From: an uncultured Treponema sp.
GTDB taxonomy: Bacteria > Spirochaetota > Spirochaetia > Treponematales > Treponemataceae
Assembly (NCBI GenBank): GCA_949299755.1
Contig: CASGBA010000018.1
Location: forward strand, 1 to 41,928
Reading direction: 5' to 3'
DNA length: 41,928 nt
Shown here: positions 1-41,928 of the stretch, piece by piece
Layout of the letters: the number at the start of each line of letters is the position of its first letter
How positions within the stretch are numbered: the first letter of the stretch is position 1
Position numbers and translations under genes: made by a program
The notes under the pieces: model-generated
Told to the model about the DNA's origin: nothing
The model's database searches: none
What the model saw: the letters and a program-made list of their open reading frames with translations, nothing else

Positions 1-96
1 AGAAAGGTATGAAGCCGTTCCGGAATGTACACGGAACGCCGGGGTGAAGCTTCCCCGCCCGTCCTTCTTTCCTTCCCTTTTTGTTTCGGTTGATTT
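1..96 (+). other. 16S-23S internal transcribed spacer, upstream part
   Basis: Non-coding spacer leading into tRNA-Ile. It holds two hairpins. One pairs CGTTCCG (16-22) with CGGAACG (32-38). The other pairs CGGGG (40-44) with CCCCG (53-57). The 16S gene itself is not visible, so the window probably opens just after its 3' end. That is inferred from the usual 16S-tRNA-23S order. Confidence 0.7.
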
Positions 97-170
97 GGGA
101 CTGTAGCTCAGTTGGTTAGAGCACTTCTCTGATAAGGAAGGGGTCAAAAGTTCAAATCTTTTCAGTCCCA
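97..170 (+). tRNA. tRNA-Ile (GAU anticodon)
   Basis: A complete cloverleaf can be folded by eye. The acceptor stem pairs GGGACTG (97-103) with CAGTCCC (163-169), followed by discriminator A170. The anticodon stem CTTCT/GGAAG encloses loop CTGATAA, with anticodon GAT at 131-133. The T arm pairs AAAAG with CTTTT around TTCAAAT. CCA is not encoded; the next bases are TTA. Its place in the 16S-23S spacer is typical of bacterial rRNA operons. No tRNA-Ala follows it. Confidence 0.97.
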
Positions 171-176
171 TTAACA

Positions 177-206
177 CGGAACCGAGAAGATTTGTTTACG
201 GTTCCG
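177..206 (+). other. Hairpin between tRNA-Ile and 23S leader
   Basis: A perfect 8-bp inverted repeat pairs CGGAACCG (177-184) with CGGTTCCG (199-206) around a 14-base loop. It starts 7 bases after the tRNA end, so it may help RNase processing of the tRNA 3' end or isolate the tRNA from the 23S stalk. It has no U-tract, so it is not a terminator. Confidence 0.6.
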
Positions 207-224
207 GTGATATTTGAAAGAGCA

Positions 225-333
225 GGGAAGGGGCGCGTGGAGCGCGGAAACGAACAAATAGGAACCGTCCGAGGCGGGAAGGCCCGTGTCGCGGGGTGCG
301 CCCGGGACGCGGGAGCGGAAGGCGGGAGATAAT
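225..333 (+). other. 23S rRNA leader, left arm of processing stalk
   Basis: The leader at 225-255 is largely complementary to the trailer at 3306-3334. The strongest part is AGCGCGGAAACGAAC (241-255) against the trailer. The two would form a long helix closing 23S, the usual RNase III substrate. A second complementary stretch sits at the gene border: GGAGATAATATGGTCAAGC (324-342) pairs with 3277-3296 with one mismatch. The region is GC-rich and non-coding. Confidence 0.65.
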
Positions 334-3288
<2,955 letters not shown>

Positions 3289-3366
3289 TTATTTTCCGGC
3301 CGTCCGTTCGTTTCCGCGCCCCGCGCCCCCTTTCCCCCCGTGCGTTTTTTTTAACCAGTTTATAAC
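3289..3366 (+). other. 23S-5S spacer with right arm of the processing stalk
   Basis: Positions 3306-3334 pair with the 23S leader at 225-255. A run of T and then AT-rich sequence leads to the 5S start. No tRNA or gene is present. Confidence 0.6.
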
Positions 3367-3479
3367 GCCCGGTGGCCATAGTGGAGAGGCAATACCCGTT
3401 CCCATCCCGAACACGGAAGTCAAGCTCTCTTACGCCGATGATACTGCTGATCAAGTGGGAAAGTAGGTAGCTGCCGGGC
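3367..3479 (+). rRNA. rrf: 5S ribosomal RNA
   Basis: About 113 nt. The 5' GCCCGGTGGCC pairs with the 3' GCTGCCGGGC as helix I. The conserved core ACCCGTTCCCATCCCGAACACGG is present (read as two adjacent segments around 3394-3416), as is the loop D/E region with GTGGGAAAGTAGG. It lies 78 bases after 23S, in normal operon order. Confidence 0.95.
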
Positions 3480-3490
3480 TTTTTTATTTT
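3470..3490 (+). terminator. rRNA operon terminator
   Basis: The 3' half of the 5S closing helix (GCCGGGC) runs straight into TTTTTTATTTT (3480-3490). The 5S terminal stem plus this U-tract could act as an intrinsic terminator. No separate hairpin follows before phoH. Confidence 0.55.
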
Positions 3491-3527
3491 CCATGCTTTT
3501 TCATATATCTTTTTTATTTGATTTGCC

Positions 3528-4595
3528 ATGAAATACCTTGAACTGTCTTTGAAGGAGGTTTTTTTGGAGGCAGGTTATACCATTGTTGTTGGCAATCTGG
3601 ATGTTTTAAGCTCTTTATGCGGTCCCAATGATGGGAATTTGGATATAATTGAAACTTATCTTGGGGCTCCGGTTGTTTTGCAAGGTAATGAACTGACGTT
3701 ATTATCCTTGGATGACGATATGTGCAGGAAATTCCAGGTTCTTGTGGACAGGATTGTTTCCTTTTCGACCGGTGCCGGTAATAATGATTTTCAGGCTGTT
3801 TCCGGTATGGGGGACAGGCGTTTCCTTTTAGATTGCGGTTATCCATCCGGAAATATTCCTGTCTTGGATTCTTCAATCTTAAACAGTCTTATTGATTCTA
3901 TTGAATCTTCTTCATCTGATGAGTTCCCCATGAATTCATTCATTGAAATTCCCCATTCCTACAAGAAAATTTTTCCAAGGACACTCAAACAGGCTGAATT
4001 TTTCGCGAAGGTAAAAACAAGCGATGTGGTGTTTTGTGAAGGCCCGGCCGGAACCGGAAAAACTTTTTTAGTTCTTGCGGAAGCCCTGTATCTTCTTCTT
4101 TCAAAGCGTGTGCAAAAAATTGTTTTAACCCGCCCAGTTGTTGAGGCCGGGGAAAATCTTGGCTTTCTGCCGGGTGATTTGGAACAGAAACTCAATCCCT
4201 ATCTCCGGCCATTGTATGATGCCATGGAAAAAATCCTTCCCCGGGAAGTTATAAGGCGGCTTATGGATTCTGCGTCGATAGAAGTTGCCCCTCTGGCTTA
4301 TATGCGGGGACGCAGCATTGATAATGCCGTGGTTGTTTTGGATGAGGGGCAAAACACCACGAAAGGGCAAATGAAAATGTTTTTGACAAGGTTGGGTGAG
4401 AATTCCAAAGCCTTTGTTACAGGGGATTTGTCCCAAGTGGATTTACCCAGGCATGAAATTTCCGGTTTCGCCCATGCCTTGGAGGTGTTGCGGAATATTG
4501 GTGAAATCGCCATAATTTCGTTTGGGCACGGGGATGTGGTCCGTGTTCCTATTGTTAAGAAAATTATACAGGCTTATGAACAGAAAAAAAATTAA
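3528..4595 (+). CDS. phoH: PhoH-family ATPase (YbeZ type)
   Basis: A 355-residue cytoplasmic P-loop ATPase of the PhoH family, which is linked to RNA metabolism and ribosome maturation together with YbeY. The Walker A motif GPAGTGKT is at 172-179, and the Walker B region VVVLDEGQNTT is near 268-278 (the usual DEAQN reads DEGQN). The downstream signature GRSIDNAVVVLDEGQ through VTGDLSQVDLP is typical of the family. The N-terminal 140 residues are less conserved. ATG 3528 has no clear ribosome-binding site. An in-frame TTG at 3564 follows AAGGAGG with 5-base spacing and may be the true start, making the protein 12 residues shorter. The gene overlaps the next by 20 bases. The phoH-pgpH-ybeY-corC order matches many bacteria. 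Confidence 0.93.
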   Translation: MKYLELSLKEVFLEAGYTIVVGNLDVLSSLCGPNDGNLDIIETYLGAPVVLQGNELTLLSLDDDMCRKFQVLVDRIVSFSTGAGNNDFQAVSGMGDRRFLLDCGYPSGNIPVLDSSILNSLIDSIESSSSDEFPMNSFIEIPHSYKKIFPRTLKQAEFFAKVKTSDVVFCEGPAGTGKTFLVLAEALYLLLSKRVQKIVLTRPVVEAGENLGFLPGDLEQKLNPYLRPLYDAMEKILPREVIRRLMDSASIEVAPLAYMRGRSIDNAVVVLDEGQNTTKGQMKMFLTRLGENSKAFVTGDLSQVDLPRHEISGFAHALEVLRNIGEIAIISFGHGDVVRVPIVKKIIQAYEQKKN

Positions 4596-7083
4596 CCTTT
4601 CTGCACCGGGTTTTATCGATCGCTGCATAAAAAAAATACGTGTTAACGCAAAAAAAATACTCATGTTGTTAACGGTTTTTTTTATCCTTTCTTTGGGAAC
4701 CTGCGTTTCATTCATTGAAGATTCCGGTTTCGGACGTATAGATCTGAATGATTTTAAGGTCGGTTCAATTGCTGACAGGGATGTGGTTTTGGCCAGGGAT
4801 CTTTCTTATGTTGATGAGAATGCCACGGAAATCCGCAGGAATGCCAAGTTGAATTTGGTTACTGCCCTGTTCCGGTATATTCCAGCGGATTCAAATCTTT
4901 CTCCGGAAGCTTCTTCCCTGGCTGCCAATCAAACAAAATTTTTTGATTTCCTTCATTACGTAGAAAAACTTCGTTTGGATTCATCTGATGCTTTGACAAA
5001 TTCGCTGGAAGTTCAAGAGTCTTATCCGGGAACAATTTCCCCGGAAATTTTGGAATCCTTTTTTTCCCTTCCTTCTGACGCCCAGTCTGAAATCCTTCAG
5101 TTTACCGCTTCTTTTTTCAATGTGGTAAATACAAAGGGACTTGTGTCTTTCCCTGACAAAGGATTGGAACAGTTCAGCAAAACTGAGGTTGAGGTTGTCC
5201 GTGGAAATGAAAGAACCACTGTTCCAAAGTCTTCCCTTTTGACAAGGGAGAATTTGCCTGATTTCCTTAATTCTGAGGTTTTTTCGGCCGGCTTGAATTC
5301 CGAATGGGAAAAGTATGTCCTTGCCTTTGTTTCACCTTTTTTGAAGGAAAACCTGGTTTATCAGGATGATGAAAGTGAAGCAAAAATCATGCAAGCCCTT
5401 GATTCCGTTTCCCCTGTTTTAATTGTAATTCCTAAAGGGGAAAAAATTGTCAGGCGTGGATATATAATAACCGAAGAAAGTTTCAACCAGCTTGAATATT
5501 TGAGCAAAACCGATGTGAAAATCAACACAGAGCGTTTTTTAGCCACGATACTGGTTCTATTCCTTTCATTGGTTATTGCTTCATTTATGCTTTTATCTGT
5601 TCCCTGCAAGGATTTGGCTTTTTTCAGATACCAGCTTTTTTTGTTTGTTTGTTTTGCTGTCATATACGTTGCCTGCCTGATTTTTTCCCATATTCAGCCC
5701 CTGCAGAAACCTCTTAATTTTATGCTTGTGTTGCCTGTAGCTTTTTTCTCCATGCTTACCGCAATCTTGTTGAACAAAATAGTGGCCATCATTATGGTTT
5801 TCATTTTTTCAGCTGCGGTTTTTTGCGCCTCAGGATTTATGCCTGAACCGGTGCTTTTTTCTGTGTTCACCGGTGTGGCGGCTGTGGCTGTGGTACGTAA
5901 TACCGGTAAAAGGCTGGATCTTGTTCATTCTGCCGGGATCCTTTCTGTGATGAGCGCCGCAGTCAGTTTCGTGATTACGGTGGTGTATCCGGTGGCCTTC
6001 CCGGGAATGTCTTTTTTCATTATTAGTGCGGCTATCAACGGTTTTTTAAGCGGGATATTGGTTATAGGATTTTTACCCTTGCTGGAAAATCTGCTTAACA
6101 CAGTGACAAGCTTCAGGTTGATGGAGCTTTCCGATTTAAATACATCCCTCATGCAGAAAATGCTGCTTACAGTTCCCGGTACATACAATCATTCCCAGAT
6201 GGTTGCTTCCTTGGCGGAAAACGCTTGTAGGGCTATAGGCGCAAATTCCCTTTTGGCCAGGGTAGGAGCTTATTACCATGATATAGGGAAAATGGAACAG
6301 GGGGAATATTTTGTAGAAAATCAAACCGGAGAAAATAAGCATACGGATTTAGCACCCCGGCTGTCAGCCACTATTATACGCAGTCATGTAAAACAGGGGA
6401 TTGAGAAAGCGAGAAATCTGAAGTTGCCCCAGGAAGTAATTGATATTATTTCGGAACATCATGGAAACAGTGTTATTTCTTATTTTTATAATAAAGCTAA
6501 AGATGAAAATCCCGACACCGATCCGGAAGATTTCATGTATCCCGGAAATCCTCCCCGTTCCAAAGAGTCTGCGGTTGTAATGCTTGCGGATACTGTTGAG
6601 GCTGCGTGCAGGAGTTTGGAAAAACCATCTGCGCCCAGACTAGAAAAATTCATTGACGAACTTGTGAAAGCAAAGATAGAGCACGGGCAGCTTAAAGACT
6701 GTGATTTGACTTTCAGGGATTTGGGAGTGATAAAACAATCTTTTGTGAATATTCTTGCCGGTTATTATCACACTAGGATTGAATACCCGAATCAAAAGGA
6801 TCCTGATGAAATTGACAAACCCCAGGATAAGGACAAGGTAAAGGAAACCGCCAGGGAAATTGCCAAGGAAATACAGAAAGAGCCTTCTTCCAGTGGTTCG
6901 TCTGTTATGAAAGAGCCGGGACGGGAAACGGCGGATGATGTTACGAAAGAAACTTCTAAAAATGTTTCCCGACGGACATCTGCCGGGAAAAAGGCTCCAT
7001 CTGCCCGGACTGAAAAGAAAAAAGCCGTGAAAAGTCTTTCCGCCGGACGTAAAAGGGAAGATTCTGAGTATAATGTGAGGTGA
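4576..7083 (+). CDS. 7TM HD-domain phosphodiesterase (PgpH/YqfF-like)
   Basis: About 835 residues, laid out like the 7TMR-HD family. A first membrane segment lies near residues 25-45, followed by a large extracytoplasmic region. A cluster of hydrophobic helices spans roughly 320-505, and a cytoplasmic HD domain follows. Metal-binding motifs include H539, the H568-D569 pair in YYHDIGKM, and HHGNS downstream. Characterised PgpH members hydrolyse c-di-AMP; that activity is inferred here from family. The last ~95 residues are a charged Lys/Glu/Ser-rich tail with no recognisable domain, which is unusual. ATG 4576 was chosen because it starts a positively charged segment before the first helix; an upstream in-frame TTG (4522) lies deeper inside phoH. 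Confidence 0.85.
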   Translation: MNRKKINLSAPGFIDRCIKKIRVNAKKILMLLTVFFILSLGTCVSFIEDSGFGRIDLNDFKVGSIADRDVVLARDLSYVDENATEIRRNAKLNLVTALFRYIPADSNLSPEASSLAANQTKFFDFLHYVEKLRLDSSDALTNSLEVQESYPGTISPEILESFFSLPSDAQSEILQFTASFFNVVNTKGLVSFPDKGLEQFSKTEVEVVRGNERTTVPKSSLLTRENLPDFLNSEVFSAGLNSEWEKYVLAFVSPFLKENLVYQDDESEAKIMQALDSVSPVLIVIPKGEKIVRRGYIITEESFNQLEYLSKTDVKINTERFLATILVLFLSLVIASFMLLSVPCKDLAFFRYQLFLFVCFAVIYVACLIFSHIQPLQKPLNFMLVLPVAFFSMLTAILLNKIVAIIMVFIFSAAVFCASGFMPEPVLFSVFTGVAAVAVVRNTGKRLDLVHSAGILSVMSAAVSFVITVVYPVAFPGMSFFIISAAINGFLSGILVIGFLPLLENLLNTVTSFRLMELSDLNTSLMQKMLLTVPGTYNHSQMVASLAENACRAIGANSLLARVGAYYHDIGKMEQGEYFVENQTGENKHTDLAPRLSATIIRSHVKQGIEKARNLKLPQEVIDIISEHHGNSVISYFYNKAKDENPDTDPEDFMYPGNPPRSKESAVVMLADTVEAACRSLEKPSAPRLEKFIDELVKAKIEHGQLKDCDLTFRDLGVIKQSFVNILAGYYHTRIEYPNQKDPDEIDKPQDKDKVKETAREIAKEIQKEPSSSGSSVMKEPGRETADDVTKETSKNVSRRTSAGKKAPSARTEKKKAVKSLSAGRKREDSEYNVR

Positions 7084-7089
7084 AAAACT

Positions 7090-7629
7090 ATGTGTTCAGA
7101 ATCCTGCGATAATTCCATCGTTTATCCTGCCGGAGAATACGAATGCGGCTCTTTCCGGTTTCAGGTTTCCATCGAAAAAGGAAAGGAATTTCCTTTTAAT
7201 ATTGATGGCCTTGGTCGTGTGGCGGAATCAGCCTTAAAAACAGATATTGTTAATCCAGGGAAAAAATTCTGGGATTTTTCCATCGTTTTTTGCGGAAATG
7301 AATTTATCAAGGATTTGAACAGGGATTTCCGGAATTTGGATGAACCCACCGACATCCTTTCGTTTGAAATTGGAGAAGAATTCGAAGATGAATCAGGAAG
7401 GACTGTTTTTAACGCAGGGGAAATAATAATAAGTTTTGAAAGACTTTTTTATAATTCTTCTGAATTCGGTGTTACCGCAAATGAAGAATTGAAACGCCTC
7501 ATTATTCATGGTATCCTGCATTTAAGTGGAATGGATCATTCTGATAATTCTCCTGAGCAGGAAATGCTGAGGATTCAGGAAAATATATTGAATACTTTGG
7601 GTACTGAAATTGTTTTTGAAGAGGAATAA
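7090..7629 (+). CDS. ybeY: Endoribonuclease / rRNA maturation factor YbeY
   Basis: A 179-residue zinc-dependent RNase family member involved in 16S rRNA 3'-end maturation and ribosome quality control. The zinc-binding motif HGILHLSGMDH (H-x3-H-x5-H) is intact. So is the family signature LNRDFRNLDEPTDILSFE. An extra ~30 residues at the N terminus make it a little longer than typical 150-residue members. GAGGTG (7077-7082), which contains the upstream stop, supports ATG 7090. It sits directly downstream of the PhoH pair, as usual. Confidence 0.95.
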   Translation: MCSESCDNSIVYPAGEYECGSFRFQVSIEKGKEFPFNIDGLGRVAESALKTDIVNPGKKFWDFSIVFCGNEFIKDLNRDFRNLDEPTDILSFEIGEEFEDESGRTVFNAGEIIISFERLFYNSSEFGVTANEELKRLIIHGILHLSGMDHSDNSPEQEMLRIQENILNTLGTEIVFEEE

Positions 7630-7630
7630 A

Positions 7631-8425
7631 ATGGGATTTCTTGAAAAATTAACCCGGAAAAAAAAGGATTCTTCTTCCCAGGATTTAGAAGAGGATCTTG
7701 CTGCAAAGCTTAATGAAGAAAAACGGGATATGATCCGCGGTGTTGTGGATTTGTCTGAAACTTCCGTAAAAGAGGTAATGGTTCCACGTATTGACGTGGA
7801 TTTTCTTCCTATGGATACGGAGGGAAATGAGCTTTTGATGAAGGTGGCGGAGAGCGGTCATTCCCGTTTTCCTGTATACGGTGAGACAATTGACAATGTG
7901 ATCGGTGTTTTGTACGTAAAGGATTTGATAAACCTTTTGTCAAAAAATGAGGAATTGGAAATAAAAAAAGTCATCCGCAAGCCTTTTTTTGTCCCGGAAA
8001 CCAAGCGTATTGACGCCTTGTTGAGGGAATTTAAAAGACGCCATATTCATATTGCCATCGCTGTGGATGAATACGGCGGAGTTTCCGGAATTGTTTGCAT
8101 GGAAGACATTATTGAAGAAATTGTCGGCGACATTCAGGATGAGTTTGATAATGAAAGGGAGGATATTGTTCCCATAAGCGAAGGAGTGTGGCTCTGTGAT
8201 GCCAGGGCTGCTTTGGACGATTTGTCGGACATTTTTGGAGACACGCCTCCCGGAGAGGAATTTGATACTCTTGGTGGCTTTGTTTTTAATCTTTTCGGGA
8301 AAATACCTGTCCGATACGAGAAAGTTTGCTGGAACAATTTTGAATTCATAATTCAGGATATGGATGGACACAGGATAAATACCGTGAAAATCATTGGAAA
8401 AAAAGAACAGGAAAACCCGAAATAA
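7631..8425 (+). CDS. CBS-domain protein, CorC/HlyC (TlyC) family
   Basis: 264 residues. After a short charged N terminus come two CBS domains (about residues 60-180; signature VKEVMVPRIDVDFLP and HIAIAVDEYGGVSGIVCMED) and a C-terminal CorC_HlyC transporter-associated domain (about 190-262). It has no DUF21 membrane domain, so it resembles soluble E. coli CorC/YbeX rather than membrane hemolysin-C paralogues. The family is linked to Mg/Co efflux and, through its genomic link to ybeY/phoH, to ribosome function. Haemolysin names are historical and no toxin role is supported. GAGGA upstream supports ATG 7631, 1 base after the ybeY stop. Confidence 0.9.
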   Translation: MGFLEKLTRKKKDSSSQDLEEDLAAKLNEEKRDMIRGVVDLSETSVKEVMVPRIDVDFLPMDTEGNELLMKVAESGHSRFPVYGETIDNVIGVLYVKDLINLLSKNEELEIKKVIRKPFFVPETKRIDALLREFKRRHIHIAIAVDEYGGVSGIVCMEDIIEEIVGDIQDEFDNEREDIVPISEGVWLCDARAALDDLSDIFGDTPPGEEFDTLGGFVFNLFGKIPVRYEKVCWNNFEFIIQDMDGHRINTVKIIGKKEQENPK

Positions 8426-8461
8426 ATTTCCTGGTTTTATTTTCTGATTTTGAGGGATATT

Positions 8462-10537
8462 TTGAAAAATAAAGACATTGGGAAAAAGCTGTTTATTTTT
8501 GTTTTAATGATGGTTGCCTCTAGTGGAATTTTTGCCCAGAATGCAGTGGATTTTTACAGGCGTGGGAAAAATGCCCAGAACAGCGGTGATTGGTATTCCG
8601 CCGCAGAACAGTACCAGGAGTCTTTAAGACTTAATCCGGCTTTTTTTGATGCATTGTATTCCCTTGCCCAGTGTTTTTATGAGCTTGAAGAATATGACAG
8701 GGCTTTATTCTATGTTCTTGAAGCTGAAAAACTGCGGTCAAATTCACAGGATGTGCAAACCCTTCACGGATTTATCCTCATAGGGTTAAGGCAACTGACG
8801 GAAGCTGAGGCTGTGTTTTCCGAAGTCCTCCGGTTGTGGCCGAATAATGTTAATGCGAGATTCGGACTTGGGGAACTTGATGTGGCCGCCGGGCGTATTT
8901 CCGCTGCGGAAAACCAGTATATGCAGGCTTTGAACAGAAGTCCGGAAAACCGCAGGGCTCTTTTGTCTCTGGCGATGGTCTGTCAGGAAGAAGGGAAGAC
9001 GGAAACTGCGGCGGGTTTTATTGAACAAGCTTTGAAATACTACGGAGACAATGCCCAGACTCTTTACATAGCCGGTATTTTTGAAATGAACAGGAAAAGC
9101 TATGAAATGGCGGAGAAATATCTGCGTGCGTCGTTAACGGTTGATCCTTCGTATACCGATGCCTTGGACGCCCTTGCCTCCGTTTTGTACTATTCTGACC
9201 GTTACCAGGAAATGAATGGGGTTGCGGATGATTTAATTAAAAAAAATAGAAGCGAAACAAAATCCTGGTATCAAAAAGTTTTGGCGCTTTCAAAGTTAAA
9301 CCGGATGGATGAAGCTGTTTCCGCCGCTTCATCGGGGTTAAAAGCCGGTCAGGAAGATGAAATCTTGCGTATTTTTGCCGAGGATTTAATCCTGGAAAAT
9401 TTCCCTTTGGAAGACTCCAGGCGTAAGGAATGGGCTTCCGCCAGATTCAAAAACGCCCGGTCTTTTGAAAGACACAATATGTCAGGACGGGCAATTTTCG
9501 AATACAGACGGGGTTTGAAGCTTAACCCTTATGACACTTCTGCAAGAATGGCTTATGCAACCCTTCTTCTTTCAGGCGGATATCCCACAAGATATCTGGA
9601 AGAAATGACCTTCATAAAATCCTTGGGGGATACTTCTACTGTTGTAAGCGATGCCGTTGAAAACTATGAAAATTTATTGCAGCAATCTGTTTCTTCCAGA
9701 TGGAATATAGACCCCCTTTATGTGGATAAGGGCCATATTACTCTTGGCCTTTATTTTTTTACTTCCTCTGGGAACCTTATTCATCCCGGGGCGGAAAAAA
9801 CCACGGCTTCTGCCCTTGCGGATGCCTTATCGTTTTACCGTCGCTTTGATGTTTACACGGAAATGGAACCTGTAAGCGGTTATGCGGAGGCTTTCCGGAA
9901 GTCCAGGGAAAATGGAGATGATTATTTTGCCGTTGTCAGTTTGGATGAAAATAAAACTGACATCAGTGTTAAGATGGATGTGTATTTATCCCGGACAGGA
10001 ACTCCTGCAGGCACTTTTTCTGTTTTCAGGACTGGAAACGGCAGATTTTCTTCAGCCCTGCGCCGGCTCGCTGACACTGCTTCCTCCGCGTTTCCGGTAT
10101 TCGGAACTGTTCTACAGCGGGAACAAAATAAACTGGTGGTTGATTTGGGAAAATCTGACGGTATTGCCGCCGGCTCCTCTTTTGCGGTTATTTCTGCCGA
10201 TTCTCTGGCCTTCGTGCCGGATGGCCTGGGGGTGAATTTCCCGGAAAAATCCGTTCTGGGTTATGTGGATATTTCAAAGGTGGATTCGGATGTCAGTGAA
10301 GGGACTTTTTCCAGAAACGGTTTCTTTGACAGGATGAATCCTGGGGATATAGTTGTTTTACTTTCATCCGGGGAGAATGCCCGGTCTGACAATACGGCTC
10401 AGGCATCCGGCGGAACAGCGCCCGCTTCCTCCACATCCGATGCTTCCCCGGACGGTTCCACCTCAACAGTTTCAGGGACAATAGAGGCGGATTACAGTGA
10501 GCCGGGGTTGTTTTCCATACTTCATGGAATAAGATGA
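8462..10537 (+). CDS. Exported TPR-repeat protein
   Basis: About 691 residues. A Sec signal peptide (KKLFIFVLMMVASSGIFAQ) is followed by at least seven TPR-like repeats across roughly residues 25-250, starting AVDFYRRGKNAQNSGDWYSAAEQYQESLRLNP. A second TPR-like segment lies near 335-380. The C-terminal half is probably beta-rich, with a Ser/Thr/Ala-rich low-complexity stretch near 640-675. It is likely a periplasmic scaffold, but no partner is evident. TTG 8462 is preferred because GAGGG sits 5 bases upstream; another TTG at 8450 is possible. The gene is convergent with the next, only 8 bases away, and no terminator is obvious between them. Confidence 0.75.
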   Translation: MKNKDIGKKLFIFVLMMVASSGIFAQNAVDFYRRGKNAQNSGDWYSAAEQYQESLRLNPAFFDALYSLAQCFYELEEYDRALFYVLEAEKLRSNSQDVQTLHGFILIGLRQLTEAEAVFSEVLRLWPNNVNARFGLGELDVAAGRISAAENQYMQALNRSPENRRALLSLAMVCQEEGKTETAAGFIEQALKYYGDNAQTLYIAGIFEMNRKSYEMAEKYLRASLTVDPSYTDALDALASVLYYSDRYQEMNGVADDLIKKNRSETKSWYQKVLALSKLNRMDEAVSAASSGLKAGQEDEILRIFAEDLILENFPLEDSRRKEWASARFKNARSFERHNMSGRAIFEYRRGLKLNPYDTSARMAYATLLLSGGYPTRYLEEMTFIKSLGDTSTVVSDAVENYENLLQQSVSSRWNIDPLYVDKGHITLGLYFFTSSGNLIHPGAEKTTASALADALSFYRRFDVYTEMEPVSGYAEAFRKSRENGDDYFAVVSLDENKTDISVKMDVYLSRTGTPAGTFSVFRTGNGRFSSALRRLADTASSAFPVFGTVLQREQNKLVVDLGKSDGIAAGSSFAVISADSLAFVPDGLGVNFPEKSVLGYVDISKVDSDVSEGTFSRNGFFDRMNPGDIVVLLSSGENARSDNTAQASGGTAPASSTSDASPDGSTSTVSGTIEADYSEPGLFSILHGIR

Positions 10538-10545
10538 AATACGAT

Positions 10546-11805
10546 TTATAACTTTTTCATTGTCCTCTGTACCCATTCCCGGGATTTGTTGTAGTACATT
10601 TCCTGGGAAAGCAGGAATTCCTCCAATGCCTTGTCATAGGCGGAGGTAAAGAAGTAAGCTTGACCCAGGTAAAAATGAACCCGGGCTGAAATTTCCGGCG
10701 TTCTTCTTAATGTCATAAAAACTGATAATTCTGAAGCCAGTTTTTCCCATTGTTTTGTCTGGAAACTGTCATCCAGTATTTTTTTTAATGCGGATTCTTC
10801 CCCTCCTGATGCTTCATAATCTTCCGGAAAACGGTAGGGGACATCCTGTATTGCAGGGGTATTCGCTGTTGTTCCGGCCAGTCCGTTAAGCGAAGTCAGG
10901 ATTTTTTCCGTATTCCTTGAAAACCTTACCGGTGTCTTGTCAACCTGTCCGGGAATATTCAAGGTGGGAAGGGGAACAGCACGGGCTGTGTTTTTACGTT
11001 GTGGTTTTAAATCAGCGTATTCCGCCGGAACTTCAACGGGGAATTCGTTGGTGTTTTCCCCGTACTTGAATAGGGCTGTCCCACTGCGGATAATGTTTTC
11101 TGGAACAGCCGCATAATAGTAGGGAACCCCCGGCACAGGATAGTCCACGTATGGCAGGGAATCTTCGTTCAAAGTCGCAATAATCGTTGCCCGTGTCAAA
11201 GCTGTCTGGTTTTCAAATGGCAGGGTGGAACGGTAAAGTATCACCGGTTTATTTTTGTCGGAAGAAGCCCAATTAACTATCACCGCCTGATTTTTCAATA
11301 TCACGTCAAACATGGATATCTGCATGTCAGGATCTTCTTCCTTCATGGTGACTTCAACCGGAAATACCAGGGAATTTTCCGAGGGTACAAAAAAAATGGT
11401 TTGGGCTCCGGTGTTTTCTTCATAGGGAACAACCGCATAGAAAAATTCACCGGGTTTCTCAAGAATTTCCGTAAAAGAAAAGCTGTCTTTTTTTGTTATG
11501 CCGGCTTCCTCCGCCTCAATGTAGTTGGACAGGGTTATGGGCTTTGTATGCCTTAGTATTTTGCATCCTGTTTTCTGGTTTTCAAAAGGCTTCCAGCTTA
11601 TGGTAATCCGGTTTTCCTCTGCCTCAGCCTTTATCGCAGAAGGAATCGGAGGAACAGGAACTTTTTTGATTTGTATTTTTTCAGCCAAGGTTTCTTCCCG
11701 GGGCATATCCTGTTCCGGTATATCCTGAGCCTCTAGTTTGTATCCGGAAAAGAGTAAAAATAAAACCGCCAAAAACGACGCAAGAAAAAAACTGAAAAAT
11801 TTCAT
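10546..11805 (-). CDS. Exported protein with two fibronectin-III-like domains and a TPR-like tail
   Basis: 419 residues. The N terminus (MKFFSFFLASFLAVLFLLFSGYKLEAQ) is a signal peptide. Two beta-sandwich segments resemble fibronectin type III folds. One is near 55-150, with ITISWKPFENQKTGCKILR and FFYAVVPYEEN. The other is near 160-260, with VIVNWASSDKNKPVILYRS and PYYYAAVPEN. The last ~80 residues (LKKILDDSFQTKQWEKLASE, then ARVHFYLGQAYFFTSAYDKA) look like TPR helices. The combination suggests a periplasmic or surface-exposed adaptor, but the function is unknown. It is transcribed alone, divergent from the Cas2-like gene. Confidence 0.7.
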   Translation of the reverse strand: MKFFSFFLASFLAVLFLLFSGYKLEAQDIPEQDMPREETLAEKIQIKKVPVPPIPSAIKAEAEENRITISWKPFENQKTGCKILRHTKPITLSNYIEAEEAGITKKDSFSFTEILEKPGEFFYAVVPYEENTGAQTIFFVPSENSLVFPVEVTMKEEDPDMQISMFDVILKNQAVIVNWASSDKNKPVILYRSTLPFENQTALTRATIIATLNEDSLPYVDYPVPGVPYYYAAVPENIIRSGTALFKYGENTNEFPVEVPAEYADLKPQRKNTARAVPLPTLNIPGQVDKTPVRFSRNTEKILTSLNGLAGTTANTPAIQDVPYRFPEDYEASGGEESALKKILDDSFQTKQWEKLASELSVFMTLRRTPEISARVHFYLGQAYFFTSAYDKALEEFLLSQEMYYNKSREWVQRTMKKL

Positions 11806-11886
11806 ATATCACTATTTTCGCAATATTTTAAAGAATTTGCAAGGATTAAAATCGAACCAGGTGTTTTTCATCGGAATGCAAAAGGT

Positions 11887-11915
11887 TTGACAAGAAAGCT
11901 CTATTATTTTATGCT
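11887..11915 (+). promoter_or_regulatory. Sigma-70 promoter placing the start site on the ATG (leaderless)
   Basis: TTGACA (11887-11892) is separated by exactly 17 bases from TATGCT (11910-11915). The expected transcription start, 6-7 bases after the -10 box, falls at 11921-11922, on the A of the ATG of the downstream gene. No Shine-Dalgarno sequence is present, which fits leaderless translation. Confidence 0.6.
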
Positions 11916-11920
11916 GAAGT

Positions 11921-12223
11921 ATGTTTGTTTCCGTGGTTTTGGATCCCGGCGGTGAGGATTCCGCCCGGGAATTAACATCTTTAATGTCTGATTATGGGTT
12001 TAAGCGGGTTCAACGGGCTTGTTGGGAATCCGTTAAAATCAGTCCGGCGGTTTTGAACGAACTGAAACAGGATATTGACCGGGCAACTGATTACTACGAT
12101 ACAGTGAGGATATATCAGTTTCCGGTGGAAAATGTCCTTGCTGTTACTGAACTTTACCGGAAAAAATGGAAAAGAATCCTGGTTAAACCGCCGGTTTCTT
12201 CAGATCCCCGGCGGTTGAAGTAA
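11921..12223 (+). CDS. Cas2-like small protein, orphan (no CRISPR locus)
   Basis: 100 residues with a ferredoxin-like pattern resembling Cas2. Beta-1 MFVSVVLD ends in Asp8, the position of the Cas2 metal-binding aspartate. It is followed by an amphipathic helix, YGFKRVQRACWES in the place of the Cas2 YGxRVQxSVFE segment, a second helix, and YYDTVRIYQF matching the DxVRIY strand. The C-terminal 30 residues are basic. No cas1, effector or repeat array is visible. It could instead belong to the related VapD-type RNases or a housekeeping branch of the fold. The gene lies 38 bases upstream of prfB in the same direction. The ATG was kept because the Asp8 register matches Cas2. Confidence 0.6.
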   Translation: MFVSVVLDPGGEDSARELTSLMSDYGFKRVQRACWESVKISPAVLNELKQDIDRATDYYDTVRIYQFPVENVLAVTELYRKKWKRILVKPPVSSDPRRLK

Positions 12224-12261
12224 AATGAGGATTGGTGGCTGTAAAATCAACGGAGGATAAA

Positions 12262-13396
12262 ATGATACTTGAAGAATGTAAAGTCCCGATTGCGGAAATA
12301 CGTGCCGCAGTTGATGAAGTATGGGGGCGTCTTTGACCCGGCTGCGGTTAAAGAAAAAATAGCGGAAAAAGAGGAATTTTCAGCCCAGCCTGGTTTTTGG
12401 GAAGATGCCAAAAAAGCGGAAAAAACCATGGCAGAAATAAAGGCTCTGAAAAACAGGATTGAACCCTGGGAGGAATTACGTACCAGGGTGGATGATTTGG
12501 AAGCTCTTTATGAGTTGGCCGCTGAATCCGGTGATGATTCCATGGTTCCTGAAATAGAATCTGAACTGGAATCTGTCCGGACTTCCTTTGAAAAATTGAA
12601 TATACTCAATCTCCTTTCCGGGGAAGTGGACAGAAACAATGCTTTTTTGACAATTCATGCCGGCGCAGGTGGTACCGAGGCCTGTGACTGGGCTCAGATG
12701 CTTTCCCGGATGTATGTCCGCTGGGCTGAGCGCCGGGGCTTTAAGGTTGAGACGGTGGATTTGTTGGAAGCCGACGGTGGAATCAAGTCTGTGACCCACC
12801 GGATTTCCGGGGATTATGTTTTCGGTTATTTGAAGGGGGAAGCTGGGGTTCACAGGCTGGTAAGGATAAGCCCTTTCGATTCAAATGCCCGGCGGCATAC
12901 TTCTTTCACTTCGGTTTATGTGTTCCCGGAACTGGATGATACCATAGAAGTTGAAATAAGGCCGGAAGATTTGCGGGTTGACACTTATCGTTCCGGTGGT
13001 GCCGGAGGACAGCACGTAAACAAGACGGATTCCGCAGTCCGGTTTACCCATCTTCCTACAGGAATTGTTGTTGCCTGCCAGTCTGAAAGAAGCCAGATTA
13101 TGAACAGGCAGACAGCTATGAGCATGCTCAAAGCCAGGTTGTATGAATATTACCGGCAGAAAAAAGAGGAGGAAAACCAACGGTTTGCCTCTGAAAAGAA
13201 GGATATTTCCTGGGGAAATCAGATCCGTTCCTATGTTTTCCAGCCTTATACAATGGTTAAAGATTTGCGTACCAGACATGAAACCGGGAATATCCAGGCT
13301 GTTATGGACGGCGACTTGGATCCTTTCATGGAGGCTTATTTAAGCGCCAAATGGAAAAACCTTCCCCTCGATGAATCCGACGGCGAGGATTTGTGA
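12262..13396 (+). CDS. prfB: Peptide chain release factor 2 (programmed +1 frameshift)
   Basis: RF2 recognises UGA and UAA stops and triggers peptidyl-tRNA hydrolysis. Translation starts at ATG 12262 (GGAGG 6 bases upstream) and reads 24 codons to CTT TGA at 12331-12336. A +1 slip to GAC (12335) then continues to 13396, giving about 377 residues. The recognition tripeptide SPF is at 203-205 and the catalytic GGQ at 248-250, within two residues of their E. coli positions. The join is 12262-12333 plus 12335-13396. The early UGA is the autoregulatory site, not a disabling mutation: low RF2 favours the shift. Confidence 0.97.
12323..12337 (+). promoter_or_regulatory. RF2 +1 frameshift site
   Basis: The sequence is GGGGG (12323-12327) CGT CTT TGA C. 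The internal Shine-Dalgarno-like G run lies 3 bases before the slippery CTT, followed by in-frame TGA and C. This is the same arrangement as in E. coli prfB (AGGGGG UAU CUU UGA C). Confidence 0.95.
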
Positions 13397-13464
13397 AGGT
13401 GTTTTTATCTTGGGACGGTTTCCTTGGTACCTTCGGGTGAAAGAATTTTCCATGGGGTAATATT

Positions 13465-15012
13465 TTGTTGAATCCGGAATTTGAAAAGAATAGAGATGAT
13501 TTTAGTTTTCCTCATGTCACGACTGCGGTACATTCCTCCGGGAAACTGTGCTTCTTTTTTGTGTTTTTCATTTTTTCCGTTTCAAACCTTCGGATTTTTC
13601 CGTCAGAAAATTCTTCCACAAATGCAGGAAGCTTTGAAAATGGATGGGTTGTGGCCGCTTCTGAATTTACCCTTGTAGATGTTCCTGAGAACTATTCCTC
13701 TTATTCTGAGCTTGTTCCTAAGCTGATTTTGAATAGATTGGCCTCTGCCCAAATAAGACTCGTCGGTATTGATGAAAAACGCAGCCGGATAATCCGGGCT
13801 CTTTTAAATGATCGTATGAAACTGGTGAGTGATCGGCGCGAAATTTTTTTTAAGCGGGATTCACTTTTTTTTTCACCTGACAGTTCTGCTGAAAAAAAAG
13901 AAGAAAGACGAAATTACGATAAGCTGATAGAAGAGAAGAACGAAGCAATTAAAGCTTTGGACGATAAAATCGAAAAAGATTTTTTTAACAGCGAAGGGGA
14001 ATTGCAGGATGAGAATGTTCCTGTTTACCTCTGGAAAGACGGAGACACTTTGTATAGTCCTGATAAAAATATCTCCTTGGCTGAATCCCTTTATAAAAAC
14101 GGAATATCAGGTTTGGTCACCGGAGAAATCCGGGATATAGGCGGGTATATGTATGTATCTGCTTCTATTGATACCGGGTATGGTAATGTGGTTTCAACGG
14201 CAGTTACCGATGCCGCCCACTATGATGATTTGAGGGATATTGTCTTTCATCTTTCCCTGTCCCTGGCTTCCCAAATCGCAAACCGCCGTCCAGTTAAGCT
14301 CCATGTTTCTGTTTCCCCGGAAGATGCCTCCGTTTTCATTGACAATTTTTTGGTGCATAGTGATGATAATCCCGTGGTTGTTTTTGCAGGAAAACATACA
14401 ATAGAAGCTTCGGCACCGGGTTTCGCCGCATCAATCAGGACAGAGGATTTTATTGAAAGCGATGAATTTGAAATTAACATAAACCTCAAACCTATGAAAA
14501 ATGTCAATGTGGCTTTTAATACTAAGAATTTCCCCGCTTCAATTTTTTTGAGAACCCAATATTTCGGGCGTACTCCCCAGACAATATCTTTACCTGCATA
14601 TTCTCTTATAGGGGAGGTGGTTCACGATGATGTTCAGACTTTTTTTGTTTTGAATCCTGACTCTGATTTGCCTGATGATATTACACTGGTGACGGAAATT
14701 ATTCCTGATAAAACGAATACTGAACAACGTATTGAGAAACAAAGGAAAATACTGTACTGGTCTTTGGGGCTTTTGTATCTTGCCCTTCCAGCGGCTTTTC
14801 TTATAAGGGGGGAGGCTGATTCCAGAGTAAATGCATATAATAGCGGCAGGTTGTCCCAGACTCAGGAAAATATTGACGGCATAAATTCCTGGGTACTTGC
14901 GGGAAATATAACCACCGGGGTTTGTATAGGTCTGGGTTTGAATCTTGTTTTCCAGCTTGTTCGGTATATGATTGCAGTTGAACAGGTTACACCCAAGCAA
15001 CCTGATTTTTGA
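13465..15012 (+). CDS. PEGA-type exported/membrane protein
   Basis: 515 residues, function unknown. A hydrophobic stretch near residues 29-43 (CFFFVFFIFSV) acts as a signal or anchor. A Lys/Glu-rich, probably coiled segment is near 130-175. A PEGA-like beta domain lies near 275-345 (KLHVSVSPEDASVFIDN, then AGKHTIEASAPGFAA). Two membrane helices follow near 430-450 and 475-500. The start is uncertain: tandem TTG codons at 13465/13468 have only a weak GGGG upstream. It sits between prfB and ftsY on the same strand. PEGA domains are common on surface-linked bacterial proteins, which suggests an envelope role without naming one. Confidence 0.65.
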   Translation: MLNPEFEKNRDDFSFPHVTTAVHSSGKLCFFFVFFIFSVSNLRIFPSENSSTNAGSFENGWVVAASEFTLVDVPENYSSYSELVPKLILNRLASAQIRLVGIDEKRSRIIRALLNDRMKLVSDRREIFFKRDSLFFSPDSSAEKKEERRNYDKLIEEKNEAIKALDDKIEKDFFNSEGELQDENVPVYLWKDGDTLYSPDKNISLAESLYKNGISGLVTGEIRDIGGYMYVSASIDTGYGNVVSTAVTDAAHYDDLRDIVFHLSLSLASQIANRRPVKLHVSVSPEDASVFIDNFLVHSDDNPVVVFAGKHTIEASAPGFAASIRTEDFIESDEFEININLKPMKNVNVAFNTKNFPASIFLRTQYFGRTPQTISLPAYSLIGEVVHDDVQTFFVLNPDSDLPDDITLVTEIIPDKTNTEQRIEKQRKILYWSLGLLYLALPAAFLIRGEADSRVNAYNSGRLSQTQENIDGINSWVLAGNITTGVCIGLGLNLVFQLVRYMIAVEQVTPKQPDF

Positions 15013-15063
15013 CGGATTGCATGACGGCTGTTATTTTTGAAATATTTTTTGCGAGGTTGCATT

Positions 15064-15945
15064 ATGAAAAAAAATAAATTTGTGGAAAGTATAAAAAAAC
15101 TTTTCAAAGGAAGTGGCGGAATCGATTCAAACTTTTTTGATGATTTGACCGACACTCTTATTGAAGGAGATATAGGGGTAAAACCTGCCTGCGAAATTAT
15201 TTCTATTTTGGAAAAAACCTGCCGTGATAAGAAAATATCCGGAGAAGAGTTTGTGTTTGAAGAACTTCGCAATATTTTTTCCCAGTGGATAAAAAGTGCT
15301 TCTTATATACCGGAAGAGGGAGCTGTTTCCATTTACCTTTTGCTGGGAGTTAACGGTACTGGAAAAACGACAACGGCTGCCAAAATGGCTTGTTGGTATA
15401 AAGAAAGGATGAAGATACCCGTTGTGCTTGCCGCCGCTGATACTTTCCGGGCCGCCGCAATTGAGCAACTCCAATTCCACGGAGGTAAAACAGGTGTCCG
15501 TGTCGTAGCCCACCAACATGGTTCTGATCCAAGCGCCGTTGTGTTTGATGCTGCGGAAGCCGTTAGAGCGGTAGGACAGGGACTTGTTATAGCAGATACG
15601 GCAGGACGTCTTCACAACCGGGAAAATTTGGTTCGTGAACTTCAGAAAATAGACCGGATAGCTTCCCAAAAGGCTTCTCCAGGATGTTATAAAAAACTTC
15701 TTGTTCTGGATTCCACCACCGGTCAAAATGGGTTCAGACAAGCGGAAGTCTTTAACGAGGCGGTCGGTATTGACGGTATTGTTTTAACAAAATATGATTC
15801 AACCGCCAAAGGCGGCATTGTTGTTTCAATCGGGAAAGAACTGAATCTGCCCGTTGTTTTTGTGGGAACCGGTGAGAAATACGCTGATTTTTCGCCATTC
15901 AGTGTTGAATCTTGGTTTGATGATTTTTTTGGAAAGGTAAATTAA
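15064..15945 (+). CDS. ftsY: Signal recognition particle receptor FtsY
   Basis: A 293-residue SRP GTPase that receives SRP-ribosome complexes at the inner membrane. It has the NG core only; the acidic A domain of E. coli FtsY is absent, as in many bacteria. Motifs are G1 GVNGTGKTT (95-103), DTFRAAAIEQL (126-136), G3 DTAGR (178-182) and VLDSTTGQN. G4 reads TKYD (242-245) instead of the usual TKLD, followed by STAKGG. The Lys and Asp that read guanine are kept. GAGG 7 bases upstream supports ATG 15064 over an earlier in-frame ATG at 15037. Confidence 0.95.
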   Translation: MKKNKFVESIKKLFKGSGGIDSNFFDDLTDTLIEGDIGVKPACEIISILEKTCRDKKISGEEFVFEELRNIFSQWIKSASYIPEEGAVSIYLLLGVNGTGKTTTAAKMACWYKERMKIPVVLAAADTFRAAAIEQLQFHGGKTGVRVVAHQHGSDPSAVVFDAAEAVRAVGQGLVIADTAGRLHNRENLVRELQKIDRIASQKASPGCYKKLLVLDSTTGQNGFRQAEVFNEAVGIDGIVLTKYDSTAKGGIVVSIGKELNLPVVFVGTGEKYADFSPFSVESWFDDFFGKVN

Positions 15946-15953
15946 ACATAGTT

Positions 15954-16670
15954 TTGAAAATTTATTATTTCTTTTTGTTGTGTGTCTTTATATCTTTTCA
16001 TCTCCACGCTTTGGAAATTTCTTCCACACCGGAACCCGGTTTTGGAATGAATGCGGGGCAGAGCGCATCCGACGGGAACAGGAAAGAGGATTTTTTCTTT
16101 CAGGGATTTGTTTCTGAAGGGGTTTATTCCAGAATGGATCCTTACAGTCTTGTTGTTTCCAAAAAAGATGTTTGTATGATTGAGGATTACGACAGTTTCA
16201 TGCGTCCTGTTTCCAGAACTGAATGGCAGGCTGGAGAAAAAAAATCTTCCGTGATTTGGACTTATTCCGGGGAAAAACTTTATCCATGTGTGAAAAAGGA
16301 GATAAACTCCATCGGTTCGGAAATTATTGTTTATGATTCCCATGGAAGGGAAACAGATGTTTCCTCTTTTTCGTCGGATGGAATTTTATTAAAGAAAGTT
16401 ACAACCGGTTATTTCGATGATTCCAGTGATAAGGTCGCTTGTGTTTTGACTGAAACCTTTGTAAACGAAAACGGTTTGGAATCCAGTGAGAAAATAGTTT
16501 TTTCTTATAGCGATGATTCCCTGTCAAGTAAAGAAATTTTTCTGAATGGAAAACGTTCCCGTACTATCAAATATGAAACGGAAAATGATTGGACAGAAAC
16601 TGTATATTATAATGATGAGCCGGTTTTTGTTGATAAATATGAAGATGGAGTTCGTGTAACCGGAAGATGA
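15954..16670 (+). CDS. Exported protein of unknown function, coupled to the Lol genes
   Basis: 238 residues. The N terminus (MKIYYFFLLCVFISFHLHA) is a Sec signal with no lipobox cysteine at the cleavage site. The rest is beta-rich, with repeating aromatic/charged strands such as EIIVYDSHGRETDVSSFS and RTIKYETENDWTETVYYND, reminiscent of YD-type or antiparallel beta repeats. The start is a TTG with a weak ribosome site. Its stop overlaps the next ATG as ATGA, so it is translationally coupled to the LolC/E-like permease. That suggests a periplasmic partner of the lipoprotein exporter, but this is inference only. Confidence 0.7.
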   Translation: MKIYYFFLLCVFISFHLHALEISSTPEPGFGMNAGQSASDGNRKEDFFFQGFVSEGVYSRMDPYSLVVSKKDVCMIEDYDSFMRPVSRTEWQAGEKKSSVIWTYSGEKLYPCVKKEINSIGSEIIVYDSHGRETDVSSFSSDGILLKKVTTGYFDDSSDKVACVLTETFVNENGLESSEKIVFSYSDDSLSSKEIFLNGKRSRTIKYETENDWTETVYYNDEPVFVDKYEDGVRVTGR

Positions 16671-17950
16671 AAAACATAAAATGGATTTTATTTATAGCAA
16701 AAAGATTCGGTTCTGTGGATGCAAAAGGAAAAGCCGCATGGGCCGGACTGTTGTCTGTTCTCGGAATCGCTTTCGGGACAGCCGCATTGATAGTCATTCT
16801 GTCTGTTATGAATGGATTACAGGGCGGAAATATTGATTCAATTATGGAAGTAAGCTCCTCCCATATCCGGGTGACCGGCAGTCCGGAAGATTTGGAAAAA
16901 ATTGAAAAACTGGATGGTGTAAAGTCTTTGTATGTTTTTACTGAAAATCAAGCTTTAATGGCTGGCAGGGATGGAAGACAGTCTTCTGTACTTATCCGGG
17001 CCGTTCCACCTGATCTTCTTTCAAAGGATACAGGCCTTGCATCCAAGTTGGAAATATCCAACGGTTCTTTTGATTTGTCTTCGCCTGATTCCATTATTTT
17101 AGGTTATGAGTTGGCAGATAAATTGCGTACAACTGTGGGCCGCAAAGTTTCGCTCCTTGCGGTTTCCGGTTCGAAAACTTCTGACATTTTCCCCGGAAAT
17201 GCTGAATTCAATGTGGCCGGCATTTTCTATACAGGATATTATGATATTGATTCATCCTTCGCCTTTGTTTCTTCTTCTGCCGGGGAAAAAATATTCGGAT
17301 CCGGAAAAAAAGACGGAAAATTTCTTGCGGCAGTTAAACTTGTCAATCCTGACAAGGACATTCAGTTTATCCTTGAAGCCAGGACAGTTGCTCCTGATGC
17401 CGGTATTGAATCCTGGCGCTCTTATAACCGGGCTTTTTTTGGAGCCCTTAAAGTTGAAAAAAATGCATTGTTGCTTTTATCTGCCTTGATTTTCATTGTT
17501 GTCACCGTAAATATTTATAACAGCATGAGACGATCCATTTATGAACATCGGGAAGATATTTGTGTTCTTTCAGCTGCCGGAGCAAAGCCTGGGGAAATAC
17601 GCGGGGTTTTTATTGTAAACGGTTTGGGAACAGGGTTCGCAGGAGCGGTTCTCGGTGTTTTGTGTGGTCTTTGCATTTCTGTACGGATAAAAGATGTTTT
17701 TGCAGGAGTGGAACATTTTGTTACGTCTGTAGGAATTTTTATCGCTTCTTTTGCAGGACAGGAGAATCCTCCGGATTTTAAATTGTTTGATCCCAGATAT
17801 TTTTATATTGATCAAATTACCGCAAGGATTTTTTTTCATGAAGTTCTTTTTGTTTTTGTTTTTGGAGTTTTTTCAGCCGCTGCCGCGGCATATTTTGCCG
17901 GGCGGAAAGTTACAGCATTAAAACCCGGGGAGATTTTACGTTATGAATAA
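16667..17950 (+). CDS. LolC/E-family permease of the lipoprotein exporter (first copy)
   Basis: 427 residues in the MacB/FtsX-like permease layout. The first membrane helix is near 25-50 (GLLSVLGIAFGTAALIVILSVMNGLQ), followed by a periplasmic domain of about 210 residues. Three helices lie near 268-290, 320-350 and 385-410. The motif EDICVLSAAGAKPGEIRGVF is the coupling helix that contacts the ATPase. With the adjacent ATPase and second permease it should form LolCDE, which releases lipoproteins from the inner membrane. It overlaps its neighbours by 4 and 8 bases, so all are one operon. Whether it is LolC or LolE cannot be set from sequence alone. Confidence 0.85.
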   Translation: MKNIKWILFIAKRFGSVDAKGKAAWAGLLSVLGIAFGTAALIVILSVMNGLQGGNIDSIMEVSSSHIRVTGSPEDLEKIEKLDGVKSLYVFTENQALMAGRDGRQSSVLIRAVPPDLLSKDTGLASKLEISNGSFDLSSPDSIILGYELADKLRTTVGRKVSLLAVSGSKTSDIFPGNAEFNVAGIFYTGYYDIDSSFAFVSSSAGEKIFGSGKKDGKFLAAVKLVNPDKDIQFILEARTVAPDAGIESWRSYNRAFFGALKVEKNALLLLSALIFIVVTVNIYNSMRRSIYEHREDICVLSAAGAKPGEIRGVFIVNGLGTGFAGAVLGVLCGLCISVRIKDVFAGVEHFVTSVGIFIASFAGQENPPDFKLFDPRYFYIDQITARIFFHEVLFVFVFGVFSAAAAAYFAGRKVTALKPGEILRYE

Positions 17951-18647
17951 AGTTGAAAAAAAACAGCCCTTTGTTGAATGTAGGGGGATTTGTAAATCTT
18001 TTACAACCGATGCTGAAAATCTTACAGTGTTGAAAAATTTGGATTTAGTCCTTTATCCGGAAACTACAAATGTTATCCTGGGTGAATCCGGATGTGGAAA
18101 AAGCACATTTCTGAATATCCTGGGAGGTTTGGAATCTTTGTCAGCAGGTACTGTTCAAGCCGGTCCCTACAAGGTACACGAGCTTGATGAAACTGAATCT
18201 GCGGAGTACCGTAAGTTTTTCATAGGTTTTGTTTTTCAGTTCCATTATTTGCTGAAGGATTTTACAGCGCTGGAAAATGTCATGATTCCCGCCTTAATCG
18301 CAGGAATGAAAAGAAAGGAGGCTCTTGAGCGTGCAAAAATGCTTTTGGCTGAAGTTAACCTTGAAAAAAGGATGAAGCATTTTCCGCCCCAGCTTTCAGG
18401 AGGTGAACGTCAACGGGTGGCTGTGGCAAGGGCTCTGGTGAATAATCCCAGACTGGTTCTCGCTGACGAGCCCACAGGAAATCTGGATCCTGCCAACGCA
18501 TCTGTTGTCCGGGATTTTCTTTTTTCCGCTGTGACGAAAAACGGCAGTTCCCTTTTGATGGTTACCCATGACAGATCCACGGCACCTCTTGCCGATTATG
18601 TTTACGTTTTGGAAAACGGCGCCATAAAAGAGTGGGAAGGTTGTTAG
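17943..18647 (+). CDS. lolD: Lipoprotein-releasing ABC transporter ATPase LolD
   Basis: 234 residues. It has Walker A GESGCGKST (47-55), a Q-loop near FQFHYLL (98-104), signature LSGGERQ (151-157), Walker B LVLADEPTGNLD (171-182) and the switch His in MVTHD. The MacB/LolD subgroup is supported by length and flanking permeases. It powers extraction of outer-membrane lipoproteins from the inner membrane. ATG 17943 lies inside the end of the upstream permease gene, indicating coupling. Confidence 0.92.
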   Translation: MNKVEKKQPFVECRGICKSFTTDAENLTVLKNLDLVLYPETTNVILGESGCGKSTFLNILGGLESLSAGTVQAGPYKVHELDETESAEYRKFFIGFVFQFHYLLKDFTALENVMIPALIAGMKRKEALERAKMLLAEVNLEKRMKHFPPQLSGGERQRVAVARALVNNPRLVLADEPTGNLDPANASVVRDFLFSAVTKNGSSLLMVTHDRSTAPLADYVYVLENGAIKEWEGC

Positions 18648-18670
18648 CTTTATGATTTCCGGGAGGATTT

Positions 18671-20017
18671 GTGTCAACATTTGTGTCTGTTAAATTGGCT
18701 CTTTCTTATATAGGAATCGGATGCGCAAAATCAGTTTCAAATGCCAGAAAAAGTTTGTACGGAGCGCTTTTAGGAATAGCTGTCAGTCTTGTGCCCCTAA
18801 TTATAATTCTTGTCGTGGCTGACGGAACTATTTCCGGCATTTCATCCCGTCTGATAGAATTATCCGGTTCCCATATTGCGGCAATTAAAATTTCTGGCCG
18901 CCAGTACGATGCCGGCACTTTTTTGGATTTGGCGGAAAAAATCCCTTCATATGATTCCCAAAACCGTATTGTAACCGCCTGGCCGGAACGGCAGGGAATT
19001 GGGATTGTTGTGGGAGAAAACGGAAGGGCAGGCGGCCAGATCAGGGCGGTCACAGCAGATTTTTTCAAGGCAGCTTCTTTTGATTCCGGATTACTCCGGT
19101 TTTCCTCCGGGCTTAGGGAAAGCACAGGCTTTTCTTTTTCAGGAAACGAAGCTTTTATGGGGGAAAAACTTGCTTCGGACTTGGGACTGAAGCCAGGAAG
19201 TGTTTTTCGGATTCTCACCATGTCTGTTTTACCCAACGGAAAAACAGTTCCCAAATTTTCAGTCTTTACTCTGAAAGATACCGTTTCCTCCGGCTATCAG
19301 GAATTGGATGCCTTATGGGTTTTTGTTCCTTTTGAAACAGGATACCCTCTGTTGGATCCTTCCTCTTCTTCCACATTTATAAGTGTTAGAACGGAAAATC
19401 CTTTTTCAGGCTTGGACAGTATGCTGGTTTTGTTGGATAGAAAATTACCTTCAGGTTTTTTACTGCGCACTTGGGAAGACTTGAACCGTTCAAGGTTTTA
19501 TTCGTTTAATACGACCCGCCTGTTGCTGCTTTTTATCGGCTTTTTGATTCTTCTTGTGGCAGCTGTGAATATTTCCTCGGCTGTTGTAATGCTTGTTTTG
19601 GAGAGGCGGGGCGAAATCGCTATTTTAAAAAGCACCGGAGCCTCTCCGGCTTGTATAAGTTTTTCTTTCATTATTGCCGGTTTTTTGACGGGACTGGGCG
19701 GTCTTATAATAGGTCTTCCTACCGGTATTGTGTGTGCCATTCATATAAATGGCTTGTTTCGTTTTGTAGAACGGTGTATAAATATAATAGCGGGTTTTTT
19801 CAGAGGTTTTAAAAGCCCGGATGTGGCCGCACTTTCTGATGCTGAAATACATTTATTGGATCCTTCCTGTTATCTTGAGACTATACCTGTTACTTTCGAT
19901 TTTAAGGCTTTGTTTCTGATATCGGTGGGAACCCTTGTGTTGTCCGTATTAGTTTCGTTGATTCCTGCCTGGAGGGCAGGACGGGAAAAACCTGTGGAGA
20001 TTTTACGGAAAGTGTGA
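18671..20017 (+). CDS. LolC/E-family permease of the lipoprotein exporter (second copy)
   Basis: 448 residues in the same fold as the first permease. Helix 1 is near 28-52 (YGALLGIAVSLVPLIIILVVADG), followed by a periplasmic domain. Later helices lie near 275-305, 325-355 and 415-435. The coupling motif MLVLERRGEIAILKSTGASPA and terminal WRAGREKPVEILRKV are typical of LolC/E. GTG 18671 has GGAGG 4 bases upstream. The two permeases differ greatly in sequence, so this is a true heterodimeric pair rather than a recent duplication. Confidence 0.88.
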   Translation: MSTFVSVKLALSYIGIGCAKSVSNARKSLYGALLGIAVSLVPLIIILVVADGTISGISSRLIELSGSHIAAIKISGRQYDAGTFLDLAEKIPSYDSQNRIVTAWPERQGIGIVVGENGRAGGQIRAVTADFFKAASFDSGLLRFSSGLRESTGFSFSGNEAFMGEKLASDLGLKPGSVFRILTMSVLPNGKTVPKFSVFTLKDTVSSGYQELDALWVFVPFETGYPLLDPSSSSTFISVRTENPFSGLDSMLVLLDRKLPSGFLLRTWEDLNRSRFYSFNTTRLLLLFIGFLILLVAAVNISSAVVMLVLERRGEIAILKSTGASPACISFSFIIAGFLTGLGGLIIGLPTGIVCAIHINGLFRFVERCINIIAGFFRGFKSPDVAALSDAEIHLLDPSCYLETIPVTFDFKALFLISVGTLVLSVLVSLIPAWRAGREKPVEILRKV

Positions 20018-20025
20018 GGATAATG

Positions 20026-20565
20026 ATGAAATGTGATATTTGCCGGAAACAACAGGCTGTTTTCTTTGTGCGAACCCCTTCTTCCGAGTTGCATTTATGC
20101 GAGGCTTGCGCAAAAAAACAGGGGTTTTCTTCCAGTGTCCCTAAAAAGACAAATGAAAGTGAGTCCACTCTGATTAATATTTTTGCCGGCATATTGAATA
20201 CTGAATCGTCTGAATCCAATTCCGCCGCTGTCTGTCCCCATTGCGGGATTTCCCGGTTGGAAATCCGTAAAACAGGACGGGTAGGATGTGCTTATTGTTA
20301 TACCCAGTTTTCAGCGGATGTGGCGGCACGCCGACGGTCAGAAGGAGGTTTCCTTTCCTATACTGGATCTATGCCGGACTCATATGAAACTGGGGCTGGA
20401 GAGGAAGTGGAAAAACAAACTTTTTCCGAATTAGAAAAGAAAAAAAACGCCGGAGAAATAAAAGCTTTGCGTGAAGAATTGCGCCTGTCGGTTGAACGTG
20501 AAGATTATGAAAATGCGGCCTGTATCAGGGACAGACTGAGGGATCTTGAGGGAAAAAGTGAATAA
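20026..20565 (+). CDS. mcsA: McsA-like zinc-finger adaptor with UVR domain
   Basis: 179 residues. Two CxxC pairs at each of two sites (C3/C6 with C25/C28; C70/C73 with C88/C91) form the zinc modules of McsA. A UVR motif at about 145-176 (EIKALREELRLSVEREDYENAACIRDRLRDL, split here only for description) can bind ClpC. McsA activates the arginine kinase McsB in Firmicutes. ATG 20026 has GAGG 6 bases upstream; ATG 20023 and GTG 20014 also lie in frame. Its 3' end overlaps mcsB. Confidence 0.88.
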   Translation: MKCDICRKQQAVFFVRTPSSELHLCEACAKKQGFSSSVPKKTNESESTLINIFAGILNTESSESNSAAVCPHCGISRLEIRKTGRVGCAYCYTQFSADVAARRRSEGGFLSYTGSMPDSYETGAGEEVEKQTFSELEKKKNAGEIKALREELRLSVEREDYENAACIRDRLRDLEGKSE

Positions 20566-21652
20566 CAGTGGGAATTCACATGATATTTGGTACTCAAAGG
20601 ATGGCCCCGGATCTTCTGTTGTTTTGATTTCACGGGTACGGATAGCAAGAAATGCGGACGGATATGTTTTCCCTTCACGGATAAAAAAGAATGATGCGGA
20701 ACAGGTGCAGTCCCTTGTATTCAACGCTTTTTCTGATCCGGACGCTCCCTGCGAGTTGCAGGCTGTAAAACTTTCTGATCTGGAACCTCTTTCCAGGTTG
20801 ATTCTTTGCGAACGGGGTGTCCTCGATACGGACTGTGGGCTTGAACCCTGGAAAGGCCTTTTGTTTTCAGAGGATGGTGATTTATCCATATGCGTTAATA
20901 TGGAAGATCATGTACGCATCGCTGTTTTTTCCGCCGGTCTTTCCCTGTCAGATGCCTGCGATAAAGCTGATAAAATCGAAAAATTCATGCAGAAAAAAAT
21001 AGATTTTTCCGCCAAGTCCAGATACGGATACCTTACATCCGTAATTGATGATTCCGGTACAGGAATGAAAGTGTCTGTACTCATTTCAATACCTGCCCTT
21101 GTTATAACGGGAATAGGCGACAGGATAGTCAGGGATTGTATTGTGTCCGGATTTTCCGTAAAAGGGTTTTATGACGGACAGAATGATAAAAAATCCCTTG
21201 GATGTCTTTACCAAATTTCCCGTTCCGCGGCCTTTGCGCTGAATCCCGCTTCCCAAATTTCTTCTTTGGAAACCATGACGGAAAAGATAGTTGAGATGGA
21301 ATTACGCGCCAGACAGGACCTCATAAAAACCAGAAAAACGTTTATAGAGGATCTTGTTTTTCGTGCCATAACAACCGCTAAATACGCCCGTTTCCTTGAT
21401 ATTCATGAATCTGTTGATTTGCTCATGAAAATAAAGTTCGCTTTAAATCTTGGTTTCGTAACCGGAGTGAATCAACCTGATATTACCGCTCTTCTTTACC
21501 GGATACGACCTGCCCACATTGAATTCCTGCTTAAAGACCAGAGGCTGAAAGTGGAACCCGATGTTGGACCTGGAATTGATTCAATAAACAGAGCCAGGGC
21601 GATGATTATACAGGAAGTCTTGAAAAATGCCGATATCGATGAAAGAGGTTAA
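20558..21652 (+). CDS. mcsB: McsB-like protein arginine kinase, divergent active site
   Basis: About 364 residues of the phosphagen-kinase family, which in Firmicutes phosphorylates arginines to tag proteins for ClpCP. Fold landmarks are clear: VVLISRVRIARN near the N terminus, NMEDHVRI (the catalytic second Glu is kept), GYLTS and PALVITG. Several motifs differ from B. subtilis McsB as I recall it. SCPTNxGTGLR reads SVIDDSGTGMK (21038-21070), VRGIYGEGS reads VKGFYDGQND, and the phosphoarginine sensor RDxxRA reads DSINRA. Activity may be reduced, altered or lost. GTG 20558 with GAGGG 5 bases upstream is preferred; TTG 20546 is possible. It is followed at once by clpC. Confidence 0.85.
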   Translation: MNNSGNSHDIWYSKDGPGSSVVLISRVRIARNADGYVFPSRIKKNDAEQVQSLVFNAFSDPDAPCELQAVKLSDLEPLSRLILCERGVLDTDCGLEPWKGLLFSEDGDLSICVNMEDHVRIAVFSAGLSLSDACDKADKIEKFMQKKIDFSAKSRYGYLTSVIDDSGTGMKVSVLISIPALVITGIGDRIVRDCIVSGFSVKGFYDGQNDKKSLGCLYQISRSAAFALNPASQISSLETMTEKIVEMELRARQDLIKTRKTFIEDLVFRAITTAKYARFLDIHESVDLLMKIKFALNLGFVTGVNQPDITALLYRIRPAHIEFLLKDQRLKVEPDVGPGIDSINRARAMIIQEVLKNADIDERG

Positions 21653-21654
21653 AT

Positions 21655-24201
21655 ATGTTTAAAGGTCTTTCTCCCCGGGCCCAGCGCCTTTACAGTGTAT
21701 TATCTCCCAGGGAGGCAAAACGTTTCGGATCGAGCCAGATTTTTCCGGAACACATGATGATTGCCCTGATTATTTGTGCCGATGGAACAGGCTATGATTT
21801 ACTGAAAAAACTGAAAATAAACATACCGTTTCTTCTTCAGGAACTTGAGGCGGGAATTCCTTCTGAACCTGCAACAGTTTTTTTCGGTGATATTCCCGAT
21901 TCCCCCAGGTTGAGGGCTGTTTTGGAAACCGCCGCCGCCGCCGCCGCTTCATTCAAGCATGATTACATCGGTACAGAACATTTGGCTTTTGCCTGCATTT
22001 GCGAGGAAATGAGCGCGACAAATGCTTTTATGAATAAAGAAAATATTTCCGCCGAAGAAGTCCGCGCCATTGTTCAGGAAATTTCTCCGGGTCGCTCAAG
22101 CCGATTTGATATCACCGGCACAGGGTCGCACCGCCGTACCCCGGATAATCCGGCAGATCGGATTCAGGCCGCTGACAAGTTCCTTTTGGAATTTTGCCGT
22201 GATATCACCGCCGAATGCCGCGCGGATAAGCTGGATCCTGTTATCGGCAGGGAAACGGAAATCCGTAGGATGGTACAGATATTGTCCCGTAGGAATAAAA
22301 ACAACCCGATGCTTGTGGGCGATCCCGGTGTGGGAAAAACCGCTATTGTAGAAGGTTTGGCCGCTGAGATTGTCGCGGAAAGGGTTCCTCATAATCTTGT
22401 TGATAAGCGTATCCTTGCCCTGGATTTGGCCTCCGTAATTGCAGGGACTAAATTCCGCGGTGAATTTGAAGAGCGGTTTAAGAAAATTGTCCGTGAAATT
22501 GAATCCTCTGATAATATTATTCTATTTATCGATGAAATTCATACCCTTGTGGGAGCCGGAAGTGCCGAAGGTTCTATGGATGCTTCAAATATGCTTAAAC
22601 CCGCTTTGGCCCGGGGAAAGCTTCACTGTATTGGGGCTACAACACAGGATGAGTACCGCAAATATATTGAAAAGGATGCAGCGCTTGAAAGGCGGTTCCA
22701 AACTATTTCTGTGTTGGAAAATTCACCCGAAGAAACCCTCGAGATCCTGAAAGGCATAAAAAACCGCTATTGTTCCTTCCATCATGTGAATTATACTGAT
22801 GAAGCATTGGACGCGGCGGTTTCATTATCCCGCCGTTATATTTCAGGGCGCTTTTTCCCTGACAAAGCGATTGACGTGCTTGACGAAGCAGGGGCCAGAA
22901 AAAAAATAGAGAATGATCACCGTCCTGAAGAACTCCATGATATTGAAGAGCGTATTGTCCAGCTGAACGAAGAAAAGAAGGAACTTGTAAAGACGCAGAA
23001 TTATGAAAGAGCTGCTTTTGTCCGGGATGAGGTCCGTTCATTGAAAGCCAGACTGGAAGAATTGAACAGCAAATGGCGTTCCCCGGATAATTTTTTTGTG
23101 GGCGATGTCTCCGCGGAAGATGTGGCTTCCGTTGTTTCGGAAATAACAGGAGTTCCTGTATCCCTTCCTGGAACAGATGAGAGCCTAAGGTTGGTTTCTC
23201 TGGAAAAAGAAATCCATCGTACTGTTGTAGGCCAGAACGATGCTGTCAAAGCAGTGGCAAATGCCATCCGTAGAAGCAGGGCCGGGTTGAAAACAAAAAA
23301 GCGTCCCGCCGGCTCTTTCATTTTTATGGGTCCGACAGGTGTGGGAAAAACCCTTCTCGCAAAGGCTCTCGCTGATTTTCTTTTTGGCTCAGAAGAATCC
23401 CTTATCCGGGTGGATATGAGTGAATACATGGAGAAACACAATGCCTCTAAACTTGTTGGGGCTCCCCCGGGGTATGTAGGTTACAACGAAGGCGGTGTTT
23501 TAACTGAAAAGGTCAGGCGCAGACCCTATTCCGTGGTTCTTCTGGATGAGATTGAAAAGGCCCATCCGGATGTTTTCAGCCTGCTTCTTCAAATTCTGGA
23601 GGAGGGGGAGTTATACGATACTTCCGGCCGGCGCGCTGATTTTTCCAACACATTTATCATAATGACAGGTAATATCGGTGCCCGTTTTGTTTCCGGTGAA
23701 AACAGGCTGGGATTTTCCTCTTCGGATAGCAGAATCCCCTCATACAAAGAAATGAAGGCTGGTGTCTCAGAAGAATTAAAACACTTCTTTAATCCTGAAT
23801 TCCTCAACCGGGTGGATGATGTTATTGTTTTCACTCCTCTTTCAAATTCGGAAGTTTCAGAAATTCTGGATATGCAGTTGCGGGAAGTGGCTGATTCCCT
23901 TGCGCAACAGGGCATTGGTTTTTCGATTTCCGAATCGGCCAGGTCTGTTTTTATTAAACAAGGTTATGAACCGGATCTGGGTGCAAGACCTATGCGCAGG
24001 TTAATCCAGCGTGAGGTGGAAGATCCCCTGGCGCTCTTGATTCTTGAGCGGAAGATTCTACCTGGAGATATCCTGCGCATAGACGCAAAAAACGGTGGTA
24101 TATGCCTGAAGGTAAAAAAACATCCTGCCAAGCCGTTTGAAGCAGGGCAGGATGAGGGTGCGGGATATCCCGCTGCGGAAAAACACCTTCCTAAGCTTTA
24201 A
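21655..24201 (+). CDS. clpC: ATP-dependent Clp protease ATPase ClpC
   Basis: An 848-residue Hsp100 unfoldase that feeds substrates to ClpP. The N domain (1-140) holds the double Clp repeat. D1 has Walker A GDPGVGKT (222-229) and IILFIDEIHTLVGAG. The middle region contains a UVR-type helix pair (about 430-470), diagnostic of ClpC over ClpA/ClpB. D2 has Walker A GPTGVGKT (559-566) and VVLLDEIEKAHPDV. The likely ClpP-docking loop carries RLGFSS. A run of six Ala codons (93-98) sits in an N-domain helix. AGAGG precedes ATG 21655, 2 bases after mcsB. Its stop overlaps the glgC stop on the other strand by 4 bases. Confidence 0.95.
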   Translation: MFKGLSPRAQRLYSVLSPREAKRFGSSQIFPEHMMIALIICADGTGYDLLKKLKINIPFLLQELEAGIPSEPATVFFGDIPDSPRLRAVLETAAAAAASFKHDYIGTEHLAFACICEEMSATNAFMNKENISAEEVRAIVQEISPGRSSRFDITGTGSHRRTPDNPADRIQAADKFLLEFCRDITAECRADKLDPVIGRETEIRRMVQILSRRNKNNPMLVGDPGVGKTAIVEGLAAEIVAERVPHNLVDKRILALDLASVIAGTKFRGEFEERFKKIVREIESSDNIILFIDEIHTLVGAGSAEGSMDASNMLKPALARGKLHCIGATTQDEYRKYIEKDAALERRFQTISVLENSPEETLEILKGIKNRYCSFHHVNYTDEALDAAVSLSRRYISGRFFPDKAIDVLDEAGARKKIENDHRPEELHDIEERIVQLNEEKKELVKTQNYERAAFVRDEVRSLKARLEELNSKWRSPDNFFVGDVSAEDVASVVSEITGVPVSLPGTDESLRLVSLEKEIHRTVVGQNDAVKAVANAIRRSRAGLKTKKRPAGSFIFMGPTGVGKTLLAKALADFLFGSEESLIRVDMSEYMEKHNASKLVGAPPGYVGYNEGGVLTEKVRRRPYSVVLLDEIEKAHPDVFSLLLQILEEGELYDTSGRRADFSNTFIIMTGNIGARFVSGENRLGFSSSDSRIPSYKEMKAGVSEELKHFFNPEFLNRVDDVIVFTPLSNSEVSEILDMQLREVADSLAQQGIGFSISESARSVFIKQGYEPDLGARPMRRLIQREVEDPLALLILERKILPGDILRIDAKNGGICLKVKKHPAKPFEAGQDEGAGYPAAEKHLPKL
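21931..21948 (+). repeat. GCC trinucleotide run inside clpC
   Basis: Five GCC codons plus GCT encode six alanines in the ClpC N domain. The run is short, and length changes would stay in frame. It may simply reflect helix-favouring alanine use. Confidence 0.5.
24121..24173. other. Two inverted repeats at the convergent clpC/glgC ends
   Basis: CATCCTGCC (24121-24129) pairs with GGCAGGATG (24146-24154). Six bases on lies the perfect 14-base palindrome GCGGGATATCCCGC (24160-24173). Both are inside the clpC 3' end and just beyond the glgC stop. There is no U-tract on either side, so they may be RNA-stabilising hairpins or weak bidirectional terminators. Confidence 0.45.
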
Positions 24202-25469
24202 ATCACTGTTCCGTCGTGGACACAGGCATTTTTTGTGATGACATAAATCCCGTCCACCACATGATAGAATCCGTAATCCCCGTCTTCAGGAACCTTGCCC
24301 ATACCTATGGAAACATCTTTCCCTATGCGTGCGTTCTTGTCGATGATTGCCCTGCGTATCAGGGAGCGTTCTCCGATCCCTATGTTAGGGATTTTCTTTT
24401 TAAGGTTCTGGGCTTTTTCCGCTTCAGTTTCGTATACATCAGCGCCCATGCATACAACGCCTTCCAGATAAACACCTGATTCAATAATGGAACGGATACC
24501 GATGATCGAATGATTGATGGTTGCATTTGTAATTACGCATCCTTCGCTTGTGATTACCTGATCCAGATTTGCCCGGTTGAATTTTGAAGCGGGAAGGTTC
24601 CTGTTGTGGGTATAAATCGGAGCTTCCTCATCGTAAAAATTAAAGCGTGGTTTTATGCTCGTTAAATTCAAATTCGCTTCATAGAAACTGAGAATTGTTC
24701 CTATATCTTCCCAATAACCTTCATAAGTGTATGCTGAAACATTGTATTTTTGCAGGGTTGCAGGAATGACTTCTTTTCCGAAATCAGTAAACTCATTATT
24801 CAGGGCTTCTTCCATCACATCGGAATTAAAGATATAAATACCCATGGATGCAAGGAAATCCCTTCCGTTTGTTGCAGCCGGGGTTCTTGCGCTGTCAGGA
24901 ATAATCCAATCGCTTATGTCTTTGTCAGGCGCCGGCTTTTCCATAAATTCGGTGATACGGTTGTTTTTGTCAGCCTTGAGGATTCCAAAGCCGGAGGCGT
25001 CCGCCCTGGTTACCGGTGTGCAGGCTATAGTTATCTGTGCGCCGGATTTTTCATGCTGTTCAAGAAATGCAGCAAGATTCATTCTGTAAAGCTGGTCGCC
25101 TGAAAGAATTATATAATGTGTCGGCTTTTGTGTTTTGAAGTGCATGAAGTTTTTACGTACCGCATCCGCTGTACCTTCATACCAACCTGAATGGTTAAAA
25201 GTTTGTTCCGCCGCCAGAATTTCAACAAATCCTCCTGAAAAGGAATCAAAATTATACGCCCTGGCTATATGAAGATGCAGGGAAGCGGAATTAAACTGAG
25301 TTAAGACATAAATACGGTTAAATCCTGAATTAATACAATTCGAGATTGGAATATCCACAATTCTGTGTTTCCCTCCGAATGGAACCGCCGGTTTTGAGCG
25401 TTCCTTTGTCAGGGGGAAAAGGCGGGTTCCTTTACCTCCGCCTAAAATGATTGATAATACCTTTGCCAC
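24198..25469 (-). CDS. glgC: Glucose-1-phosphate adenylyltransferase
   Basis: 423 residues. The enzyme makes ADP-glucose from ATP and glucose-1-phosphate for glycogen synthesis. The N-terminal nucleotidyltransferase motif ILGGGKGTRLFPLTKERSKPAVPFGG (read as adjacent segments) is intact. Also present are GTADAVRKN, SGDQLYRMN, the glucose-binding FMEKP and the YWEDIGT segment. The C-terminal third is a left-handed beta-helix with hexapeptide-like repeats. GTG start at 25469, with AAGGAGC 8 bases upstream. No other glycogen gene lies nearby, and a 115-base gap separates it from the kinase gene upstream. Confidence 0.95.
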   Translation of the reverse strand: MAKVLSIILGGGKGTRLFPLTKERSKPAVPFGGKHRIVDIPISNCINSGFNRIYVLTQFNSASLHLHIARAYNFDSFSGGFVEILAAEQTFNHSGWYEGTADAVRKNFMHFKTQKPTHYIILSGDQLYRMNLAAFLEQHEKSGAQITIACTPVTRADASGFGILKADKNNRITEFMEKPAPDKDISDWIIPDSARTPAATNGRDFLASMGIYIFNSDVMEEALNNEFTDFGKEVIPATLQKYNVSAYTYEGYWEDIGTILSFYEANLNLTSIKPRFNFYDEEAPIYTHNRNLPASKFNRANLDQVITSEGCVITNATINHSIIGIRSIIESGVYLEGVVCMGADVYETEAEKAQNLKKKIPNIGIGERSLIRRAIIDKNARIGKDVSIGMGKVPEDGDYGFYHVVDGIYVITKNACVHDGTVI

Positions 25470-25584
25470 AGTCTTGCTCCTTATTGGTATAGTTCCCGAT
25501 TAAAAATAACACCATACCTGAATCTAAGTATAACCTAGAAATTCATCCGGCGCTATAAAAAAAGTAAAAAGTTTATTATAAAGT

Positions 25585-27243
25585 TTAATACTTAAAGTCA
25601 CTGTCCCCTATGAATTCCCTCAGTATGGATTGACCTGGTACACAGGTGGAAGATACCGGCATAAAATTGTTTAGGAATGTCAGCAGTTCGGATGCTTTCG
25701 CATATTCCTTTTCTATGGGTTTTACCGCCCTCAAAAGGGGTTCTGCGTAAACTTTCAGGACGGGAAGTTCATAATCCAGGGCAGTGTTCAGCATTATATC
25801 CGCCTTGTTTTGGAAGGGGAATATATGGGTTTGCTCCCCTTTCCTTACCCCTGCCCACATTGCAATTGTTCCGGCAGCCCCTTTATTCCTGAATTGGGCA
25901 TCCCTGACAATCCTTCTGATAAGCCTGTTATCCGAAGTGGGTATCCTGTTATGGTCATCCAAATTCAGTTGTGTTAGTGCAGAAAGATACACTTTAAACT
26001 TCAATTCCGGAGGAACGTCCGGGGTAAGGTTATCGTTCAAACCGTGGATTCCTTCAACTATCAGGATTGTCCTTTCATTCATTTTGAAGAAAGTTCCTTC
26101 CGGTTTACGGCTTCCTGTTTTAAAATCATATATAGGTATTTCCACCTCTTTGCCGTTAAAAAGATCCACAAGGTTTTTGTTGAAAAGGGGAACGTCCAGG
26201 GCTTCCAGACATTCATAGTCAGGCTTCCCGTCTTCTCCTATCGGAGCGGAATTCCGGCCACGGTAATAATTATCCAGACTGATAACCTTTGGCTCGTAAC
26301 CCAAAACCCTCAGCTGGAGAGAAAGTTTTTTCGCTGATGTGGTTTTCCCCGAACTGGAAGGACCTGCCAGCAGTACAGCCTTTACAGTATCCCTTTCATG
26401 TATTTTATCCGCAATTTCTCCGAAACGTTTGTTTTGAAGGGTTTCGTTTATTTCAATAAATTCCTTTATTTTTCCGTCAATTATAATTTCGTTCAATTGT
26501 CCTACCGATGAAACTCCGATAAGCTTTCCCCATTTTTTATAGTTTTTATATACTGCGGATAAATGGGGTATGTCATGGAATTCATCCAAAGTTTCGGGTT
26601 TCGCTGTCGAAGGGAAACGCAGCAAAAAGCCTTCTTCGTAAGGCATAATCTGGAATACATCAATAAATCCAGTGGAGGGAAGGAGGGGTAGGAAATACAA
26701 ATCTGTAAAGTTTTCGATGGAGTTAATTAGGAATCTGGGTTTACCCAATTGCATTAAAAGCTTGTAGGTTCCTGTCTGCCCGCTGTTTTTGAATATTTCC
26801 AAGGCCTCTTTGTAAGCGACAGAGCCGTTCCGTATAGGCATATCAGCCGCAATAATTTCCTTCATCTTTTCTTCAAGCAGCTTAAAATCTATTTTCTCTG
26901 TGCTGTTGTTTTCTTCATTTTCAAAGGTGTAATAATAGCTGTATCCCAGACTATGGCCCACCTGGAGTTTCAGGTGGGGGAAAAGTTCCGCTGCCGCGGC
27001 GGCTAAAATAAAACAGAGAGTGCGTCTATATACGTTGGAACCTTCCGTTGTTGCGTTTGTAAGGGGAAAAACTTCCGCCGTCATATTTATTTCCCTGGTC
27101 AGGGAATAAAGCTCATTGTTTACAAGCACAGCGTAAACGGGCCTGCCTTCTGTGTTGAAATGTTTTATTAAATCGGTTCCTGCCACAGGATTTGTAAAAG
27201 TATGGGTTGTATTGTCGGGAAAAGTTATTGTGAATGCCTTCAT
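25585..27243 (-). CDS. udk: Uridine kinase-like protein with TGS and SAD-like N-terminal domains
   Basis: 552 residues. Residues 1-63 resemble the TGS domain of threonyl-tRNA synthetase. Residues 65-180 resemble its second additional (editing) domain, with GSNVYRRTLCFILAAAAAEL followed by GHSLGYSYYYTF. The editing HxxxH reads R-T-L-C-F, so its metal histidines are missing. Residues 275-552 are a phosphoribulokinase/uridine kinase domain with P-loop GPSSSGKTT (294-302), SLDNYYRG and VEGIHGLND. The fusion is known in Clostridia, spirochaetes and others, but its substrate is not well settled. AGAGGTG lies 5 bases before ATG 27243. Confidence 0.88.
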   Translation of the reverse strand: MKAFTITFPDNTTHTFTNPVAGTDLIKHFNTEGRPVYAVLVNNELYSLTREINMTAEVFPLTNATTEGSNVYRRTLCFILAAAAAELFPHLKLQVGHSLGYSYYYTFENEENNSTEKIDFKLLEEKMKEIIAADMPIRNGSVAYKEALEIFKNSGQTGTYKLLMQLGKPRFLINSIENFTDLYFLPLLPSTGFIDVFQIMPYEEGFLLRFPSTAKPETLDEFHDIPHLSAVYKNYKKWGKLIGVSSVGQLNEIIIDGKIKEFIEINETLQNKRFGEIADKIHERDTVKAVLLAGPSSSGKTTSAKKLSLQLRVLGYEPKVISLDNYYRGRNSAPIGEDGKPDYECLEALDVPLFNKNLVDLFNGKEVEIPIYDFKTGSRKPEGTFFKMNERTILIVEGIHGLNDNLTPDVPPELKFKVYLSALTQLNLDDHNRIPTSDNRLIRRIVRDAQFRNKGAAGTIAMWAGVRKGEQTHIFPFQNKADIMLNTALDYELPVLKVYAEPLLRAVKPIEKEYAKASELLTFLNNFMPVSSTCVPGQSILREFIGDSDFKY

Positions 27244-27320
27244 CTTTCACCTCTCTTAAATTCTTTATAACACGTATTTGTGTTTTCCCGCAATAAAAAA
27301 AATGTTTTACCTGTTTCGAT

Positions 27321-28127
27321 CTACAAAAACCTGATTTCACCGGAATAAAAGGTTTTTAGTCCCTCCTCTGTTTCCATGATAAGCCCTCCCGATTTATCTA
27401 TGCCCCGGAGTATACCTTCTTCCTGATTCGCAAATTTTTCCTTGCTGGAAGCGATGCTTGCCGCCCCCGGAACGAAAAATATCCTTTCATTCCGTTTATA
27501 TAATTTTTTCTCCATCTCTTTTTCCCAGGAATATGTCTCATCCGACATATTTTTTAATTCCTGAAGCAGTATTTCCAGAACTTCCCAAACAGAAGGGGCT
27601 TTTTTATCCATATTTTCCAAAATAAGCGCCAGGGAAGATGCCTTGTTGTTTATCTCCGGTGGAAATTCCTTTTGGGAAACATTCAGTCCTGTGCCCGCAT
27701 AGACAAATTTTCCATCCGATTCGCACAGGATGCCTGACATTTTTTTCCCTTGAAAAAGAACATCATTTGGCCATTTTACTTGGGTTAGCTCCCCTGTATC
27801 ACGGATAAAATAATCAAAAGTTCTGGAAACCGATAATCCGACCCTCAGGGTAAAAGGTTGCGGGGCAGGGGCATTGAATATGGAAGTGCAAATAAGGTTT
27901 TCTCCCGCCTTTGAGAGCCATTTTCGGGCAGGAAGCCGGCCCCTGCCGTTTTTTTGGAAACCGGTCACCGCTGTGGTACCGGATAAAACCCGGCTTTCCT
28001 CTGCCAAAGCCTTTTTTGTTATTTCCCTGGCATCTGTCATAGTGGATCCTGTTTCTTCCTTATAAAAGACAGGTGCTCCGAAAGGATTTATGATTTTATT
28101 TATTGGACAATCCACGGTATTTTTCAT
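27321..28127 (-). CDS. birA: Biotin-protein ligase (no DNA-binding domain)
   Basis: 268 residues. It joins biotin to carrier proteins through biotinyl-AMP. The biotinyl-AMP loop GRGRLPARKW (61-70), KWPNDV (118-123) with the catalytic Lys, and KMSGILCE (129-136) are present. It lacks the N-terminal helix-turn-helix of E. coli BirA, so it is a group I enzyme without repressor function. The ribosome-binding site before ATG 28127 is weak. It lies 20 bases downstream of the dapF-like gene in the murE operon. Confidence 0.93.
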   Translation of the reverse strand: MKNTVDCPINKIINPFGAPVFYKEETGSTMTDAREITKKALAEESRVLSGTTAVTGFQKNGRGRLPARKWLSKAGENLICTSIFNAPAPQPFTLRVGLSVSRTFDYFIRDTGELTQVKWPNDVLFQGKKMSGILCESDGKFVYAGTGLNVSQKEFPPEINNKASSLALILENMDKKAPSVWEVLEILLQELKNMSDETYSWEKEMEKKLYKRNERIFFVPGAASIASSKEKFANQEEGILRGIDKSGGLIMETEEGLKTFYSGEIRFL

Positions 28128-28147
28128 GGCAGTTGGAACCTTGGAAT

Positions 28148-29056
28148 TTATACGGCCAATTCCTGAATATCGAATTTCCCTTCAAAAATATATGCCCCTG
28201 AACCTACAGCATAAATTTCGTTCTTTTCGTTTTCTTTGTAATCCCAGAAAACTGCGAGTCTTCGGGATGAATCTGTGTCCTGCTCCAGAATTGCATCAGG
28301 CATTCCCCCGTCGCCTGGTTGCCCGAACATAACCATGGACTGGAAATCTGTAGCCCCGGAACAACAGGACGCACAGAGGGATGCCGCTGCGGCGCTGCAA
28401 GTTCCAGACATTCCCCGGGGAAAGGTTTTAGCTACTATTGTGTCGTCTGTTACAGGCTTTGCCACTACTGGGATAACCTTTTTTTTGGGGAAAGCTTTAT
28501 GAGTTAAATCCGAAAAATCCTGGAAGGAAAACATTCCCCTTTTGTTGGGGTAGGAGACAAGGACATCTTCATGCAAGTGCACGGCTGCGTAGGAACCGTC
28601 AAGACCTTCGTTCTCTATTATTTCATTTATATCTTTTGACCCAGGGGTTATTACGTTTTCCCGCAAAAGGGAAAACGGTGCCCCGCAGGAAATCCGGAAT
28701 TCATTTGCTCCAAGAATATCAACCCGGAATTTTTTTTCCGGCGTATTGAATATTATTTTTTTTCCGTCTGTTCTTCCGGAATCAAATGCGTACCTGGCTG
28801 CACATAGAAGGGCGTCATCGGCTTCGTCCACCAAAAGACCTTCCGGATTGTAAATGCGTATGGAATTATCCCTGCCGAGAAATATACAACCCGACGCACC
28901 TACACCGAATCTCCGGTTGCATATTTTTTTTGCCGTGGTTTCCCAGTCCGCCCTGCGGAATTCCGGCCTGTCCTTTTCATCCTCGCTGAAATGAAGGAAA
29001 TCGCACAGAATAAATCCATTCCCTGCCAGTTGCAGTTTGTAAAAAGGAAATGTCAT
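28148..29056 (-). CDS. DapF-superfamily protein lacking both epimerase cysteines
   Basis: 302 residues that align along their length with diaminopimelate epimerase by pattern. LAGNGFILCD matches the N-terminal GLGNDFMVVD, RRFGVGASG matches DRHLGVGFD, and IRIYNPEG matches the RIFNADG strand. Where E. coli has CGNGARC with catalytic Cys73, this protein reads ADDALLC (Ala79). Where E. coli has ETxACGSGAC with Cys217, it reads GTCSAAAAS (Ala222; a Cys is two positions off at 220). The GNPH segment is also missing. It is therefore unlikely to epimerise diaminopimelate. Its ATG overlaps the murE stop by 4 bases. Confidence 0.75.
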   Translation of the reverse strand: MTFPFYKLQLAGNGFILCDFLHFSEDEKDRPEFRRADWETTAKKICNRRFGVGASGCIFLGRDNSIRIYNPEGLLVDEADDALLCAARYAFDSGRTDGKKIIFNTPEKKFRVDILGANEFRISCGAPFSLLRENVITPGSKDINEIIENEGLDGSYAAVHLHEDVLVSYPNKRGMFSFQDFSDLTHKAFPKKKVIPVVAKPVTDDTIVAKTFPRGMSGTCSAAAASLCASCCSGATDFQSMVMFGQPGDGGMPDAILEQDTDSSRRLAVFWDYKENEKNEIYAVGSGAYIFEGKFDIQELAV

Positions 29057-30588
29057 TTATATCCGGCCTCCGACAGGGCTTTTTCCGCTTCGGATATTTC
29101 ATCGTAGGGCATTGTCATGTTTTTATAGATAATCGAGTTTTCATGGCCTTTCCCCAAAAGAAGCACCAGATCTCCGGCCCGGGCCAGGGAAAAAGCCTTC
29201 CTGATGGCCTGTGGACGGTCAGGGATTAAAAACAAATCCTTGTCCCTTGTGCGTCCCTGGCAACCGGCAGCGATGTCCTCGAGTATTGCCATAGGTTCTT
29301 CACCCCTTGGATCCTCGTCCGTTAAAAAGACCATGTCCGAATAATCCGATGCAATTCTTCCCTGTTCAGGTCTTTTCATGGTATCCCGTTCCCCTCCGGA
29401 GCCAAACAGGCTGATGATTTTTCCTTTTACACGGCCCCTTAAAGGCGGAAAAATCGTCTGAAATGAAGATGGCGTATGGGCATAATCCACAATAACCTCG
29501 AAAGGCTGCCCCTTGTCTATTTTTGTCATTCTTCCTTTCACAGGCTTTAATTTTTCCAATAGTGGTATTAAGGTTTTCAGGCTTTTCCCTGTCAGATGGG
29601 ATACGGTTACCAGGGCTGCCATTATATTCCGCACATTAAAAGCGCCGTTCAGTGGTACTTTTATCTGGAAGCTTTCATCGGAGGAATTACTGAGATAAAA
29701 AGAAATTCCTCCGGCATTCTCAGTGATATGTGTAGCGGATAAACCGCCACGGGGAACAGCGGCTATGGCGGAGCAACCGAATACTGGTTTTGAGGTGGCT
29801 GCATGGAAATATCCGGCCGCCGGATCATCTTCGTTCACAACACCGAAGGCAGGAACTTCCCGTTCCCTTTTTATATGGGAATGGGCGTCCAGCGCCCGGA
29901 AAAGGTTTGCCTTGTCGCTTTTATATTGTTCATGGGTTCCATGGAATTCCAAATGCTCATGGGTGACATTTGTCATCACGGCGGCATCAAATAAAACATC
30001 CCCCAGCCTGTTGGTTCTAGGAGACAATCCATGGGAGCTGGCTTCTATCACGGCATATTCAATACCGTTCGACCTCATTTCTGCCAGATGCCTGTGTATT
30101 TCCACTGCCTCCGGCGTGGTTTGATGTTCGGGATTGGGAAGGACTTCATCTTTTATGCAAAAATCCACCGTTGAAATAAAGCCCGCCTTTTCACCGGAAA
30201 GACGCAAAAGCTGGAAAATAAAGGAAACCGTTGAGCTTTTCCCTTCTGTTCCAGTGACTCCGATAATACATAAATCCTTGGATGGTTCGTCATAAAAAGC
30301 CGAGGCGGCGGCGGACATAACAAATCTGGGATCTTCAACCCTTATATAGCACACTCCGGATTCATAGGAAGGAAGTGTGTCTTTGTGCACAATTGCCAGA
30401 GCACCGTTTTTTATGGCGTGGGGGATGAACGAAGCCCCGTTTTCATGAATTCCGGGCAGGGCAAAAAACAGGCTCCCTTTTTCCGCTTTCCGGGAGTCAT
30501 ACACAAGGGACGTTATAACCGTATTTTCAGGTCCTTTCACCTCCAAGACCGGAAGTGATTCAATGATTTGTGAAATTGTTTTCTTCAT
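29053..30588 (-). CDS. murE: UDP-MurNAc-tripeptide synthetase
   Basis: 511 residues. It adds the third amino acid of the peptidoglycan stem in the cytoplasm. The P-loop reads GTEGKSST (113-120, usual GTNGKTT). NVTHEHLEFHGTHEQYKSDK carries the metal-binding His, and DYAHTPSSF, GGERDTMKRP and GKGHEN are typical. The specificity motif DNPR of meso-diaminopimelate enzymes reads EDPR (425-428, in TDEDPRGEEP). That fits use of another diamino acid; ornithine is reported for Treponema peptidoglycan. The start at 30588 has no strong ribosome-binding site. It is the first gene of the minus-strand group. Confidence 0.93.
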   Translation of the reverse strand: MKKTISQIIESLPVLEVKGPENTVITSLVYDSRKAEKGSLFFALPGIHENGASFIPHAIKNGALAIVHKDTLPSYESGVCYIRVEDPRFVMSAAASAFYDEPSKDLCIIGVTGTEGKSSTVSFIFQLLRLSGEKAGFISTVDFCIKDEVLPNPEHQTTPEAVEIHRHLAEMRSNGIEYAVIEASSHGLSPRTNRLGDVLFDAAVMTNVTHEHLEFHGTHEQYKSDKANLFRALDAHSHIKREREVPAFGVVNEDDPAAGYFHAATSKPVFGCSAIAAVPRGGLSATHITENAGGISFYLSNSSDESFQIKVPLNGAFNVRNIMAALVTVSHLTGKSLKTLIPLLEKLKPVKGRMTKIDKGQPFEVIVDYAHTPSSFQTIFPPLRGRVKGKIISLFGSGGERDTMKRPEQGRIASDYSDMVFLTDEDPRGEEPMAILEDIAAGCQGRTRDKDLFLIPDRPQAIRKAFSLARAGDLVLLLGKGHENSIIYKNMTMPYDEISEAEKALSEAGYK

Positions 30589-30640
30589 TATTGGAGCATT
30601 TTAGCAACCGCAGGCTTCAAAAGCAAGAACATTTTTCCGA

Positions 30641-30672
30641 GGATTGGAAATTTACGATGAATTTTCCAATCC
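30641..30672. other. Hairpin in the murE/queD divergent region
   Basis: A perfect 10-bp inverted repeat pairs GGATTGGAAA (30641-30650) with TTTCCAATCC (30663-30672) around a 12-base loop. It lies between the two divergent genes. It has no adjacent U-run, so an operator is as likely as an RNA hairpin. A T10 run follows further on (30708-30717). Confidence 0.45.
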
Positions 30673-30722
30673 CCGGCATGGATTCCCCAAATCCTTTTCC
30701 CTGTTGCTTTTTTTTTTACATA

Positions 30723-30739
30723 TGGATAGGATTTATCCA
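30723..30739 (+). promoter_or_regulatory. Hairpin enclosing the queD ribosome-binding site
   Basis: TGGATA (30723-30728) pairs with TATCCA (30734-30739) around loop GGATT. The only purine-rich ribosome site, AGGA, lies across the stem-loop border, and the closing A is the first base of the ATG. Folding would hide the start. No preQ1 riboswitch consensus was recognised. Confidence 0.4.
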
Positions 30740-31101
30740 TGTTTGAAATCCGGGTTGAAGCGGATTTTTCCGCTGCTCATTTTTTGTCCGATTATCACGG
30801 TAAATGTGAAAATCTCCACGGCCACAACTATAAGGTTTATGCCCATGCCAGGGGAAATGTCCTTGACCAGGGCGGGATGTTGTGCGATTTTTCTGTCCTA
30901 AAGAATGCTTTGAGGGAAGTTTGCGGAAAGCTGGATCATTCCAATTTGAATGATATGCCGGTTTTTTCAGATAATCCCAGTGCGGAACGTATCGCTTATT
31001 ATATTTTCAATGAGTTAAAGAAAAGCTTACCGGATGTTCCCTTGTACGCTGTGGATGTTTTTGAAACCCCTTCAAGCCGGGCCAGATTTATTCCGGGTTA
31101 A
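30739..31101 (+). CDS. queD: 6-carboxytetrahydropterin synthase QueD
   Basis: 120 residues of the PTPS family. It converts 7,8-dihydroneopterin triphosphate to 6-carboxytetrahydropterin in queuosine synthesis. Zinc ligands H14, H27 and H29 are present (AAHFL; CENLHGHNY). Catalytic C23 precedes them in the CxxxHGH form typical of QueD. LDHSNLND and ETPSSRARF complete the active site. No other queuosine gene is in the window. It is divergent from murE and followed by glnA 67 bases later. Confidence 0.92.
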   Translation: MFEIRVEADFSAAHFLSDYHGKCENLHGHNYKVYAHARGNVLDQGGMLCDFSVLKNALREVCGKLDHSNLNDMPVFSDNPSAERIAYYIFNELKKSLPDVPLYAVDVFETPSSRARFIPG

Positions 31102-31168
31102 AAGGTTCCGGAATTGTTTTCAGTTGACTATGAGCCTGTCAAATGATTAAATATCCACGGAGAGTAAA

Positions 31169-33259
31169 ATGATTGATGTTCCTTCCATATTTGGTTCCAT
31201 GGTTTTCAATGATTCTGTAATGAAGACAAAACTTCCGAAAGATATTTACAAGGCCCTTAAACGGACAATTTCCTTGGGAAAGCATTTGAATCTTGATGTG
31301 GCCAATGTGGTTGCCGCCGCCATGAAGGAATGGGCGGTAGAGAAGGGCGCCACCCATTTTACCCACTGGTTCCAACCCATGACAGGGGTTACAGCTGAAA
31401 AACATGACAGCTTTATTTCCCCGGAAGAGAACGGTACCGTTATCATGGAATTTTCCGGCAAGGAACTTGTCCGGGGTGAACCCGATGCCTCCAGTTTTCC
31501 GTCAGGAGGATTAAGGGCAACCTTTGAGGCAAGGGGATACACCGCCTGGGACCCCACCTCCTACGCCTTTGTAAAGGATGGAACCCTTTATATTCCAACC
31601 GCCTTTTGTTCCTACACCGGGGAAGCCTTGGACAAAAAAACCCCTCTTTTACGTTCCATGCAGGCAATAGATACCCAGGCTAAAAGAATCCTTAAATTAT
31701 TCGGCAAGGATGTTGTACACGTGGATACAACGGTCGGAGCCGAACAGGAATACTTTTTAATTGATAAAAAGAAATACCTTGAAAGACCTGATTTGATTTA
31801 CTGCGGCCGGACTTTGTTCGGGGCGACCCCTCCCAAGGGACAGGAATTGGATGACCACTATTTCGGGGTGATAAAACCCCGGGTCGCGGCTTTCATGAAG
31901 GACTTGGACGAGCAGCTTTGGAAATTCGGTATTTTAGCCAAAACCAAGCATAACGAGGTTGCCCCCGCCCAGCATGAATTGGCCCCTGTTTTCACTTCGA
32001 TAAACATAGCCACCGATCATAATCAACTCACCATGGAGCTGATGAAAAGCGTTGCGGAAAAACACGGAATGGTGTGCCTTTTGCATGAGAAGCCCTTTGC
32101 CGGAATAAATGGAAGCGGCAAGCATAACAACTGGTCCATTTCCGCAGACGGAGTGAATTTGCTGGATCCGGGGGATACTCCGGCGGACAATGCCCAGTTT
32201 TTAGTGTTTTTGGCGGCTGTCATAAAAGCTGTTGACGAATATCAGGATTTAATCCGTCTGAGCGCAGCCAGTGCCGGCAACGATCACAGGCTTGGAGCCA
32301 GTGAAGCTCCCCCTGCCATTGTTTCCATGTTTTTAGGGGAAGAACTTACGGAAATTCTGGATTGTCTTGTCAATGGACGTCCATGTCAGGGAAAAGAAAA
32401 GGTCTTGATGGAAATCGGAGCGACCGTTCTTCCCCATTTCCCGAAAGACAACACTGACAGAAACCGCACATCCCCCTTTGCCTTTACCGGAAATAAATTT
32501 GAATTCAGGATGCTGGGTTCAGCTTTTTCTGTTGCTGGGCCGAATATAGTGTTGAATACCATAGTTGCGGAGGAATTGTCCGGTTTCGCTTCAATCCTTG
32601 AAGAAAGTACCGATTTCAACAAGGATTTGAAACACATAATCATCAGCACCATTAAAAATCACAAACGGATAATTTTCAACGGTGACGGTTACTCAAAGGA
32701 ATGGGAGAAGGAAGCTGAAAAACGTGGCCTCCTCAATATGAAAACCACGCCGGAGGCTTTGCCCGCTTATATTGCGGAAAAAAACGTAAAGCTGTTCAAA
32801 AAGCATTCGGTCTTCACGGAAAACGAGCTTCGTTCCAGATATGAAATTCTGATGGAAAATTATTGTAAAATCATCAGGATTGAAGCCAAAACAATGATTG
32901 AAATGGTTCACAAATATGTAATTCCGGCGGGAATCCGCTTCCAGAAATTCCTGGCTGAAACCCTGTCCTTGATGAATGGTTTTGTTGCTCCGGAGACCAC
33001 GGAAAAAGAAGGGAATTTGCTCAGGTCTGTTTGTACCCTGATGGATGAAATAATGGAAAAACTGTCCCTGCTCGAGGAAAAGTCGGAGGAATCTTCCGTG
33101 GATTTCCAGTCCGTTTATGATGAGGGTTTGTTTGTCCGGGATGAGATTTTCATGAATATGGAAAAACTCCGGGTTCCGGTGGACAAGCTTGAGAAGCTCG
33201 TTCCCCCTGATTTATGGCGGCTCCCTGATTACGGGGAAATCCTTTACAGCGTGGATTGA
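31169..33259 (+). CDS. glnN: Glutamine synthetase type III
   Basis: 696 residues, matching the ~700-residue GSIII family rather than the ~470-residue GSI. It makes glutamine from glutamate, ammonia and ATP. GSIII signatures include [10 protein letters not shown], the [20 protein letters not shown] region, [12 protein letters not shown] (metal-binding Glu), [13 protein letters not shown], and GSGKHNNWS. The C-terminal ~150 residues are helical. GGAG lies upstream of ATG 31169. No ammonium transporter or PII gene is adjacent. Confidence 0.95.
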
Positions 33260-33323
33260 TTTCCCCGTATTCCTCCCCGGCTTAACGGTAAAGCTGACTT
33301 TATTCGAAACCGATATTATAAAT

Positions 33324-34421
33324 ATGGATGTTTTGAAAAAAACGAGGAAGGTAACTCTTTCTGGCCCCTCCTGTAAAAAGGTTGAAATTGGCGGAGACGC
33401 CCCTGTTTCAATCCAAACCATGTGGAAGGAACCCCTGAAAGAGGAGAATCTTTCTTCCATCTCTTCAAAAATTGAAGGGCTTCAAGCCTTGGGTTGTGAT
33501 ATTGTCCGTTTCGCTGTCCCGGATATGGAATCGGCGGATTTATTGATAAAACTGGCTGCGGATTCTCCTCTCCCTTTGGTGGCGGATATCCATTTTGACC
33601 ATAAACTTGCCCTCCGCTGTCTTGACGGAGGAATAGCTAAAATACGTATAAATCCTGGAAACATCGGTTCCCTGGATAAGGTGAAAGCTGTTGTGGAAAA
33701 AGCTTCTGACAAAGGGGTTCCCATCAGGATTGGTGTCAACAGCGGCTCCATCCCCCGGGACATCCTGGCCTCAGTGGAAAACGGGAATCTTTCCCGTGCC
33801 CAGGCCCTTGTGGAAACTGCCGCCAGGGAAGTTGCTGTTTTTGATGAAATCGGTTTCAATGACCTGGTTGTATCAATGAAGGCTTCTTCGGTTGAAGAAA
33901 CTGTTTCGTGTAACAGGATTTTTGCCTCCAGGTTCAATATTCCCCTTCATATAGGAGTTACGGAAGCCGGACCTCTTATAGGGGGAATAGTAAAAAGCAC
34001 CATAGCCTTGAATGCCCTTTTGTCGGAGGGAATAGGTTCAACCGTCCGAGTAAGCCTTTCCGATTCCCCTGAAAACGAGGTTGTAACCGCCCGGGAAATA
34101 TTAACCGAAAGCGGTAAACGCAGGTCAGGCGTGAGGATAGTCAGCTGCCCCAGATGCGGCCGGCTTGGTTTTGACGTCCACGGTTTTGTCCGACGGTGGC
34201 AGAACCGGCTTTACTCGATGGACAAAGACATAACAGTTGCGGTCATGGGTTGTGTGGTTAATGGTCCCGGGGAGGGGAAACATGCGGATATAGGCATTAC
34301 CGGAGCAGGGAATTCTGTCATAATATTCCGGCAGGGGGAGACTGTAAGGAAACTTGAAATTGAAAACGGTGATTTCACCGCAGTTGACAAGGCTTTCGGG
34401 GAGGAGCTTGAACTCCTATGA
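33324..34421 (+). CDS. ispG: 4-hydroxy-3-methylbut-2-enyl diphosphate synthase IspG
   Basis: 365 residues; the [4Fe-4S] enzyme of the MEP isoprenoid pathway. The N-terminal TIM barrel has VEIGGDAPVSIQTM, PLVADIHFD and RINPGNIG. The C-terminal cluster domain supplies Cys ligands in SCPRCGR and GCVVNGPGE. ATG 33324 was chosen because KKTRKVTLSG matches the normal N terminus; a longer frame runs back into glnA. No Shine-Dalgarno is seen. A TATTAT box at 33314-33319 would put a transcript start near the ATG, but no good -35 accompanies it. The stop overlaps the next start as ATGA. Confidence 0.93.
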   Translation: MDVLKKTRKVTLSGPSCKKVEIGGDAPVSIQTMWKEPLKEENLSSISSKIEGLQALGCDIVRFAVPDMESADLLIKLAADSPLPLVADIHFDHKLALRCLDGGIAKIRINPGNIGSLDKVKAVVEKASDKGVPIRIGVNSGSIPRDILASVENGNLSRAQALVETAAREVAVFDEIGFNDLVVSMKASSVEETVSCNRIFASRFNIPLHIGVTEAGPLIGGIVKSTIALNALLSEGIGSTVRVSLSDSPENEVVTAREILTESGKRRSGVRIVSCPRCGRLGFDVHGFVRRWQNRLYSMDKDITVAVMGCVVNGPGEGKHADIGITGAGNSVIIFRQGETVRKLEIENGDFTAVDKAFGEELELL

Positions 34422-35626
34422 AAAAAAAGACCATGCTCCGGTTTGTTTGCCTGTCCGCCTTTTTAATGGTTTTGTTTTTATCCCTGTGTTACGGGGAGCA
34501 GGAATCAGGTTATGAAAATTCAGGAAACCTCATCAGTTCCCAGGTATGGGAATTAATGAGGAATGCTGAATTCTATTTTGATAAGGGGGATACAGGGAAC
34601 GCTCTTCTTTTGAGTGAAAAAGCCCGGGATGTCCACCGCCTTGAAATAGAGTCAATGTCCGCTGACCTTAAACGGGCTGTTTCATCCCGTGAAATTAAAA
34701 GGGTGGGGGATAATATCTCTTTCGTTTACCAGGCTCTTTCCTTCAGAAAGGATTCCGGGGTGGAAGTCCTTGACCGGGTTCTTGCAAAACATCCCCCGGC
34801 CTTTTTCTCCAATTCCATAAACGCTTTAATTTCCTGGTTGGATGGAGCTTCCGCCTTCCCTGAAGCTGATGTGTTTTCCGGCCGTGTTTATGAGTCGGAA
34901 GGTGAATATGCACTTGCCCTTTCCTTTTACGAAGAGGCTTGGAAACACCGGGCTTTTTTCGATGTGCCCGGGGACAGGACAGTCCTTGTCTATCACATGG
35001 CTGATTTAGCGGGTTTTACCGGGAATCTGGGTGCCCGGGAGGATTATCTGCTCCTGGCTCTTGCCGGTGACTCTGTTTTCGGTACCCCCGGGCGGGAAAG
35101 TGGAACCCTTCTTGCCATGATAAGAACCGCCAAAGAAGATATTGAAGGTTCCCAGGGTTCTTCTTCTGGAGTGTCCGGCAGTAAAAAGGCTGTTTCCCCC
35201 GCTTTCGTGAAGTTTTTCAGCCTTTACAGAAATGACAATCCCTCTGCCCTCAAAGCTTACAGGGATTTGACAGATTTTTATTACCGGGATTCAGGGAAAC
35301 GCCTTGACCGTGCGATGGCAACTGGAGTTTTATCCGCTTCGACTGCTTTCACCCTTCTTGAAAATGCCGTCCGCCAATATGAGTTCGGCTATTCCTATAC
35401 TTCTTTCGGTGAAACACTCCGTCTTGCCTCAAAATATAGTGAAATCAAAGAATGGGCTTCCAGGGTCAGCCTTTGGGACTCCTTCCTTCAATTCGCTTCT
35501 GTTTTGTTTGATTCCGGGGCAGAAGAATTCGCCGCGGCTTTATGGATGAATCTTTCCATGTTTTGCCCTGACAGGCAGATTGCCGAAAAAGCGGCGTCCT
35601 TTATGAATCTTGTTTTGCAGCCCTGA
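34418..35626 (+). CDS. Probable lipoprotein or exported helical-repeat protein
   Basis: 402 residues, function unknown. The N terminus (MKKKTMLRFVCLSAFLMVLFLSLCYGEQ) is a signal peptide. LSLC could serve as a relaxed spirochaetal lipobox, although Leu at -1 is unusual, so plain secretion is possible. The body is helical with TPR-like pairs, for example LMRNAEFYFDKGDTGNALLLS and GRVYESEGEYALALSFYEEA. It is translationally coupled to ispG by a 4-base overlap, which need not mean shared function. It is followed by an outer-membrane barrel gene. Confidence 0.7.
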   Translation: MKKKTMLRFVCLSAFLMVLFLSLCYGEQESGYENSGNLISSQVWELMRNAEFYFDKGDTGNALLLSEKARDVHRLEIESMSADLKRAVSSREIKRVGDNISFVYQALSFRKDSGVEVLDRVLAKHPPAFFSNSINALISWLDGASAFPEADVFSGRVYESEGEYALALSFYEEAWKHRAFFDVPGDRTVLVYHMADLAGFTGNLGAREDYLLLALAGDSVFGTPGRESGTLLAMIRTAKEDIEGSQGSSSGVSGSKKAVSPAFVKFFSLYRNDNPSALKAYRDLTDFYYRDSGKRLDRAMATGVLSASTAFTLLENAVRQYEFGYSYTSFGETLRLASKYSEIKEWASRVSLWDSFLQFASVLFDSGAEEFAAALWMNLSMFCPDRQIAEKAASFMNLVLQP

Positions 35627-35642
35627 TTATAGGAGTTTTTAT

Positions 35643-36134
35643 ATGAAGAAAGGCATAGCGTTATTGGTTTTTGTTATGATGGCTTCCGGGGCGTCTCTTT
35701 TTGCCTTTGGGATAGGCCTCCAATTTGACGGGATTATCACCAAGGATTTTGATCCCGGTCTTGCCGTCACATTTAAATTTGAGTCTGTCCCCCTGATTTT
35801 TGCCGCCAACTGGATGTTTACAAGCCCCCGCAGTGAAATAGGCTTGACAGGCGATGTCTGGTTTGTGAATCCTGAAATTACCAGTTTTTCCGCCGGAAGC
35901 TTGAATTTTTTTGTGGGCGCCGGATTTTTTACCAAAGTTATGTTCGGAAATGATGAGGATTTCGGCTTCAATGCCGGTTTGAGGATTCCTGTCGGGGTGA
36001 ATTTGTATCTGGCAGGACGTTTTGTGGAAATTTTCGCCCAGGTGGCACCCTCTTTCGGCTTGAAAATCCTTCCGACTTTGGATTTTGACACCCCGTTTTT
36101 TCCTGTTTCCGCCGGTGCCAGACTGTGGTTCTGA
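35643..36134 (+). CDS. Small outer-membrane beta-barrel protein
   Basis: 163 residues. A signal peptide (MKKGIALLVFVMMASGASLFA) is followed by alternating amphipathic strands rich in Gly, Phe and Tyr, such as FGIGLQFDGI, LNFFVGAGFFTKVMF and VNLYLAGRFVEIFAQV. The last residues, GARLWF, end in an aromatic, as Bam-dependent outer-membrane proteins usually do. Size suggests eight strands. It resembles small spirochaetal barrels in style, but I cannot assign a named family with confidence. AGGAG 7 bases before ATG 35643 supports this start. Confidence 0.75.
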   Translation: MKKGIALLVFVMMASGASLFAFGIGLQFDGIITKDFDPGLAVTFKFESVPLIFAANWMFTSPRSEIGLTGDVWFVNPEITSFSAGSLNFFVGAGFFTKVMFGNDEDFGFNAGLRIPVGVNLYLAGRFVEIFAQVAPSFGLKILPTLDFDTPFFPVSAGARLWF

Positions 36135-36177
36135 AGTAGTCCCGTACAGCTCTAAACGGTCTTATTTTCATACAGGG

Positions 36178-36200
36178 GAAGGAATATGCTTGATTCCTTC
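36178..36200. other. Palindrome just upstream of the rplU promoter
   Basis: GAAGGAAT (36178-36185) pairs perfectly with ATTCCTTC (36193-36200) around a 7-base loop. It ends 2 bases before the -35 box and 44 bases after the barrel gene stop. It could terminate that gene's mRNA (no U-tract) or act as an operator. Confidence 0.5.
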
Positions 36201-36202
36201 TC

Positions 36203-36232
36203 TTGACTATTCATCCGTTTTTCTTATATACT
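36203..36232 (+). promoter_or_regulatory. Sigma-70 promoter of the rplU operon
   Basis: TTGACT (36203-36208), an 18-base spacer and TATACT (36227-36232) match the housekeeping consensus well. The predicted start near 36239 leaves a leader of about 27 bases with GAGG before rplU. It probably drives rplU-prp-rpmA and onward genes. Confidence 0.7.
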
Positions 36233-36265
36233 GCTTCTCCAGATAACTTAAATGCAGAGGTTTGT

Positions 36266-36580
36266 ATGTACGCGCTTATCGAATACAAAGGAAAACAGTA
36301 TAAGGCTGAAAAAGGCGCAGTCCTGAAAGTTGACAGTGTTGACGCTGAAAAAGGTTCGAAGATAGATATTGAATCGGTGCTTCTTCTCAGCGGGGATAAC
36401 GGTGTCAAAGTGGGGACTCCCTATGTAAAAGGCGCCAAAGTTACAGCCCTTGTGGGTGACAATGTCCGGGATAGGAAGGTTCTTGTGTATAAATACAAAA
36501 GCAAGAAGGACTATCATAGAACCATCGGGCATCGCCAGCACTATACAATGATTACCGTAGAGGATATTGCGGGAGTTTGA
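36266..36580 (+). CDS. rplU: 50S ribosomal protein L21
   Basis: 104 residues. L21 binds 23S rRNA domain I. The pattern MYALIEYKGKQYKAEKG at the start and KSKKDYHRTIGHRQHYT near the end is diagnostic. GAGG 5 bases upstream supports ATG 36266; the longer frame starts inside the promoter. First gene of the conserved rplU-prp-rpmA set. Confidence 0.97.
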   Translation: MYALIEYKGKQYKAEKGAVLKVDSVDAEKGSKIDIESVLLLSGDNGVKVGTPYVKGAKVTALVGDNVRDRKVLVYKYKSKKDYHRTIGHRQHYTMITVEDIAGV

Positions 36581-36582
36581 CG

Positions 36583-36909
36583 TTGATTTCGGTACATATT
36601 GTTACCGAAGAAGGTTGCCTTGTTCTTGCTGAAGCTGAAGGACACGCCGGAACCGGGCGGTACGGAAGTGATTTGGTTTGTGCCGCTGTTTCGGTGTTGT
36701 TCAGGACAACCGGTGTTGTTCTGGAGAAAAAAGTTCCTTCTGTTTCCATGGAAACCTCCGGCCGCGGATCTTTTCGGATTCAGGCCGGGGAATTTTCTTC
36801 AGACGAAAAGGACTGCCTTTTATATGCGGCGGAATTCCTTGGGTGCGGGATTTCTTCCCTTGCCGCGGAATTTCCTGAAGCTGTAATGCTGCGTAGAGAA
36901 TATTTATAG
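36583..36909 (+). CDS. prp: Ribosomal-processing cysteine protease Prp
   Basis: 108 residues of the Prp (DUF464) family. In Firmicutes it cleaves the N-terminal extension of L27. The catalytic pair is present in GHAGTGRYGSDLVCAAVS (His and Cys as in active members). The TTG at 36583 is preferred because GGGAG lies 7 bases upstream; the TTG at 36577 is too close. The neighbouring L27 has no extension, so the usual substrate site is missing. Confidence 0.9.
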   Translation: MISVHIVTEEGCLVLAEAEGHAGTGRYGSDLVCAAVSVLFRTTGVVLEKKVPSVSMETSGRGSFRIQAGEFSSDEKDCLLYAAEFLGCGISSLAAEFPEAVMLRREYL

Positions 36910-36933
36910 CGCGGCGTTTTTGGAGGAAAAAAA

Positions 36934-37191
36934 ATGGGACGTAAAAAAGGCGGAAGCGGCGCAAAAAATGGTCGTGATTCCAATCCGAAATATCTCGGTG
37001 TAAAAGTTTATGGCGGACAGACTGTTCAAGCCGGTGCCATTCTTGTGCGGCAGCGGGGAACAAAAATCCATCCTGGAAACAATGTGGGACGGGGAGGAGA
37101 TGATACCCTGTTTGCCAAGGCGGACGGTGTTGTAATGTACCACCGTCGGAAAGGACGCCATTTGGCTTCCGTTGTTGCCGACGGAGAATAA
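36934..37191 (+). CDS. rpmA: 50S ribosomal protein L27
   Basis: 85 residues. The N-terminal tail of L27 reaches the peptidyl-transferase centre. The sequence [16 protein letters not shown] starts directly in the mature form, as in E. coli, with no Prp-cleaved leader. Also typical are [25 protein letters not shown] and HHRRKGR-like basic stretches. GGAGG 8 bases before ATG 36934 fixes the start. Confidence 0.97.
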
Positions 37192-37206
37192 AACTCCATT
37201 TATTAA

Positions 37207-38373
37207 ATGATCCGTTTTGCAGATGAAGCCCTGATCACTGTTTCTTCCGGGAAAGGCGGGAACGGTTGTGTAGCTTTCCGCCGGGAGAAGTATGTCCCCA
37301 ACGGAGGTCCCTCCGGCGGGGATGGAGGACGGGGTGGAGATTTGATTTTTGAAATACGGCGGAACCTGCGGACTCTTGCCCATTTACGGTATAAGCAGAA
37401 TTTCAAGGCAAAAAACGGACTTGATGGACAGGGAAACAAGCGTTTTGGAGCTGACGGAGAAGACTGTGTAGTGCCTCTTCCTCCGGGATGTATTTTAAAA
37501 GACGCTGACAGCGGTGAAATTCTTCTTGATTTAGGTGAAGCCCAGGCGGGCCGTTTTGTTTTTTTGCAGGGCGGTAATGGCGGCTGGGGAAATGTGCATT
37601 TCAAGGGTCCTGCAAACCAAGCCCCAAGAACAGCATTGCCAGGACAACCGGGGGAAAGCCGGCGCATACGGGTGGAATTAAATATAATCGCGGATATAGG
37701 TTTTGTGGGTTTCCCTAATGCTGGAAAATCCACCCTTTTGGATTATTTTACAAATGCCAGGCCTAAAATAGCCCCCTATCCATTTACTACAAAGATTCCC
37801 AATCTGGGTGTTTTGAGGGTTGAGGATTTACATGATATTGTGTTGGCGGATATTCCCGGCATAATAGAGGGAGCTTCTTCCGGGGTAGGGCTTGGGTCGA
37901 GGTTTTTGAAGCATATTTCCCGGGCTGTGGGATTGGCCTTTCTCATTGATTTGTCGGATGAAAATTATTTGAAAGCTTATCCGCTTCTTCAAGCTGAATT
38001 GGAAGGTTTCTCCGGTTCCCTGGCGGAAAAAAAACGTATTGTTGTGGGGACAAAAATCGATCTGCCGGAATCAAAAGAACATTTTAATGAATTGAAAAAA
38101 TTCATTCATGAAAATCATAAGGGGATAGAGGTGTTTGCCATTTCTGTCTCCGAGCGACGTGGTTTGGATGAATTAAAAAAAGCTTTTATTGCCATGGCTG
38201 ATTCCCAGGACTCTTCCGATGAACATGGTTCCCGTAAACCGGTGTTCCCCCAGGAACAAAGTGTCCCGGATTTTATGCTGGCCGATTTGAATGAACCTGA
38301 ATATGAAAATTATGATGCAGAACATTTCGGGGCAACTGTCAGTTTAAGCAGAAAACGCCGGGGTAAAAAATAA
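37207..38373 (+). CDS. obgE: GTPase Obg/CgtA
   Basis: 388 residues. An essential GTPase in 50S assembly and stress control. The Gly-rich Obg fold (1-158) has SSGKGGNGCVAFRREKYVP and GGNGGWGN. The G domain has GFPNAGKST (G1), DIPGIIEGAS (G3) and GTKIDLP (G4; the usual Asn is Thr, a common variant). The C-terminal tail is short and charged. The ribosome-binding site is weak. The rplU-rpmA-obgE order is widely conserved. Confidence 0.96.
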   Translation: MIRFADEALITVSSGKGGNGCVAFRREKYVPNGGPSGGDGGRGGDLIFEIRRNLRTLAHLRYKQNFKAKNGLDGQGNKRFGADGEDCVVPLPPGCILKDADSGEILLDLGEAQAGRFVFLQGGNGGWGNVHFKGPANQAPRTALPGQPGESRRIRVELNIIADIGFVGFPNAGKSTLLDYFTNARPKIAPYPFTTKIPNLGVLRVEDLHDIVLADIPGIIEGASSGVGLGSRFLKHISRAVGLAFLIDLSDENYLKAYPLLQAELEGFSGSLAEKKRIVVGTKIDLPESKEHFNELKKFIHENHKGIEVFAISVSERRGLDELKKAFIAMADSQDSSDEHGSRKPVFPQEQSVPDFMLADLNEPEYENYDAEHFGATVSLSRKRRGKK

Positions 38374-38375
38374 GG

Positions 38376-39002
38376 ATGAGGCTGGCGGTTTTAGGGGGTG
38401 CCTTTAATCCTCCCCACATAGGACATTTCGCTTTGGCGGACGCTGTTCATACGGAGCTTGGCTTTGACAGGGTTTTGCTTGTCCCTTCTTTTTTTTCTCT
38501 GTATAAACAAATTGAAGGTTCTGTTTCCGCGGAAAACCGTTTTGAAATGGCTTATGCCGCCGCACGGGAAAGCGGTTTTGCCCTGGTTTCGGACTGTGAA
38601 TTGAAGAGGGGTGGAGTTTCTTATACAGTTGACACACTTCATGATGTGGTAAATGAATATGCAGGGGAGCTTACAGGCAAACCGGCGTTAATTATAGGCT
38701 CCGACTGGATTACTGGGTTTTATACCTGGAATAAAGCGGAGGAAATTGCGGCGACCGCCGATATAATTTTGGCGAGGCGTCCCGGATTTCCGTTACCTGA
38801 AGGACTTTCAGCCGGTTCTGCGTGCGATTTTCTTTTCCCGAATATGAAAACAAGGGTCAGAGTGTTTTGCCTTGAAAACCCGGAGATTTCCGTGTCTTCT
38901 TCCGATATACGCCGGCGTATTTCCGGCGGGAAAAGCTGGCGGTATTTTGTGCCGGAGGCAGTTTACAGGTATATTTTGGAGCATAATTTATATGGGCTAT
39001 AA
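38376..39002 (+). CDS. nadD: Nicotinate-nucleotide adenylyltransferase
   Basis: 208 residues. It makes nicotinate adenine dinucleotide from NaMN and ATP. GGAFNPPHIGH (7-17) is the nucleotide-binding motif, YTVDTL and IGSDW are typical, and ISVSSSDIRRRI is the C-terminal signature. It begins 2 bases after obgE and overlaps yqeK by 11 bases, so the group is one operon. Confidence 0.95.
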   Translation: MRLAVLGGAFNPPHIGHFALADAVHTELGFDRVLLVPSFFSLYKQIEGSVSAENRFEMAYAAARESGFALVSDCELKRGGVSYTVDTLHDVVNEYAGELTGKPALIIGSDWITGFYTWNKAEEIAATADIILARRPGFPLPEGLSAGSACDFLFPNMKTRVRVFCLENPEISVSSSDIRRRISGGKSWRYFVPEAVYRYILEHNLYGL

Positions 39003-39624
39003 TGAAATGGATTTGAATGAAATACTCCGGATTACAAAAAAGGTTGAGGTTTTTGCACGCAATATTCTTCCCCCGGGCAGATATGACCATTCTTTGCGCA
39101 CTGCAAAAATGTGCAGGAAACTTTGTGAAAAATTCCATTTGGATACGCATTTGGGATTTCTTGCAGGAGTTTCCCATGATTTGTGTAAAAGCAATTCCGA
39201 TGAAGCCCTTGCTGCCCTGGCTAAAAGGGACGGTTTCCCTGTTTCAGCTTTGGAGGTTAAAAAACCATCCTTGCTCCATGGACGGGCCGCCGCGGTTTTA
39301 TTGAAAGATGATTTCGGTCTGGAAAATGAGGATGTTCTGGATGCGGTACGCTGGCACACCTTCGGCCGGAAAGGGTTGTGTCCCCTTGGTAAGGCACTGT
39401 TTATTGCGGATAAAATAGAGCCGGGACGCAAAGGGATTTCAAAACGGATCCGGAAGGAAGTTTTAGCCTTGGATTTTACCGGAATGATTCTCCGGGTTAT
39501 TGAGGATAACATAAATTACCTGAATGAAACCGGTAAAATTGTTGCTCCGGAAACTTTGGAAATGTACAATGAAATAAAAGCCGGTAAAGGCGGGGAAGAA
39601 CAGCCGTTTCAATCCGGGGTATAA
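38992..39624 (+). CDS. yqeK: HD-domain hydrolase YqeK (Ap4A hydrolase family)
   Basis: 210 residues. Metal and substrate residues follow the YqeK pattern: H33, H62-D63, H96 in LLHGRAA, H122 in RWHTFG, and D140 in ADKIEPGR. Characterised members split diadenosine tetraphosphate symmetrically to ADP. ATG 38992 is preferred, with GGAG 10 bases upstream; ATG 39007 is possible. The nadD-yqeK-rsfS grouping is common; here an LCP gene intervenes. Confidence 0.92.
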   Translation: MGYNEMDLNEILRITKKVEVFARNILPPGRYDHSLRTAKMCRKLCEKFHLDTHLGFLAGVSHDLCKSNSDEALAALAKRDGFPVSALEVKKPSLLHGRAAAVLLKDDFGLENEDVLDAVRWHTFGRKGLCPLGKALFIADKIEPGRKGISKRIRKEVLALDFTGMILRVIEDNINYLNETGKIVAPETLEMYNEIKAGKGGEEQPFQSGV

Positions 39625-39662
39625 AAGGTTTTGTTTTACACCTTGTTTTAGCGGGAGGGTTT

Positions 39663-40895
39663 ATGAAAGCTGTAAAACTGGACAGAAGTATTATTTTTCT
39701 CATGTTTATATTGGTTCTTCTGGTGGTTTCCCTGATTGCGTTGGTCTTTGAGTTGAGGACTAACCCTGTGGAGAATATTATCAAGGATGATAAACTCCTT
39801 AATGTCCTTTTTATAATTGAAAAAGACGGTGCTCCCTTTTGTTCAAATATAATAACTTACTATTCAGAAAATAAAAGGGCCGCCATGTTTGATATTCCTC
39901 CGCAGACAGGGCTCATACTTCATTCTCTTACGCCTTCCCGGACTGACAGAATCGAAGCCAGCTACATTGAAAAAGGACGGGAAGCTTTCAGGCGGGAGGT
40001 GGAAAATCTGACTGACATGGAAATTCCATTCTATGTGGTGATATCCTTCGATGATTTTATTAAGCTTACGGATTTCCTTTCCGGTTTTAATATTTTCATT
40101 CCTACTCCTGTCGATGTGTATTTGGGAAACGATACTACGGCGGAACCAACCTTGGACGAGAGGATTCTCCTGCCCTCCGGTTCAGTTGTCCTTGACGGAG
40201 ACAAAATCCGCTCCTATATGACTTACTCCGAGGAAGGCGACAGGGAGGGTGCGGTGGCCATGCGTCGCCAACAGGCCCTTTTGTCTTTTTTCCGTTCCCT
40301 TAATGATAATTACGATTTTGTATTTTCTTCCGAAATGTTTCCCATGATTGAATCCTGTTTGATATCCAATATTTCAGGCGCACCTTTGAAAAATCTTATG
40401 CAGGAACTTTCCGGAATTGATGCGGAACGGTTGGTTCCCCAGCAAATGAGGGGATCCGTCAGGATTGTTGACGGAAAAGAAATGCTTTTTCCCTTTTATG
40501 ATGGTGATTTGCAAAAAGAAATAATACGGAAAACCCTTGCGGGTTTCCTTTCAGAAAACTCTGAGGAGCTTGAGCGTATTTATGCTTTGGAAATTCTAAA
40601 TGGGACAACCACCCAGGATTTGGCGAGGAGAACATCTGAGCTTTATCAGGGTTTTGGTTATGATGTGGTAAGGGTTGCCAATGCTCCGGAAAATAATGTG
40701 GAAGAAACTGTAATTATTGACAGAATCGAAGGGAATTCCGTTGCAAGGGTAATAGGTCAGGTTATCCATTGTGAAAATATCCGTACTGCAGAGGTTAGCA
40801 GTGATGACGGAAATGTGGATGATGGCACCGAATATCTGGTTGACTTTACTATTATATTAGGCAGCGATTTTAACGGCAGATATGTAATTAAATGA
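39663..40895 (+). CDS. LCP (LytR-CpsA-Psr) family protein with LytR_C domain, divergent
   Basis: 410 residues. One N-terminal membrane helix (about 10-31) anchors an extracytoplasmic LCP-like domain (about 45-290) and a LytR_C domain (about 305-400; LEILNGTTTQDLARRTSELY, VDFTIILG). LCP enzymes attach glycopolymers to peptidoglycan via lipid-pyrophosphate substrates. The usual RSDT and SIPRD motifs read CSNI and DIPPQ, while RRQQALL is kept. Enzymatic function is therefore doubtful. GGAGG 5 bases upstream fixes ATG 39663. Confidence 0.8.
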   Translation: MKAVKLDRSIIFLMFILVLLVVSLIALVFELRTNPVENIIKDDKLLNVLFIIEKDGAPFCSNIITYYSENKRAAMFDIPPQTGLILHSLTPSRTDRIEASYIEKGREAFRREVENLTDMEIPFYVVISFDDFIKLTDFLSGFNIFIPTPVDVYLGNDTTAEPTLDERILLPSGSVVLDGDKIRSYMTYSEEGDREGAVAMRRQQALLSFFRSLNDNYDFVFSSEMFPMIESCLISNISGAPLKNLMQELSGIDAERLVPQQMRGSVRIVDGKEMLFPFYDGDLQKEIIRKTLAGFLSENSEELERIYALEILNGTTTQDLARRTSELYQGFGYDVVRVANAPENNVEETVIIDRIEGNSVARVIGQVIHCENIRTAEVSSDDGNVDDGTEYLVDFTIILGSDFNGRYVIK

Positions 40896-40963
40896 TAATA
40901 TGATGGAAATGCTGCCTTTGATTACGGCTTGTAGTAATATGTTTTTCCGGTTATGCTGATACC

Positions 40964-40969
40964 TATAAT
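40964..40969 (+). promoter_or_regulatory. Candidate -10 box upstream of rsfS
   Basis: A perfect TATAAT lies 18 bases before the rsfS ATG, in an AT-rich 92-base gap. No good -35 is spaced correctly (GTTTTT at 17 bases), so this is tentative. Confidence 0.35.
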
Positions 40970-40987
40970 ATAGAGAGGGAAAGAGAA

Positions 40988-41359
40988 ATGAGCGGACTAA
41001 AATCTACATCTTCTGAAAACATCCGGGAAAAAGCAATTGAACTTGCCCGTCTTCTGAAAGAAGGAAAGGGAGAAAATGTTGTTGTTTTGGATGTTTCCGG
41101 CAAAAGCTCCTTCGCCGATTATTTTGTGATTGCAACGGCTTCCAGCTCTGTACATTTGCGGGGATTGGGTCGTATTGTCTCTGATGGAATTGTCTCCTTG
41201 GGAATACATCCTGTTCCGGTAAGACAGAATAATTCTTCCTCTGATGAATGGCGTTTAATTGATTTAGGTGATATCGTTGTACATTTAATGACAGGGCCGG
41301 CCCGGGCATTTTATGATTTGGAAAAGCTTTGGTTCGGCGCGGAGGTTGTTACCATATAA
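40988..41359 (+). CDS. rsfS: Ribosomal silencing factor RsfS
   Basis: 123 residues. It binds L14 and blocks subunit joining during slow growth. Family features are VVVLDVSGKSSFADYFVIATA, the SVHLRGLG helix, EWRLIDLGDIVVHLM and FYDLEKLW. AGAGGGA precedes ATG 40988. It closes the ribosome/NAD gene block and is followed by two terminators. Confidence 0.95.
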   Translation: MSGLKSTSSENIREKAIELARLLKEGKGENVVVLDVSGKSSFADYFVIATASSSVHLRGLGRIVSDGIVSLGIHPVPVRQNNSSSDEWRLIDLGDIVVHLMTGPARAFYDLEKLWFGAEVVTI

Positions 41360-41367
41360 GATAAGAA

Positions 41368-41405
41368 AAAACAGAAGAAAACCCGCGCTGATTTTCTTCT
41401 GTTTT
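41368..41405. terminator. Bidirectional-type hairpin after rsfS
   Basis: A perfect 14-bp inverted repeat, AAAACAGAAGAAAA (41368-41381) and TTTTCTTCTGTTTT (41392-41405), encloses a 10-base GC-rich loop. A-rich and T-rich flanks let it act on either strand. Confidence 0.7.
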
Positions 41406-41424
41406 CCAGGTTAAAATGCTTATT

Positions 41425-41454
41425 CCCCGCCTTTACTGTCAGGCGGGGTTTTTT
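41425..41454 (+). terminator. Rho-independent terminator
   Basis: CCCCGCCT (41425-41432) and AGGCGGGG (41441-41448) form an 8-bp GC-rich stem with an 8-base loop, followed by TTTTTT (41449-41454). Confidence 0.92.
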
Positions 41455-41673
41455 GTGCGGTCCTCTTTTTGCGGTTCATGCGTTTTTTCCAAAAAAACAG
41501 AAAATGATGCATTTCTTTGCAAAATCTTGATAAATCTATAGAAAAAGCTTAACCAATGTATTTTATTTTTGCCTTGTCAGTCAGACACAGGAGCCGGCGT
41601 TTTGTAAAAGATTTGCCTGTTTCCTGCCTGCGGCCGCGGCAGTCTGCTGACGACAAGATTTATAGGAGTTATC
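41455..41673 (+). other. Non-coding upstream region of the repeat-protein gene
   Basis: No convincing gene is present. A long-range inverted repeat, CTTGTCAGTCAG (41573-41584) with CTGACGACAAG (41647-41657), has one bulged base. It encloses a GC-rich stretch containing GCGGCCGC and ends 6 bases before the ribosome site. I could not place a promoter with confidence. Confidence 0.5.
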
Positions 41674-41928
41674 ATGAAAAAGATTTTGTTTTTGTTGCTT
41701 ATTGTTTCTATGACCCTTTCTTTCACCTTTGCTGCGGATAAGGCTCTCCCTGAAGATGAAGGTAACCTCCCTGAGGACGCTTCCATCGTTGCCCAGGCCG
41801 AGGAAGAGAAGGAAGATGACGGCGTTCTCCCCGAGGACGCTTCCATCGTGGCCCAGGCCGAGGAAGAGAAGGAAGACGACGGCGTTCTCCCTGAGGACGC
41901 TTCCATCGTGGCCCAGGCCGAGGAAGAG
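41674..41928 (+). CDS. Secreted acidic tandem-repeat protein, 3' end beyond the window
   Basis: The first 85 codons are visible. A signal peptide (MKKILFLLLIVSMTLSFTFA) is followed by near-identical 20-residue repeats whose core is LPEDASIVAQAEEEKEDD. A partial unit (LPEDE) comes first, then full units at 41761-41820 and 41821-41880 and a third cut at 41928. The repeats are strongly acidic and probably disordered or extended. Codon choice in them (GAG, GCC, ATC) is GC-richer than in the neighbours. AGGAG 5 bases before ATG 41674 fixes the start. Function is unknown; a surface or periplasmic location is inferred from the signal. Confidence 0.8.
   Translation, partial: MKKILFLLLIVSMTLSFTFAADKALPEDEGNLPEDASIVAQAEEEKEDDGVLPEDASIVAQAEEEKEDDGVLPEDASIVAQAEEE
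41761..41928 (+). repeat. 60-bp tandem coding repeats
   Basis: Units of exactly 60 bp begin at 41761, 41821 and 41881. The second and third differ only at single bases such as CCC/CCT; the first differs at its first codons (GGTAAC for GGCGTT) and a few third positions. Near-identity at silent sites indicates recent expansion or ongoing gene conversion. Confidence 0.95.

Follow-up and report, generated by a model that had tools for sequence, protein, structure and literature searches.

Diaminopimelate epimerases of the DapF type carry out a two-base racemization that requires two cysteine residues, Cys73 and Cys217 in the numbering of the Haemophilus influenzae enzyme, which serves here as the reference for the catalytic positions. 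The Escherichia coli DapF double mutant C73A/C217A shows no epimerase activity, and this catalytically dead protein still binds and stimulates RppH (PMC4227774). For the DapF of Chlamydia trachomatis, proposed to stand in as glutamate racemase, single cysteine mutants do not complement for this activity (PMC5885031).

The window analyzed here, the whole stretch of 41,928 nucleotides from a Treponema-like spirochete, contains a gene for a DapF-like protein without this cysteine pair, termed pDapF below, with a reading frame unbroken over 302 amino acids (Table 1). The gene is coupled to murE by a 4-base overlap, as described in the earlier note, with the ATGA common to both genes; birA (27321-28127) lies downstream. 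The nearest named relative, on a contig of an uncultured Treponema sp. (L033), shows 87% protein identity and was the only one revealed by a scan of named genomes. A chance open reading frame or a sequencing error is ruled out because homologues from congeners, at 87% and 64% identity, show the same or equivalent residues.

Table 1. Position of pDapF, its upstream partner and the residues discussed in the text (window coordinates)
Feature	Position	Strand	Basis
pDapF (cysteine-less DapF-like protein), 302 aa	28148..29056	(-)	ORF and translation
pDapF start codon	29054-29056	(-)	
murE, upstream partner, 511 aa	29053..30588	(-)	TIGR01085, E 4e-157
ATGA, murE stop/pDapF start, 4-base overlap	29053..29056	(-)	sequence
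A79 codon, position of catalytic Cys73	28820..28822	(-)	ungapped in profile, hhalign and 36-sequence alignments
D81 codon, aligned to Asn75 of DapF; the same residue in all 16 Treponemataceae homologues	28814..28816	(-)	alignment
C85 codon, equivalent of non-catalytic Cys79	28802..28804	(-)	alignment to H. influenzae DapF
H160 codon, just ahead of the missing GNPH loop; the same residue in all 16 Treponemataceae homologues	28577..28579	(-)	alignment
R214-A222, shortened loop including C220	28391..28417	(-)	hhalign and 36-sequence alignment
Insertion, ~residues 245-267, Treponemataceae members	28256..28324	(-)	alignments

Two further features of the window lie apart from this locus. The prfB gene contains CTTTGAC at 12331-12337, which resembles the usual programmed +1 frameshift site of release factor 2, and consecutive mcsA-, mcsB- (protein arginine kinase) and clpC-like genes, judged from their translations only, are found at 20014-24201.

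The single pDapF sequence scores below the cut-offs of both models of the epimerase family, with 43.1 bits and an E value of 3e-11 against TIGR00652 (cut-off, 114.65 bits) and 15.1 bits and an E value of 0.025 against the Pfam model DAP_epimerase, PF01678 (cut-off, 34.7 bits). A profile of pDapF relatives retrieves the solved DapF structures at an E value of 4e-32 over nearly the full length, and hhalign of the pDapF family with a DapF alignment gives 99.9% over 267 columns, corresponding to homology over the whole length. Judged by these profiles, pDapF is a genuine though remote homologue of DapF, which at the same time falls outside DapF proper, as it lacks defining features of the enzyme. 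The profile search of structures yielded DapF and O-ureidoserine racemase only, with no PhzF match, and the sequence similarity of pDapF to PhzF/PrpF is not closer than that to DapF. An AlphaFold2 model of pDapF, built from 2 sequences only, has a pLDDT of 35, too low for interpretation. The proposal that the protein, presumably of DapF fold, lacks the two-base epimerase site is well supported by the absence of the cysteine pair and of most ligand residues throughout the family, by the single old clade and by purifying selection.

At the position of Cys73, the CGNG motif is replaced, with A79 in pDapF and with Ala, Ser, Pro, Phe, other residues and a single Cys among 36 homologues; the 16 homologues from Treponemataceae contain Ala, Ser, Pro or Phe. 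The ACGTG motif of Cys217 is missing altogether. Both hhalign and the 36-sequence alignment show a deletion here: the Cys217 loop of the family is shorter by ~3 residues, and nothing aligns with A216-C217-G218 of DapF. In the same two alignments, A222 corresponds to G220 of DapF and C220 to Q215, directly before the gap, which makes C220 the nearest thiol to the deleted stretch. The earlier note had both catalytic cysteines exchanged for alanine, which holds for A79 and fails for A222, as the latter does not occupy the position of Cys217; its observation that the GNPH loop is missing agrees with the alignments. Position 220 is occupied by Cys in 13, Ser in 2 and Thr in 1 of the 16 Treponemataceae homologues and by Leu, Arg, Ile, Ala and others outside this family, with Leu, Arg, Ile or Ala in two other families of the order, f3 and f4, whose members do not share D81 and H160 either. 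The two-cysteine pair is absent from every member of the pDapF family, whose members have no single replacement base in common, since Cys73 is variously replaced and the Cys217 loop shortened.

The set of residues in contact with diaminopimelate (DAP) in DapF, N11, N64, N157, N190, E208 and R209, is likewise incomplete in pDapF. The equivalents of N11 and R209 are kept (N13 and R214), and N157, N190 and E208 are lost, here as well as across the 36 aligned homologues. N70 of pDapF sits at the position of N64 and is not conserved in the relatives, in which N64 is mostly lost. Among the Treponemataceae carriers, N11 is kept in 12/13 and R209 in 11/13; the larger set from this family shows N13 in 15/16, R214 in 12/16 and an invariant C46 (16/16). 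Within the insertion of the Treponemataceae members, D260 is conserved and D262, S264 and R265 are mostly so. As two-base racemization requires both cysteines, the sequence argues strongly that pDapF would have no DAP epimerase activity.

A survey of 221 genomes of the order, each at least 90% complete, places the pDapF type in about 41 genomes from four sampled families, the Treponemataceae (f1), f3, f4 and f5. All but one of these matches have E values of <1e-37, and ordinary and CarB-fused DapF proteins score 4e-28 or weaker in the same survey. A fifth family, f2, also contains the type, and cysteine-less members extend to further orders of the class (G388, G405 and G301). In a maximum-likelihood tree of 37 pDapF-type and 30 DapF sequences, to which a long-branch warning applies, the pDapF type of the five families forms one clade, split from DapF with a support of 100/100, and its subclades track the taxonomic families. 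A comparison of the two closest congeners, in which synonymous sites approach saturation, gives a dN/dS of 0.068 for pDapF and 0.041 for murE. The gene is intact in 12/13 Treponemataceae carriers among the relatives. In one single-contig genome (G019; L086:6008-6900), the homologue is broken into two reading frames, apparently by a recent event. The gene is also missing from many Treponemataceae, so pDapF is not essential to the pathway. The dN/dS ratio of ~0.07 and the age and conservation of a clade without the cysteine pair throughout mark pDapF as an old family maintained by purifying selection and not as a decaying dapF.

The gene neighborhood of pDapF differs between families. In most genomes of the order examined, ddl follows murE, and the Treponemataceae and their sister family f5 show the order murE-ddl-pDapF-murD; in several Treponemataceae without pDapF, murD begins shortly after ddl. 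In the genus of the window, the murE cluster has lost its native ddl and pDapF overlaps murE directly. The only Ddl match of the window's own genome lies elsewhere (G000:C1:241358-242137) and shares 33% identity with the operon-type Ddl. A conserved gene of ~300 amino acids stands between pDapF and murD in the Treponemataceae and f5 (L080:2526-3509, minus strand; L075:7157-8065, plus strand), and Pfam gave no match for the copy in f5. In f3 and f4, pDapF is arranged tail to tail with a gnat-nagZ block in six of the contexts read, and in f2 and another order it is located beside holB and a two-component pair. The mur linkage is restricted to the Treponemataceae and f5, and because these other contexts differ, the link of pDapF with cell-wall genes is frequent but not universal. 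The family predates the murE linkage, and its role is less local than the earlier note implies. Of the new role in cell-wall metabolism suggested there, a role other than epimerization is probable in view of the loss of the cysteine pair and ligand residues, the old clade and selection; the connection to the cell wall is one of gene position.

The peptidoglycan of Treponema contains ornithine at the third position, and MurE therefore need not use DAP. The window's own genome possesses DapL, DapB and MurI, and a LysA-like protein scores slightly below the cut-off. A second, intact dapF, which had been proposed as a check, was not found in this genome. Its only other DapF domain forms the C terminus of a 1,429-amino-acid CarB-DapF fusion (G000:C2:274240-278526; L084:241-4527), in which a complete carbamoyl-phosphate synthase large chain is followed by the DapF domain. 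Here, Cys73 is replaced by Ala (MAGNA) and Cys217 is intact. The same pattern is found in all 18 aligned domains of the fusion clade, which lack Cys73 (17 Ala and 1 Gly, the latter in f5), keep Cys217 and retain nearly all ligand residues. This one-cysteine domain is perhaps a sensor domain for an amino acid. In a number of free-standing DapF proteins (L110-L113, L165 and L174), serine takes the place of both catalytic cysteines (SGNG ... ASGS). Some of them lie within a few kilobases of lysA in f3, and one genome of another class (G236) has a serine-type DapF in addition to a two-cysteine DapF elsewhere in the genome. For T. azotonutricium, dapF is said to lie elsewhere in the genome (PMC4176475).

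Six genomes possess DapL, DapB and a LysA-like protein, yet no two-cysteine DapF was found in them. Five of these (G004, G019, G020, G023 and G045) show no DapF above the cut-off besides pDapF, and in the sixth (G048), which has the DapL route, neither DapF nor pDapF was detected. Three other genomes (G038, G040 and G041) carry pDapF with no dapB and no dapL above the cut-off. A shared role of pDapF in DAP epimerization therefore appears unlikely from the gene content and is rejected.

The explanation preferred here, with a probability of roughly 0.45, is that pDapF is a pseudo-epimerase with a DapF fold that would act by binding, likely on the peptidoglycan-precursor step of MurE. The two-base racemization site has been dismantled through replacement of Cys73, deletion of the Cys217 segment and loss of most DAP contacts, with the fold kept. 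The protein would then act noncatalytically, as a regulatory or scaffold subunit produced in step with MurE by means of the overlapping genes, and the remnant cleft may still bind a small amino acid ligand. Its target in this lineage would be the MurE step, and in related genera possibly also Ddl and MurD. MurE is the simplest partner, as the pDapF gene overlaps murE. Homology, residue losses, a single old clade, selection and conserved linkage are established from the sequences, and we infer that pDapF lacks catalysis, works by binding and targets MurE or its ligand. The conservation of D81 and H160 and the constant Cys, Ser or Thr at position 220 in the Treponemataceae count against such a binding protein, as an enzyme would show them too, and so do the restriction of the mur linkage to the Treponemataceae and f5 and the loss of the gene from many Treponemataceae.

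These residues could instead belong to an enzyme with a new chemistry on the DapF fold, in which D81, H160 and perhaps C220 would serve as acid or base for an amino-acid-like substrate. PhzF-type isomerases work with a related fold but no such pair of cysteines, and the invariant C46 and the frequent N13 and R214 of the Treponemataceae homologues fit an enzyme as well. Against this stand the absence of D81 and H160 and the different residues at position 220 in f3 and f4, the variation of residue 79 and the lack of any PhzF among the profile matches, which make such an enzyme fairly unlikely. A ligand sensor, a subform of the preferred binding protein, would bind ornithine, lysine or DAP in its cleft and signal to MurE or another partner. 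The mostly retained equivalents of N11 and R209 in the Treponemataceae and the linkage to MurE, an amino-acid-adding ligase, speak for a sensor, but the equivalents of N64, N157, N190 and E208 are lost, and this form of the binding protein is rather improbable.

That pDapF supplies the missing LL-DAP epimerase of its carrier genomes through other residues is suggested by the five genomes with a DapL route in which it is the sole candidate seen. It is very unlikely nonetheless, as three genomes keep pDapF without dapB and dapL, G048 has the pathway with neither protein, no base is present at either catalytic position and DAP-binding residues are lost. A functionless remnant of a decaying dapF, in line with the loss of the gene from many Treponemataceae and its break in G019, is highly improbable given the intact copies in 12/13 carriers, the dN/dS of 0.07 and the old clade with invariant residues; recent decay is refuted in the main by selection and by the age and conservation of the clade. 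Finally, a DapF-fold protein within a mur cluster brings to mind the stand-in glutamate racemase proposed for C. trachomatis (PMC5885031). MurI is present in the window's own genome and in 46/46 well-completed relatives, and the chlamydial activity requires both cysteines, so that a racemase of this kind has a negligible probability and is rejected.

In a wider reading, the DapF-fold family of spirochetes would have turned into a specialized regulatory subunit, or else an enzyme of new chemistry, in peptidoglycan-precursor synthesis, with a second DapF of the lineage fused to CarB and deprived of one catalytic cysteine, perhaps as an amino acid sensor; the pDapF family would be older than the families carrying it. 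This reading is tentative and on balance doubtful. If it is true, pDapF represents an undescribed component of spirochete cell-wall assembly, and an action of pDapF on MurE, Ddl or MurD would make it a new control point of spirochete cell-wall synthesis. Annotation by homology may label pDapF genes as diaminopimelate epimerase and so assign a working lysine/DAP step for which the residues give no support. The analysis also exposes a pathway gap, as several Treponema-like genomes possess DapL, DapB and a LysA-like protein without a two-cysteine DapF.

In the open-access literature, no description of a cysteine-less DapF family or of a CarB-DapF fusion was found. The closest described system is DapF itself (TIGR00652/PF01678; H. 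influenzae structures 1GQZ and 2GKE), with which pDapF shares full-length profile homology, presumably the same two-domain fold and, in the Treponemataceae, the equivalents of N11 and Cys79. It differs from DapF by the missing Cys73, Cys217 segment, GNPH loop, N157, N190 and E208, by a score far under the cut-off and by its occurrence in genomes without dapB and dapL. The E. coli DapF-RppH pair (PMC4227774) resembles the proposed situation in that a DapF fold acts by protein binding with both cysteines exchanged for Ala; there, however, the protein is normally a working epimerase, and the partner is an RNA pyrophosphohydrolase and not a cell-wall enzyme. The histidine racemase HisR/CntK (PMC11602996), the O-ureidoserine racemase (7VDY) and the chlamydial DapF/glutamate racemase (PMC5885031) combine a DapF fold with a function different from DAP epimerization, as is suggested for pDapF, but all three depend on the two cysteines that pDapF lacks. 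The CarB-fused DapF of the window's own genome is likewise without the full cysteine pair; in contrast to pDapF, it belongs to a separate clade and has lost only Cys73, keeping Cys217 and nearly all ligand residues.
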